From NCBI GenBank assembly GCA_018674175.1, contig JABHAT010000029.1, forward strand, positions 62,001-126,000: a stretch of DNA of 64,000 bases, in the 5' to 3' direction. The notes below the pieces were generated by a model. It searched no databases, was not told the DNA's origin, and was given only the letters and a program-made list of their open reading frames with translations. Source of the DNA: Gammaproteobacteria bacterium (GTDB lineage Bacteria; Pseudomonadota; Gammaproteobacteria; Poriferisulfidales; GCA-002705445). The first letter of the stretch is position 1, and each line of letters starts with the position of its first letter. Of this stretch, positions 1 through 64,000 are shown piece after piece. Both the position numbers and the translations under genes were made by a program.

Positions 1-57
1 AAAATATAATAAATAATATAGCTAAATTAGCCTCAAAATCATATAAAGAGAACATCT

Positions 58-996
58 GTGTCAATAAACATTTTTTTATCAGACAAATTACCAGAAGAAA
101 GGAATAAGCTTTTAACAGCAATATCTTTTAATAAAAAGATAGATTACACAAACAATATATTGTCAGTAGGAATGTCTGCAATTAATGGAAAAAATCTATA
201 TGAAATTTGGGAGGTTAAAGATAAGGTTGACCGAAGTACTTATAATAATATTGATGTATCAAGAAATAAGTATTGTCTATTTGGCTCAATTATAATTGAT
301 AATAAAGGCTCTTACGAAGAAATTAGATTAGAAATACAGAAAAAATACCTAGATTTTTTTAAAATATCAAATGAAAATGGTATGCGTATTGTTAAAATTT
401 GGCATTATTTGCCAGAATTACTTAAAGCATACCCAGATAAAAAAACTAATTACTCTTTACTGTGTGAATCTAGAGAAGAAATATATAGAAATTTTTATAA
501 AAATTCAGATTATCCAGCTGCAACAGTCATTGGCATAGAGGGCAATAAAATTTTAATATATTTTTTAGCAGCTTCTTGTGAAACTTACGAAGTTATAGAG
601 AATGAAAGGCAAGTTAGTTCATATAACTACCCACAAAATATTTTTTCAGAAAAACCAATGTTTTCAAGAGCTGTAAGCTTCTCTTTTAAAGATAATATTC
701 AAAAGAAAATAATGATATCTGGAACTGCAAGTATAAAGGGATATGAATCAGTTCATGAATCAGACGTTGCTAAGCAACTTGACGAGGCATTAAAAAATTA
801 TAAAACCTTTGCTAAGCTAGAAAGTAATCCTTCAAATATATGTAGAGTCTATTTAACAAAATATCAAACAGAAAATCTTTCAATTGTAACAAAGAAATTA
901 GAAAATTTTTTTGGGACTAATCAATATATTTTATTACAAGGTGATATTTGCAGAAGTGAACTATTAATAGAAATAGAGGGTGTATCAAATGCCTAA
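58..996 (+). CDS. Chorismatase-like protein (FkbO/Hyg5/XanB2 family, RidA-like fold)
   Basis: GTG-start ORF; C-terminal signatures SGTASIKGYESVHESDVAKQLDEAL and LLQGDICRSELLIEIEGV resemble the chorismatase/pteridine-dependent dioxygenase-like family. Confidence 0.75.
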   Translation: MSINIFLSDKLPEERNKLLTAISFNKKIDYTNNILSVGMSAINGKNLYEIWEVKDKVDRSTYNNIDVSRNKYCLFGSIIIDNKGSYEEIRLEIQKKYLDFFKISNENGMRIVKIWHYLPELLKAYPDKKTNYSLLCESREEIYRNFYKNSDYPAATVIGIEGNKILIYFLAASCETYEVIENERQVSSYNYPQNIFSEKPMFSRAVSFSFKDNIQKKIMISGTASIKGYESVHESDVAKQLDEALKNYKTFAKLESNPSNICRVYLTKYQTENLSIVTKKLENFFGTNQYILLQGDICRSELLIEIEGVSNA

Positions 997-1231
997 TGTT
1001 ATATATAGAATTAAAACTGATATAGCGATGTTTGAAATTAAAACTGAACCGCTAGGTCTTTGGGATCTTTGGATAAATTCTATGCCAACGTTGACTTTTT
1101 CTTCTCCTCAAGAAGCTGCTAATGCTGTTATTAATAAGAAAACCGGATATTCTATTTGGGATAATCAAGAAAAAAAAATTAGTGATCATTTTAAAGAAAT
1201 TAAAAATTGGGAAAAAATCTCTGAAAATTAA
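989..1231 (+). CDS. Hypothetical protein
   Basis: ORF overlapping the end of the previous gene; likely start MPNVIYRI. Confidence 0.5.
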   Translation: MPNVIYRIKTDIAMFEIKTEPLGLWDLWINSMPTLTFSSPQEAANAVINKKTGYSIWDNQEKKISDHFKEIKNWEKISEN

Positions 1232-1250
1232 AAAACAGGTATAAGCGTTT

Positions 1251-1790
1251 ATGACTAAACTTATTGGGTTGAATAAACCATTTGGTATTATTTGCCAATT
1301 TAGTGGAGATAGTAATACGTTGTCAGATTATGTTGATGTACCAAACGTTTACCCAGTTGGTAGGCTCGATAAAGATTCCGAAGGATTAGTAATTCTTACA
1401 GATGATGGAAAGTTGCAAAATTTAATATCTAATCCAAAATATAGCAAAATGAAAACTTATATTGTTCAGGTTGAAGGAAAAATAAGTAAGGCAGCTATTA
1501 CATGTCTTCAAAAAGGTGTGCATCTTAAAGATGGAAATACCAAGCCTGCAATTGTGAAAATAATACCAAAACCAATTTGGATATGGGAAAGAACTCCCCC
1601 AATTAGGATGAGAAAAAATATCCCTACTTCTTGGATTGAAATTTCAATTAGTGAAGGAAAAAATCGCCAGGTAAGGAGAATGACGGCAAACGTTGGATTT
1701 CCTACTCTAAGACTAGTTAGAACAAAAATTGATCAATGGGACCTAAAAGGTATTAAGCCAGGATCTTATGTTACGCTTTCACAGGGATAA
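1251..1790 (+). CDS. rluE: 23S rRNA pseudouridine synthase E
   Basis: RsuA/RluE motifs: LNKPFGIICQF, VGRLDKDSEGLVILTDDG, EGKNRQVRRMTANVGFPTLRLVR. Confidence 0.9.
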   Translation: MTKLIGLNKPFGIICQFSGDSNTLSDYVDVPNVYPVGRLDKDSEGLVILTDDGKLQNLISNPKYSKMKTYIVQVEGKISKAAITCLQKGVHLKDGNTKPAIVKIIPKPIWIWERTPPIRMRKNIPTSWIEISISEGKNRQVRRMTANVGFPTLRLVRTKIDQWDLKGIKPGSYVTLSQG

Positions 1791-1845
1791 TATAAATTTT
1801 TTTTTAAGTATATAAATGTAATCATATTTGAATACATATTTTCTT

Positions 1846-2862
1846 CTATTTATTCTCCATTTCTAGATTATATTTTCCAGAAGCAGCTAGACTATTTAGA
1901 TAGGCTCTATTCCCAATAATCTTTTGAGCTTCAGAATTATTTTTATTGTCTCCTCTCCATTTTTTCATAGCTTCTAATTGAAGAGCTCTACCGTAAGAAA
2001 ATGTTATTTTCCAGGGGTTGGTATTAATTTTATTGATGCAACTTAAATTATTAGAAGCACTTTTATCTGACTGTCCGCCTGATAAAAAAGCTATACCTGG
2101 AACATCTTTTGGTACATTATTTTCTAAAGATTTTATTGTTAGTTCTGAGATTTCTTCTGCGCTGGATTGAGTTTTACAGTTTGATCCAGAGGTAACCATA
2201 TTTGGTTTTAATATAATTCCAGAAAAATTAACATTAAGTTTATCTAAGGCTTCAAATAAAATAGATTGTGTTATATTTGTGACTTCAAAGCATTTATTGA
2301 TATCATGAGATCCATCCATCAATACTTCTGGTTCAACTATTGGAACAATATCAACGGCTTGACAGATACTAGCGTATCTTGCCAAAGCATGTGCATTAGC
2401 AACCATACATGCGCTAGAAGGAATATCTTCACCTATGGTAATTACTGCACGCCATTTAGCAAATTTTGCACCTAAATTGCTATATTCATCCATTCTTTGT
2501 GGCAAATTATCCAGACCTTCAGTTATTTTTTCATTCTTATGGCATGAAAATGGTTTTGCTCCTGTATCAACTTTAATTCCTGGAATTATTCCGATTTCAT
2601 TTAAGTATTTTGGGAAAGATTTTCCTTCTGTAGTTTTTTGTCTAATTGTTTCATCAAATAATATAGCACCAGATATGTAATTTGATAGCGAATTAGTCTT
2701 TAACAACATATCTCTATAAGATCTTCTATTTTCTTCATTAACCTCAATACCAAGAGAATCAAATCTTTTCTGTATTGTTCCATGGCTTTCATCTAGAGCT
2801 AATATTCCTTTAGAACTTGCTACCATCTGGATTGCAGTTTGATTTAGTATTTTTATATCCAT
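1846..2862 (-). CDS. Fructose-bisphosphate aldolase, class I
   Basis: ASSKGILALDESHGTIQKRFDSLGI and PIVEPEVLMDGSHDI, GIAFLSGGQS motifs of class I FBA. Confidence 0.92.
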   Translation of the reverse strand: MDIKILNQTAIQMVASSKGILALDESHGTIQKRFDSLGIEVNEENRRSYRDMLLKTNSLSNYISGAILFDETIRQKTTEGKSFPKYLNEIGIIPGIKVDTGAKPFSCHKNEKITEGLDNLPQRMDEYSNLGAKFAKWRAVITIGEDIPSSACMVANAHALARYASICQAVDIVPIVEPEVLMDGSHDINKCFEVTNITQSILFEALDKLNVNFSGIILKPNMVTSGSNCKTQSSAEEISELTIKSLENNVPKDVPGIAFLSGGQSDKSASNNLSCINKINTNPWKITFSYGRALQLEAMKKWRGDNKNNSEAQKIIGNRAYLNSLAASGKYNLEMENK

Positions 2863-2880
2863 CTTATCCTCCTTATATTA

Positions 2881-4344
2881 TTAGTTCTCTGCTAAATGAC
2901 CAACTTTTACAACTTTAATAGCATTAGTTCCACCTTCTTTTCCAGCAAGATCTCCTTTTGTTATTATTACCAAATCATTTTCTTTAGCAACATTAAGGTT
3001 AGTTAAAACATTCACTGCGTCTTTGTTAACTGTCGCATGATTTGTATCTATAGTTTTTATTCTAGCTGGGTACACACCTCTATATAGAGTAATTTTTCTT
3101 AAAGTTCCTGTATGAGTTGTTAAGGCAAATATTGGCACACTATGATTGATTCTAGACATCCATAATGCTGTAGATCCAGATTCAGTTATTGCGGCAATCG
3201 CAACTGCATTTAAATTGTCAGCGGTAAGCATGCACGCCATAGCAATCGCTCTATCAACTTTTTTATTACTTAATGTAGAGTAATTTGTTTCTTTGCTAGT
3301 AATTGGACTTTGCCCCTCAGAACCTTCGCAAATTCTACTCATAGCCTCTACTGCCTCCACTGGATGATCTCCCATTGCAGTCTCACTAGAGAGCATCACA
3401 GCATCAGTTCCATCTATTACTGCATTTGCAACATCAAAAACTTCTGCTCTTGTTGGTATTGAGTTTGTAATCATAGACTCCATCATTTGTGTTGCAGTAA
3501 TAACAACCGTATCTTTTTCCCTAGCTTTCTTTATAAGATTTTTCTGAACGGAAGGTAATTGTGCATCTCCAATCTCTACTCCAAGATCTCCTCTTGCAAT
3601 CATAATCGCATCTGAGGCCTCGATAATCTCGTCAATATTTTCTAAGGCTTCAGCCCTTTCAATCTTTGCAATTATACCGCCATGATTCCCAGCTTCTTTA
3701 AGTAATTTTCTAGCAAGCTCTACGTCTTTGGCTTCTCTTGCAAATGATACTGCTAAGTAATCAACACCTATTTCTGCAGCAACTTTTATGTCATTTAAAT
3801 CTTTGTCACTTATTGCAGAAGCAGAAAGACCTCCACCTTTCCTATTTAAACCTTTAGAGTCATATAAAAGTCCACCATGAATAACTTTTGAAATAATTTT
3901 TGAATTAGATATTTTTTCTACTTTTAATTCTATCCTTCCATCATCTAATAGAAGAATATCGTCAACATTTAATTGCTTTGCAAGATTATCGTATGTTGTG
4001 CCAACTATATCTTTTGTGCCTTTATCAAAAGGATGTTTGTCATCTATAGTGAATATATCACCATTTTTTAAATCAATTTTTGAGTCTATGAATCTAGTAA
4101 TTCTTATTTTTGGACCTTGTAAGTCTCCGACAATACCGACATGGTAATGTTTCTCTGCTGCAATTTTTCTTACTAGTTTAGCTCTTTCAATATGTGATTT
4201 TTTATCACCATGTGAAAAATTTAATCTTACTAAATCTACCCCAGCGTTAATTAAACCCTCAATTGATTCTCTTGAAGATGTTGAGGGGCCTAATGTGGCA
4301 ATAATTTTTGTTTGTCTATATATTTGATCGTTAATTGCTGTCAT
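2881..4344 (-). CDS. pyk: Pyruvate kinase
   Basis: TKIIATLGPSTSS, MIARGDLGVE, ITATQMMESMI motifs. Confidence 0.97.
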   Translation of the reverse strand: MTAINDQIYRQTKIIATLGPSTSSRESIEGLINAGVDLVRLNFSHGDKKSHIERAKLVRKIAAEKHYHVGIVGDLQGPKIRITRFIDSKIDLKNGDIFTIDDKHPFDKGTKDIVGTTYDNLAKQLNVDDILLLDDGRIELKVEKISNSKIISKVIHGGLLYDSKGLNRKGGGLSASAISDKDLNDIKVAAEIGVDYLAVSFAREAKDVELARKLLKEAGNHGGIIAKIERAEALENIDEIIEASDAIMIARGDLGVEIGDAQLPSVQKNLIKKAREKDTVVITATQMMESMITNSIPTRAEVFDVANAVIDGTDAVMLSSETAMGDHPVEAVEAMSRICEGSEGQSPITSKETNYSTLSNKKVDRAIAMACMLTADNLNAVAIAAITESGSTALWMSRINHSVPIFALTTHTGTLRKITLYRGVYPARIKTIDTNHATVNKDAVNVLTNLNVAKENDLVIITKGDLAGKEGGTNAIKVVKVGHLAEN

Positions 4345-5504
4345 AATTTTTTAATAATTTTTATTCCTGGTAATTCGTTTCCTTCTAGAAATTCTAAAAA
4401 GGCCCCACCCCCAGTTGATATATAGTCTAGGTCTTCAATATTTATAAACTTCTCAATAGCTGAAATTGTATCTCCACCCCCAGCAATTGTTAAAGCTTTA
4501 GCATCTTTTATGGAGCAAGCTATATCTTTTGTTCCATTTTCAAACAATGCGTCTTCAAACACTCCAACTGGACCATTCCATAGTATTGTACCAGCTTCTT
4601 TGATAAATTTTTTATATATCGTAGAAGTTTTTGGCCCAATATCTTTTATCATTTCCTCATCAGTTATTTCATTAGTATTTTTAATAAATGAGTTGTTAGA
4701 ACTTTCGCACACAACATCTTTAGGCAAAGGTATGGAAACATTTTTTTCCTTAGCTATATTAATAATTTTTTTAGCGTCTATTACCATATCAGCTTCAACC
4801 AATGATTTTCCTATAGAGTAACCAGAACTTAATAAAAATGTATTTGCAATACCACCACCTATAATTATTGCATCAACTTTAGTAATTAATTTTTTTAAAA
4901 TATTTAACTTGGTAGATATTTTAGAGCCACCAATTATTGCTAGAACAGGTTTTTTTGGATCTTTAAAAATTTTTTCAATGTTTAGTATTTCATTCATTAA
5001 AAGAAGACCGCCACAAGTTATAGGAGCATATTTTGATATAGTAAATGTGGAAGAATGTTTTCTATGAGAAGAGCCAAACGCATCCATTACAAATACATCG
5101 CAGTTTTTCGCTATTTTTTCTGCTAGCTTACTATCGCCAGATTTTTCCCCGTTAAGGAATCTAGTATTTTCGTAAAGAGTTATATTATTTTTATATTCTG
5201 GAGATTTTACATCCAAAGGTTTATCTTCAAAAAAAACTTCCATTTTTAGAATTTCTGACAATCTTCTGGCAACTAAACGTAAACTAAATTTTTCGTTAAA
5301 TTCACCTTCTTTTGGTCTACCGAAATGTGAAATTATTGCTAACTTAGCTCCTTTTGATAAAGCATATTTTATAGTAGGTATTGCAGCTCTAATTCTAGCA
5401 TCATTTATTATCTTTCCATTTTCTAAAGGTACATTTAGATCCTCTCGGATCAATATATTTTTACCCGCAATATCAATATTAACTAATTCATTATAATCGG
5501 ACAT
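4341..5504 (-). CDS. pgk: Phosphoglycerate kinase
   Basis: REDLNVPLENGKI, AIIGGSKISTKL, GGGDTISAIEKF motifs. Confidence 0.97.
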   Translation of the reverse strand: MSDYNELVNIDIAGKNILIREDLNVPLENGKIINDARIRAAIPTIKYALSKGAKLAIISHFGRPKEGEFNEKFSLRLVARRLSEILKMEVFFEDKPLDVKSPEYKNNITLYENTRFLNGEKSGDSKLAEKIAKNCDVFVMDAFGSSHRKHSSTFTISKYAPITCGGLLLMNEILNIEKIFKDPKKPVLAIIGGSKISTKLNILKKLITKVDAIIIGGGIANTFLLSSGYSIGKSLVEADMVIDAKKIINIAKEKNVSIPLPKDVVCESSNNSFIKNTNEITDEEMIKDIGPKTSTIYKKFIKEAGTILWNGPVGVFEDALFENGTKDIACSIKDAKALTIAGGGDTISAIEKFINIEDLDYISTGGGAFLEFLEGNELPGIKIIKKL

Positions 5505-6520
5505 TACTTTGCGTTCATCAAAGCTAAAGTTACATCAAGCATTCTATTAGAAAAACCCCATTCATTATCATACCAAACATATACTTTTACTAATCTATCA
5601 TCCATAACTTTTGTTAAATTAGAATCATAAATAGATGATGCTGGGTTATGGTTAAAATCAGTAGAAACTAGGGGTATGTCATTAAAAGCAACTATATTTT
5701 TCATTTCATTCTTAGATGCGTATAAAAGAATTTGATTTATTTCATCTATAGATGTATTTTTTTTTGTCCTAATAACGAGATCTACAACAGAGACATTTAC
5801 AGTTGGAATGCGAACAGCAAGACCATCAAGCTTTCCTTCTAACTCTGGAATCACTAATCCAACATTTTTAGCGGCACCAGTTTTTGTTGGTATCATCGAT
5901 AAAGTTGCAGCCCTCGCTCTTCTTATATCCGTGTGATTAGCGTCAGTAAGTCTTTGATCATTAGTAAAAGAATGGATGGTAGTAATTAACCCATGTTCCA
6001 CACCAATAACATCATTAAGAACTTTTATTACTGGAGCAATACAATTTGTCGTACACGATGCGTTTGATATTATCGTATGTTCTTTAGATAAAATTCCTTC
6101 ATTAACACCGCAAACTATTGTGGCGTCTACATTCTTCCCTGGGGCAGAAATTATTACTTTTTTTGCACCATTTTTTATATGAATTTCAGTATCTTCTTTC
6201 GAATTAAATTTTCCTGTGCATTCATAAACTACATCTACTCCATATTTACCCCAATTTATTTTGCTTGGGTCTCTTTCTGAGGTAATATTAATTTTATCAC
6301 TATCAACATACATAAAGTTACTATCCGCCGTAACTTCTTTATTAAATTTTCCGTGAGCAGAATCATATTTAGTTAAGTGGGCGCTTACGGAATTATCACC
6401 AACATCATTAATTGCAACTATTTTCAGTTTTTTATGATCATTCAATTCTGACTCGTAAAGAGCTCTAAGAATATTTCTACCGATCCTTCCGTAGCCATTT
6501 ATTCCAATATTAATCGTCAT
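5504..6520 (-). CDS. gap: Glyceraldehyde-3-phosphate dehydrogenase, type I
   Basis: [15 protein letters not shown] and [14 protein letters not shown] active site. Confidence 0.98.
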
Positions 6521-6536
6521 TTTTTATTTCCTATAT

Positions 6537-8552
6537 TTATTTTTTTTTAAGCATTACTTCTGCGTGTTCTACAATATTTTGGGAAGTAAAACCAAAATAC
6601 TTTAGTAGCTCGCCACCCGGGGCAGATTCTCCAAAAGAGTTTATTCCAATTGCTTTTCCTTTTAATCCGATATATTTATACCAGTGTGAAGTGGATCCAG
6701 CTTCTATAGAAATTCGATTTACTATACTTGATGGTAAAATTTCTTCTTTGTATTCTTGCTCTTGGCTGTCAAAAATATCTGTTGATAGCATAGAAATAAC
6801 TCTAACATTGATACCTTTATGTTCTAATTCAATCGCAGCATTCATTGTAATACCAACCTCACTACCAGTTGCAATTAAAATTAAGTCTAAATTTTTAGAA
6901 TCTTTTAAAATGTATGCGCCTCTGTTTATTAAAGCTATCTGCTCACTAGTTCTATTTTGGAATTCACAATTTTGTCTTGATAAGATTAAGCAAGTTGGAC
7001 CAGCATCATTTTCAATTGCATATTTCCAAGCAATTGCTGTTTCTAAAGTATCGCATGGCCTAATTACTGTATTATTTGGTATATCTCTTAAACTATTTAT
7101 TTGTTCTATAGCTTGATGTGTCGGACCATCTTCGCCAAGACCAATAGAATCATGAGTAAAAACATAAATATTTTTTAAGCCCATTATTGCGCTCATGCGT
7201 ATTGCATTTTTTGAGTAATCGCAAAAAGTTAAAAAAGTTCCACCGTAAGGTATGAAGCCGTTATGAGAACTTATTCCGTTCATTATTGCAGACATACCAA
7301 ATTCTCTTACACCGTAATTTATATAGTTACCATTATTGAATTCTTTAATTTCTTTAGAGCCTGACCACATTGTTAAGTTTGAGGCGGCAAGATCAGCAGA
7401 ACCACCCATCATTTCAGGGATAACTTGCGCGTATGCTTCAATTGAGTTTTGAGATGCTTTTCTTGTAGCTATAGTCTCTTTTTTTTCATTACACGCCTTT
7501 ATAAAATTTTGTGAACTTTCGATCCATTTTTCAGGAAGCTCTGATGAGATCCTCCTTTCTAATTCTTTCCCTTCGTGAGGATATTGAGTTTTATAATTTT
7601 TAAAATTTTCGTTCCATTCACTTTCTAATAAAGACCCTTTTTCAATATGATTCCAAGCATCATATATTTCATTAGGAACATCGAAAGAATCATAATCCCA
7701 ACCAAGACTTTTCTTAGTTAGGTTTGTTTCCTTATCACCAAAAGGTGCGCCATGAGAACTTTCACTACCTTCTTTATTTGGAGACCCAAAACCTATCTTT
7801 GTTTTACAGCATATTAAGGTAGGTTTATCTTGTGATTTTAAAGCCCTTTCAATTGAATTTATTAAATCATTACTTGAGTGACCATCAACATCTGCAATTA
7901 CGTTCCAATTATATGCTTTAAACCTTTTTACAGTATCATCAGTAAACCACCCATCAACTTTACCATCAATTGAGATACCATTATCGTCATAAAAAACTAT
8001 TAGCTTGTTTAATTTTAAAGTGCCGGCCAATGAACATACTTCATGAGAAACTCCTTCCATTAAGCAGCCATCTCCTGTGAAAACATATGTATTATGATCG
8101 ATAATCTTAAAATTTTTCTTATTGTATGTTGCAGCCAAGGTCTTTTCTGCGATAGCCATTCCTACTGCATTTGCTAAGCCTTGACCAAGAGGTCCAGTTG
8201 TTGTTTCTACACCATCCGTAATATGTGCTTCTGGATGACCTGGAGTTTTAGAATGTAATTGCCTAAAATTTTTAATTTCATCAAGACTCAGATCATACCC
8301 TGTGAGGTGGAGCAGACTGTAAAGTAGCATTGAACCGTGGCCATTAGATAAAATAAATCTATCTCTGTTAACCCAGTCTGGGTTATTTGGGCTATATTTT
8401 AGATAGTCATTCCAAAGAACTTGAGCAATATCTGACATACCGAGAGGCATTCCTGGGTGCCCAGAATTTGCTTTATCAATAGCGTCTATGGACAAAGCTC
8501 TAATAGCATTTGCCATATCTTTTCTTAGCTTATTGTTTATGTTTGCTGCCAA
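6537..8552 (-). CDS. tkt: Transketolase
   Basis: Full-length; [53 protein letters not shown]. Confidence 0.97.
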
Positions 8553-9141
8553 TCTTAGTTTCTTTGTTATTTAAAAGGTTCTCTATATTTTTTTTGTGCT
8601 TGTATATTACTACAATAGCTAAAAATAAATATATAGATGTTATTGCTAAATTTTCGTAACTTAACCATGTATATATTGGTAAAAAAGTAAATGAGACTAT
8701 AGCAGATAAAGCAGAGTACCTAAATAGGAATGCTGTTATTAACCAAGTTAATAAGCAAATTATGCCCAATATTGGATCGAATGCCAATATTGAACCAAGC
8801 GCTGTAGCAACACCTTTACCACCCTTAAAATTATAAAATACGGGGAATATGTGACCAATTACTGTTACAAAACCAATAATTTGCACATATAACTTAGCAT
8901 CAATAAAATAGTAAGCTAGAAAAACTGGTAAAAAACCTTTCAAAATATCAAAAGTAAGTATAGTGAGAGCAAGGAATTTATTGCCAGAGCGTAAAATGTT
9001 TGTAGCCCCTGGATTTTTTGAGCCATAATCTCTGGGGTCAGGAAGTTTATATATTTTTGAAAGTATTATAGAACTATTGATAGATCCAAAAATATAACTT
9101 AAAGGAATGATAATGATAAAAGATATGAAAAAAGTACCCAA
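8530..9141 (-). CDS. plsY: Glycerol-3-phosphate acyltransferase PlsY
   Basis: [50 protein letters not shown]; overlaps the tkt start by 23 nt. Confidence 0.95.
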
Positions 9142-9180
9142 TTTTTTATCCCCTAAATTTTATAATAGTTATAATTAAAT

Positions 9181-9933
9181 ATGATTAATTATAAAGATAA
9201 AACTAAAGAAAAGTATAAAAAAATATTATTCATTCATGGCTGGGGTTTTAGCGATAAAATATGGATTAATTTTGCTTCTCAACTATTTAAGCCTGAAAGC
9301 TGTATTTTTTTAAATATGTATAGCTATTTGGAAAGTTGCGAAGGAGATCTCAAGGTAGCAGCAAAAAAAGTTTTAGATGATTATAATGATGTAGATTTAA
9401 TTTTTTCTTGGTCCTTAGGGTGTTATTTAGCTAAAGAAATTGAAGTTTTAGTAAATTTAAATACTATAAAAATGATATATATTTCATATTCGCCTAGATT
9501 TATGAAATCAAAGAAATGGAATTTTGGCTTTGAGGAAAACCAAATTTTAAAATTAAAAAAAGATCTTCAGAGTAATAAAGAAAAAGCTATAAAAAATTTT
9601 TATTTATTAATACTTGGAAATTTTAGAAATAAAAAATTTTTTTATAAGGAAATACTTTTACATATTAATTCAGTAATGAAAGTTAATTTACAAACATTAA
9701 ATATAGGTTTGGATATTATCAAAAATTCTAGTTATGATAAATCTTGTAAAGATAAAAAAGCTAAAAACCTTTACATATATGGAGATAAAGACAGCATTGT
9801 TTCTTCTGACATCAAAAAATTCATGAGAATTTTAGAGCCAGTTTCCGTTATAAAGGTGCTACCAGATTCATCGCACATACCTTTTATAACTAACCGTGAA
9901 GATTTCCTCGAAGCTATTAGAGAATTTATATGA
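9181..9933 (+). CDS. bioH: BioH-like pimeloyl-ACP methyl ester carboxylesterase (alpha/beta hydrolase)
   Basis: LFIHGWGFSDKIW, FSWSLGCYLAKE nucleophile elbow, GDKDSIV and SSHIPF; 4-nt overlap with bioC. Confidence 0.75.
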   Translation: MINYKDKTKEKYKKILFIHGWGFSDKIWINFASQLFKPESCIFLNMYSYLESCEGDLKVAAKKVLDDYNDVDLIFSWSLGCYLAKEIEVLVNLNTIKMIYISYSPRFMKSKKWNFGFEENQILKLKKDLQSNKEKAIKNFYLLILGNFRNKKFFYKEILLHINSVMKVNLQTLNIGLDIIKNSSYDKSCKDKKAKNLYIYGDKDSIVSSDIKKFMRILEPVSVIKVLPDSSHIPFITNREDFLEAIREFI

Positions 9934-10724
9934 GTGAAAAAATAAAAAAAAATGTCGCTAAAAATTATATTGATTCAGCTGTTGTGCAGAAAGAAATTAT
10001 TAATAGATTAATGCAAAGATTATCTTTTTTTAATTTATCGCCAAGAAAAGTTATTGATATTGGTTCAGGTGTTGGGCTTAGTACCAAAAAATTAATGGAT
10101 CTATATTCTAAATCTGAGTTTCATATGCTGGATAATTCATTAAAATCATTAGAAGAAAATATTATAAATGAAAATAATTTATTTACAGTTTGCGCAGATT
10201 TCACAAAAGTTCCATACGAAAGCAATACTTTTGATTTTGTATTTTCCTCGTCAGCACTTCACTGGGAGCTAGATATACATTCTTCCTTTAAAGAAATATT
10301 TCGAATCTTGAAACCCGGAGGATTACTTTTATTTTCAACATATGGCCCAGATACATTAATTGAACTGAGGTCAGCATGGGCACAAGTTGATAATAAAAAG
10401 CATGTTAATGAATTTTATGATATGCACGATATTGGCGATCTTATGTTGAATTTAAATTTTATAGATTCTGTAGTTGATGCTGAAAAAATTATTATTCAAT
10501 ATGAAAATATTCTTCAACTACAAAAAGATCTGAAAAATATCGGATCAAAAGTCTTGCCGGGAGATGATAGATCAAAAAGCTTGTCAGGTGTTAGTGCAAT
10601 GAAGACCATGTATGCAGAATATGGCAATTTTAGATCAAAATCTGGAGATTTACCTGCTACCTACGAAGTAATTTATGGGTCAGCATGGAAAAAAATGGAT
10701 AATATAATTCAGTATAGAAAATAA
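9930..10724 (+). CDS. bioC: Malonyl-ACP O-methyltransferase
   Basis: VIDIGSGVGLSTKKL, SSSALHWELDIHSSFKEIFRILKPGGLLLFSTYGPDTLIELR is BioC-like. Confidence 0.9.
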   Translation: MSEKIKKNVAKNYIDSAVVQKEIINRLMQRLSFFNLSPRKVIDIGSGVGLSTKKLMDLYSKSEFHMLDNSLKSLEENIINENNLFTVCADFTKVPYESNTFDFVFSSSALHWELDIHSSFKEIFRILKPGGLLLFSTYGPDTLIELRSAWAQVDNKKHVNEFYDMHDIGDLMLNLNFIDSVVDAEKIIIQYENILQLQKDLKNIGSKVLPGDDRSKSLSGVSAMKTMYAEYGNFRSKSGDLPATYEVIYGSAWKKMDNIIQYRK

Positions 10725-10819
10725 GTAGGTAAATTCACAAATTTTTTAGTTTGTACACTATATTATTAAAGCCTAATTTAGTATACTGTTGCCATCAAAT
10801 TTACATGGTTATTTGCAGT

Positions 10820-11287
10820 ATGATTCAGTATAAAGAAGGCGAATTTAAGGAATTTATAATTAAGCCCAATAATTCACTATCTTGGAAAGGTAATAAGATA
10901 TTTTTCTTTATACTTTTTTTTGTATCTTTTGTAATTGCATTTTCATTTGCAATGGCTGGAATGTGGTTAATATTGCCATTTGCAGGGCTAGAAATGATTT
11001 TGTTAGGATCTGCTCTTACATTTTGTTATATAAAAAATTCTCAATGTGAAATAGTTAAAATTGATGAAAAGAACGTATCAGTTTCATTAATAAAATCGAG
11101 GAACAAAAAAGTTTTCGGTTGTCGTAAATATTGGGCGAAGTTTATTCTAAATAAGCCTCGTCTAAAAGGGTATCCGCACAAATTAGTCTTAAGGTCTGCG
11201 GGTAGAGAAATGGAGATCGGCGCTTTGTTAACTGATGAAGAGAGAATAAAGCTAGCCGGAATGTTGAAAAAAAACGTAGAGCAATAA
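10820..11287 (+). CDS. DUF2244-like membrane protein
   Basis: Two TM helices near the N-terminus followed by a short beta-rich domain, directly upstream of coxB; ATG at 10820 preferred. Confidence 0.65.
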   Translation: MIQYKEGEFKEFIIKPNNSLSWKGNKIFFFILFFVSFVIAFSFAMAGMWLILPFAGLEMILLGSALTFCYIKNSQCEIVKIDEKNVSVSLIKSRNKKVFGCRKYWAKFILNKPRLKGYPHKLVLRSAGREMEIGALLTDEERIKLAGMLKKNVEQ

Positions 11288-11309
11288 ATATGCAAGGAGT
11301 ATGCAAATA

Positions 11310-12116
11310 ATGTCTTTAATAAAAAACCTGATTTTTTTTATAGCCTCAATGTCAGTATTTAACATAGCACAAGCTGGTTGGTTAGATTTGAATATGACAG
11401 AGGGCGTTACTGATTTAAGTCAGGAAGTTTTTGGCCTTCATATGTTAATACTTTGGATATGCGTAGTAATCGGGGTTATTGTTTTTGGTGCTATGTTTTG
11501 GTCAATAGCAATGCATAGGAAATCTAGAGGTGTTACGCCAGCAACATTTCATGAAAGCACAAGTTTGGAGTTTTTGTGGACCATTGTTCCATTTGTAATT
11601 TTAATTGGAATGGCTGTCCCTGCTACGAAAACCTTGATAAAAATGTATGATCATAGTGATTCAGAGATTCACATTAAAATTACTGGTTATCAATGGCTAT
11701 GGCAATACGAGTATTTAAATACGAATGTCTCTTTCTACAGTAAATTATCTACCCCATATAATGAGATATATAATAAAGACACTAAGAATATTAATTATTT
11801 ACAAGAAGTAGATAAGCATCTAGTCGTCCCAGTTAACAAAAAAATTAGATTTCTATTAACATCAAATGATGTTTTACATGCATGGTGGGTCCCAGATCTT
11901 GCATTAAAAAGAGATGCAATACCTGGATATATAAATGAAATGTCAGTAGTTATAAATGAGCCAGGAATTTATAGAGGTAGATGCGCAGAACTATGCGGAA
12001 GACATCACGGGTTTATGCCTATTGTTATTGAGGCGGTAGAAGAAAAAGAGTATGAAGAATGGCTAGCGAATGCTGATAAAGTTAAATCATCTGACGTAGC
12101 TAAAATTAATAAATAA
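11310..12116 (+). CDS. coxB: Cytochrome c oxidase subunit II
   Basis: CuA motif GRCAELCGRHHGFMPI, DVLHAWWVPD; AAGGAG positioned 10 nt before ATG 11310 and only 1 nt before ATG 11301. Confidence 0.95.
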   Translation: MSLIKNLIFFIASMSVFNIAQAGWLDLNMTEGVTDLSQEVFGLHMLILWICVVIGVIVFGAMFWSIAMHRKSRGVTPATFHESTSLEFLWTIVPFVILIGMAVPATKTLIKMYDHSDSEIHIKITGYQWLWQYEYLNTNVSFYSKLSTPYNEIYNKDTKNINYLQEVDKHLVVPVNKKIRFLLTSNDVLHAWWVPDLALKRDAIPGYINEMSVVINEPGIYRGRCAELCGRHHGFMPIVIEAVEEKEYEEWLANADKVKSSDVAKINK

Positions 12117-12128
12117 GGGAGAAATATT

Positions 12129-13700
12129 ATGAGTTCGGTTGTAAAAGATGAACACCACGACGAACACCCATCAGGAATTATGAGATGGATTACTACTACA
12201 AATCATAAAGATATAGGAACACTTTATCTTTGGTTTGCAATGATAATGTTCTTTATTGGCGGACTGATGGCATTAGTTATAAGATCAGAGCTTTTTCAGC
12301 CAGGATTACAATTTGTAGATCCTCAGTTCTTTAATTCCATGACTACAATGCATGCTCTTGTGATGATATTTGGTGTTGTGATGCCTGCATTTACAGGCTT
12401 AGCTAATTGGATGATACCTATTATGGTTGGTGGTCCAGATATGGCTTTACCTAGAATGAATAATTGGAGTTTCTGGATTATGCCTTTTGCATTTTCTATG
12501 CTTCTCTCAACTTTATTTATGGATGGTGGAGCACCCGCAGGTGGCTGGACATTATACCCACCACTAAGTCTTCAAACTGGTGATGCATTTCCATTCCTAA
12601 TTTTTGCGATACACTTCATGGGCTTATCTTCAATAATGGGAGCTATTAATATAGTGGCAACAATTTTAAATATGCGAGCTCCAGGAATGACTTTAATGAA
12701 GATGCCATTATTTGTTTGGACTTGGTTAATTACAGCATTTTTATTGATAGCAGTAATGCCGGTGTTAGCAGGCGGAGTTACTATGCTTTTAACAGATAAA
12801 TTTTTTGGAACTAGTTTTTTTAATGCTGCAGGTGGTGGAGATCCAGTAATGTTCCAACATATTTTTTGGTTCTTTGGGCATCCAGAAGTATATATATTAA
12901 TCTTACCTTCTTTTGGAGTTGTTTCAGCTATTATCCCTACTTTTGCAAGAAAACCCCTATTTGGATATGCCTCTATGGTGTATGCAACTGCATCAATTGC
13001 TTTTTTATCATTTATCGTTTGGGCGCATCATATGTTTACAGTTGGTATGCCGCTAGCTGGAGAAGTATTTTTTATGTTTGCAACAATGTTGATTGCGGTT
13101 CCTACAGGGGTAAAAGTATTTAATTGGGTTACAACTATGTGGAAAGGAGCTATGACATTTGAAACTCCAATGTTATTTGCAATAGGTTTTATTGTAATGT
13201 TTACTATTGGAGGTTTTTCAGGATTAATGCTAGCTATTACTCCAGCTGATTTTCAGTACCATGATACATATTTCGTAGTTGCGCATTTTCATTATGTATT
13301 AGTACCTGGATCAATATTTGCAATAATGGCCGCATGTTATTACTGGCTTCCAAAATGGACAGGAAATATGTATTCAGAAACTTTAGGAAAAACTCATTTC
13401 TGGCTTTCAACAATTTTTGTCAATTTAACTTTCTTTCCAATGCATTTCGTTGGTTTAGCTGGTATGCCAAGAAGAATTCCAGATTATTCGCTACAATTTG
13501 CTGACTACAATATGATTGCAAGTATTGGTGCATTTGGTTTTGGGTTTGCGCAATTAATATTTTTATATCTAATAATTAAAACTATAAAAGGCGGCACAAA
13601 AGCAACAGATCAAGTATGGGAAGGAGCTGAAGGGTTAGAGTGGACATTGTCTTCACCGCCTCCATACCATTCATTCAATACACCGCCAGTTATAAAATAG
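12129..13700 (+). CDS. ctaD: Cytochrome c oxidase subunit I
   Basis: WITTTNHKDIGTLYLWFAM, WFFGHPEVYILILPSFG, HDTYFVVAHFHYVL. Confidence 0.98.
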   Translation: MSSVVKDEHHDEHPSGIMRWITTTNHKDIGTLYLWFAMIMFFIGGLMALVIRSELFQPGLQFVDPQFFNSMTTMHALVMIFGVVMPAFTGLANWMIPIMVGGPDMALPRMNNWSFWIMPFAFSMLLSTLFMDGGAPAGGWTLYPPLSLQTGDAFPFLIFAIHFMGLSSIMGAINIVATILNMRAPGMTLMKMPLFVWTWLITAFLLIAVMPVLAGGVTMLLTDKFFGTSFFNAAGGGDPVMFQHIFWFFGHPEVYILILPSFGVVSAIIPTFARKPLFGYASMVYATASIAFLSFIVWAHHMFTVGMPLAGEVFFMFATMLIAVPTGVKVFNWVTTMWKGAMTFETPMLFAIGFIVMFTIGGFSGLMLAITPADFQYHDTYFVVAHFHYVLVPGSIFAIMAACYYWLPKWTGNMYSETLGKTHFWLSTIFVNLTFFPMHFVGLAGMPRRIPDYSLQFADYNMIASIGAFGFGFAQLIFLYLIIKTIKGGTKATDQVWEGAEGLEWTLSSPPPYHSFNTPPVIK

Positions 13701-13722
13701 TAATAGGCTACTGGGAGAAATT

Positions 13723-13821
13723 TTGGAAACAAGACAAAAAGTAAAAGTCACAACAATTATTTTAGTTGTAATGGCCTTAGCAATTTATATTGGTTTTTAT
13801 TTTATTATGTCTAGTAGGTGA
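13723..13821 (+). CDS. 32-aa single-TM protein between ctaD and ctaG (cytochrome oxidase small assembly protein-like)
   Basis: TTG start preceded by GGGAGAAA; translates METRQKVKVTTIILVVMALAIYIGFYFIMSSR; not in the supplied ORF track. Confidence 0.65.
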   Translation: METRQKVKVTTIILVVMALAIYIGFYFIMSSR

Positions 13822-13829
13822 TAAGGAAT

Positions 13830-14372
13830 ATGAAAGAAAAAAAGTTAAATATTAGAACAGCAAAAAAACTAATTTTTATTTGTTTTTCAATGTTTCTATT
13901 TTCTTTTGCATTAATACCTTTATACAATATAATTTGCGATGTTACAGGTTTGAATGGAAATACATCTAATCTAAAGGAAAAAGTTGAAGCTTATACTGAA
14001 ACAATTAGTACTGAAAAGCTTAATGTGCAGTTTATCTCTCACCAATATAATGGTGAGAAATTAGTTTTCAAACCTTCCGAATTTGAAATGGTTGTATCTC
14101 CTGGAAAGGTCTATAGCACAGTTTATATTGCTACAAATAAAACTAATTCAAATATAGTTGGTCAAGCTGTACCTAGTGTCTCTCCAAACGAGGCAGCAAA
14201 ATACTTAAAAAAAATAGAATGTTTCTGTTTTGAGGAGCAAACTTTTGAGCCGGGTAAGGTAGTTCAGTTGCCGTTATATTTTGCTATAGATGAAAAACTA
14301 CCAAATAGAATAAAAACAATAACATTATCATATTCATTTTTCGAAGCGCTGAATGTTTCTAAAAAAGATTAA
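13830..14372 (+). CDS. ctaG: Cytochrome c oxidase assembly protein CtaG/Cox11
   Basis: LIPLYNIICDVTGLNG, GQAVPSVSPNEAAKYLKKIECFCFEEQTFEPGK. Confidence 0.95.
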   Translation: MKEKKLNIRTAKKLIFICFSMFLFSFALIPLYNIICDVTGLNGNTSNLKEKVEAYTETISTEKLNVQFISHQYNGEKLVFKPSEFEMVVSPGKVYSTVYIATNKTNSNIVGQAVPSVSPNEAAKYLKKIECFCFEEQTFEPGKVVQLPLYFAIDEKLPNRIKTITLSYSFFEALNVSKKD

Positions 14373-14393
14373 AAATTAAAGGGGAAAATTAAA

Positions 14394-15263
14394 ATGTCTG
14401 AATCAGGAAGTTATTACATACCACACGGAAGCAAGTGGCCAATTATAGCAACAATAGGAGTCTGTACTGCTATGGTTGGCGGGTCATCCTTACTAAATGG
14501 AAATGATATAGGTAAATATATTCTTTACGTCGGATTAGCAATAGTTGTTTATATGATGGTGGGTTGGTTCAGCACAGTGGTTTCTGAAGGCGAAGAAGGC
14601 CTTTATGATTCGCAAGTTGATGCGTCATTTAGATGGGGAATGATTTGGTTTATTTTTTCAGAAGTTATGTTTTTTGCAGCTTTCTTCGGAGCACTTTTTT
14701 ATGTAAGAACTTACTCCCTTCCATGGCTGGGCGGAGAAGGAGCCGGATTAGTAACAAATACTTTTCTTTGGCCAGGGTATGAGAATGTTTGGCCGTTAAC
14801 AGCTAATGGTCCAGGAGAAGTTGGTGGTCAATTTAAAACTATGGGAGCTTGGGGCTTGCCAGCATTAAATACAGCTATTTTGCTAACTAGCGGAGTAACA
14901 TTGACTTGGGCACACCACGCATTAAAAGAAATGAAGAGAATACAACTAATTGCAGGGTTAAGTTTAACAGTCGCACTAGGTATTATCTTTATGTATTTTC
15001 AAGCAATGGAGTACGGCCATGCATTTAATGATTTAAATTTAAATATGGGAAGCGGAATTTATGGTTCAACATTTTTTATGCTTACTGGATTTCATGGTTT
15101 TCACGTAACAATAGGGACAATAATGTTAATGGTTATATTGGGGAGATCCATATATGGTCATTTCAATCCAAACAACCACTTTGCCTTTGAGGCAGTTGCG
15201 TGGTATTGGCACTTTGTTGATGTTGTCTGGCTAGGATTATTTATTTTTGTATATTGGATATAG
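14394..15263 (+). CDS. ctaE: Cytochrome c oxidase subunit III
   Basis: FRWGMIWFIFSEVMFFAAFFGALFY, GFHGFHVTIGTIML, WYWHFVDVVWLGLF. Confidence 0.97.
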   Translation: MSESGSYYIPHGSKWPIIATIGVCTAMVGGSSLLNGNDIGKYILYVGLAIVVYMMVGWFSTVVSEGEEGLYDSQVDASFRWGMIWFIFSEVMFFAAFFGALFYVRTYSLPWLGGEGAGLVTNTFLWPGYENVWPLTANGPGEVGGQFKTMGAWGLPALNTAILLTSGVTLTWAHHALKEMKRIQLIAGLSLTVALGIIFMYFQAMEYGHAFNDLNLNMGSGIYGSTFFMLTGFHGFHVTIGTIMLMVILGRSIYGHFNPNNHFAFEAVAWYWHFVDVVWLGLFIFVYWI

Positions 15264-15269
15264 TTAATT

Positions 15270-15470
15270 TTATATACCATGTGGCTGGATATAGCCATTC
15301 ATATACATAATAATCAAGATGGCAAATAGGAGAACCGAAAGGCCTATTCTTACTTTAAGTGCATTAACAGCTCTTTTCTTATTACCCTTGTCTTTAATTA
15401 AGAAAAATAATGAACTAAATAAACTTATAATGATAAGCAGGAATAGAAATATAAATATGATTTTTAACAT
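15270..15470 (-). CDS. DUF2909-like twin-transmembrane small protein
   Basis: 66 aa, two hydrophobic helices, antisense to the cox cluster between ctaE and surf1. Confidence 0.65.
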   Translation of the reverse strand: MLKIIFIFLFLLIIISLFSSLFFLIKDKGNKKRAVNALKVRIGLSVLLFAILIIMYMNGYIQPHGI

Positions 15471-15487
15471 TAGTAAATTTTTTATTT

Positions 15488-16216
15488 ATGAAACTTAAAC
15501 TACTTTCTAGCATCATTTTTCTGTTGTGTATATCCTTATTTCTTTCTTTAGGATTTTGGCAGCTTGATAGAGCAAATGAAAAAGAAAATATTATAAAGCT
15601 TTATGAGGAAAGACAGAGTTCAGATATTGTTTCATTAAATTATATCGGCAAAAAACCTATTAAGGATAAGTATTATAGAAATTATAAGATTAAGGGACGA
15701 TATATCAACCAAACATTTCTTATAGATAATAAAATAAAAGATAAGCAGCCAGGATTTAATGTAATAAGTCTATTTCGAATTTCATCTAGCAAAGAAATAA
15801 TTCTAGTTGATAGAGGTTGGATAAAAATGAAAGGTCAAAGACAAAATATAGAAAAAAATTTCAAATTTTTAAATAATGAAAATATAGAAAAAAATGTACA
15901 AGAAATTTACGGGTATATCTACCCTAGAGAGAAGAGTTATACTATTGGTGATATATCGACAAATAAAAGTTGGCCGAGATTACTGCAAGCTATAAATTTC
16001 AATGAAATTAAAAGCACTATTAAGGTAAGCGAGCCATTTGTTGAAGGGATAGTATTTAGATTAAGTGAAAATAATAAATTTGGATTTAAGAGGGATTGGA
16101 AAATTGTGTTCATGGATAGTACTAAGCATTTGGGTTACGCATTTCAATGGTTCAGTATGGCGTTAGCTCTTGTAATTCTAATAATTTTATTTTTTGTGAG
16201 AATGAAAAATGAGTAA
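15488..16216 (+). CDS. SURF1 family cytochrome oxidase biogenesis protein
   Basis: LGFWQLDRANEKENI, VDRGWIKM, HLGYAFQWFSMALALVI. Confidence 0.9.
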   Translation: MKLKLLSSIIFLLCISLFLSLGFWQLDRANEKENIIKLYEERQSSDIVSLNYIGKKPIKDKYYRNYKIKGRYINQTFLIDNKIKDKQPGFNVISLFRISSSKEIILVDRGWIKMKGQRQNIEKNFKFLNNENIEKNVQEIYGYIYPREKSYTIGDISTNKSWPRLLQAINFNEIKSTIKVSEPFVEGIVFRLSENNKFGFKRDWKIVFMDSTKHLGYAFQWFSMALALVILIILFFVRMKNE

Positions 16217-16781
16217 AAAAACTAGTTATTTTTCTTTAATAAAAACAAGGTTATTTTTTTTATTAATAATATTATCTTTTGCGGGGCCTTTAGTTCTTGC
16301 AACTGTAATGTATAAGTATAGTGATCTTATATCAGTAGCCCCGCCAAAATCTTACGGAAATTTAATTGAGCCAGTTATAACAATTAGCGAGAAGGAAGAT
16401 TTTAATAATATTTTAGGGAATAAAAAATGGACATTTTTGTATGTTTATGAAAATGAATCATGCGATCTTCTTTGCGAAGCAACATTATATATGATGCAAC
16501 AAGTCAGAGAGTCTGTTGGAAGAGAAAGACAGAGAATATCAAATTTAGTTATAGTAAATAAAAATTTCAAAAATGAAGATAATGAAAAAATTATAAATAA
16601 ATATAATAAAATAAAATTACTAGATATCATTCAAAAACCATTTTTTAATAAATTGAAAAAAAATCATCTATACATCGTTGATCCTTTAGGAAATATTTTT
16701 ATATATTATGAGAAAGACTTTAAAGCAAAAGGATTGAAAAAAGATATTAAGAAAATACTTAGAATTTCAAGGATTGGTTGA
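16209..16781 (+). CDS. Membrane-anchored SCO/thioredoxin-fold-like protein
   Basis: N-terminal TM, KWTFLYVYENESCDLLC (CxxxC), HLYIVDPLGN; located between surf1 and ctaA. Confidence 0.65.
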   Translation: MSKKTSYFSLIKTRLFFLLIILSFAGPLVLATVMYKYSDLISVAPPKSYGNLIEPVITISEKEDFNNILGNKKWTFLYVYENESCDLLCEATLYMMQQVRESVGRERQRISNLVIVNKNFKNEDNEKIINKYNKIKLLDIIQKPFFNKLKKNHLYIVDPLGNIFIYYEKDFKAKGLKKDIKKILRISRIG

Positions 16782-16790
16782 GTTATTCAT

Positions 16791-17816
16791 ATGATAAAAC
16801 TTAATAATTTTTTAATGATCGTCATTACAACAACACTTGCTGTAATTACATTAGGCGCTTATGTTAGGCTTTCGCATGCCGGCCTAGGGTGTCCTGATTG
16901 GCCTGGGTGTTATGGCTATCTAATTGGTGTTCCAGATAATGCTATTGAAATTTCAAATGCTGAGGCTAATTATGATGGTGCTAACGTTGATATTGGCAAG
17001 GCATGGAAGGAAATGATTCATAGATATCTTGCTGGGTTTTTAGGTATATTTATATTTGCTATATCTTACATATTTTATAAAAATAACACATCGAAACTTT
17101 TCAAATTATCCATAGTATTATCTTTGTTAGTAATTATGCAGGCAACTCTTGGAATGCTGACTGTTACTTTGCAGCTTCAGCCGGTAATAGTTTTAACACA
17201 TCTTCTTGGTGGGTTAACGATCATATCTTTATTATGGATAATGTTCTTAAGGTATAACAAAAATAGCTACTTCAATGAAACTGAGTTATTAGCTAATATT
17301 TCTACAAAACAGATAAAAAAGTTATCTATTTTTGGTTATGTAACTCTAGCAATTTTAATTATACAAATAATTCTTGGTGGCTGGACAAGCACAAATTATG
17401 CAGCTTTGGCTTGTGCGGATTTTCCAAGGTGTAATAACTCATGGTGGCCACAAATGGATTTTTACAGTGCTTTTGTAGTAGAGCTTGCAACAAATTTAAA
17501 TTATGAATTTGGTAGGCTTGATAGTCCAGCAAGAGTAGCAATTCATTTTACTCATAGAGCATGGGCAATAATAACTGCGGTTTCAATATTAATATTAGCA
17601 ATAATATCTTATAAAACTATAGTAGTCGCATATCAAAAAATTATTTCAATTTTACTAATTTTCTTTCTTTTTGTTCAAATTATACTGGGTATATTAAATA
17701 TTAAAATGAGCCTACCCATATATATAGCAGTTGCTCACAATGGTAATGCAGCATTACTTTTAATGTGTTTAATTACTCAGTTATATTTAATAAGAAATGT
17801 AAAAAATAATTTATAG
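16791..17816 (+). CDS. ctaA: Heme A synthase
   Basis: GAYVRLSHAGLGCPDWPGCYG, MIHRYLAGFLG, HFTHRAWAII. Confidence 0.93.
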   Translation: MIKLNNFLMIVITTTLAVITLGAYVRLSHAGLGCPDWPGCYGYLIGVPDNAIEISNAEANYDGANVDIGKAWKEMIHRYLAGFLGIFIFAISYIFYKNNTSKLFKLSIVLSLLVIMQATLGMLTVTLQLQPVIVLTHLLGGLTIISLLWIMFLRYNKNSYFNETELLANISTKQIKKLSIFGYVTLAILIIQIILGGWTSTNYAALACADFPRCNNSWWPQMDFYSAFVVELATNLNYEFGRLDSPARVAIHFTHRAWAIITAVSILILAIISYKTIVVAYQKIISILLIFFLFVQIILGILNIKMSLPIYIAVAHNGNAALLLMCLITQLYLIRNVKNNL

Positions 17817-17823
17817 AGACAGC

Positions 17824-18720
17824 ATGTTTAATTTTAAAATTTACAGAGCATACCTAGAATCCTCAAAGCTTAGAGTTGTTGCTTTAATGATTTTCACATC
17901 TTTTATAGGAATGCTCTTAGCTAATCCTTTGTCTTTAAATTTTGAAGTTCTAATTTTAGGTAATTTAGGAATTGCTTTAATGTCGTTATCTGCTGGTTCA
18001 ATTAATCAATTATTAGATCAAAGAATAGATAAAATTATGCAGAGAACAAAAAAAAGACCATTAGTATCAGGAATACTGTCTACTAAAAATGTTATTATTT
18101 ATGCATCTATTATGGCAATTTTAGGTTTTTGTATTCTATATTTTCGAATTAATACACTAACAGCTTGGCTGACACTTGCCTCACTAGTAGGGTATGCTTT
18201 TATTTATACTTTATATTTAAAAAGGAGCACTCCTCAAAATATAGTTATTGGAGGTGCCGCTGGCGCTACACCACCACTACTTGGCTGGACTGCAATGACA
18301 GGACAAATTGATTTAATAGCCGTAGTATTATTTTTAATAATATTCACTTGGACTCCCCCACATTTTTGGGCGCTTGCTTTGTATAGAAAAGAAGAGTATT
18401 TCGCAGCAAAGATACCTATGCTTCCAGTGACTCATGGCGAGCAATATACTAGAGTGCATATAACTCTATATACTTTAATGTTAACAATAGTTAGTTTCTT
18501 GCCATTTATAATTAAATTTTCTAGTTCTTTTTATTTAGCAGGAGCGACGATTTTAAATTTAATATTCCTGTATTATGTAATAAAAATGCAACTAGCGAAA
18601 AATAATTTATTATCAAATAAAATATTTAATTACTCTATAGTTTATTTATCAGCACTGTTTGGTTTTTTAATAGCAGATAGGTATCTTGTATTACTTATAA
18701 ATATTAAAAGCTTTCTTTAA
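17824..18720 (+). CDS. ctaB: Protoheme IX farnesyltransferase
   Basis: AGSINQLLDQRIDKIMQRTKKRPL, GGAAGATPPLLGWTAM, TWTPPHFWALAL. Confidence 0.97.
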   Translation: MFNFKIYRAYLESSKLRVVALMIFTSFIGMLLANPLSLNFEVLILGNLGIALMSLSAGSINQLLDQRIDKIMQRTKKRPLVSGILSTKNVIIYASIMAILGFCILYFRINTLTAWLTLASLVGYAFIYTLYLKRSTPQNIVIGGAAGATPPLLGWTAMTGQIDLIAVVLFLIIFTWTPPHFWALALYRKEEYFAAKIPMLPVTHGEQYTRVHITLYTLMLTIVSFLPFIIKFSSSFYLAGATILNLIFLYYVIKMQLAKNNLLSNKIFNYSIVYLSALFGFLIADRYLVLLINIKSFL

Positions 18721-19540
18721 GTTTTAACATTGATTCGTTTTCAATCTGTCTAATTCTTTCTCTTGAAACGCCATATTTTTTTGATAAATCTTCTAGTGTT
18801 AATTTACTTGTAGAAAGCCATCTACTCTTAACAATATCTTTGCTTCTCTCATCTAGTTTATTAATAACTTCATATAGCTTTGTATTTAGTAAATTTTTTT
18901 CTTCATTTTCTAAAACTTGATCTGGCTCAAGCTCGCTACTAGTTAAAAATAATGATGGGGAAGCATTTTCATCATCATTATCTTCAATTGCTAAATCATG
19001 ATTATTCATTCTTTTTTCCATCTCTATAACATCCTTAAGAGGGACCCCAAGATCTTGAGCAATAGAAATAACTTCTTTATTACTTAAAGTAGATAATGTG
19101 CTTTTTTTAGATCTAAGATTGAAAAATAATTTTCTCTGACTTTTTGTAGTGGCAACCTTCACTATTTTCCAGTTTTTAATAACAAACTCATGAATCTCAG
19201 ATTTTATCCAATAAACTGCAAAAGTTATTAACTTTAAGTTCTTTTCTGGATCGTATTTTTTTACAGCCTTCATTAAGCCTATATTTCCTTCTTGAACTAA
19301 ATCATTTAAATTTAGCCCATACCCAGAATAGCTCTTAGCTATATAAATAACATACCTTAGATTATGCATAATCAACTTCTTGGCAGACTCTAGGTCATTT
19401 GTACTTTGTAAATTTCTACCTAGCGCAACTTCTTCTTCAGTTGTTAGTGGAGGTATCGACATAATATGACTAATGTAAGTATCCAAACTACCTGTTGGTG
19501 AAGGTAGTAATGTATTACTAAAATTTAATGTTTTTTCCAT
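18704..19540 (-). CDS. rpoH: RNA polymerase sigma-32 factor
   Basis: LGRNLQSTNDLESAKKLIMHNLRYVIYIAKSYSGYGLNLNDLVQEGNIGLMKAVKKYDPEKNLKLITFAVYWIKSEIHEF; C-terminal sigma4 HTH. Confidence 0.95.
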   Translation of the reverse strand: MEKTLNFSNTLLPSPTGSLDTYISHIMSIPPLTTEEEVALGRNLQSTNDLESAKKLIMHNLRYVIYIAKSYSGYGLNLNDLVQEGNIGLMKAVKKYDPEKNLKLITFAVYWIKSEIHEFVIKNWKIVKVATTKSQRKLFFNLRSKKSTLSTLSNKEVISIAQDLGVPLKDVIEMEKRMNNHDLAIEDNDDENASPSLFLTSSELEPDQVLENEEKNLLNTKLYEVINKLDERSKDIVKSRWLSTSKLTLEDLSKKYGVSRERIRQIENESMLKLKESF

Positions 19541-19561
19541 AGCTTTAATAACTCTTAATAA

Positions 19562-19588
19562 TTAGCACTCATTATACAAGAGTGCCAA
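19562..19588. promoter_or_regulatory. CIRCE-type operator (HrcA binding site) upstream of rpoH
   Basis: TTAGCACTC-ATTATACAA-GAGTGCCAA against consensus TTAGCACTC-N9-GAGTGCTAA: one mismatch, exact 9-nt spacer. Confidence 0.85.
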
Positions 19589-19598
19589 AAATTATCAA
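19571..19598 (-). promoter_or_regulatory. Sigma70-like promoter of rpoH
   Basis: Minus strand TTGATA-N16-TATAAT; the -10 lies in the CIRCE spacer. Confidence 0.65.
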
Positions 19599-19879
19599 TA
19601 ATAGGAATAAATACTTTTAAAAACAACAACTTATTTTACTTAAAAGATTAATTTATATAAAATTATTTTGTATTTTACTTATATTGCTAATATCAATAAT
19701 AATATGAAAATATAAAAAATCACTATCTACAAAAGATATACTTTAAAATAATTATTTTAATTAAATTATAAGATATTTATAAGAATTGCAAAGCTTTAAA
19801 ACTTATTTGCAAACTATATATATGTTATATTAGAAACCGTTTTAATATTATAAATAATTTTTTTTAAAAGGTAAGATTT

Positions 19880-21226
19880 GTGAAATTTTTATACAAAAAC
19901 AATATTTCGAGATATTTTTTTATTTTCAATATTTCAATAATATTTTTACTATCTTTTGATGTGAGGGCTGAGATTATGGAAAAAACACTAGATAATGGTA
20001 TGCACGTCATCTTGAAAAAAGATAAAAGAGCTCCAGTAGTTACCAGTCATATTTGGTATAAGATTGGATCAGCAGATGAGGTAAGCGGCAAAACTGGGTT
20101 ATCTCACGCTTTAGAACATATGATGTTTAAGGGTACCAAGAAAAACCCAGGAGGATTATTTTCCGAGGTAATTGCAAAATTAGGTGGTAAAGAGAATGCA
20201 TTTACGAGCAAAGACTATACTGCATATTATCAAACACTACCTTCACAATATTTAGAAGAAGCAATAAAATTTGAATCTGACAGAATGACAAATTTGGTAG
20301 TTAGTAAGGACGATTTTCTAAAAGAGATAGAAGTTATAAAAGAAGAAAGAAGGCTAAGAACTGATGATCAGCCAGAGGGTATAGCTTATGAACAGCTTTA
20401 TGCAAGTGCTTATAACAATAGTTCATATCATGACCCTATTATTGGTTGGATGGAAGATCTTCATAACATGACAGAAGAAGATATAATTAATTGGTATAAA
20501 AATTGGTATGCACCAAATAACGCTACGGCAGTTATAGTTGGTGATATTAATTTTGATGAAACTTTTAAAATGGTTGAAAAATATTATGGGTCAAAAAAGA
20601 AAGTTGATATCAAAAAAAGAATTGAAAGAAATGAGCCGGTTCAATTTGGTGAAAAAAATATTTCTATAGTGATAAAAGATAAACCATCTTATTTAATAAC
20701 GGGCTACAAAGTACCAAGTATAAATACGAAAAATATAGAAAAGTGGGAATGTTATGCATTGTCAGTATTATCAGGAGTCTTAAGTAGTGGTCAAAACTCT
20801 CGCTTTCAAAAAATATTAATCAAAGATAAGAAAATAGCAAGTTATGCAGACTCTGGTTATTCTATGTTTTCAAGAAATGAACCGCTGTTTCTCATAGATG
20901 TAAATCCAATGTTAGGAAAAAATATTAGTGATATAGAAATTGAATTAAATAAAATTATTAACGAGCTTAAAACAAAATTGGTTAGCCAAAAAGAATTAGA
21001 TAGAATAAAGGCGCAAGTTTTAGCTTCAGAAATTTATCAGCAAGATTCAATTGATTACCAAGCTAGAATATTAGGAATGGCTAAAACTTCAATTGGAGAT
21101 ACTAATATTATAAAAGAATATACCTCGAATATTGGATCTGTAACTGCATCACAAGTTAGGAAAGTTGCAAAAAAATATTTAGTTGCTAATTTAAAAACAA
21201 CAGTCAAAGTAAATGATGATAAATAG
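19880..21226 (+). CDS. M16 family zinc peptidase
   Basis: Signal peptide; HxxEH motif in GLSHALEHMMFKGT; EVIKEERRLRTDDQP. Confidence 0.93.
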   Translation: MKFLYKNNISRYFFIFNISIIFLLSFDVRAEIMEKTLDNGMHVILKKDKRAPVVTSHIWYKIGSADEVSGKTGLSHALEHMMFKGTKKNPGGLFSEVIAKLGGKENAFTSKDYTAYYQTLPSQYLEEAIKFESDRMTNLVVSKDDFLKEIEVIKEERRLRTDDQPEGIAYEQLYASAYNNSSYHDPIIGWMEDLHNMTEEDIINWYKNWYAPNNATAVIVGDINFDETFKMVEKYYGSKKKVDIKKRIERNEPVQFGEKNISIVIKDKPSYLITGYKVPSINTKNIEKWECYALSVLSGVLSSGQNSRFQKILIKDKKIASYADSGYSMFSRNEPLFLIDVNPMLGKNISDIEIELNKIINELKTKLVSQKELDRIKAQVLASEIYQQDSIDYQARILGMAKTSIGDTNIIKEYTSNIGSVTASQVRKVAKKYLVANLKTTVKVNDDK

Positions 21227-21228
21227 AA

Positions 21229-22548
21229 ATGAATATAATACCTAAACTAATTTCACTATTAATAATTATGACAATATCAAATGTAACGCAAGCGAACGTA
21301 GAGATATCAAAATACATTACCAAAAACGGTATAAAAGTTTTATATAGTAAATCTGGAAATATACCAATGATTGACATTAGGATTACTTTTGACGCAGGAT
21401 CTAATAAAGACGGTGATTTAAAAGGTATTTCAATGTTGACTCATAGTCTTTTAGATGAAGGAACTTCAAAAAGGGATGCAGAATCAATTGCTTCTGTTTT
21501 TGAGTCGAATGGCTCAGTCTTTAATACTTCTGTAAATAAAGATAAGTCATCAATTTCTTTAAGGTCTCTTACAGAAAAAAAATATTTAAATCCATCAATA
21601 AAGATGTTCTTAAGTATTTTGTCAGACAGTGTATTTCCAAAAAATGAAACGCAACTTCAAAAAGATAGAACATTGACATCTATAGTTGAAGATGAAACAG
21701 ATGCTGCAGAGGTAGCATCAAGCTTATTTTTTAAGGAAATATATAGTGACTATCCTTATGCATACAATACTATTGGACAAAAAAATACTGTTAAAAAAAT
21801 CACACGAAAAGATATTCTTAATTTTTATAAAAAAAATATTAATATTGGCAATGCCAGCATAGTAATTGTTTCTTCGCTCCCAAAAAAAGAAGTTATTGAT
21901 ATATCAGAAAAAATATCAAAGTCTTTAAATTTAACCGCAAAAGAAAATTTTGAAGATAAAGTTTTATCCGACATAAATAAAGAAAAAAACATTTATAAGA
22001 GATTTAGTTCTGAGCAAGCCCATATTTATATTGGTGGTTTATCAATAGAGCGAGGTTCTAAAAATCATTTACCACTTTATGTAGGAAACTACATTTTTGG
22101 TGGAAGTGGTTTTAGTGCAAGACTTATGCAGGAACTAAGAGTAAAGAGAGGATTAACATATGGTGTTTATAGTTATATACATCCTATGAAAAACACAGGG
22201 CCTTTTGTAATTGGGATTGAAACAAAATCTGAGCAAGCGCAAGAATCAGTTAAACTAATTCACAAAATGTTAAGAGAATTTTATAAAAATGGACCTACTG
22301 ACAAAGAGCTAAAACATGCAAAGCAATCAATTATCAATGGTTTTCCTCTAATGATAGATAGTAATAGTGATGTTTTAAATTACCTGTCTTTAATAAATTA
22401 CTATAATCTACCGCAAGATTACTTAAATACATTTACTTCAAGAATTTCTAATATCACGAAAAAAGATATTATGAAATCATTTAAAGATGAGATAGATGTA
22501 AATAAGCTAATTACTTTAGTAGTTGGAAATGAAAAAGCAAAAAAATAG
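21229..22548 (+). CDS. M16 family peptidase-like protein (non-catalytic partner type)
   Basis: Tandem paralogue; the zinc-binding region reads GISMLTHSLLDEGTS, lacking HxxEH. Confidence 0.88.
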   Translation: MNIIPKLISLLIIMTISNVTQANVEISKYITKNGIKVLYSKSGNIPMIDIRITFDAGSNKDGDLKGISMLTHSLLDEGTSKRDAESIASVFESNGSVFNTSVNKDKSSISLRSLTEKKYLNPSIKMFLSILSDSVFPKNETQLQKDRTLTSIVEDETDAAEVASSLFFKEIYSDYPYAYNTIGQKNTVKKITRKDILNFYKKNINIGNASIVIVSSLPKKEVIDISEKISKSLNLTAKENFEDKVLSDINKEKNIYKRFSSEQAHIYIGGLSIERGSKNHLPLYVGNYIFGGSGFSARLMQELRVKRGLTYGVYSYIHPMKNTGPFVIGIETKSEQAQESVKLIHKMLREFYKNGPTDKELKHAKQSIINGFPLMIDSNSDVLNYLSLINYYNLPQDYLNTFTSRISNITKKDIMKSFKDEIDVNKLITLVVGNEKAKK

Positions 22549-23125
22549 CACTGCTAATTTGCAAGTTAAAATAATAGCAGGATCACTAAAAGGAAGAAAT
22601 ATTAGATTCCTTGAAAAGAAAGACTTAAGACCAACAAAAAATCAAATAAGAGAAACTCTTTTTAATTGGTTGCAATATGACCTAGATAACTCGGTATGCA
22701 TTGATTTATTCTCTGGTAGTGGTGCATTAGGCTTTGAGGCTGCCTCTAGAGGGGCAAAAAAAGTACATATGGTTGACCATGATTCTGATGTTGTAAGGTG
22801 TTTAAAAGACAACAAAGATAACCTAAAAGTTGAAAATGTAACCCTTTATAATAATAATGCTGAAGATTTTATTAAAAATTTTAAAGATAAAGTTGATCTT
22901 ATTTTCTTGGATCCTCCTTTCTCAGAAAATATTATTAATGTAATCATTCATTATTTAAGTTTATCTCAAATATTTAATGACAAATGTAAAATTTATATTG
23001 AAGTCCAATTACAGAAAAATCTAGAGGATACTATTTACAAGCCTAAAAGTTGGGAATTATTAAAAAGTAGTAAATCTGGCGATGTTGCTTACCTTCTCTA
23101 TCAGCATAATAATTCTATGATATAA
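22529..23125 (+). CDS. rsmD: 16S rRNA m2G966 methyltransferase
   Basis: IIAGSLKGRNIRF, RPTKNQIRETLFNWL, DLFSGSGALGFEAASRGA, IFLDPPF. Confidence 0.95.
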   Translation: MKKQKNSTANLQVKIIAGSLKGRNIRFLEKKDLRPTKNQIRETLFNWLQYDLDNSVCIDLFSGSGALGFEAASRGAKKVHMVDHDSDVVRCLKDNKDNLKVENVTLYNNNAEDFIKNFKDKVDLIFLDPPFSENIINVIIHYLSLSQIFNDKCKIYIEVQLQKNLEDTIYKPKSWELLKSSKSGDVAYLLYQHNNSMI

Positions 23126-23158
23126 TTTATCTAATTTAATAGAATTTTGGTAAATATA

Positions 23159-23638
23159 ATGAATATTGCTGTATATCCTGGAACATTTGATCCATTCACG
23201 AATGGTCATAGAGACTTGGTACAAAGAGCAGCATCAAATATATTTGATAAAGTCTATATATGTGTCGTAGAGAATTCTAATAAAAATACTGTTTTTTCAT
23301 TAGAAGAAAGAGTTGTTCTTGCAAAGAAATCTCTGGAAAATATAAAAAATATTGAGGTTATTCCTTTCAGTGGTCTTTTAGTAGACTTTGCCACCAAATT
23401 AAATGCTAAAGTAATATTGAGAGGTCTACGAGTAGTTTCAGACTTTGAGTATGAATTTCAAATGTCGAGCATGAACAAAAAACTTAATAATAATATTGAG
23501 TCTATCTTTTTAACTCCCTCAGAATCTTATGCATTTTTATCATCTTCTTTGGTAAAGGAAATTGCCCAGCTTGGTGGTGACGTATCAACATTTGTTAACG
23601 AAGATGTAAAAAAAGCGTTAGAAAGAAAATATAAATAA
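23159..23638 (+). CDS. coaD: Phosphopantetheine adenylyltransferase
   Basis: AVYPGTFDPFTNGHRDLVQRA, LRGLRVVSDFEYEFQMSSMN, SSLVKEIAQLGGDVS. Confidence 0.96.
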   Translation: MNIAVYPGTFDPFTNGHRDLVQRAASNIFDKVYICVVENSNKNTVFSLEERVVLAKKSLENIKNIEVIPFSGLLVDFATKLNAKVILRGLRVVSDFEYEFQMSSMNKKLNNNIESIFLTPSESYAFLSSSLVKEIAQLGGDVSTFVNEDVKKALERKYK

Positions 23639-23652
23639 ACAGAACAATTCAT

Positions 23653-23680
23653 TTGACATATTATATATATATATTATAAT
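23653..23680 (+). promoter_or_regulatory. Consensus sigma70 promoter
   Basis: TTGACA (23653-23658), N16, TATAAT (23675-23680). Confidence 0.7.
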
Positions 23681-23690
23681 ATTCTAATAT

Positions 23691-23717
23691 ATTATTATTA
23701 TTATTATTATTATTATT
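23691..23717. repeat. (ATT)9 trinucleotide microsatellite
   Basis: Nine uninterrupted ATT units between promoter and RBS of the next small ORF. Confidence 0.9.
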
Positions 23718-23735
23718 TAAAAGTGGAAGGTTATT

Positions 23736-23813
23736 ATGTTAGAACTAGTTATTATGCTTGCTGTTTGGTCAGTAGCTTCAATATGTCTATACAAACAGTG
23801 TTTGGGTAAGTAA
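23736..23813 (+). CDS. 25-aa hydrophobic small protein
   Basis: ATG with GGAAGG RBS; MLELVIMLAVWSVASICLYKQCLGK; promoter upstream, hairpin downstream; not in ORF track. Confidence 0.5.
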   Translation: MLELVIMLAVWSVASICLYKQCLGK

Positions 23814-23831
23814 TTGTTTTTTTTAGGAATT

Positions 23832-23851
23832 GAAAGCCAAGGATGGCTTTC
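23832..23851 (+). terminator. Hairpin downstream of the 25-aa ORF (possible terminator)
   Basis: GAAAGCC-AAGGAT-GGCTTTC, followed by TTCTTC rather than a clean U tract. Confidence 0.45.
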
Positions 23852-23940
23852 TTCTTCAAATTTAAGTTAGTCCTCCTTAATTTATGTAATCAACAATAGT
23901 TTAGTTGACTCAACACTACTAAACTTGCGATTATATCGCT

Positions 23941-23968
23941 TTGACTACATACCTTTATTTGATATAGT
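23941..23968 (+). promoter_or_regulatory. Promoter of small lipoprotein gene
   Basis: TTGACT-N16-TATAGT. Confidence 0.55.
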
Positions 23969-23971
23969 AAA

Positions 23972-23991
23972 AAATCCCTATAAGGGGATTT
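23972..23991 (+). other. 5'-UTR hairpin of the lipoprotein mRNA
   Basis: AAATCCC-TATAAG-GGGATTT just downstream of the predicted start site. Confidence 0.5.
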
Positions 23992-24023
23992 AAGCTTAAA
24001 TAATAATAAAGGAGGCTCGGATA

Positions 24024-24206
24024 ATGAGAAAAATAAAAACACTTCTAGGTTTATTTGTTGCGGTATTACTTTCAGGTTGTGCAGCAGATCAAGCGTTACT
24101 AGATAGATTAGAGTTAGTTGAAGAAACAGCAAAACAAGCTATTTCATGTTGTGATGCTAATTCTCATAGAATGAATAAAATGTTCTATGATGCACAAAAG
24201 AAATAG
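24024..24206 (+). CDS. Small Lpp/OprI-like lipoprotein
   Basis: AAGGAGG RBS; lipobox LLSGC; heptad-like helix; C-terminal ...AQKK. Confidence 0.75.
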   Translation: MRKIKTLLGLFVAVLLSGCAADQALLDRLELVEETAKQAISCCDANSHRMNKMFYDAQKK

Positions 24207-24211
24207 TTAGT

Positions 24212-25030
24212 TTATTTCTGACAATTCTTACAATAGAAACTCGACCTTTGGTTAATTTTTACTTGTAGAATGTCGCTTTGACATATGTGGCAGGGCTGAG
24301 AAGTTCTGCCATATACTTTAAAATCAAATTGAAAATATCCACTCTTACCATCCACACTAATATAATCATTTATTGAAGAACCGCCTTTTTTTATTGCTTC
24401 TTTTAATACTTCTTTAATAGAATTTACTAAATCACTGCAATTTTTCTTAGTTAATTTCTTAGAAACCTTACTTGGTTTAATGCCCGACAGAAATAAAGAT
24501 TCAGAGGCATAAATATTTCCTATTCCAACAACAATATTTGCATTCATTAAAAGAGATTTGATAGCAATGTTTCTATTTCTAGTTTTTGAAAATAGATATT
24601 CTTTGTTAAAATATTTACCCAGAGGTTCTGGTCCTAGGTTAATTAATAGTCTGTGAGATAATATAGGTGATTCAAGAGAATAAAAAATCATTCCAAACTT
24701 TCTTGGGTCATTAAATCTAAGTATTTTATTAGAACTTAATTGTATTTCAAAATGATCATGTTTCATTCTCGGATCTTTTTTGCTGGCTATTCTTAAAGTT
24801 CCAGTCATACCAAGATGTATAGTTAAATAAAAATTTTTTCCAGAAATAATTATATATTTTGCTCTTCTTGTAATTTCAAGAATTTTTACATTAATAATTT
24901 TTTTGGCTAAATCCTTTTGGAGTTCCCATCGGAGTTTTTTTACAGAGACTGAACATGCTGTAATTTTTTTATGAAGTAAATATGGTTTTATACCATCTGC
25001 AGTTGTTTGTACTTCAGGAAGTTCTGGCAT
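24212..25030 (-). CDS. mutM: Formamidopyrimidine-DNA glycosylase
   Basis: N-terminal MPELPEVQT, C-terminal CHICQSDILQVKINQRSSFYCKNCQ zinc finger. Confidence 0.98.
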   Translation of the reverse strand: MPELPEVQTTADGIKPYLLHKKITACSVSVKKLRWELQKDLAKKIINVKILEITRRAKYIIISGKNFYLTIHLGMTGTLRIASKKDPRMKHDHFEIQLSSNKILRFNDPRKFGMIFYSLESPILSHRLLINLGPEPLGKYFNKEYLFSKTRNRNIAIKSLLMNANIVVGIGNIYASESLFLSGIKPSKVSKKLTKKNCSDLVNSIKEVLKEAIKKGGSSINDYISVDGKSGYFQFDFKVYGRTSQPCHICQSDILQVKINQRSSFYCKNCQK

Positions 25031-25678
25031 TTAAGTTAAGTATTTTATTAAATTAGAATCAATCTCTTCATTATAACCCAATCTAAAAATTGGTATATCA
25101 GTATAGTTAGATAGTTCGGCATAGTTGTCTAATGGTGTTTCTTTCTTAATATCATTTAAAATAATAAATTTAATTTTTAAATCTAAGTTTTTGATTGCTT
25201 CTATAGATAGTAAAGTATGATTTATACATCCTAATGTATTTTTAACAACTAAGATTATTGGTAATTTAAGTTCAGTAGCAAGATCAGATGTTAGTTTATT
25301 TTTAGCAATTGGAGAAAAAAACCCTCCACAGCCTTCCACTAGATTAATACAATTTGAATTCTTAGATTTATTGTCTCTTATGAAACTAATTATATCTTCG
25401 AGTTCTATGTTTCTATTTTCCATTTCTGCGGCTTTTGGTGGAGACGCGTATGCTTTGAACATATATTTACATATCTTATCTAATGGTGCGTTTTCAAGAA
25501 TAGAAAATTTAGTTGCGTCTTTTGGAATTATTTCGTTGTTAGGCTCTACACAACCAGACTCTACAGGTTTTAAAAAATGAAATTCTGTCTTATTCTTAAT
25601 CAGTAATTCTCCAAATTTAAGCATAAACCATGTTTTTCCAACATCAGTATCTGTTCCTGTTACCAAGAAACCCTTCAT
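25031..25678 (-). CDS. bioD: Dethiobiotin synthase
   Basis: [16 protein letters not shown]-loop, [20 protein letters not shown]. Confidence 0.93.
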
Positions 25679-25720
25679 AAAAACTCCCAATTATTAAATG
25701 TTCATGTGATAATAATACAC

Positions 25721-26941
25721 ATGAGTAATAGTAATATAAATAGAAGAAAATCTAATGAAGTAAAAGTAGGAAATGTCTTTATTGGAGGAGATAATCCAAT
25801 CGTAGTACAATCTATGACAGATACAAATACCTCTGATATTGAAAAGACAACCAATCAAATTTTAGAGTTAGCAAAAGCAGGTTCTGAAATAGTTAGAGTT
25901 ACCGTGAATGATGCTGATGCAATTCAGGCAATACCTTATATAAAAGATAATATTCAAAAGTCTGGTTTAAATATACCTTTAGTAGGTGATTTTCATTTCA
26001 ATGGACATATTTTATTAAATAAGTATCAAAGTGAAGCTGCACACTTAGATAAGTTCAGGATAAATCCAGGCAATGTTGGAAAGAAAAATAAAAAAGATAA
26101 AAATTTTACAACAATGATAGAAGCAGCTTGTAAATTAGATAAGCCAGTGAGGATTGGAGTTAACTGGGGTAGCCTCGACCAAGAGCTGCTAGCTGACAAA
26201 CTAGATACAAATAATAATTTGAATATACCAAAATCATTAGATGAAGTAATGTGTGAGGCAGTAATAGCTTCAGCTCTAGAAAATGCTAAATTAGCTGAAA
26301 CAATTGGCATGAGTAATAATAAAATTATTATTTCCTGTAAACTAAGTAAAGTAAATATGTTGATAGACGTTTATCAAAAAATATCAAAGATGTGTGACTA
26401 TGCATTACATTTGGGGCTTACAGAAGCAGGAAGCAATGAAAGAGGTATTGTGTATTCCTCTTGCGCATTAGGTCCTTTACTGCTTAATGGTATAGGGGAT
26501 ACTATAAGAGTTTCTCTGACTACAGATATTAATGGCAGTCGATCTAAAGAGGTTGATGTTGCTAAATTAATTTTACAAAGTCTTGGGATAAGATACTTTT
26601 TACCAGATGTAACATCATGCCCAGGATGCGGAAGAACTAGTAGTGATTACTTTCAGAAATTAGCTTTTGATATTGATCAATACATAAAAGATAGCATGCC
26701 AGTATGGAAAAAAAATTATCCTGGAGTTGAGAACTTAAAGATATCAGTGATGGGTTGTATTGTTAATGGGCCAGGTGAAAGCAAACATGCTGACATTGGA
26801 ATTAGTTTACCTGGTAGAGGAGAAAATCCTACAGCGCCAGTATATATAGATGGAGAAAAGAAAGTTACCTTAAAAGGAGATAATATAACTAATGACTTCA
26901 AAAAGATTTTAATTAATTATATTGATAATAGATTTAGATAA
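25721..26941 (+). CDS. ispG: 4-hydroxy-3-methylbut-2-enyl diphosphate synthase
   Basis: [58 protein letters not shown]. Confidence 0.97.
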
Positions 26942-26949
26942 TTAATTAT

Positions 26950-28335
26950 CTATTTAATTTTAGAGAACCTTTCTAACGCTATATTTCTACTCGCGCCCAA
27001 ATCTACAATAGGTTGTATTAAATTATTATTCATCAGCAGATCTTTTTCATCACCATTAGAGTATAGATCGAAGTTCTTTAGCCATTTTTTTGTATAAATA
27101 TTTTCAGGATCAAATTTTTTCTCCTGAAGAAGTGGATTGAATATTCTAAAATAGGGCGCAGCGTCAGTACCGCAGCCAGAAACCCATTGCCAACCCATAA
27201 CATTATTTGCAATATCTGCATCTAATAGAGTATCTCTAAACCATTTTTCTCCTTCTTGCCATGGAATTAGTAAATTTTTTGTTAGAAAAGATGCTGTTAT
27301 CATTCTTGTCCTGTTATGCATCCATCCAGTTTCATATAATTCATTCATAGCAGCGTCAACAATTCTTATGCCAGTCATACCTTTTTTCCACTTATCAAGG
27401 TTTTCTGAATAATCAGATTCCCATTCAAAATTTTCATACTTTTTATTAAATGGCTTATCAGTTACGTAAGGAAAATGAAATAATATATAATATGCAAATT
27501 CCCTCCAATAGAGTTCTTTGATGAAATGCTCTTCATGTTTACTTAAATCATGATTATCATGAAAATTAAAATAATTAATTATTTGATTTGTAGTTATTTC
27601 TCCAAATCTAAGATAAGGAGATAGTCTTGATGTACCAGTAGATCCTGGTAAATCTCTAACTTCTTTGTAATTTGATAAAGACCCTTTAAAAAAAATTTCA
27701 AGTTTTTTTATAGCCTCAGTTTCTCCAGGTTTCCAATACTGGTCTAATTTATTTGCCCACTTATTGTCATCTAAAGAAAATATTTCTATAGTATTAATTT
27801 CAACTTCATTTATTTTAAAATTTGTAATATCAACCAACGGAAATTTGAGAACTTTTTTTTGTGAATATAAAAGTTTGCAGTTTTTATAAAATGGAGAATA
27901 GACCTTATATGGCTCTCCACTTTTATTAAGAATTAATGATGGGTGTACTAAATTAGTTTTATTAAAAGTAAAGAAATTAGTATTACGTTTTTTAAGCTCA
28001 AAACTTAAAGTATCCTCTTTTTTTATAAATTCAGGATGTTTATTTTGATTTATAAAGACAGATTTAAAATCATATTTTTCAACAATCTCTAATGTTTTTT
28101 TGACAAAATCACCTTCAATGATTTGTAAAGTAATATTTTTTTTTAATAATCTATTTTTTAAATCTTGTAAGCTTTTCTCTAACCACCACAGATTTGCAGA
28201 TCCATGTGTATTTGTGTATAAAATTTTATCAAATATAAATAAAAAGGTAGTTGCATCATATCCTTTTATACTAGAATTTATCGCGTCATTATCATTTAAT
28301 CTTAAATCATTAGAAAAAAGAACAAGAGATTTCAT
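26950..28335 (-). CDS. phr: Deoxyribodipyrimidine photolyase/cryptochrome family
   Basis: LSPYLRFGEITTNQI, KELYWREFAYYILFHFP, GMTGIRIVDAAMNELYETGWMHNRTRMITASFLTKNLLIPWQEGEKWF. Confidence 0.96.
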   Translation of the reverse strand: MKSLVLFSNDLRLNDNDAINSSIKGYDATTFLFIFDKILYTNTHGSANLWWLEKSLQDLKNRLLKKNITLQIIEGDFVKKTLEIVEKYDFKSVFINQNKHPEFIKKEDTLSFELKKRNTNFFTFNKTNLVHPSLILNKSGEPYKVYSPFYKNCKLLYSQKKVLKFPLVDITNFKINEVEINTIEIFSLDDNKWANKLDQYWKPGETEAIKKLEIFFKGSLSNYKEVRDLPGSTGTSRLSPYLRFGEITTNQIINYFNFHDNHDLSKHEEHFIKELYWREFAYYILFHFPYVTDKPFNKKYENFEWESDYSENLDKWKKGMTGIRIVDAAMNELYETGWMHNRTRMITASFLTKNLLIPWQEGEKWFRDTLLDADIANNVMGWQWVSGCGTDAAPYFRIFNPLLQEKKFDPENIYTKKWLKNFDLYSNGDEKDLLMNNNLIQPIVDLGASRNIALERFSKIK

Positions 28336-28338
28336 TTT

Positions 28339-29238
28339 CTAGTATTTAATACCTTCAATTTTAGCAAGTTTTATTAAAACTTCTTCAATTAAATATCTAG
28401 ATTTAGCTGAAGTAACTTCAAGTTCTTGGTGAATCTCAGCATCTTTTGCATTTCTTACTTCGCATTCAGAAGAGTATTTTTCAAATGCAGTTAACTTATT
28501 GATAAGGTCTGCTAAATGTCTAGGACATTCACAGTTTATTTTACTTCCTGCTGCAACGATATTATTCAAATCCTGATCTGTAAGTAATCTTGCAGTTGAC
28601 GTAGATTTTAAATAATTTGGAAAATTACTACTGCACCAGTCAGTTATACCTGAATGATTTAAAGGTAGATTGGTTGTACCGATATCTTGAGTGGTTAGTG
28701 CAGCTATGTCACCCTCTTTACCAAAGTCATATGCACAAAGTAATTTAGAGGCTTTAGACTGTTTAAGAACTTTTTGTAAGTATTTAAAAGTTCCTTGATT
28801 CACAGTTGGAATTTCAGTAATTATAAAATCTATTTTACAGTGATAATTTGATTTAATATTTCTTTCGTCTTGAACTACATCTATCATATTAAGTCTCATA
28901 CTATCCAAACTTTTTTTATCTAAAATAGTTCTTCCAAGTAGGATAAAATTTAAGTCATTTTTTCCTGTAGATGTAAGAGCAGATTTGCAGCTAGAAATTC
29001 TTTTTTCTAGATTTTCGTAGTTTAAATTTGCTACAGCGCTTATTGCATCGCCATTATCCACAAGTTTTTTAATCAGCAATAATCTATCTATATCTGCTTG
29101 AGTATATAACCTATCTCCAGCATCTGTTCTTATAGGTTTAACAACCTCATATCTTCTTTCCCAAGCCCTAAGGGTTTCGGGACGAATACCTGTAATTTGC
29201 GTTGTTAGACCTATTCTGTAATTTTGTTCAATGTTCAT
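28339..29238 (-). CDS. MerR-family transcriptional regulator with CxCPRH C-terminal domain
   Basis: YRIGLTTQITGIRPETLRAWERRYEVVKPIRTDAGDRLYTQADIDRL (MerR HTH); C-terminal CECPRHLADLINKLTAFEKYSSEC. Confidence 0.9.
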   Translation of the reverse strand: MNIEQNYRIGLTTQITGIRPETLRAWERRYEVVKPIRTDAGDRLYTQADIDRLLLIKKLVDNGDAISAVANLNYENLEKRISSCKSALTSTGKNDLNFILLGRTILDKKSLDSMRLNMIDVVQDERNIKSNYHCKIDFIITEIPTVNQGTFKYLQKVLKQSKASKLLCAYDFGKEGDIAALTTQDIGTTNLPLNHSGITDWCSSNFPNYLKSTSTARLLTDQDLNNIVAAGSKINCECPRHLADLINKLTAFEKYSSECEVRNAKDAEIHQELEVTSAKSRYLIEEVLIKLAKIEGIKY

Positions 29239-29291
29239 ATAAATAACATATATCATGAATAAATTTAAATCAAGTATTATTTATATTTATT

Positions 29292-29370
29292 TGTACAATA
29301 TTTGTATTTATATAAGTAATTGTTGTATTTATATAAATATATTTAATATTTGTATAGATATACCTGTACA
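29292..29370. promoter_or_regulatory. Cluster of TGTACA/TGTATT motifs, candidate MerR operators
   Basis: TGTACA 29292-29297 and 29365-29370; TGTATT 29303-29308 and 29324-29329; TGTATA 29351-29356; repeated block TTGTATTTATATAA. Confidence 0.5.
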
Positions 29371-29424
29371 TAAGTAATTTATATGTTAACCTAGGTTCAT
29401 GTTATTAATTTTTGTACATCCCCC

Positions 29425-29439
29425 GGAGCACCTTGCTCC
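29425..29439 (+). other. Leader hairpin 1
   Basis: GGAGCA-CCT-TGCTCC perfect 6-bp stem. Confidence 0.6.
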
Positions 29440-29447
29440 ACAACCTT

Positions 29448-29474
29448 GTAGCCGGTTATCCGGCTACTTTTTTT
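29448..29474 (+). terminator. Rho-independent terminator in the ferredoxin leader
   Basis: GTAGCCGG-TTAT-CCGGCTAC followed by TTTTTTT. Confidence 0.85.
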
Positions 29475-29501
29475 AAAATAACTATTACAAAGGAGAAGAT
29501 T

Positions 29502-29831
29502 ATGTTTGGTTTTGGAGATAAAAATAAAGTTCATAAGGTAACAATTGCTAATACTGGTGAAACATTTGAAGTAACCGGAAAAATAAATTTATTACAAGCA
29601 GCTAAAAATGCAGGGATCGAATGGCCTTGTGACTGTAAAGTAGGAAGTTGTGGAACATGCAGAGCTGTATTGAAAGAAGGCAAAGTAAAGGAACTAGCAG
29701 ACTTTGCATATACACTAGATGGAGATATGCTTAAAGAAGGTTATATACTTGCATGCCAATCATCTTTGAAAAGTGACATTACTGTTGAATTAGATAAATC
29801 TCAAAAAGCTGTAGAAGCAACAAAAATGTAA
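29502..29831 (+). CDS. 2Fe-2S plant-type ferredoxin
   Basis: CDCKVGSCGTCRAVL...ILACQ cysteine pattern; AGGAGA RBS before ATG 29502. Confidence 0.9.
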   Translation: MFGFGDKNKVHKVTIANTGETFEVTGKINLLQAAKNAGIEWPCDCKVGSCGTCRAVLKEGKVKELADFAYTLDGDMLKEGYILACQSSLKSDITVELDKSQKAVEATKM

Positions 29832-31166
29832 TTAATCATTAAATTCCAGTTCAGCCCCAAAAGGTTGTTCTGGAATTTGACCGTCCATATAAGCAATATT
29901 ACCAGATACAATAGTTGTCATTACTTTTGTCTTGAATGGAACGTCAGAAAAAGCTGACCAACCACATTTATGCATCACAGGCATTTTATCTAATTCTCCT
30001 ATATCAAGAAAATCTAATAATACTAGATCAGCCCAATATCCTTCTCTAATAAAACCTCTTTCTTTAACGTTATAACAAATAGCGGGATTGTGACAAATTT
30101 TTTCTATAATCTGCTCAAGCGAAAAAATACCATTATGATAAAATTCTAAACAAGCTCTCAATGAATGTTGAATCACTGGTAAGCCTGCAGGAATATCTTC
30201 GTATTTCCCAGTCTTTTCTGATATTAAATGAGGTGCGTGATCTGTTGCAATTACATCAATATTATTGTTTTTTACAGCTTCAATAAGCGCAAGTCTGTCA
30301 GACTCTTCTTTAATTGACGGGTTGCATTTAATAAAACCTTTTTTTGTAGCATAATCTTTTTTTGAATAAAGCATGTGATGTATGCAAACTTCTGCAGTAA
30401 TAGATTTTCCTGCTACATTGGCGGCGTTAGAAAAGAAATCTATTTCATCTTTTGTTGTAAGATGAAGTACATGAAGCCTAGAACCAAAATTTCTTGCTAA
30501 ATTTACAGCTAAAGTTGATGACTCTATACAGCATTCTCTGCTTCTGATCTCGGTGTGCATTTCAAGGGGAATGTCATCACCATACTTTTCTTTTGCAGCT
30601 TTAAGATTTTTATCTATTATAGGAGAACTCTCACAATGTGTTGCTATTAATTTTGGACAGTGAATAAATATTTCTTCTAACGAATTTAAATTATCCACTA
30701 ACATATTGCCTGTAGATGCGCCCATAAAAACTTTTACACCACATGCTCTTTTAGACGTATTTTTTATTTCTTCTATATTATCGTTTGTGGCACCTAAATA
30801 AAACGAGTAGTTGGCAAAAGATCTGTCTTCTGCCACCTGAAATTTTTTATCTAAACCTTCATTTGTAATGATAGGTGGTTTATTATTTGGCATATCCATG
30901 TAAGTTGTTGTTCCGCCGATAACCCCAGCTAAGGATTCAGATCTTATGTCAGCTTTATCTGTCAATCCCGGTTCTCTAAAATGAACCTGGTCGTCAATCA
31001 TGCCTGGAATAACATATTTATTTGTTGCATCAATTATAGTATCAGCTTGAATATGTGATAATTTATCAGCTATTTGTTCAATTCTTCCATTTTTTATAAA
31101 AATATCACCTATCTTTCTGCTGTTTTCATTAATGATTGTTGCATTTACAATTAATATAGATTTCAT
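29832..31166 (-). CDS. pyrC: Dihydroorotase
   Basis: VIPGMIDDQVHFREPGLTDKADI, GVKVFMGASTGNMLV, VIATDHAPH. Confidence 0.92.
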   Translation of the reverse strand: MKSILIVNATIINENSRKIGDIFIKNGRIEQIADKLSHIQADTIIDATNKYVIPGMIDDQVHFREPGLTDKADIRSESLAGVIGGTTTYMDMPNNKPPIITNEGLDKKFQVAEDRSFANYSFYLGATNDNIEEIKNTSKRACGVKVFMGASTGNMLVDNLNSLEEIFIHCPKLIATHCESSPIIDKNLKAAKEKYGDDIPLEMHTEIRSRECCIESSTLAVNLARNFGSRLHVLHLTTKDEIDFFSNAANVAGKSITAEVCIHHMLYSKKDYATKKGFIKCNPSIKEESDRLALIEAVKNNNIDVIATDHAPHLISEKTGKYEDIPAGLPVIQHSLRACLEFYHNGIFSLEQIIEKICHNPAICYNVKERGFIREGYWADLVLLDFLDIGELDKMPVMHKCGWSAFSDVPFKTKVMTTIVSGNIAYMDGQIPEQPFGAELEFND

Positions 31167-31210
31167 TGTGTTTACTCATTTTGTTTAAGTGTATAATTTA
31201 AAAACGTACT

Positions 31211-32533
31211 ATGAATTTTAAAATATACAATACTCTAACAAAAGAGAAAGAGCTATTCCAGCCCCTTGATGATCAATCTATCAAAATGTATGTCTGTGGG
31301 CCAACAGTTTATAGTTATGCCCATATAGGGAATGCAAGACCTGCTGTTATATTTGATACACTTTATCGCCTTCTAAAAAATATATATCCCGAAGTAATCT
31401 ATGTTAGAAATATTACAGATGTTGACGACAAGATAAATGAGGCAGCAAAAAAATTAAATAAACCAATATCTTATATAACCGAAAAATATACAGATATATA
31501 TCATGAAGATATGCGAAGTCTAAGTGTCCTTAGCCCAAACCACGAGCCACGTGTTACAGATAATATTGCTCAAATTATATCTATGATACAGAGAATTTTG
31601 GATAACAAAAAAGCTTATATAAATGATAATCATATTTTATTTGATATCACATCATTTGATCAATATGGAAAATTATCAAACAGAGATATGGATGAAATGT
31701 TATCTGGGGCAAGAGTAGAAGTAGCAGAATATAAAAAAACTCCAGGAGATTTTGTGCTTTGGAAACCATCAAATGATGATGAGCCTGGATGGGACAGCCC
31801 ATGGGGCTTCGGGAGACCTGGGTGGCACATAGAGTGTTCATCAATGGTAGAAACTTATTTGGGCAAAGAAATAGATATTCATGGCGGAGGACAAGATTTA
31901 ATATTTCCTCATCATGAAAATGAAATTGCACAAAGTTGTAGCGCACATAATAGTAAAAGGTATGCTAAATATTGGATGCATAACGGTTATCTGAATATGG
32001 AAGGTGAAAAGATGTCAAAATCATTAGGTAATATTATTACAGTTAAGGAATTATTAGAAAAATATGATGGAGAAGTGATAAGACTTGCCCTTCTTAGCAC
32101 GCACTATAGGAAGCCTATTAATTTTGGAGAAAGTCTTTTAGAACAGTCAAAAAATATACTAAATAAGCTGTATAAAAATCTTAATAATCAAAGTTATGAA
32201 GATGTAGTGTCCAAAGATGTTATTAATCCTTTACTAGATGATTTAAATACACCATTGGCAATATCGAGTTTATTAAAAATAAAATGTTCAAAAACACTTA
32301 TAAAAAGTGCAAACTTATTAGGATTATTAAATAGAACACAGGAGGAGTGGCTTTCATCAAATAATAAATCCACAATGTCAGAAAATGATATAGAATTGCT
32401 GATTCAGGAAAGAGATAGAGCTAGAAAATCTAAAGACTTTGCAAAAGCTGATGAAATTAGAGACCAATTAGATCAAAATAATGTAATATTAGAAGATATT
32501 GATGGAAAGACAATTTGGCGAGTGAAAAAATGA
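31211..32533 (+). CDS. cysS: Cysteinyl-tRNA synthetase
   Basis: MYVCGPTVYSYAHIGNARP, GRPGWHIECSSM, GGGQDLIFPHHENEIAQS, KMSKSLGN. Confidence 0.98.
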   Translation: MNFKIYNTLTKEKELFQPLDDQSIKMYVCGPTVYSYAHIGNARPAVIFDTLYRLLKNIYPEVIYVRNITDVDDKINEAAKKLNKPISYITEKYTDIYHEDMRSLSVLSPNHEPRVTDNIAQIISMIQRILDNKKAYINDNHILFDITSFDQYGKLSNRDMDEMLSGARVEVAEYKKTPGDFVLWKPSNDDEPGWDSPWGFGRPGWHIECSSMVETYLGKEIDIHGGGQDLIFPHHENEIAQSCSAHNSKRYAKYWMHNGYLNMEGEKMSKSLGNIITVKELLEKYDGEVIRLALLSTHYRKPINFGESLLEQSKNILNKLYKNLNNQSYEDVVSKDVINPLLDDLNTPLAISSLLKIKCSKTLIKSANLLGLLNRTQEEWLSSNNKSTMSENDIELLIQERDRARKSKDFAKADEIRDQLDQNNVILEDIDGKTIWRVKK

Positions 32534-33003
32534 TAAATATTTTTAAAGAAAGAAAAACTATTGAGCAGGTTGAAGAAGGTAATGAGTTGGCGCCAAAATT
32601 TGATGAAAATGGTTTGATGCCAGTAGTTACAACTGATGCGAAAACTGGTGATGTTCTAATGCTTGGTTACCAAAATGAGGAGGCTTTAAAATTAACTATA
32701 CAGACGGGCGAAGCTCACTATTGGAGTAGAAGTAGAGAATGTCTTTGGCATAAAGGAGCAACTAGCGGTCTAATACAGAAAATTATAGATATAAGAATTG
32801 ATGATGATCAGGATTCAATATGGTTAAAGGTAGAGCTACAAGGTCTGGAAGCAAGTTGCCATGTTGGCTTTAAATCATGCTTTTATAGAAGTATACCAAC
32901 AGGAAATATTAAAGACGAGATTAAGCTTATATATAAAGAAGACGAGAAAACTTTTGATCCAAAAGATATATATGGAGATGCGCCTAATCCAACTAAATTA
33001 TAA
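32530..33003 (+). CDS. hisI: Phosphoribosyl-AMP cyclohydrolase
   Basis: MLGYQNEEALKLTIQTGEAHYWSRSRECLWHKGATSG, GLEASCHVGFKSCFYR. Confidence 0.93.
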   Translation: MINIFKERKTIEQVEEGNELAPKFDENGLMPVVTTDAKTGDVLMLGYQNEEALKLTIQTGEAHYWSRSRECLWHKGATSGLIQKIIDIRIDDDQDSIWLKVELQGLEASCHVGFKSCFYRSIPTGNIKDEIKLIYKEDEKTFDPKDIYGDAPNPTKL

Positions 33004-33006
33004 GAT

Positions 33007-34506
33007 ATGCATTTATTTGAAGAATTACATGATGCAGTTAAAAAATTTGGTTTTAAATCAAATATAGTTGAAGATAGTTTTAATAACTCAATTAGTAATT
33101 TAGGTTTAGTTTATAAATCAATATTACTATCTATTTTGTACAAAAAAAAATTAGAAAAAGAAGAAACTGTGGCAATTATGATGCCAAATACAGTTATAAC
33201 TTCAGTATTATTTTTTGCATTACAAAATCTTAATAAAACTGCATCTATAATTAATTTTACATCAGGTATTACTAATATCAAATCTTCCTTAGAAGTATCG
33301 AAAATAAAAACAATAATTACATCAAAAACTTTTGTTGAGCAAATAAATATGCAAGAAAACATTAGGATAATTAAAAAAAGTACAAATGTATTATATGTGG
33401 AAAATATAAAATCAGAAATTAATATATCTAGTAAAATAGAGGCATTAAAAAAATTACTGTTTAAAGAAAAAATTGAAAGAAATGAAAATAACGTAGCAGT
33501 AATATTATATACATCTGGAACAGAAGGAAGCCCGAAGGGAGTAATGCTCACTCATAAAAATTTATATGAAAATAGAAAGCAAATATTAAATGTTTTAAAT
33601 ATTCAAAAAAGTGAAAAATTTTTTACATGCTTACCATTTTTTCATTCTTTTGGTTTAGGTGTAGGAGTTTTACTTCCAATACTTAATAACTTTAAAGTTT
33701 TCTTATACCCAACTCCATTACATTACAAAAATATACCAAGTCTAATAGAAAGTACTGGAAGTAGTGTGTTTTTTTCAACAGATACTTTTCTAAAGAAATA
33801 CTCTAAATATGCAGTAAAAGAAAATTTTAAAAATATTAAGTATATGATTGCAGGTGCAGAAAAACTAAATGAAGAAACTTATACGTATTATAAAAATAAT
33901 TTTGATACAAAAATTTTGGAAGGGTATGGTGTTACAGAATCATCACCTGCTGTTTCAGTCAATACTTTTGAAGATTTTAAATTAGGTTCTGTGGGAAAAA
34001 TTTTTTCTGAAATAGAATATAAAATAGAAAAAATTGATGGCTATAGTAAAGGTGGCTTATTATTTCTCAAAGGAAAAAATATTATGCTAGGTTATCAGGT
34101 AGAAAAAGACATCAATAAAAAAGACTTTCATGACGGTTGGTATAATACCGGTGACGTTGCTTTTGTTGATAATGAAGGTTACTTATTTATTTTAGGAAGA
34201 TTAAAAAGATTTGCTAAAATTGCAGGCGAAATGATTTCATTAGCTCAAGTGGAAAATTTTCCAAAAAAACTATGGCCAGAAAATTATAGTGCCGTTTGTA
34301 ATATTAAGGATGTAAATAAAGGAGAAACTTTGATACTTCTTACAGATAATAAAAAAGCAGACCTTTTTGAATTAATGAAATTAATGAAAGAAGAAGGTCA
34401 ATCCTCTTTATACTTCCCAAAAAAAATAAAGATTATTAACGAGTTCCCAATTCTTGGCAGTGGAAAAATTGACTTTAAAAAATTACAGGAATTAGCAGAA
34501 TCTTAA
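33007..34506 (+). CDS. AMP-binding acyl-ACP/acyl-CoA synthetase (Aas C-terminal-domain-like)
   Basis: VILYTSGTEGSPKGVMLTHKNL, EGYGVTESSPAVSVN, GWYNTGDVAFVDNEGYLFILGR. Confidence 0.85.
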   Translation: MHLFEELHDAVKKFGFKSNIVEDSFNNSISNLGLVYKSILLSILYKKKLEKEETVAIMMPNTVITSVLFFALQNLNKTASIINFTSGITNIKSSLEVSKIKTIITSKTFVEQINMQENIRIIKKSTNVLYVENIKSEINISSKIEALKKLLFKEKIERNENNVAVILYTSGTEGSPKGVMLTHKNLYENRKQILNVLNIQKSEKFFTCLPFFHSFGLGVGVLLPILNNFKVFLYPTPLHYKNIPSLIESTGSSVFFSTDTFLKKYSKYAVKENFKNIKYMIAGAEKLNEETYTYYKNNFDTKILEGYGVTESSPAVSVNTFEDFKLGSVGKIFSEIEYKIEKIDGYSKGGLLFLKGKNIMLGYQVEKDINKKDFHDGWYNTGDVAFVDNEGYLFILGRLKRFAKIAGEMISLAQVENFPKKLWPENYSAVCNIKDVNKGETLILLTDNKKADLFELMKLMKEEGQSSLYFPKKIKIINEFPILGSGKIDFKKLQELAES

Positions 34507-35573
34507 ATATATTCTTTATCCAGTCTATTTCCAAGAGCGCACATTAACTCATAAGGTATTGAATCAATCGAGTTTGCTACTTCTTTAATATTTATATTTT
34601 CACCCCATAATTCTACATTGCAACCAACTTTTATATCTTTATCTCCAATATCTACAGTAATTATATCCATAGATACTCTTCCGACTATATTAAAAAAGTT
34701 ATTATTGTAGAAAACTTTTCCTGTATTACTTAATTTTCTTGGAAAACCATCACCATAACCAATTCCTATAGCAGCTATTCTTGTATCATTTTCTAACTTA
34801 TGTGTCTGACCATAACCTATAGTCTCACCTTTTTTGCATTTTTTTATAGATATTACTGGTGCAGTTAAAGTCATTACGGGCTTGAGATTAACTTCTTTTA
34901 ATAAACGACATGGACTTATACCATAAAGCATAAGACCCGGCCTTAACCAAAAATTTATATCATTAGTATTTTTAGAGTATTTAATAATACCTGCTGAATT
35001 AAATATACTTAACTCAATATTAGTTTCGTTAACTATTTCGTTGAAAAGACTTATTTGTATATCTGAAAACTTATCATCGTCTTCATCTGCACATGCAAGG
35101 TGAGTCATAATGCCAATAGGATGGACAACTTTTTTATTCTCTTTAATTTTATTAAATACTTTCTGAAAATCTAAATTATTGAATCCTAATCTATTCATTC
35201 CTGTATCTATTTTAATCCACAATTTAATACTACCTGAGAGACTTGTGGTATCCATTATGTTAATTTGAGATGAATCGTGAATAACTGGTCTAATATTATT
35301 TTCAGAGCAATATATAAGCTCTTCATTATTTGAAAAACCTTGCAAACAAACAATTTCTTTAGTTATATTTTTACCCCTTAAATACATAGCTTCTTTTATT
35401 GTTGCCACTGCAAAAGAATCAGAATCATTTAATGACTTTGCAACCTCAATCATCCCATGACCATAAGCATCAGATTTAATTACTGACATTATTTTTGAAT
35501 TTAAAGAATATTTTTTTATCTCAGATAAATTATGAGCAATATTTTTTTTATTGATTAAGATATGCCCATTCAT
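34503..35573 (-). CDS. alr: Alanine racemase
   Basis: SVIKSDAYGHGMIEVA (PLP Lys), GIGYGDGFPR, VGRVSMDIITVD. Confidence 0.95.
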   Translation of the reverse strand: MNGHILINKKNIAHNLSEIKKYSLNSKIMSVIKSDAYGHGMIEVAKSLNDSDSFAVATIKEAMYLRGKNITKEIVCLQGFSNNEELIYCSENNIRPVIHDSSQINIMDTTSLSGSIKLWIKIDTGMNRLGFNNLDFQKVFNKIKENKKVVHPIGIMTHLACADEDDDKFSDIQISLFNEIVNETNIELSIFNSAGIIKYSKNTNDINFWLRPGLMLYGISPCRLLKEVNLKPVMTLTAPVISIKKCKKGETIGYGQTHKLENDTRIAAIGIGYGDGFPRKLSNTGKVFYNNNFFNIVGRVSMDIITVDIGDKDIKVGCNVELWGENINIKEVANSIDSIPYELMCALGNRLDKEYI

Positions 35574-36934
35574 TTGAATGCTTCAGGCGCAGAGTAAATT
35601 TCAGGAGTATAATTTTCAAACCTAGTGCATTCGCCAAGAAATGTTAATGTGGTAGTAAATATTGGGCCATTTCTTTGTTTTCTTACGAGTATTTCAGCTT
35701 TTCCTTTATCAGGAGAATCTTCATTATATACTTCATCCCTATATATAAATGCTATTAAATCAGCGTCTTGCTCTATAGCACCGGATTCTCTTAAGTCAGA
35801 CATAATAGGTCTTTTGTCTGTTCTATTTTCTAAACTTCTGTTTAATTGAGATAATGCAACTACAGGGACATCCAATTCTCTTGCTAAGGCTTTAAGAGAT
35901 CTTGATATTTCAGATAACTCTGTAGCTCTATTTTCTGAATTATTAGATAATTGCATTAATTGCATGTAATCTATAACTATTAAATCTAAACCTTTCTCTC
36001 TTTTTAATCTTCTTGCTCTAGCTCTTATATCAGTAGGCGTTAAAGCAGGAGTGTCATCAATAAAAATATTTGCTTTCGATAATAATGCTATTGCATTTGT
36101 TAATCTTGGCCAATCATCATCTGTAAGCTTACCCGTTCTAATTTTCTGCTGATTAATTCTTCCCATAGAAGATATTAATCTTGTAGATAACTGAGTTCCT
36201 GACATTTCCATACTAAAAATTGCTGTCACAGCATCATTTTTTAAAGATGCATATTCTGCAAGATTCATTGCAAAACTTGTTTTACCCATAGACGGTCTTC
36301 CGGCTACAATTATAAGATCTCCACCCTGCAAACCTGTAGTTTTATTATCAAAATCTGTAAAGCCTGTTGCAACACCAGTTACAGCATCTCCGTTCTCAGC
36401 TCTTTTTTCAATCTCTTTAAGTGATTCTTGAACTAATTTATTGATATCTTGAAAGCCACTATTTGTTTTTTGGGATTCTTCTGATATATTAAATATCGTT
36501 CTTTCCGCCTCATCAAGTAATGATTTACTATCTATTCCTCCATCACGAGATTTTTCTATTAAGTTGTTACTAACGCTTATTAATTGCCTTAATATGGATT
36601 GCTCTCTTACAATATTTGCATAAGCTTTGATATTAGCCGCAGAGGGCGTTTGATTAATTATCTCAGATAAATATGTAGAAAAAGACTTATCGTCAGATGT
36701 ATTAACTTTCTCATTAATTGTTACTACATCAAAAGGAGTATTGTCACCAACTAACCCAACTATGCAAGAATAAATCTTTCTATGCTGCTCATTATAGAAA
36801 TCATTAACTTGAAGAATATCGGCAATTTTCTCCCATGACTCATTATCTAAAATAAGACCACCAAGTACAGCAATCTCGGCCTCGATTGAGTTGGGGATTT
36901 TGTTAAGACTTTGAAATGTAAGGTTTTTACTCAT
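35570..36934 (-). CDS. dnaB: Replicative DNA helicase
   Basis: IPNSIEAEIAVLGGLILDNE, IVAGRPSMGKTSFAMN, IVIDYMQLM, SDLRESGAIEQDADLIAFIYRDE. Confidence 0.97.
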   Translation of the reverse strand: MSKNLTFQSLNKIPNSIEAEIAVLGGLILDNESWEKIADILQVNDFYNEQHRKIYSCIVGLVGDNTPFDVVTINEKVNTSDDKSFSTYLSEIINQTPSAANIKAYANIVREQSILRQLISVSNNLIEKSRDGGIDSKSLLDEAERTIFNISEESQKTNSGFQDINKLVQESLKEIEKRAENGDAVTGVATGFTDFDNKTTGLQGGDLIIVAGRPSMGKTSFAMNLAEYASLKNDAVTAIFSMEMSGTQLSTRLISSMGRINQQKIRTGKLTDDDWPRLTNAIALLSKANIFIDDTPALTPTDIRARARRLKREKGLDLIVIDYMQLMQLSNNSENRATELSEISRSLKALARELDVPVVALSQLNRSLENRTDKRPIMSDLRESGAIEQDADLIAFIYRDEVYNEDSPDKGKAEILVRKQRNGPIFTTTLTFLGECTRFENYTPEIYSAPEAFK

Positions 36935-36974
36935 TATAAATAACCAAGCTAAATAAATTTAATATTTTATATTA

Positions 36975-37430
36975 TCAGCTTTGATTATTTGTTTCGACAA
37001 TTAGATTTATTATTGCATCAGTATCTATACCTAGATGAATGCTAATAGAATATTCACCAATCTTTTTAATAGCTCCATCTGGCATTCTAATTTCTTTCCT
37101 TTCGACCTCTTGGCCATTCTCTACAAGCTCTTTCTCAACTTCATATGGTCCAATTGATCCAAATAATAAACCTTCTTCATTAGCTTCTGCTGCTATCTTT
37201 ATAGTAAACCCATCTATTTTTTCTTTTCTTTTTATAGCGATATCAAGATTTTCTTTAGCAGCTTTTTTAAGCTCTTCTTTCTTTTCTTCAAATTCTTTCA
37301 AATTTTCTTCGGTTGCATACTTAGCTTTAGCTTTTGGGATTAAATGATTTCTAGCAAAGCCAGGCTTAACATTAACCTTGTCGCCCAAATCACCTAAATT
37401 TTCTATTTTTTCTAGTAGTATTACATCCAT
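36975..37430 (-). CDS. rplI: 50S ribosomal protein L9
   Basis: MDVILLEKIENLGDLGDKVNVKPGFARNHLIPKAKA. Confidence 0.97.
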   Translation of the reverse strand: MDVILLEKIENLGDLGDKVNVKPGFARNHLIPKAKAKYATEENLKEFEEKKEELKKAAKENLDIAIKRKEKIDGFTIKIAAEANEEGLLFGSIGPYEVEKELVENGQEVERKEIRMPDGAIKKIGEYSISIHLGIDTDAIINLIVETNNQS

Positions 37431-37448
37431 TTGATTTTTCCTATATTT

Positions 37449-37673
37449 TTAATGATTATCACAATACGGAATCAAAGCTAAAAACCTAGCTCTTTTTACC
37501 GCTGTTGATATTTGTCTCTGATACTTTGCTTTAGTCCCAGTAATTCTACTTGGTAATATCTTTCCAGTTTCAGTAATATATTCTCTAATAAGATTTAAAT
37601 CCTTATAGTCAATTTCAGATATACCTTCTTTTGTAAACTTACAAAATTTTGCTTTCTTAAAATATCTAGACAT
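37449..37673 (-). CDS. rpsR: 30S ribosomal protein S18
   Basis: [50 protein letters not shown]. Confidence 0.96.
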
Positions 37674-38079
37674 CTTGAGCTCCATTTTCAGCGCGTACTT
37701 CCTTTTCTTCAACTACTTCAGGTTTTTTCGCAACTTCATTGTTTTTGTTATTATCTTCTTCTTCATCTTTTAATATTGATGATTTTTCAGTAATCGCAGT
37801 TTTTCTTTGAAGAATCATATTTCTAATTACTGCGTCATTAAATTTAAAGTTTGATGATATCTCTTCAATTACTTCTAAATTACATTCTATGTTTAAAAGT
37901 ATATAGTGAGCTTTATGAATTTTATTGATAGGGTAAGCTAATTGTCTTCTTCCCCAATCTTCTTCTCTGTGAATTTTTCCATCACTAGCTGTGACTATTC
38001 CAGAGTATTTTTTTATCATTGCAGGCACTTGGTCACTTTGATCAGGGTGCACTAAAAAAACTATTTCGTAATGTCTCAT
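37666..38079 (-). CDS. rpsF: 30S ribosomal protein S6
   Basis: [47 protein letters not shown]; acidic C-terminal tail. Confidence 0.96.
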
Positions 38080-38164
38080 ATTTTTCCTTATGGGTTATTG
38101 TCTCTTAGGTTTTCTAAGTAGAACAAGGAACATGCATATTACAGAATGGGGGGTGAGACTGCAA

Positions 38165-38911
38165 TTATTTTATTTTTGAATATATAGTATTGATTAAAAT
38201 GCCTGTTGCTACAGCCATATTAAGGCTTTCAACAACTCCATTCATATTTATTTTTAAGGTAAAATCACAGTTCTCAAGTGTTTTTTTGCGTAATCCTGAT
38301 GATTCACCTCCAATAATTAAAGCAATTGGGTTCTTAAATATAATATCATTAACATCATCACTAGCTCTATCTGTTGCTCCATAAATCCAATAATCATTTT
38401 TTTTAAGTACATCTATAGCTCTAGAGATATTTTTAACTTTAATGATAGGTGTTGTTTCAACAGCTCCAGCAGCAACCTTTCTAACAGTTTCATTTACATT
38501 TACAGAATCATGATCTTTAATAATTACTGCAGAAACATTATATGCATCGCATATTCGCAAACATGCTCCAAAATTTCTTGGGTCTGATACTTCATCTAAA
38601 ATTAGAACTATTTGATTTTTAACTTTATTTTTTAGAAAACTCGCAAGATCTTTCTCTGGAATATCTTCTTTCTTCTTAGCGATTGCTAATACACCTTGAT
38701 GACTTTTAACATTTGTTATATTAAATATTTTTTCATTTGATATTTTCTGAATAGTTATATTATTTTTTTCTGCTTCATACGATATATCACTAAATTTTTT
38801 AGAATCTTTATCAGATAAATATATTTCATAAATGTCAAAAGGCCTTATCTTGAGTAAAATTCTTACAGCATGAATTCCTACCACATTATCTTTTGATGAA
38901 TTTTTTTTCAT
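38165..38911 (-). CDS. rlmB: 23S rRNA 2'-O-ribose G2251 methyltransferase
   Basis: VVGIHAVRILL, LDEVSDPRNFGACLRICDAYN, LIIGGESSGLRKKTLENCD. Confidence 0.93.
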   Translation of the reverse strand: MKKNSSKDNVVGIHAVRILLKIRPFDIYEIYLSDKDSKKFSDISYEAEKNNITIQKISNEKIFNITNVKSHQGVLAIAKKKEDIPEKDLASFLKNKVKNQIVLILDEVSDPRNFGACLRICDAYNVSAVIIKDHDSVNVNETVRKVAAGAVETTPIIKVKNISRAIDVLKKNDYWIYGATDRASDDVNDIIFKNPIALIIGGESSGLRKKTLENCDFTLKINMNGVVESLNMAVATGILINTIYSKIK

Positions 38912-40413
38912 TATTTAACCAATACAAAGTCAATTTTTCTCTCTGAAGGAAAAGCACTCTGTAATTTCACTTTAATTTTATCGCCTACTTTAAAAACTTT
39001 TTTTGATTTATCACCTATTAAAATATTCTTTTTTTCATTATGAATAAAATATTCATTTCCCAGGGATGAAATATGAATTAATCCTTGAATTGGTTCTTCT
39101 TTAACAGCTATAAATAAACCAAAATTCACTACAGAATTAACAGTAGCATCAAATTTTTTGCCTATAAATTTTGTAGCGTAATTACATAATAGTATAGATT
39201 GTAGTTCTCTTTCTGCTGCTTCTGCATTTCTTTCATTCTCTGAAGAAAGCGTACCAATTTTTTCTAAATTATTAAAATCATATTGATTTTCTTTTTTTTC
39301 AATAATATTTTTTATAATTCTATGTACAATTAAATCAGGGTAACGACGAATAGGAGATGTGAAATGATTATAAGATTTTAAAGATAAACCAAAATGACCA
39401 ATATTTTTTGGTGTGTACTCAGCTCTTGCCATTGCTCTTAAAATTATTGATGTAACAAGGTGGTCATCAAGTCTTTTTTTAGATAACTCTATAATCTTAT
39501 TAATTTCTTCAGTACAAATAATTTTAGTTTTATTTAAGCTGTATCCAAGGTTTTTTAGAGATATTGAAGCATCTTCAATTTTTTCTAGCGTTGGCTCATC
39601 ATGCACTCTATACAACGAATTAGACTTATTTTTTTTTATAAATAAGCTACTTGCAACATTTGCGGCAATCATACACTCTTCAATAAGTTTTTGTGACTCA
39701 AGCCTAATATTATTTTTTATACCGGTGATTTCATTATTTTTACTAATTAAAAATGAGAACTCTTGGGTGTCAAAATTCACTGCATGTCTTTTCTCTCTAG
39801 ATTTTTTTAGAATTTTATATAGTGAAAATAAATTATTAATATTTTTTATAACATTTTTATCTGTAATAGATTTTTTATTGTTGAGAAAATTATCAACTTG
39901 AGTATAAGTTAATCTAGCTGAAGAGCTTATAAGGGCATTATAAAATTTGTAAGATTTAATTTTACCATCTTTCCCAATTATAATTTCCGCCATTACGGTG
40001 AATTTATCTTCACCAGATCTAAGCGAACATAGATTATTTGATAGTATTTCTGGAAGCATAGGAATTACAAAACCAGGAAAATATACAGATGTTCCTCTTT
40101 TTCTTGCTTCTTTATCTATATTAGAATTATTTTCTACATAATGAGCAACATCCGCAATGGCTACGTAAAGTTTCCAATCACTTTCATGCTTCTCACAATA
40201 AACTGCATCATCAAAATCTTTAGCATCTTCACCATCTATTGTGACAAAATCTAATTTTTTGAGATCTTTTCTATTGAATGATTTTTTATTAAATTTTTTG
40301 TTTTTATATTTATCTATATCTTGATTGATATTTTTATTCCAATCGTTATTAAGACTAAATTTCTTAATAATTTTTTCAACTTCTGAGTTAAAACTAAATT
40401 TTATTTTTTTCAT
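38911..40413 (-). CDS. rnr: RNase R/RNB exoribonuclease, N-terminally short
   Basis: FVTIDGEDAKDFDDAVYCEKHESDWKLYVAIADVAHYV, FTSPIRRYPDLIVHR; C-terminal S1 domain; 500 aa. Confidence 0.92.
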   Translation of the reverse strand: MKKIKFSFNSEVEKIIKKFSLNNDWNKNINQDIDKYKNKKFNKKSFNRKDLKKLDFVTIDGEDAKDFDDAVYCEKHESDWKLYVAIADVAHYVENNSNIDKEARKRGTSVYFPGFVIPMLPEILSNNLCSLRSGEDKFTVMAEIIIGKDGKIKSYKFYNALISSSARLTYTQVDNFLNNKKSITDKNVIKNINNLFSLYKILKKSREKRHAVNFDTQEFSFLISKNNEITGIKNNIRLESQKLIEECMIAANVASSLFIKKNKSNSLYRVHDEPTLEKIEDASISLKNLGYSLNKTKIICTEEINKIIELSKKRLDDHLVTSIILRAMARAEYTPKNIGHFGLSLKSYNHFTSPIRRYPDLIVHRIIKNIIEKKENQYDFNNLEKIGTLSSENERNAEAAERELQSILLCNYATKFIGKKFDATVNSVVNFGLFIAVKEEPIQGLIHISSLGNEYFIHNEKKNILIGDKSKKVFKVGDKIKVKLQSAFPSERKIDFVLVK

Positions 40414-40490
40414 ATTTAAATATGTTTAAACTTTATATGAAATGAAGATAAGTAGATGATAGTTACGAGATTTTCAATTTTATATTTTTT

Positions 40491-42287
<1,797 letters not shown>

Positions 42288-42418
42288 TTAATTATGTGAT
42301 TAAAATGTTTCATGTTGCAAAAAATCTTTAACCAAATAAACTTATCTGACAGAAAAGAAGTTTGCAAGTGTATTTGTTATAGTTGAAAGAACTAAATATC
42401 TTGAATTAGTAAGAAATT

Positions 42419-43066
42419 ATGCAGATAGATAAAAAAAATATGATTGAAAGCCAACTAAAACCGGAAGGTATTAGCTGTCAAAATACTATTGACTGCATAT
42501 CCAAAGTAAATAGAGAAGATTTTGTGCCAGAAGAATTCAAGAATTTATCATATGCTGAGTACGATATTCCGCTTAGAAATGAATACTCTATGTTAAAACC
42601 ATTGATGACAGCAAAAATCTTACAATTATTAAATATTGATAAAGATGATGAAATTTTAGAGATTGGTACAGGAAGCGGTTATTTAACTTGTTGTTTATCA
42701 ATTATGGGTAAGTCTGTAGATACATTAGATATTGATGCAAATATGTTAGAGTCAGCAAAAAAATCTCATAATCATTACAATATTTTCAATGTAAACTATC
42801 TGAGTGGAGATGTTTTTTCTAACTGGACTCCTGAAAAAAACTATGATGTTATAGTATTGACTGGTTCAATTGAATCAAGAGTAGAAAAACTTGAGGTTGC
42901 ACTTAAAGACAGCGGCAGAATGTTTGCTGTTATTGGAAAACAACCGGTAATGTATGCAAATATAATTGAGCGTGTTTCAGGTACCAAACTTTTATGTAAT
43001 CAGTCATTTGAAACTACATTAGAATCATTAAATAATTTTAATAAAAAAAATTATTTAAACTTTTAG
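42419..43066 (+). CDS. pcm: Protein-L-isoaspartate O-methyltransferase family
   Basis: MIESQLKPEGISCQNTIDCISKVNREDFVPEEFKNLSYAEYDIPL, ILEIGTGSGYLTCCLS. Confidence 0.88.
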   Translation: MQIDKKNMIESQLKPEGISCQNTIDCISKVNREDFVPEEFKNLSYAEYDIPLRNEYSMLKPLMTAKILQLLNIDKDDEILEIGTGSGYLTCCLSIMGKSVDTLDIDANMLESAKKSHNHYNIFNVNYLSGDVFSNWTPEKNYDVIVLTGSIESRVEKLEVALKDSGRMFAVIGKQPVMYANIIERVSGTKLLCNQSFETTLESLNNFNKKNYLNF

Positions 43067-43079
43067 TATAATTAAATCT

Positions 43080-43397
43080 ATGATAGAAATGACAGCTTCT
43101 GAGCTTAATGTGTATATTGCCAATAATCCAAATACTGCATTAATTGATGTAAGAGAAAACTGGGAATATAATGTTGCATATATAGAAAAATCTATTCATA
43201 TACCAATATCAGAAATTCAAAATAAGATGCATGATTTTGACGAAGATCAGACAATAGTTTTTATATGCCATCATGGTGTAAGAAGCAGAATGGTGGGCGT
43301 ATATTTTGAGCAAAACGAGTTTAAAAATATTATAAACTTAAGGGGTGGTATAGATTCTTGGGCCAAGACAATCGACCATAATATGGCAGTTTATTAA
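43080..43397 (+). CDS. Rhodanese-domain protein
   Basis: LIDVRENWEYNVAYIEKSIHIPISEI, VFICHHGVRSRMV active-site loop. Confidence 0.93.
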   Translation: MIEMTASELNVYIANNPNTALIDVRENWEYNVAYIEKSIHIPISEIQNKMHDFDEDQTIVFICHHGVRSRMVGVYFEQNEFKNIINLRGGIDSWAKTIDHNMAVY

Positions 43398-43407
43398 TAA
43401 ATTTATT

Positions 43408-44733
43408 ATGAAATATTTTTTTTACATTTTATGTATTCTTAATTTATATATTTTTCCAATAGGTGCATCTTACGGAGTAGATTTAGTAGAAGTTTATAAC
43501 GTGGCTATAAAAAATGATCCAGAATTATTGTCAGCTGAAGCTAAACATAAGGCAACTATCCAAGAATATCCAATCGCGAGATCATATTTACTCCCGAACT
43601 TAAATTTTTCTGCAAGTAGCAAAAGAACGAGAGAATCTATAGATGGAGCAATTTATGGCCGATCAAGTTCAACATCACAGTTTACCACTGATGAATTTAG
43701 TATTAATTTAAAACAACCCTTGTATAGAAGAGATTTATTTGCATTATTAGAGAAATCAGAATTTGAGGTTGCTAAATCATTGGCTGAAAGAGACTCCGCA
43801 AGGCAAGATCTGATAATTAGAGTTGCAGAAGCCTATTTTAATATACTAGATAGTATAGACAATATTACTTATGTGTCTTCAGAAAAAGCAGCCATAAAAT
43901 CTCAGTTAGATGAGGCCAAAAAAAGATTTGAAGTAGGTCTTATTGCTATAACAGATTATACGGAGGCAAGAGCATCTTATGATTTATCAGAAACACAATA
44001 TATTGAGGCAGAAAATCTAAGTGATCTCACAAAAGAGTCTTTATATGTTTTAACTGGTCAGCAGTTTAAAAATTTCTCATTACTAAGTCTTGATATAAAA
44101 GTTAAGAATCCTGACCCAGATAATATTAAATCTTGGGAAGATTTTGCTACCAAACAAAATTTAGATTTATTGGCATATAAAAGGGCGCAAGACGTTGCAA
44201 TGGCAAATCTTAAATATGAAAGAGCAAAGCATTTTCCCACGATAGATATATATGGAACTATAAAAGAAACTGATAAAGGAGGAGGGACATCTGGAGCCTT
44301 TGATTCAAACAATGACTTTATTGGTATAGAGCTTAACATTCCAATATTTTCAGGTGGAAATACTTACTATAGCAGTAAGCAAGCTTCATACTTAGAAGAA
44401 AAAACAAGATATGAGTTATTGAAAAAGAAAAGAGAGGTAATCAGGGATACAAGGCAAGCTTTTTTAAATTTAAAATCAAGTATTAGTAAAGTAAAATATT
44501 CAAAGAAGGCATTAGAGTCAAATGAATTATCAGTGGAATACAATAAAGCAGGCTTTGAAGTTGGTACCAGATCAACAACAGATGTTTTACTTGCTCTTAA
44601 GGATTCATTTAAAGCAAAAAAGAATTATTCGAAAGCAAAATATGAATACTTAATTAGTAAGCTGAAGTTAAAAAAATCTATAGGGACGCTATCTATTAAA
44701 GATATTAAGATAATAAACACATGGCTGAATTAA
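43408..44733 (+). CDS. tolC: TolC family outer-membrane efflux protein
   Basis: Signal peptide; VEVYNVAIKNDPELLSAEAKHKATIQEYPIARSYLLPNLNFSA, GLIAITDYTEARASYDLSE. Confidence 0.92.
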   Translation: MKYFFYILCILNLYIFPIGASYGVDLVEVYNVAIKNDPELLSAEAKHKATIQEYPIARSYLLPNLNFSASSKRTRESIDGAIYGRSSSTSQFTTDEFSINLKQPLYRRDLFALLEKSEFEVAKSLAERDSARQDLIIRVAEAYFNILDSIDNITYVSSEKAAIKSQLDEAKKRFEVGLIAITDYTEARASYDLSETQYIEAENLSDLTKESLYVLTGQQFKNFSLLSLDIKVKNPDPDNIKSWEDFATKQNLDLLAYKRAQDVAMANLKYERAKHFPTIDIYGTIKETDKGGGTSGAFDSNNDFIGIELNIPIFSGGNTYYSSKQASYLEEKTRYELLKKKREVIRDTRQAFLNLKSSISKVKYSKKALESNELSVEYNKAGFEVGTRSTTDVLLALKDSFKAKKNYSKAKYEYLISKLKLKKSIGTLSIKDIKIINTWLN

Positions 44734-45963
44734 ATGATATACAAATTAATTTATAAGGTTGCGCTCCTAGCAATACTTCCAATAGTTTTTATTTATTTAA
44801 TATTTTATTCTATTTATTTAAAAGATATTAATTTTCTCTTAAATAAAATTGGTTATATTAGAAATTTAAAAAACAAAAAATATAGTTTATGCTTACATTG
44901 TGCCTCACTTGGAGAAGTTAATGGTATAAAATCTTTAATTAAAAAAATAAAAAATAATAATACTGTAATTATATCTACGAACACTATTTCAGGAAAAAAA
45001 AGAGTGCAAGAACTATTTCCTGAACTTGATGTCATATATTTTCCACTAGATTATAAAATTTTTATAGCTCCTTGGTTAAATTCTATTAAATTTAAAAACA
45101 TAGTAATATACGAGACTGAAATATGGCCAAACTTTTATGAATCATGTAATAAAATAGATATTAAAATAGGTATTATAAATGCTCGGTTTTCAAAAAAAAT
45201 ACTTAATGGAAATGAAATTATAAAAAACTTATATAGACAATCTTTAAATAAATGTAGTTTTATATTGTGTAAATCTAACTATGAAAAAAATAAATACTTA
45301 GATCTTAAAGTTAATAAAAAATTACTGTTTCATCTAGGGAACCTTAAATATTCTTGCTTTGAAGAAATTGAAGAAAAAAATAATAATAGTAATAAAAAAA
45401 ATTTCTTTTTAATGGCTTCTACTCATCAACCAGATGAAGAAGTCTTTAAATCATCAATTACCTATTTACTTGAAAAAAAAGTACCTGTTGTAATAGCTCC
45501 AAGACATATAACTAGGGCAAATGAGATTATTAAATACTTTACTAACCTTGATATTAAGGTAAAGAATTATTCAGAATTTTCATTGCATAGCAATGAAAAA
45601 TATCTTACTGATGGAGTTATTGTTTTAGACACTTTTGGGGATTTAATTGATTTTTATAACGAAGCAAAATTCGTATATGTTGGTGGTGGTTTTTCAGACA
45701 GGGGCGTCCAAAATATTTTAGAGCCTGCTGCATTTGGAAGAGCTATTTTTGTTGGTCCAAATTTAGAAAATGTGAAAGATGAAATAAAAGATCTTAAAGT
45801 ACGTATAATTAAAGATAGAAATCCTTTGCCGGTGGTAATAGATTATATTGAAAATATTAATCCAGATATTATTGGCTCTAAGACAAAAATAGAATTCATG
45901 AAGTTCTCTGGAATTTTAGATGAGTATATAGATTTTTTAAAAAATGAAGAAATTATAAATTAA
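44734..45963 (+). CDS. waaA: Kdo transferase
   Basis: LHCASLGEVNGIKSLI, YETEIWPNFYESC, ASTHQPDEE, APRHITRANEI, GGGFSDRGVQNILEPAAFG. Confidence 0.93.
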   Translation: MIYKLIYKVALLAILPIVFIYLIFYSIYLKDINFLLNKIGYIRNLKNKKYSLCLHCASLGEVNGIKSLIKKIKNNNTVIISTNTISGKKRVQELFPELDVIYFPLDYKIFIAPWLNSIKFKNIVIYETEIWPNFYESCNKIDIKIGIINARFSKKILNGNEIIKNLYRQSLNKCSFILCKSNYEKNKYLDLKVNKKLLFHLGNLKYSCFEEIEEKNNNSNKKNFFLMASTHQPDEEVFKSSITYLLEKKVPVVIAPRHITRANEIIKYFTNLDIKVKNYSEFSLHSNEKYLTDGVIVLDTFGDLIDFYNEAKFVYVGGGFSDRGVQNILEPAAFGRAIFVGPNLENVKDEIKDLKVRIIKDRNPLPVVIDYIENINPDIIGSKTKIEFMKFSGILDEYIDFLKNEEIIN

Positions 45964-46642
45964 TTAAATCCAATAATTTTTTTTTAAATTCGTCATTATA
46001 ATTTTCTATCTTTTTTAAAGATCTTTCTAACCTCAATACACTCTTTCTGAATAATTTTTTTTCGTAAAAAAAATATGAGTTATCAAAGTCAAGTAAGTAA
46101 ATATTATTGTATTTATCAATAATAATATTTTTAGAGTTCAGATCAGAATGGTAAACATTTTTTTGATAAAATTGTTCCAAAGTCATGTATAGTTTATTCC
46201 ATAAATCATGATTCATTTTTTTATTTATTATAAATTCGTACAAAGTTCCTTTGTTATCTATTTTACAAGTAATTAGATTTGCTTTGTATGTAAAGCGATT
46301 AGTTATTATTTGTAGTGCTGCTGCTTTCGGAACAGGTAGACCTTGTTCTTTCATAATATTAAGCATATTGTATTCCTTTATAGCCCTAGTTGATGATAAT
46401 GAACTAAATATATAACTATCATAGGAAAATTTTGCAGCAAGGCCACCTCTAATATAGTGTTTTAAAAAATATCTTTCATTTTTGTACTGCAATTCAAGTG
46501 CTTTACCTCTTCCATCTGCTACAGATTTGATTAGTCCTTCTTTAGATATATAATCAGTATTAAATAATTTACTAGAGAAGTTATCAAAGACATCAGGATT
46601 ATATTGAATATATATATTTTTATTTTTTATAATTTCGTCCAT
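45953..46642 (-). CDS. kdkA: 3-deoxy-D-manno-octulosonic acid kinase
   Basis: RGGLAAKFSYDSYIFSSLSSTRAIKEYNMLNIMKEQGLPVPKA, YHSDLNSKNIIIDKYNNIYLLDFD. Confidence 0.88.
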   Translation of the reverse strand: MDEIIKNKNIYIQYNPDVFDNFSSKLFNTDYISKEGLIKSVADGRGKALELQYKNERYFLKHYIRGGLAAKFSYDSYIFSSLSSTRAIKEYNMLNIMKEQGLPVPKAAALQIITNRFTYKANLITCKIDNKGTLYEFIINKKMNHDLWNKLYMTLEQFYQKNVYHSDLNSKNIIIDKYNNIYLLDFDNSYFFYEKKLFRKSVLRLERSLKKIENYNDEFKKKLLDLINL

Positions 46643-46652
46643 TATTCATTAT

Positions 46653-47717
46653 ATGCAAAATAATAAGCAAAAAGTAGAAAATATATGTGTTTTACGAACA
46701 TCATCAATAGGCGATATATGCCATATGCTTCCTTTTATATTTACGATTCGCAAAGAATATCCAAATGCAAAAATTTCTTGGGTAATTGGTAAAAATGAAG
46801 CTGATTTCATTGGAAATATCAATGGTATTCAATATATAGTATTTGATAGAAATAATACTTTAAAATCTTATTTTTCTATTTATAAGAAATTAAAAAAAAT
46901 TAAATTTGATGTTATGTTTATTATGCAAGTTTCACTAAGAGCAAATATTATTAGTTTGCTCATAGAATCTAAAATTAAGATAGGTTATGATTTAAATAGA
47001 TCTAGTGATTTACACAGTATATTTTCTAATAAAAAAATACAAAGCTCTAAACATTCGCATGTCGTAGATGTTTTTTTAAGTTTTTTAAATGTATTAAGTA
47101 TTGAAAAAAGTAATTTTATCTATAAGTGGGATATTGAGGAAAGAATTACAAAAAAACAATTATTTAAAAAATTTTTTGAATTACAGGATAAATATTTCGT
47201 ACTCAGCCCATGTTCGAGAAGTGCTAATAGAAACTGGTTGGTTGATAGATATGCTGCAGTTGCAGATTATATAAATATAAATTTTGGTATACAATGTGTA
47301 TTATCTTCTTCTTCCAATTCTTTTGAAGAAGAATTTGTAAAAGATATTATCAGCTCTATGAAATCAAAACCTCTGAATCTTTCAGGAAGAACGAATTTGC
47401 ATGAGCTATACTCTCTAGTTAAAAACTCAGAGCTACTGATTAGCCCAGATAGCGGCCCAATCCATATAGCCACATGCGCGGGCAAACCTGCAATTGGATT
47501 ATATGGAGTAACAAACACTGTAAGGGCAGGTCCATATAACAGCAGAGATTTATGTATTGATAAATACAATGAAGCGCTACTAAAATATAAAGGATTGGAA
47601 TCTCATCAAGCAAAATGGAGATATAAAAATAATAATAAAAATGTGATGAGTTTAATTAGTACAGAAGAAGTAATTGAAAAAATTGATAAATATTTTAAAG
47701 AAAGGAGCGTAAGTTGA
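46653..47717 (+). CDS. Glycosyltransferase family 9 heptosyltransferase (heptosyltransferase I-like)
   Basis: VLRTSSIGDICHMLPFI, SPDSGPIHIATCAGKPAIGLYGVTN. Confidence 0.85.
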   Translation: MQNNKQKVENICVLRTSSIGDICHMLPFIFTIRKEYPNAKISWVIGKNEADFIGNINGIQYIVFDRNNTLKSYFSIYKKLKKIKFDVMFIMQVSLRANIISLLIESKIKIGYDLNRSSDLHSIFSNKKIQSSKHSHVVDVFLSFLNVLSIEKSNFIYKWDIEERITKKQLFKKFFELQDKYFVLSPCSRSANRNWLVDRYAAVADYININFGIQCVLSSSSNSFEEEFVKDIISSMKSKPLNLSGRTNLHELYSLVKNSELLISPDSGPIHIATCAGKPAIGLYGVTNTVRAGPYNSRDLCIDKYNEALLKYKGLESHQAKWRYKNNNKNVMSLISTEEVIEKIDKYFKERSVS

Positions 47718-48634
47718 TATTAGTTACAGGAGCAGCAGGATTTATTGGTTATAATATTGCAAAGCGATTAAATTTAATGGGAATAAAGAATTTAATATTA
47801 TTAGATGATAAAGAAAAATTTCCTGAGCCAAAAAAATTCTCAAGTTTAGAGTATATTGATTATAGGCATTACACAGACTTGGTAAACCTTAAGGGTATAA
47901 AGTGTATTTTCCATGAAGGAGCATGCTCTGACACTATGGAATATGATAAAAATTATATGATGGATATTAATTATGAATACTCAAAAGAAATATTTTCACT
48001 TGCCAAATTAAACAAATCAAAATTCATATATGCATCAAGTGCTGCTGTATATGGCTTGAATGAAAGCTCAAGTGAAATACCAGAAAATGAATCACCACTG
48101 AACATTTATGCGGAATCAAAATTATTATTTGATAAATATATCATGAGCCAAGAATACCCAGCAGTAGGCTTGAGATATTTTAATGTATATGGAAAAGGCG
48201 AAGAGGATAAAGGCAAAATGGCTTCTATGGCTTATAAAATGAATCATGAGTATTTAGAGTCTAAAAGAATTTCACTTTTTAAGGGCACGGGTAGATATGG
48301 TGATGGAGAGCAAAAAAGAGATTTTATTTATATAGATGACGTTGTATCAATAAATATGTTCTTTATGGAAGAATCATTGCATGATATTTATAATGTTGGC
48401 ACAGGAAATGCTGAGCCTTTTAACGAAATAGCAAATAATATTTTTAAATATTACAAAGATGAAGATCGTAATTTTAATTATATAGAAATGCCAGAAAATC
48501 TCGTACCAAAATATCAAAATTTTACAGAGGCAAATATTTTAAAACTAAAATCAGCAGGCTATAGTTATGATTTTTTTAGTCTTGAGGAAGGAATTAAAAA
48601 CTATTTGAACGATTTAAATACGTCGTCTGCCTGA
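47714..48634 (+). CDS. hldD: ADP-L-glycero-D-manno-heptose 6-epimerase
   Basis: ILVTGAAGFIGYNIAKRLN, IFHEGACSDTMEYD, LRYFNVYGKGEEDKGKMASMAYKM. Confidence 0.94.
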   Translation: MILVTGAAGFIGYNIAKRLNLMGIKNLILLDDKEKFPEPKKFSSLEYIDYRHYTDLVNLKGIKCIFHEGACSDTMEYDKNYMMDINYEYSKEIFSLAKLNKSKFIYASSAAVYGLNESSSEIPENESPLNIYAESKLLFDKYIMSQEYPAVGLRYFNVYGKGEEDKGKMASMAYKMNHEYLESKRISLFKGTGRYGDGEQKRDFIYIDDVVSINMFFMEESLHDIYNVGTGNAEPFNEIANNIFKYYKDEDRNFNYIEMPENLVPKYQNFTEANILKLKSAGYSYDFFSLEEGIKNYLNDLNTSSA

Positions 48635-49590
48635 ATTTCTGCTAAACAATTATAGTGACCATACTTACATATTTTTTCAAAACAGGGACTACATGGTAAA
48701 TCTTTGTAATGTATTTGTTTGTTGCTAGTTAACGGTGGCGTTAATTCAGGTGATGTTGCGCCATATATAGATATTGATTTAGTATTTGTAGCTGAAGCTA
48801 AGTGCATTAATCCTGAATCATTGGAAATACAAAACTCAGAAACATGCATCAAGTCGACTGCGTCTGTAATTGAGGTTTCGCCACATAAGTTAATAATATT
48901 TTTATTGGTAACAATCTGATCACCAATTTTTTTTTCGCTTTTACTTCCTAGTATTAGAATAAAAAAATCTTTATTTAACTTTTCTCCAAGTTCTTTAAAT
49001 TTTTCTACAGGCCACATTTTGGATGGGCCAAATGCAGCTCCTGGAGCAAAAATAATTATTTTTTTCTTTAAATCTAGTTTATATTTATCAGATAGTATTT
49101 TAATGTTTTTAGGGTCTGATTTTAGAGATGGGTAATATTTTTCATCTAACGCTTTTTCTTTTTTTGTAAACATAGAGACATATCTGAATGCAGTTTTTCT
49201 TCTATCTTCTTTAGTGAATTTTCTAAGATCGTTAATCAAAACATATCGTGATTCACCTAATTCACCAGTTCTAATAGGTATTCTTGCTAGGTATGGTATT
49301 AAGGCAGACTTTATTGATCTTGATAAAACTATGCTTTGATCATAAGATCCTTTTATTTTTTTTGCTAGATTAAGTCTTTTAAATATCCCAAGTTCTTTGT
49401 GCCCACAATCCAATATTATCGCTTTATTAATTTCTGGCATTCTTTCAACTAAACTTTTAAATGTTGAGTTTACCAATATATCTATTTTTGTATCGGGATT
49501 TTCTAATTTTACTCTTTTAAGTAGTGTTTGCGACATTACGATATCGCCAAGCCAATTTTGCGGAATAATTAGTAGTTTTTGCATATGCAT
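48601..49590 (-). CDS. waaF: Heptosyltransferase II
   Basis: IIPQNWLGDIVMSQTLLKRV, FAPGAAFGPSKMWPVEKF, SNDSGLMHLASATNTKSISIYGATSPELTPPL. Confidence 0.93.
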   Translation of the reverse strand: MHMQKLLIIPQNWLGDIVMSQTLLKRVKLENPDTKIDILVNSTFKSLVERMPEINKAIILDCGHKELGIFKRLNLAKKIKGSYDQSIVLSRSIKSALIPYLARIPIRTGELGESRYVLINDLRKFTKEDRRKTAFRYVSMFTKKEKALDEKYYPSLKSDPKNIKILSDKYKLDLKKKIIIFAPGAAFGPSKMWPVEKFKELGEKLNKDFFILILGSKSEKKIGDQIVTNKNIINLCGETSITDAVDLMHVSEFCISNDSGLMHLASATNTKSISIYGATSPELTPPLTSNKQIHYKDLPCSPCFEKICKYGHYNCLAEIQADDVFKSFK

Positions 49591-49602
49591 TAGCTTTTAA
49601 TT

Positions 49603-51081
49603 TTATGATTTATTTTTTTTTGTAATAATATTTGTTGTTGAGTAACCTTTTATAAAAGGAATTATTTTTACTGAACCGTTATTTTTTTTAATATAATCAC
49701 TTCCTATAATTTGATTAATTTTGTAATCACCACCCTTCATAAGAATATTTGGTTTAATTTCTTTAATAAGTTTTATTGGGGTTGGTTCGCTAAATTTTAT
49801 AATAAATGCATCATCTAGAGTTATTCTTCGTAGCATTTCCATCCTATCTTTTATATTATTAATTGGCCTATTTGGTCCTTTTAGCTTTTTCACAGAAGAA
49901 TCGTCATTTACACCAATAAATAAAAAGTCTACAGAATCTTTAGCGCTATCCAAATACTTTGTATGTCCACGATGTAATATATCGAAACACCCATTTGTAA
50001 ATCCAATGCTAAATCCAAGGTACCTTATAATATCTAAAACCTTTTTCAAATTAGCTTTACTTTTTATAATTCTGTCAAAATCGTCCAATTCATCTAGCTT
50101 TTTAAAGTATTCTTTTTCTGTATCACTTTCTAAATTCGTATCTTTATATACAATTGATGTTAGCTCTTCAGCATTAATTGACTGAGCACCTAATTTTTTT
50201 ATTACCTCACCTGCTGCAATATTTGCAACAACAGATGCAAAATGCAGATCATCTTCTGCAGAAGACAAGTATGCAGCACAAAGAACAGCTATCACTGTGT
50301 CGCCAGCACCTGTTACATCAAACACTTCATTTACTGAGGTCGCTTTGATATGTTCTGGTTTCTTGCCTTTTCTAATTAAAATCATGCCGTCAGAACCTAG
50401 GGTTACTAATATAGAGTGGATACCTAATTTGGTAGACAATTTCTTTGCTTTACTTATAATTTCGTCATGGTCTTTACAGGAGCCAACAATATTTTCAAAT
50501 TCTTTTAAATTGGGTGTTATAGCAAATGCATTTCTATAAATATTAAAATTATTTCCTTTAGGATCAATGAAAACAGGTTTCTTATGTTTATTAGCTATTT
50601 TTATTAATTCAGTAACATTCTTTAAAGACCCTTTATTGTAATCTGAAAAAATTACAGCATCAGAGTTTTTAATTAACTTTTCTATACTTATGGAAATATT
50701 TTTCTTAATATTTTTCTTAATATCAATTTCATTATCTATTCTCATCAACTGTTGATTCTGACTTATAATTCTTGTTTTTGTAGTTGTTATATAGTTTTTA
50801 TCTGATTTAGAAATAAGATTTATATTTAGAGATTTAATAATTTTACGCAGAACTTTTCCATTATTATCGATTCCTATATTAGCTACAAGACTTGCATTCA
50901 AACCAAGAGAACTAATATTTGCAGCAACATTGGCTGCACCCCCAGGTTTCATTATATCTTTTTCAATCTTTAAGACAGGGACTGGAGCTTCTGGAGATAT
51001 ACGATTTGTAGATCCAAAAATATATTTATCTAGTATTGCATCGCCAATCACTAAGATTCTAGATTGTTTAAATAGACTCAT
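49603..51081 (-). CDS. hldE: Bifunctional heptose 7-phosphate kinase / heptose 1-phosphate adenylyltransferase
   Basis: PfkB domain (PGGAANVAANISSLG, DVTGAGDTVIAVL) plus nucleotidyltransferase (FTNGCFDILHRGHTKYLDSAK). Confidence 0.95.
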   Translation of the reverse strand: MSLFKQSRILVIGDAILDKYIFGSTNRISPEAPVPVLKIEKDIMKPGGAANVAANISSLGLNASLVANIGIDNNGKVLRKIIKSLNINLISKSDKNYITTTKTRIISQNQQLMRIDNEIDIKKNIKKNISISIEKLIKNSDAVIFSDYNKGSLKNVTELIKIANKHKKPVFIDPKGNNFNIYRNAFAITPNLKEFENIVGSCKDHDEIISKAKKLSTKLGIHSILVTLGSDGMILIRKGKKPEHIKATSVNEVFDVTGAGDTVIAVLCAAYLSSAEDDLHFASVVANIAAGEVIKKLGAQSINAEELTSIVYKDTNLESDTEKEYFKKLDELDDFDRIIKSKANLKKVLDIIRYLGFSIGFTNGCFDILHRGHTKYLDSAKDSVDFLFIGVNDDSSVKKLKGPNRPINNIKDRMEMLRRITLDDAFIIKFSEPTPIKLIKEIKPNILMKGGDYKINQIIGSDYIKKNNGSVKIIPFIKGYSTTNIITKKNKS

Positions 51082-51893
51082 GATTTTTTATATCCATTTT
51101 TTACGTATGTTAAATTTTCTATAATTGCTTTTTTAAGTAGTTTATCATTCTTGGAAAAGTTTTCTCTACTATTAATTTTATGCTTTAAATGTACTAGGCC
51201 AGTGGAAAATATTGCTTCTTTTCTATAAATATAATTATTGATTAATCTTACAACCAAATCTGAGTCTTCTCTTCCCCATCCAATATAGGATTCGTCAAAA
51301 CCATTGATATTCTCAAAATCTTTTTTCCATAACGCTAGATTACAGGTTTTAGCGCCTTCCCATTTTCGTTTTTTTAATTTCCTAAAAGGATAATTTGTAA
51401 ATCTTAAAATTGGAAAAATTCTATTTATATCTCTCTGAATTCTTAATTTAATAATATTTTTAAAGTTTATCAGATTGATATTTGTATTTTCATTTATTAA
51501 TTTTTGTGAAAATTTTTCTGACAACATAGCTCTGTTACCTCTAGCAAAAAAACCTTTTTCTGCAATTTTTCTATGATTACCAATGAAATCATCAAATACA
51601 ATGCAATCTCCATCTATAAATATTAAATACTCACCGGATGATAGTTTTGCAGCCTCATTTCTAATTTTAGCAGCACGAAAGCCCTCATCATTATGCCAAG
51701 CATGGGAAATTTTTATTTTTGAATTCTTGTATTGGCTTATTATTTTTTTTGTATCTTGCGTAGATCCATCGTCACCTACGATTAATTCAAAATCTTTATC
51801 TTTTTGAAATAGAAATGAGTTTATGCATTTTTTTAGAAAATCAGGGCTATTATATGTTGTAATAATTACTGAAATTAGCATTTTCTTACTCAA
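51078..51893 (-). CDS. Glycosyltransferase family 2
   Basis: ISVIITTYNSPDFLKKCINSFLFQ, ELIVGDDGSTQDT, FIDGDCIVFDDFI. Confidence 0.92.
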   Translation of the reverse strand: MSKKMLISVIITTYNSPDFLKKCINSFLFQKDKDFELIVGDDGSTQDTKKIISQYKNSKIKISHAWHNDEGFRAAKIRNEAAKLSSGEYLIFIDGDCIVFDDFIGNHRKIAEKGFFARGNRAMLSEKFSQKLINENTNINLINFKNIIKLRIQRDINRIFPILRFTNYPFRKLKKRKWEGAKTCNLALWKKDFENINGFDESYIGWGREDSDLVVRLINNYIYRKEAIFSTGLVHLKHKINSRENFSKNDKLLKKAIIENLTYVKNGYKKS

Positions 51894-51904
51894 AAATTTG
51901 ATCT

Positions 51905-52102
51905 TTATGCTGCTTCATCTTCATCTAGTTCATACAAAGTAGAACAATATGGGCATTTAATTATATTACTGTCTTTTTTTTCAATGGGTAAAAATATTTT
52001 TGGGTGAGATAGTTTTAAATAATTTTCTCTTGGGCAGCTTAAAGGTAGGTCACTTTTTTTAATAATTATTTTTTTTAACTCTTTATTTTTTTTAACTGAC
52101 AT
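51905..52102 (-). CDS. Zinc-finger (CHCC-type) domain protein
   Basis: SCPRENYLKLSHPKIFLPI...IIKCPYCSTLYEL. Confidence 0.8.
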   Translation of the reverse strand: MSVKKNKELKKIIIKKSDLPLSCPRENYLKLSHPKIFLPIEKKDSNIIKCPYCSTLYELDEDEAA

Positions 52103-52107
52103 ATTAT

Positions 52108-53031
52108 TTATTTAATAATTGTTAACCAATTTTTATATTTTTCAGTTCTTCCGTTAACAATATCAAAGAATTTTTTTTGTAGTATTTCAGTTATAGGACC
52201 TCTCGAACCATTTCCAATAGACCTGTCATCAAGCTCTCTTATAGGAGTAACTTCTGCTGCAGTTCCTGTGAAAAATGCTTCATCTGATATATATATTTCA
52301 TCTCTTGTTATATTCTTAACTTTAATTTCTATGCCTTCATCTTCGGCAATTTTCATAACTGTTCTTCTAGTTATACCATCCAATGCAGAATTTACTTCTG
52401 GGGTATAAATAGTTTTATCATTAACAATAAAGATATTTTCGCCACTCCCTTCAGCTACATAACCATTAACATCTAATAAAAGTGCTTCATCATATCCACA
52501 ACTTAATGCCTCTTGTAGAGCAAGCATTGAATTAATATAGTTTCCATTAGCTTTTGCTTTGCACATTGTCGCATTAACATGATGTCTTGTGTAGGAAGAT
52601 GTTTTTATTCTTATGCCATTCTCTAGGTTATCATCACTAAAATAAGATCCCCACTCCCAGGCTGCCACTATCAAATGCTCTTTTAAGTTATCTGCTCTAA
52701 GTCCCATACCTTCAGAACCATAAAAACACATTGGTCTTATATACCCTGATTTTAAATTATTTTTTTCAACAACGAGTTTTGTAGCATCTTCAATTTCTTT
52801 TTGAGAAAAAGGTATTTTCATACCAAGAATCTTTGCTGAATTTATTAGTCTTTTCGTATGGTCCTCTAGTCTAAAAATTCCTGTACCATCTTTTGTTTCA
52901 TAAGCTCTTATACCTTCAAAAGCACCCATACCATAATGTAAAGTATGTGTTAAAACATGTACCTTTGCTTCTCGCCAAGGAACTAACTCTCCATCGAACC
53001 AAATAAAACCATCTCTATCAGACATTGACAT
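52108..53031 (-). CDS. ilvE: Branched-chain amino acid aminotransferase
   Basis: FIWFDGELVPWREAKVHVLTHTLHYGMGAFEGIRAYET, GYVAEGSGENIFIV. Confidence 0.97.
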   Translation of the reverse strand: MSMSDRDGFIWFDGELVPWREAKVHVLTHTLHYGMGAFEGIRAYETKDGTGIFRLEDHTKRLINSAKILGMKIPFSQKEIEDATKLVVEKNNLKSGYIRPMCFYGSEGMGLRADNLKEHLIVAAWEWGSYFSDDNLENGIRIKTSSYTRHHVNATMCKAKANGNYINSMLALQEALSCGYDEALLLDVNGYVAEGSGENIFIVNDKTIYTPEVNSALDGITRRTVMKIAEDEGIEIKVKNITRDEIYISDEAFFTGTAAEVTPIRELDDRSIGNGSRGPITEILQKKFFDIVNGRTEKYKNWLTIIK

Positions 53032-53061
53032 AATTAATTACTCCAGATTTTCATAATAGAT

Positions 53062-53081
53062 TCATTTGCATATGCAAATGA
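53062..53081. repeat. Perfect 20-bp palindrome
   Basis: TCATTTGCAT|ATGCAAATGA. Confidence 0.95.
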
Positions 53082-53093
53082 GAAATATTATCA
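53079..53093 (+). promoter_or_regulatory. Fur-box-like site
   Basis: TGAGAAA-T-ATTATCA vs 7-1-7 consensus TGATAAT-N-ATTATCA (two mismatches); overlaps TTGCAT-N17-TATCAT promoter. Confidence 0.6.
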
Positions 53094-53135
53094 TTTATCA
53101 CTTAAACAACCAAAACTATATTAAGGAAAATATAA

Positions 53136-54170
53136 ATGCAAAATACATGTTTTTTTCGTAATTATAAAGCTTTGCAAGTAATTTTAGTATTAATATTTAC
53201 TTTTTCACCTGCAATAAGTAATGCTAGCGAACTAAATGTTTATTCTGGTAGAAAAGCTAAGTTAATAAAACCACTATTTGATAGATTTCATGCAGAAACT
53301 GGGATTAAGGTAAATATTGTAACTGCAAAATCAGATGCATTAATAAAAAGAATAGAGGCAGAGGGTGAAAGCTCTCCGGCAGATATATTTATAACAGTTG
53401 ATGCTGGAAGAATAGACAGAGCAAAAAAAATGGGCTTACTTCAAAATATTGATACGACCTATATGAACATATCTAAAAATTATATTGATATAGATAAAAA
53501 ATGGGTTGGTTTATCAAAAAGAATTAGAACGATAATATATTCAAAAAAAAATGTAAGTAACAATGAAATAACAAAGTTTGAGGATTTGGGGAAAAATAAT
53601 TGGAAAGGTAGAATTTGCGTAAGATCTTCAAATAATATTTATAATCAGTCTCTAGTAGCATCCTTGATTATAAATCATGGGGAAAAGAAGGCGGAAAAAA
53701 TTATAAAAAATATTGTCGAAAATTTTGCAAAAAAACCGTCAGGCAATGATAGGGCACAAATTACAGCGGTTGCTAAAAATGAATGCGATGTTGCAATAGT
53801 AAATCACTATTATTATATAATGATGCTTAACTCAAAAGATGAAGAAAAAAGAAAAATTGCTAAACAAGTTGATATAAATTTTTTAAACCAAAATGATAGA
53901 GGCGCACATGTAAATATAAGTGCTATTGGAATAGCAAAATACTCTAAAAGTGTTGCAAATGCACATAAGCTTATTATATTTTTATTAAGTAAGGAGTCTC
54001 AAGAATGGTACGCAAAAGTAAATAACGAATACCCTGTTAATGAAAACGCTAGCACCACTGATTTACTTGACAGTTGGGGTAAAATTAAATTAGATGATAG
54101 CGTGATAAATAAATTAGGTGATTTAAATACTAATGCTGTAAAATTAATGGATAGAGTCGGTTGGCAATAA
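53136..54170 (+). CDS. Fe(3+) ABC transporter substrate-binding protein
   Basis: Signal peptide; ELNVYSGRKAKLIKPLFDRFHAETGIKVNIV, ADIFITVDAGRIDRAK. Confidence 0.92.
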   Translation: MQNTCFFRNYKALQVILVLIFTFSPAISNASELNVYSGRKAKLIKPLFDRFHAETGIKVNIVTAKSDALIKRIEAEGESSPADIFITVDAGRIDRAKKMGLLQNIDTTYMNISKNYIDIDKKWVGLSKRIRTIIYSKKNVSNNEITKFEDLGKNNWKGRICVRSSNNIYNQSLVASLIINHGEKKAEKIIKNIVENFAKKPSGNDRAQITAVAKNECDVAIVNHYYYIMMLNSKDEEKRKIAKQVDINFLNQNDRGAHVNISAIGIAKYSKSVANAHKLIIFLLSKESQEWYAKVNNEYPVNENASTTDLLDSWGKIKLDDSVINKLGDLNTNAVKLMDRVGWQ

Positions 54171-54188
54171 ATTATCAGGGGATACTAA

Positions 54189-55760
54189 ATTTTAAATTTA
54201 GAAAGATTAGCATTAGTCATTGCATTAATATTTATGGTGCCATTTATTTTTTTGGCTTCATCAATTTTTATTCCATTTAATGATAATTGGCATCACATAG
54301 CAGAGAATGTTTTACTTGATTATTTTGTAAATTCCCTTTCTTTAGCTATCGGCGTAGGTTTTTGTACTTTTATTATTGGCACAACAACCGCATGGCTAAC
54401 ATCGGTATATGATTTTCCTTTTAGAAAGATAATATCTTGGCTCTTACTGATGCCATTGGCTATGCCGGCCTATATTATTGCTATTACTTATGTAGGAATA
54501 ATAGATAGTACAAGTTTTTTACCAGATATAAGAAATTTATTTGGCGCCATAATTATGATTTCTTTAGTTCTTTATCCTTATGTTTATATATTAGCTAGAG
54601 GTGCTTTTCTTGAGCAGTCAAAAGAACTGCATGAGAATTCTCAAATACTTGGAGCATCTCAGTTTCAAATATTTTTAAAGGTATCAATACCTATGGCTCG
54701 ACCAGCAATAATATTAGGGGTAACCTTAGCTGCTATGGAAGCACTGGCAGATTTTGGAACTGTGGAATTTCTTGGTGTGCCCACATTTACAACAGGTATT
54801 TTTAGAACATGGTTTGGTATGAACGATACTGTAACAGCAACTCAAATGGCAACATTGTTACTGAGTATAGTTTTTATTTTCGTATTTATAGAGCAACAAT
54901 CAAGAAAAAAAGTTCGTTATTCGGAAAATATTAAAACCCAATCAAAATTGAACTATAGAATTACATCTAAAAAAAATAATTTTTTTATCGCTGTAATATG
55001 TATTTTTCCAATAGCTTTTGGATTTATTATTCCATTTCTTCAATTAATATATTGGTCTATTTTCATTTCCAACGAAAGTTGGGATAGTGATTTTTTTAGT
55101 ATAGTTAATGACACTTTACTTTTAGCATTTTTAGCCTCAATAATTATAACTATTATTTCTCTTTTAATTACTTATATAAAAAGATTTAGTCCGAAAAGTA
55201 TAACAAATAAATTCATGCAAATTATTACTTTAGGCTACGCTATACCTGGACCGGTAGTAGCAATAGCAGTTTTAATACCATTTGCTGCACTTGATAATTA
55301 TATAAATCAAATATTAGTGGTTAAATTTAATTTTTCACTAGGATTAATTTTTAGTGGTACATTTTTTATTTTAATTTTTGCCTATTGTATAAGATTTTTA
55401 ACAGTTTCTTCGAGAACTATTAGCTCAGGTTTAGAGTCCATAAGTCTTGCAACAGATGACGCAGCAAAATCTCTAGGAGCTAGTACAAAAAACATATTAA
55501 TCAAAATTCATTTCCCTATGCTCAAAACTTCCTTGCTGACTAGTTTTCTAATAGTATTTATCGATGTTATGAAAGAGCTGCCATTAACTTCAATTCTCAG
55601 ACCTTTTAACTTTAATACTTTATCGGTTAAAGCTTTTGAATTAGCCTCTGATGAAAAAATTGCAGATGCTTCCAATGCCGCGATAATGATTGTTCTGGCC
55701 GGGATTATTCCTGTTATTTTAATTACAAAAAATATATTAGGAAAAAGAAATAAGGTATAA
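54189..55760 (+). CDS. Fe(3+) ABC transporter permease (possible AUU start)
   Basis: Two permease EAA-type motifs (ENSQILGASQFQIFLKVSIPMARPAI; DDAAKSLGASTKNILIKIHFPMLKTSL); open frame upstream of ATG 54234 to 54189 with AGGGGA at 54177-54182. Confidence 0.85.
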   Translation: MLNLERLALVIALIFMVPFIFLASSIFIPFNDNWHHIAENVLLDYFVNSLSLAIGVGFCTFIIGTTTAWLTSVYDFPFRKIISWLLLMPLAMPAYIIAITYVGIIDSTSFLPDIRNLFGAIIMISLVLYPYVYILARGAFLEQSKELHENSQILGASQFQIFLKVSIPMARPAIILGVTLAAMEALADFGTVEFLGVPTFTTGIFRTWFGMNDTVTATQMATLLLSIVFIFVFIEQQSRKKVRYSENIKTQSKLNYRITSKKNNFFIAVICIFPIAFGFIIPFLQLIYWSIFISNESWDSDFFSIVNDTLLLAFLASIIITIISLLITYIKRFSPKSITNKFMQIITLGYAIPGPVVAIAVLIPFAALDNYINQILVVKFNFSLGLIFSGTFFILIFAYCIRFLTVSSRTISSGLESISLATDDAAKSLGASTKNILIKIHFPMLKTSLLTSFLIVFIDVMKELPLTSILRPFNFNTLSVKAFELASDEKIADASNAAIMIVLAGIIPVILITKNILGKRNKV

Positions 55761-55767
55761 TTTGCTT

Positions 55768-56826
55768 ATGAATAAAAAACTAATCATTTCTGATTTATCA
55801 CTAGATTTTGGTAAAGATAAAAATAATAGAAAAATACTTTCTAATATTAATTTTGATTTAGAGGAGTCAGAAATAGGTTGCATATTGGGCCCAAGCGGCT
55901 GCGGAAAGACTTCTTTATTAAGAGCTATTGCTGGGTTCGAAAATATAATTTCTGGAACTATTTTAAAAGATGGTGTGTGTATATCAAATAGTTTAGAAAA
56001 TATTTCTGTTCAAAATAGAAAAATGGGAATGGTATTTCAGGATTATGCTTTATTTCCGAACATGGATATAAAATCTAATATAGCTTTCGGTCTTAAAGGC
56101 ATGACAAAAGCAGATAAGGAAGCTAGGGTAAATTATTTATTGAAATTAGTAAATCTTGACAAGCATAAGGATAAATATCCTCATGAACTATCAGGTGGGG
56201 AACAGCAGCGAGTAGCTCTCATTAGAGCATTAGCTCCGTCTCCAGAAATAATTTTATTAGATGAGCCATTCTCGAATATTGATGCAGATATAAAAGAAGA
56301 TTTAGTAACCGATGTCAGAGTTTTACTAAAAGAATTATCCATTACTTCTATTATTGTTACTCATGATCAATATGAGGCATTCAATATAGCTGATAAAGTA
56401 GCGATAATGAATAATGGTAAAATTGAACAAATTGGAAATGCATATGATATCTATCATAAACCAGTTAATAAATTTGTAGCAGATTTTATTGGACTAGGTG
56501 TTTTTGTTCCAATAGTAAAAAATGAGAATGGGATTTTTGAAACTCCTTTGGGTTTACTTGACAAAAATAAGTTTCATAAAGATGAAATGAAATATAAAAA
56601 TTTAGAAATGTTATTGCGACCAGATGATATTATACATAATGACGAAAGTAGTACTAAAGCAATTGTTATAGAAAAACAATTTAGAGGCGCAGAATTCTTG
56701 TATAAATTATTATATAATGATAAATACCCATTACTTTGTTATGCACCAAGTCATCATGACCATAGAATAGGTGAATCGATTGGCATAGAATTAGAAATTG
56801 AACATTACGTAATATTTGAAAAATAA
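55768..56826 (+). CDS. Fe(3+) ABC transporter ATP-binding protein
   Basis: [20 protein letters not shown] Walker [34 protein letters not shown]. Confidence 0.95.
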
Positions 56827-58511
56827 TGAAAAAAAAGAATACTAAATTTTCAAGCGAAATAGTAAAAGGCTTTGATAGAGCCCCAAGTCGAGCAATGCTA
56901 AGAGGCGTTGGTTTTAAAGACAAGGACTTTAGCATACCCCAAGTTGGTATTGCATCAACTTGGAGTGAGGTAACTCCCTGCAACTCGCATATAAATAAAT
57001 TAGCAGATTCAGTTAGTCAAGGAGCAGAAGCAAGTAATTTGAAGCCAGTTATATTTAATACTATTACTATTTCTGATGGTATTTCAATGGGAACAGAAGG
57101 TATGAAGTATTCTCTAGTTTCAAGAGAAGTAATAGCAGACTCGATAGAAACTGTTTCAGCTTGCGAGGGCTTTGATGGTGTAATAGCAATTGGCGGTTGT
57201 GATAAAAATATGCCTGGTTGTTTAATAGGTTTAGCTAGATTAAATAGACCCTCTTTATTTATATATGGTGGCACGATAATGCCTGGTACTTATAAGAATA
57301 AAAAAATTGATATTGTTTCCGTATTTGAGGCAGTAGGCCAATTTGCAAAAAAAGAAATTTCAAAAAAAGAGTTAAAGAGTATTGAAGAAAATGCAATTCC
57401 AGGGCCCGGCTCGTGTGGTGGAATGTATACTGCCAATACAATGGCTTCCGCTGTTGAAGCTTTGGGTATGAGTCTACCTGGAAGTTCTTCTCAAGCAGCA
57501 ATATCTAAAGACAAAAAACTAGATTGTATTAATTCTGGTAAGGCGATGAAAAATTTATTAGAAAAGAATATTACACCAAAAGATATTATGACAAGAAAAG
57601 CGTTTATTAATGCCATTACGATTGTAATTACTTTAGGCGGTTCGACAAACGCCGTACTTCATTTATTAGCTATGGCAAATGCAATTGGGGTTAAATTGGA
57701 ACTAGATGATTTTACAAAAATCGGAAAAAAAGTTCCTGTTTTAGGAGACTTAAGACCTAGTGGTAAATATATGATGTCGGAGTTGGTTGGTATTGGTGGT
57801 ATTCAGCCATTAATGAAGATACTCTTAGACGCAGGCATGCTTTATGGAGACTGTATAACTGTTACAGGCAAGACCTTAGCAGAAAATTTGAAGAATGTTA
57901 AAAAGTATCCAGCAAAGCAAAAAATAATAAGACCATTAAGTGATCCAATTAAAAAAGATAGCCATCTCGTAGTTCTTTATGGAAATTTAGCTCCTGCAGG
58001 AGCTGTTGCCAAAATTTCTGGCAAGGAAGGTTTAAGGTTTGAGGGTAGAGCTATAGTTTTTGATTCAGAAGAAATTGCTATGAATTCAATTTTGGATGGA
58101 AAAGTTAAAAAAGGACATGTTGTAGTCATAAGATACGAGGGGCCAAAAGGAGGTCCTGGAATGAGAGAGATGTTAGGCCCAACAAGTGCAATTATGGGGC
58201 AAGGTTTAGGAAAAGATGTGGCTTTAATGACAGACGGAAGATTTTCCGGTGGTAGCCATGGTTTTGTAATTGGTCATGTTTCTCCTGAAGCCGCAATTAA
58301 AGGTCCAATTGCTGTTATTAAGAATGGAGACCGAATAATAATTGATGCTCAAAAACAAATAATTGATTTAAAAATCAGTAAAAAAGAAATTAAAGAAAGA
58401 ATCAAAAAGTTACCGAAATTTAAAACAAAATATAAAAAAGGTGTATTAGCTAAATATGCATCTTTAGTTAGCTCTGCATCTAAAGGTGCAGTCACAGATC
58501 TTTTTGAGTAA
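56826..58511 (+). CDS. ilvD: Dihydroxy-acid dehydratase
   Basis: [72 protein letters not shown]. Confidence 0.97.
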
Positions 58512-58514
58512 ATA

Positions 58515-58784
58515 CTAAGACGGTCTGATTGTAAACCTTCCAGTTAAAACCCACCTAATTAATAAATAAGAAGGAAATATTAATAATGCGCTAAGAGCAA
58601 TTGTACTTTCGCTAAATGGAAGTAATTTGCTATTAAAGCTAAAGAAGGAAGATTCGCCACCTATAAGAAGAAAGAAAGACTCACCTTTTAAAAAGTAATA
58701 AATTATATTAAAAGGATGTGTTAAAAACAATGTCAAAGTTGTTGCATATAACAATCTATTTAATCTTTGATAAATATTTTTCAT
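58515..58784 (-). CDS. Hypothetical small membrane protein
   Basis: 89-aa ORF with hydrophobic segments. Confidence 0.45.
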   Translation of the reverse strand: MKNIYQRLNRLLYATTLTLFLTHPFNIIYYFLKGESFFLLIGGESSFFSFNSKLLPFSESTIALSALLIFPSYLLIRWVLTGRFTIRPS

Positions 58785-58835
58785 ATTTTCATCTGTTAAA
58801 TGTGTCTATTAAATAATATTATTACTTATATCTTT

Positions 58836-59258
58836 CTAAAATCCAGCTTTTTTTAATAATTCTTTAGCTTTTTCTTTATCTTGTTCTACAGGATTACCTT
58901 CCTCATACATCATTGCTAAAGTTGTTAAAGATCCAACTAAACCTTGGCTTGCAGCTTTGGTATACCAAAGCACGGCGGCATCTCCGTTTTTTTCAGCACA
59001 ATCACCTTCCATGTACATAAATCCTAAACCATGTTGCGCTAAGGCATGACCGCTCTCGGCAGCTGCTTTCATCCATTTAAAAGCTAACAATGGATTTGCT
59101 TTATTACCCAAACCATTTTGATACATTATCGCACATCTATGTTGAGCTTCTGTATTTCCGCTTTCTGCAAGTGGTGATAATAGTTGCATTGCTCTAGAAA
59201 AATGCTTAGCTTCAAAAGCACTTAAACCACTACTTAATTCGACCTCATCTTTTTTCAT
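58836..59258 (-). CDS. Sel1-like repeat protein
   Basis: AESGNTEAQHRCAIMYQNGLG, AESGHALAQHGLGFMYMEGD, ASQGLVGSLTTLAMMYEEG. Confidence 0.88.
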   Translation of the reverse strand: MKKDEVELSSGLSAFEAKHFSRAMQLLSPLAESGNTEAQHRCAIMYQNGLGNKANPLLAFKWMKAAAESGHALAQHGLGFMYMEGDCAEKNGDAAVLWYTKAASQGLVGSLTTLAMMYEEGNPVEQDKEKAKELLKKAGF

Positions 59259-59339
59259 TTTTATATCCCATTAACAATATTTTATTTTGATAGTATATAC
59301 ATATAATATATAAATTATAAATGTTTTGAGGAGAATCAA

Positions 59340-60440
59340 TTGTCAAAAAAAGTTTTGAGAGGAGCAATTCAGAAGGTTGCCACTGGGCCTGAGTTTAGTA
59401 AAAATATATCTGTAGAGGATAGCTATAATTCGATGCTGAGTATTCTTGATAATGATGCTGATCCTGTGCAAGCTGCAATTTATTTGATTGCAATGAGAAT
59501 GAAAAGAGAGACTATGGATGAAAATATAGGCTCCCTTAAAGCATTAATTGATAAATCAAATATAATTACTTCTGATGTCGATGAACTTCTTGATATCGCA
59601 GAACCATACAATGGTTTTCTTAGGAACACACCATTAAGTGCTTTTCTTCCAGCAGTATTTGCTTCTATTGGTATTCCTTGTATTACTCATGGAGTAAAAA
59701 CAGTAGGCCCAAAATTTGGGTTAACTACAAAAAGAATATTAGAAACTGCAGGAATAAATGTAGAGCAAAATTCACAAGAAGCTTCGGTATCTTTAGAAAA
59801 TAAAGATATTGGTTGGGCATATCTTGATCAAGGAGAATTTTGTAAGCCACTATATGATTTAGTAGACTTGAGAACAAGAATGGTAAAAAGAACTATATTG
59901 ACAACAATAGAGGTCCTTGTAGGACCTATTAGAGCTAGAAAAAAAACTCATCTATTGACTGGTTATGTCCATGCTGCTTACCCACCCGTGTATTCTGATT
60001 TAGCAAAAGTTGCAGGATTTGATTCAGCAATATTGGTTAAAGGTGTGGAAGGTGGAGTTTCGCCTGCATTAAGAGGAGATGGAAAGGTCTTTTATTATTC
60101 GGATAATAATGAGATGCAGGAGACTAAATTTAATCCAAAAAATATATCAATTGAGCAAAATATGAGAGCAGTACCTCTTCCGGAATTAGAAAAGCAAGAT
60201 GAAATAAAATTAGATGAAATTTCTAGTGATATTAATGTTCAAGATTTTTCTACTAAGGCTGTTGAAATTGGTGATGAAGCATTAAACGGTAAAGATGGCC
60301 CAGCAAAAGATACTTTAATATATACTGGGGCACTTTCTTTATCTATCATAAGGAATATTGATTTTAATGAAGCAGCTAGTAAAATTAAAAATACTATAGA
60401 CAGTGGTAAAGCAAAAGAATTTTTTTATAATGCAGTTTAA
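59340..60440 (+). CDS. Anthranilate phosphoribosyltransferase-like protein (TrpD2/YbiB-type family 3 glycosyltransferase)
   Basis: DADPVQAAIYLIAMRMKRETMDENIGSLKALID, ITHGVKTVGPKFGLTTKRILETAGI, KGVEGGVSPALRGDG. Confidence 0.8.
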   Translation: MSKKVLRGAIQKVATGPEFSKNISVEDSYNSMLSILDNDADPVQAAIYLIAMRMKRETMDENIGSLKALIDKSNIITSDVDELLDIAEPYNGFLRNTPLSAFLPAVFASIGIPCITHGVKTVGPKFGLTTKRILETAGINVEQNSQEASVSLENKDIGWAYLDQGEFCKPLYDLVDLRTRMVKRTILTTIEVLVGPIRARKKTHLLTGYVHAAYPPVYSDLAKVAGFDSAILVKGVEGGVSPALRGDGKVFYYSDNNEMQETKFNPKNISIEQNMRAVPLPELEKQDEIKLDEISSDINVQDFSTKAVEIGDEALNGKDGPAKDTLIYTGALSLSIIRNIDFNEAASKIKNTIDSGKAKEFFYNAV

Positions 60441-60491
60441 ACTATAATTATATAAAATCTTAAATAAACTAAAGTAAATAAGAGGGGAAAA

Positions 60492-60686
60492 ATGAACGAG
60501 ACATATAGAAATGCAGTAGTACAAATGGAAGAACAAGGTATCCAAGAAGAATATATTCTTGGTTGGCAGGGTGGTTTTTTAGGACATCCTCCAAGAGAAG
60601 AGACAAGAACAAATGAAGCTTATGATGCAGGTTTTGAAGATGGGCAGCAAAAAAACTTAGCCAATTTAAGTAATTGGAAGAAGTAA
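60492..60686 (+). CDS. Ribosome-modulation-factor-like small protein
   Basis: YILGWQGGFLGHPPREETRTNEAYDAGFEDGQQKNLANLSNW resembles RMF-like GW..G / Y.AG..DG pattern. Confidence 0.55.
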   Translation: MNETYRNAVVQMEEQGIQEEYILGWQGGFLGHPPREETRTNEAYDAGFEDGQQKNLANLSNWKK

Positions 60687-60688
60687 AA

Positions 60689-61243
60689 TTATTTATTTAC
60701 TAAGGATTCAATAGGTCTTCTTAAAGATAACAATATTTTTGGGACCTCCTGATCTATAACGTACATTCTTATCCAGTTATTATCCAATTCACCCATCTGA
60801 GCCATTAGGTGATTGCCTAGTATAATTCTAGCTTTGTAACTTGGCTCTTCTGTGTATTCTAATTCAGAGTATTCTTCCATTCGGTCATTTAAAAGATTAA
60901 TGAATTTGGTTTTAATATTTTTATCTGGAATTTTCAAGTCAACTTGATTAATGTTCACCGTTTCATTTAATTTTTTAGCAATGTCTGTTATAAAAATTAT
61001 CTTCTTTTCAGTACCATAAGATTTAACTTCATTGTTTGTAATATAAATTTGAAAGCATGAAACTTCTTTTAAGATTTCCAATCTATCTGACCAAGTGTCT
61101 GTATCAAAACCTTCGTTTTCTAAATTCAATAAAGTTTTTTTTGATATTTTCCATATACTTACAGCAAGTGCGCTAGCAATTTGACCAATTTGCTTTTTCT
61201 TTCCTTTTTGATTCCAAGTGCCGTGTATTCTTTGTATACTCAT
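60689..61243 (-). CDS. Hypothetical protein
   Basis: 184-aa ORF; no family recognised. Confidence 0.6.
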   Translation of the reverse strand: MSIQRIHGTWNQKGKKKQIGQIASALAVSIWKISKKTLLNLENEGFDTDTWSDRLEILKEVSCFQIYITNNEVKSYGTEKKIIFITDIAKKLNETVNINQVDLKIPDKNIKTKFINLLNDRMEEYSELEYTEEPSYKARIILGNHLMAQMGELDNNWIRMYVIDQEVPKILLSLRRPIESLVNK

Positions 61244-61293
61244 TTAAAACATTAACCAAATAAAATTTATAATTTCATTATACATTATTAATT

Positions 61294-61866
61294 ATGATAG
61301 AGATAAAGCCAAATACTTTTATATATGAATTTAAAAACGCATTAAAAAAAGATGATTGTTTAAACATTATTAAACGATTTGAAGAAAACAAAGAAGAACA
61401 TTATGAGGGTAAAATTGGCCAGAATCTTAACAAAGACCTTGATATAAAAAAATCTACAGATCTTTTTATCAGTGGTAAAGAAAACTGGAGAGATGTAGAT
61501 AAGTTATTTTTTACAGCATTAGCTAATTCTTTGAATGAATTCAAGAACGAAATAGATTTTTTTAAAGGACCATTTAAAGACATGGGATACGGAATTCAAA
61601 GAACTGGCCCAGGTCAATTTTATCATTGGCACATCGATGGTGGCAGCCATGATTTTAGTAATAGACAATTAGTAGCTATTTTTTATTTAAATGATGTGGA
61701 AGAAAAACAAGGCGGAACAACAGATTTTTTACATCAAGGAGTTAATGTTATTCCTGAAGCTGGAAAACTAATATTGTTTCCTCCATTTTGGACGCACAAA
61801 CATAGGGGCGCGGAAGTTGTTTCAGGGCAGAAATATATAGCTACTACTTGGATAGTTTTTGCTTAA
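61294..61866 (+). CDS. 2-oxoglutarate/Fe(II) oxygenase (prolyl hydroxylase-like)
   Basis: FYHWHIDGGS (HxD) ... GKLILFPPFWTHKHRGAEVVSGQKYIATTWIVF (distal H and R). Confidence 0.82.
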   Translation: MIEIKPNTFIYEFKNALKKDDCLNIIKRFEENKEEHYEGKIGQNLNKDLDIKKSTDLFISGKENWRDVDKLFFTALANSLNEFKNEIDFFKGPFKDMGYGIQRTGPGQFYHWHIDGGSHDFSNRQLVAIFYLNDVEEKQGGTTDFLHQGVNVIPEAGKLILFPPFWTHKHRGAEVVSGQKYIATTWIVFA

Positions 61867-61870
61867 GGCG

Positions 61871-62191
61871 TCAGGAGAAAGAAGTCTCTTCCATATTTCC
61901 TGATATATCTATATCAATAACCTTTATATCTGGCATTTGATTAATAATATAAGCCGCCATCATAATTGCCGTTTCTTTTTTATTTAAATGAATAGATGTA
62001 AATAAACGATCTGCAGCTATTTGACATTTTTGAAATTGGTTAGGATTTTCAACCCAGCTTTTGCTCATTTGCCAACCTTTATTCATATCGGAATCCATCT
62101 GGTTAAAAAAAGACTGGGCTTCAGCTATGATTTTTTTTTTGACTTTAAGAGGGTACTCATTCTCACCGAGAATGACATTTAGTTCATGCAT
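61871..62191 (-). CDS. Hypothetical protein
   Basis: 106-aa ORF in the minus-strand run; 3-nt gap to next gene. Confidence 0.6.
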   Translation of the reverse strand: MHELNVILGENEYPLKVKKKIIAEAQSFFNQMDSDMNKGWQMSKSWVENPNQFQKCQIAADRLFTSIHLNKKETAIMMAAYIINQMPDIKVIDIDISGNMEETSFS

Positions 62192-62194
62192 TTT

Positions 62195-62401
62195 TTATTT
62201 CTTAGAGCCTTTCTCTTTATGTGCAATATCAACTATATCCATTGCTAAATCTCTATACTCTTCTCTAAAACCCGATATTTCAGAATCATCGTCTGGCGCA
62301 AAGTATTCAGATGCTTCAACTCCTTGTGCTCTATCTAAAGCTATAAATTTCTTTTGCATTGCTATCATTTTTTGTATTTTTTCTTGCTTACTGTCACTCA
62401 T
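62195..62401 (-). CDS. Hypothetical acidic small protein
   Basis: 68-aa ORF, same strand and tightly spaced. Confidence 0.6.
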   Translation of the reverse strand: MSDSKQEKIQKMIAMQKKFIALDRAQGVEASEYFAPDDDSEISGFREEYRDLAMDIVDIAHKEKGSKK

Positions 62402-62484
62402 TTAATCCACCCTTTCTTTATCCACTAAAATCTAATGATAACCTAGTTACCAACATAAAATCCACTAGTCCAAATTGGATAGGT

Positions 62485-62826
62485 TTAATAACCGCCTTTT
62501 CTTCTGCTTTCTGGTAAACCAGATATTCTTCCACCCTGTTTACTTGGATCGCCAGGAAAAAGATCGTAAAGAACTTTAGCATCAATCTTTTCACCCCAAA
62601 GTTTTTCAAAAAACTTTACTAATTTTCTTGTATTCGGTTGATTTCCAGCATTATTAAAGAATTCATCTCTCAGATGATTTATTACATCCCAATGTCTTTC
62701 TGTTAGCTCTAATTTTTCACTATCAGCAATTGCTTGAGCAAGATCTTTAGACCAATCTTCAGCATTTATCAAATATCCCATTTCTGTTGTTTCTATTTGT
62801 TTCCCCGCAATTTCTATTGTCGGCAT
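62485..62826 (-). CDS. DsrC/TusE-family protein without cysteines (RspA-like)
   Basis: GYLINAEDWSKDLAQAIADSEKLELTERHWDVINHLRDEFFNNAGNQPNTRKLVKFF; C-terminus KQGGRISGLPESRRKGGY. Confidence 0.9.
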   Translation of the reverse strand: MPTIEIAGKQIETTEMGYLINAEDWSKDLAQAIADSEKLELTERHWDVINHLRDEFFNNAGNQPNTRKLVKFFEKLWGEKIDAKVLYDLFPGDPSKQGGRISGLPESRRKGGY

Positions 62827-62851
62827 TTTAACCTCCCAAACTAGTTATATT

Positions 62852-63532
62852 TTATTCACTACTTTTCGAGATAGCCACAGGAGCTATACTTTTGTGAGGT
62901 AAAAAGATACCACATCCATATAATTTTCCAATACCTATTCCGAGCTGTTGTATTTTAATTGAGTCCTTTTTTTCAAGATCAGTGATTAATAAAGTCTTAC
63001 CAATAAGCTTTTCATTTTCTATTTTAATTATATGCTCTTTGCCACATAGCATTTTTTTCACCTTAATATCCATTGATTTCAGAGATGAGTTAACATCTGC
63101 GAGAAATTCGTTCTCATTCTTATTGTTTTCAACTACTACAGATCTACAAAAAAGAGTATCCGTAATAACTAATTTTTTAATACTGGGTTTTGAAAGTTTC
63201 ATTTCGTATTTTCCAACTTTAAGTGTTTCTCCATCTAAATTGTAAAATTCATCAGCGAAATCCAATGGTGCTCTAATACAAAATCGTGTTCTTTTTGACA
63301 AATAAATTTCTGTTTCTGGTCTTTCCCATCCCGCACCAGATTCTGCCCCATGAACTGAATGAATAGCCAAATTATCAATTTTATCAATTTTTGGAAATCT
63401 TTTTATTACAGCTTTAAAAAGATCGCAAGCATGATCTGCAGAAATTTTAGTGCAATTAACCTTGAAAGATATATCAACTATTTTATCATCGGTTTTGTTT
63501 GGACTATCTTGATTGTCTTCTTCCCAATACAT
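62852..63532 (-). CDS. Cas6/Cmx6-like protein (RAMP-type CRISPR RNA endoribonuclease family)
   Basis: VDISFKVNCTKISADHACDLFKAVIKRFP, IHSVHGAESG, SIKIQQLGIGIGKLYGCGIFLPHKSI glycine-rich C-terminal motif. Confidence 0.8.
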   Translation of the reverse strand: MYWEEDNQDSPNKTDDKIVDISFKVNCTKISADHACDLFKAVIKRFPKIDKIDNLAIHSVHGAESGAGWERPETEIYLSKRTRFCIRAPLDFADEFYNLDGETLKVGKYEMKLSKPSIKKLVITDTLFCRSVVVENNKNENEFLADVNSSLKSMDIKVKKMLCGKEHIIKIENEKLIGKTLLITDLEKKDSIKIQQLGIGIGKLYGCGIFLPHKSIAPVAISKSSE

Positions 63533-63535
63533 AAA

Positions 63536-63727
63536 TTATTTTTTTGGTGAAGTAAATAGATTTTCTAAATCAGTTTCCCAATAATCAGGTGTGTCCTCAA
63601 AATTAGGCTTAATGTCCAATGATAAAAACATCTCTCCTTCATCAATCTTTTTAGATATAAAATCTTTAAGATCTTTATATGTTTTCATATTGTATTGCTG
63701 TATCAATATCTCACTTATAGTTAACAT
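63536..63727 (-). CDS. Hypothetical small protein
   Basis: 63-aa ORF, 3-nt gap to the cas6-like gene. Confidence 0.55.
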   Translation of the reverse strand: MLTISEILIQQYNMKTYKDLKDFISKKIDEGEMFLSLDIKPNFEDTPDYWETDLENLFTSPKK

Positions 63728-63730
63728 TTT

Positions 63731-64000
63731 TTATTCCACTCTCCTTGAAAATCTAAGTCTTTTTAGTAATCTTTTATTTTCTCCATCAATATATTTTTCT
63801 CGTTTGTGTAAAATATTATTCGCTATATAACCTTGATTTTCTTTTAGCAAAATATTAATCACGTATTTATTGTCTTCAGCGATAAAACTAAAAATATAAT
63901 CTTTGATTTTTTTAATCATATCACTTTTTTGCCAAATAATATTTTGTTGTCTAGAAGTGAACCTCATATTGAGACAACCATCCTCATCGGTGTAAAATAC
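63731..64000 (-). CDS. C-terminal part of an unidentified protein, truncated by the window edge
   Basis: Frame stays open through 64000 (VFYTDEDGCLNMRFTSRQQNIIWQ...), so ATG 63967 is probably internal. Confidence 0.6.
   Translation of the reverse strand, partial: VFYTDEDGCLNMRFTSRQQNIIWQKSDMIKKIKDYIFSFIAEDNKYVINILLKENQGYIANNILHKREKYIDGENKRLLKRLRFSRRVE

Follow-up and report, generated by a model that had tools for sequence, protein, structure and literature searches.

In the classical HrcA/CIRCE regulon, that of Bacillus subtilis, the repressor targets the groESL and dnaK operons. The genome studied here has the operator, the repressor, the hrcA-grpE-dnaKJ gene order, and the groESL target in common with that regulon, but its CIRCE set includes the gene of the heat-shock sigma factor and its dnaK operon is without CIRCE. 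A parallel wiring is known from Alphaproteobacteria, with HrcA acting on groESL and RpoH kept separate. Both regulators are found there in one cell, as in our genome, whereas here CIRCE lies on rpoH itself, an arrangement that most non-gammaproteobacterial CIRCE genomes in our phylum sample do not share, having CIRCE elsewhere. A 2003 comparison by Permina and Gelfand reportedly treats exactly these regulons and may already list gammaproteobacterial rpoH cases, and Ueki and Lovley are said to have studied RpoH in Geobacter sulfurreducens in 2007.

For the same G. sulfurreducens, CIRCE before rpoH was reported in 2004 (PMC545781, Table 8); we searched open papers for CIRCE before rpoH in Gammaproteobacteria and found none, only this Geobacter report. 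As listed there, the likeness to our genome extends to the presence of hrcA, groESL under CIRCE, and a CIRCE, there perfect, ~50 nt ahead of the start codon of rpoH, but the Geobacter hrcA-grpE-dnaK-dnaJ operon also has a CIRCE, and that of our genome does not. With CIRCE before rpoH already known from G. sulfurreducens, the part of our results most likely to be new is the exchange of sigma factor under a fixed operator. The point of comparison for that exchange is E. coli rpoH P3, a target of RpoE (sigmaE), whose −35 box is GGAACTT (PMC8103513). A GGAACTT-type promoter likewise lies upstream of rpoH in most relatives outside the family of our genome. E. coli differs in having no hrcA (none was found there in the control of our hrcA search), and our family differs in lacking both the sigmaE promoter and rpoE.

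The rpoH promoter and its operator

The window (the whole 64,000-nt stretch of DNA that was analysed) contains the following features, in window coordinates:

18704..19540, minus strand: rpoH, heat-shock sigma factor sigma32, 278 aa (TIGR02392, above the curated cut-off)
19541..19564, minus strand: putative rpoH 5′ leader, ~24 nt, placed from the promoter position
19562..19588, no strand assigned: CIRCE operator, where HrcA is predicted to bind; arms TTAGCACTC (left) and GAGTGCCAA (right) around the spacer ATTATACAA
19571..19576, minus strand: TATAAT, the −10 element for rpoH, within the CIRCE spacer, invariant in 10/10 family members
19593..19598, minus strand: −35 element TTGATA, separated from the −10 by 16 nt, its TTG invariant in the family
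19621..19627, minus strand: additional conserved element further upstream, (A)TTGNTT, 28 nt before the −35 TTG

The rpoH product scores 334.8 bits against TIGR02392 (cut-off 323.1). Compared with the CIRCE consensus TTAGCACTC-N9-GAGTGCTAA, the window site TTAGCACTC-ATTATACAA-GAGTGCCAA has one mismatch, in the right arm, and an exact 9-nt spacer. A preliminary description of this DNA had claimed such a site, 22–48 nt from the rpoH start codon, and a TTGATA-N16-TATAAT promoter on the rpoH strand with TATAAT in the CIRCE spacer; site, distance, and promoter were all recovered. TATAAT occupies the spacer positions closest to the second arm, and the promoter scores 11/12, ranking first among 11 promoter-like sites in 500 bp (shuffles: 4.5). 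In such AT-rich DNA a match of this kind is by itself weak evidence; what makes the promoter evidence strong is that 10/10 family members share TTG and TATAAT unchanged at fixed spacing. Operator and promoter overlap, with the −10 within the spacer, and this arrangement is conserved. With the transcription start placed 7 nt past the −10, the leader would take in only the outermost part of one operator arm. In the upstream element, TTG and TT are invariant across the aligned 10/10 family members; a −10 at a fitting distance from it was looked for and none was seen.

Conservation of the operator and its association with hrcA

The preliminary description staked its case on conservation of the repeat in close relatives and on the presence of hrcA in the genome. 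Footprinting found the repeat conserved in close and distant relatives alike. Among 12 sampled genomes of the window's family, rpoH was found in 10, all of which carry CIRCE before it; the site is perfect in 9, the window's being the one-base exception. Family spacers read T[TA]GTATAAT or TTCTATAAT, with TTG at a fixed place, and in the family alignment the arms, TATAAT, TTG, and ATTGNTT stand out while the surrounding DNA drifts. Two genus-mates (G007 and G009) have neither rpoH nor an rpoH CIRCE, with hrcA and the groES CIRCE both kept. A search for the neighbouring M16 peptidase gave no close match in either, and in G007 (98% complete, 8 contigs) genuine loss of the rpoH region is possible. 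Another genome, G011, has two rpoH copies with the same CIRCE and spacer (G011:C10 and G011:C14); this genome is 6% contaminated, and the duplication probably reflects mixed strains.

The window's genome does encode hrcA (TIGR00331 equivalog, 316.8 bits against a cut-off of 197.2), at the head of the order hrcA-grpE-dnaK-dnaJ. Its second CIRCE, the only other good one, lies before groES, 33 nt from the groES start, and a groES promoter (TTGACA plus a −10) sits just upstream of that operator, a layout differing from that of rpoH. Across relatives, 22/24 of the second CIRCE sites examined precede groES. No CIRCE was found before hrcA in the window's genome within 400 nt at ≤4 mismatches, and in the window's genus hrcA is without a preceding CIRCE; a CIRCE before hrcA was seen in six relatives. 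Where sites before groESL and dnaK had been anticipated, then, the groES site is there and one for the hrcA-grpE-dnaKJ operon is not. This distribution, with CIRCE only before groESL and rpoH, fits the earlier claim that two heat-shock strategies are wired in series. A genus-conserved CCCCCTAT stretch upstream of hrcA (L003/L280) was considered as a possible sigma32 −10 and discounted, because its reverse complement is probably the ribosome-binding site of the divergently oriented NAD kinase gene.

We then compared 39 relatives, counting CIRCE at ≤2 mismatches before rpoH. Such a site is present in 21/22 genomes with hrcA and rpoH versus 2/13 with rpoH and without hrcA (Fisher P ~ 2e-6; ~0.003 when collapsed to families), so the operator is a conserved gammaproteobacterial feature. 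Named records with an rpoH CIRCE include Methylococcales, Cycloclasticus, Granulosicoccus, and others, while in Moraxella, Legionellaceae, and small gammaproteobacterial MAGs without it, hrcA is missing too. In the phylum sample, where position relative to rpoH was judged from coordinate comparison, a CIRCE precedes rpoH in all five gammaproteobacterial genomes that carry the operator anywhere (5/5), and in 8/9 CIRCE-bearing genomes of one non-gammaproteobacterial family (f35); other non-gammaproteobacterial CIRCE genomes have it elsewhere. The operator is kept across more than ten families. CIRCE on rpoH is the rule in sampled hrcA-bearing Gammaproteobacteria and hence not unusual; the host of the window is a small-genome marine bacterium that has this feature in common with most relatives retaining HrcA. 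One genome, G035 (locus L022; 97% complete), has a CIRCE with one mismatch before rpoH, and neither hrcA nor rpoE was found in it. It counts against the reading that HrcA gates rpoH, its site being a relic or the target of a diverged repressor.

Promoter types beneath the operator

In 30/46 rpoH loci outside the family, CIRCE is preceded by GAACT, which starts 15 or 16 nt upstream of it, and 16 nt past this motif stands TCTnA or a sequence near it, whose TC is the end of the left arm. The sequence matches a sigmaE-type promoter, GGAACTT-N16-TCTnA, lying under CIRCE in most relatives; one genome (G020) has the same putative promoter shifted upstream. Again beyond the family, AAT (at least 2/3 letters) follows the right arm at 39/43 rpoH sites versus 1/10 groES sites (P = 1.5e-6), and right arm plus AAT yields TGCTAAAAT, a possible extended −10.

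Within the family, GGAACTT-N16-TCTnA is absent before rpoH in the window and at all other rpoH sites. An rpoE-type sigma factor above cut-off was found in none of the 12 family genomes; 11/12 have no match at all at E 0.001, and there is none in the window's genome (G000). Across 48 genomes, the sigmaE motif is present in 23/31 with rpoE versus 3/17 without (P = 0.0002), a link weakened by relatedness, the window's family being a single event (P = 0.09 with the family counted once, 0.003 leaving out three fragmentary MAGs). Eight rpoE-containing genomes are without the motif. We infer that the family lost sigmaE and that a sigma70 promoter replaced the sigmaE promoter under the retained operator, presumably in that order. 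The f35 genome G140 has TTGACT-N16-TATAAT, its −10 placed in the CIRCE spacer much like that of the window; it appears to be an independent instance of such a layout.

A broader history would make HrcA control of rpoH ancestral in hrcA-bearing Gammaproteobacteria, with CIRCE letters used twice: the left-arm end as TC of the sigmaE −10 TCTnA, and AAT together with the right arm as the extended −10. After loss of sigmaE, a new sigma70 −10 would have arisen in the same spacer, the operator outliving the sigma change. We regard the case for this history as evenly balanced. The loci would form a natural series in which the operator is constant and the promoter beneath it shifts from envelope-stress to housekeeping control, and such a series makes testable how heat-shock control is rebuilt on sigmaE loss in genome reduction.

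Proposed control of rpoH and alternative readings

We consider it highly probable that HrcA gates rpoH via CIRCE over the −10, and that the sigmaE promoter was exchanged for a sigma70 promoter in the window's family. HrcA, held active by GroEL, would occupy CIRCE and mask the −10 of the sole evident promoter for rpoH, leaving housekeeping RNA polymerase unable to open it; since the −10 lies in the spacer, repressor and polymerase should be mutually exclusive at the site. GroE helps HrcA in other bacteria (PMC6032397). On heating, unfolded proteins would fill GroEL, HrcA would become inactive, and groESL and rpoH would be released together, whereupon sigma32 would switch on further heat-shock genes, probably including the CIRCE-less hrcA-grpE-dnaKJ operon. 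In most relatives, with the operator over a sigmaE promoter, rpoH would require both envelope-stress sigmaE and release of HrcA; in the window's family, with sigmaE gone and a sigma70 promoter under the kept operator, HrcA would be the main transcriptional control. Repressor and sigma factor, two textbook heat-shock strategies, would thus be joined in series in much of Gammaproteobacteria and not only placed side by side.

Sigma32 of E. coli is governed chiefly by translation and turnover, and hrcA-less relatives retain rpoH without CIRCE. HrcA might therefore bind here and merely tune an rpoH control that is mainly post-transcriptional, with little effect on the heat response. We think this rather unlikely, given that operator and promoter letters are conserved in the family although its RpoH proteins are only 64–78% identical, and that the operator persists over the families noted above; such conservation implies selection.

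Much less likely still is that the repeat acts chiefly in RNA, as a hairpin of the rpoH leader affecting message stability or translation, and not as a DNA operator. In a transcript, inverted repeats of such a length would pair, and the 5′ side of the E. coli rpoH messenger does control translation. We set this reading aside because the −10 sits in the spacer: a transcript starting from it would begin near the distal end of the second arm and could not contain both arms. The tracking of hrcA by the site also speaks against a hairpin role. That the CIRCE is a chance match in AT-rich DNA, as its one mismatch and the frequency of promoter-like hexamers nearby (11 in 500 bp) might suggest, has next to no probability, since only 0.03 sites per window are expected at ≤3 mismatches, the 1.08-Mb genome has two such sites against none for a backwards-pattern control, and conservation, the other 9 rpoH-bearing family members all having perfect sites, already refutes it.

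One further relative (G029, locus L034) carries a tandem pair of CIRCE sites, 5 nt apart, before one rpoH.
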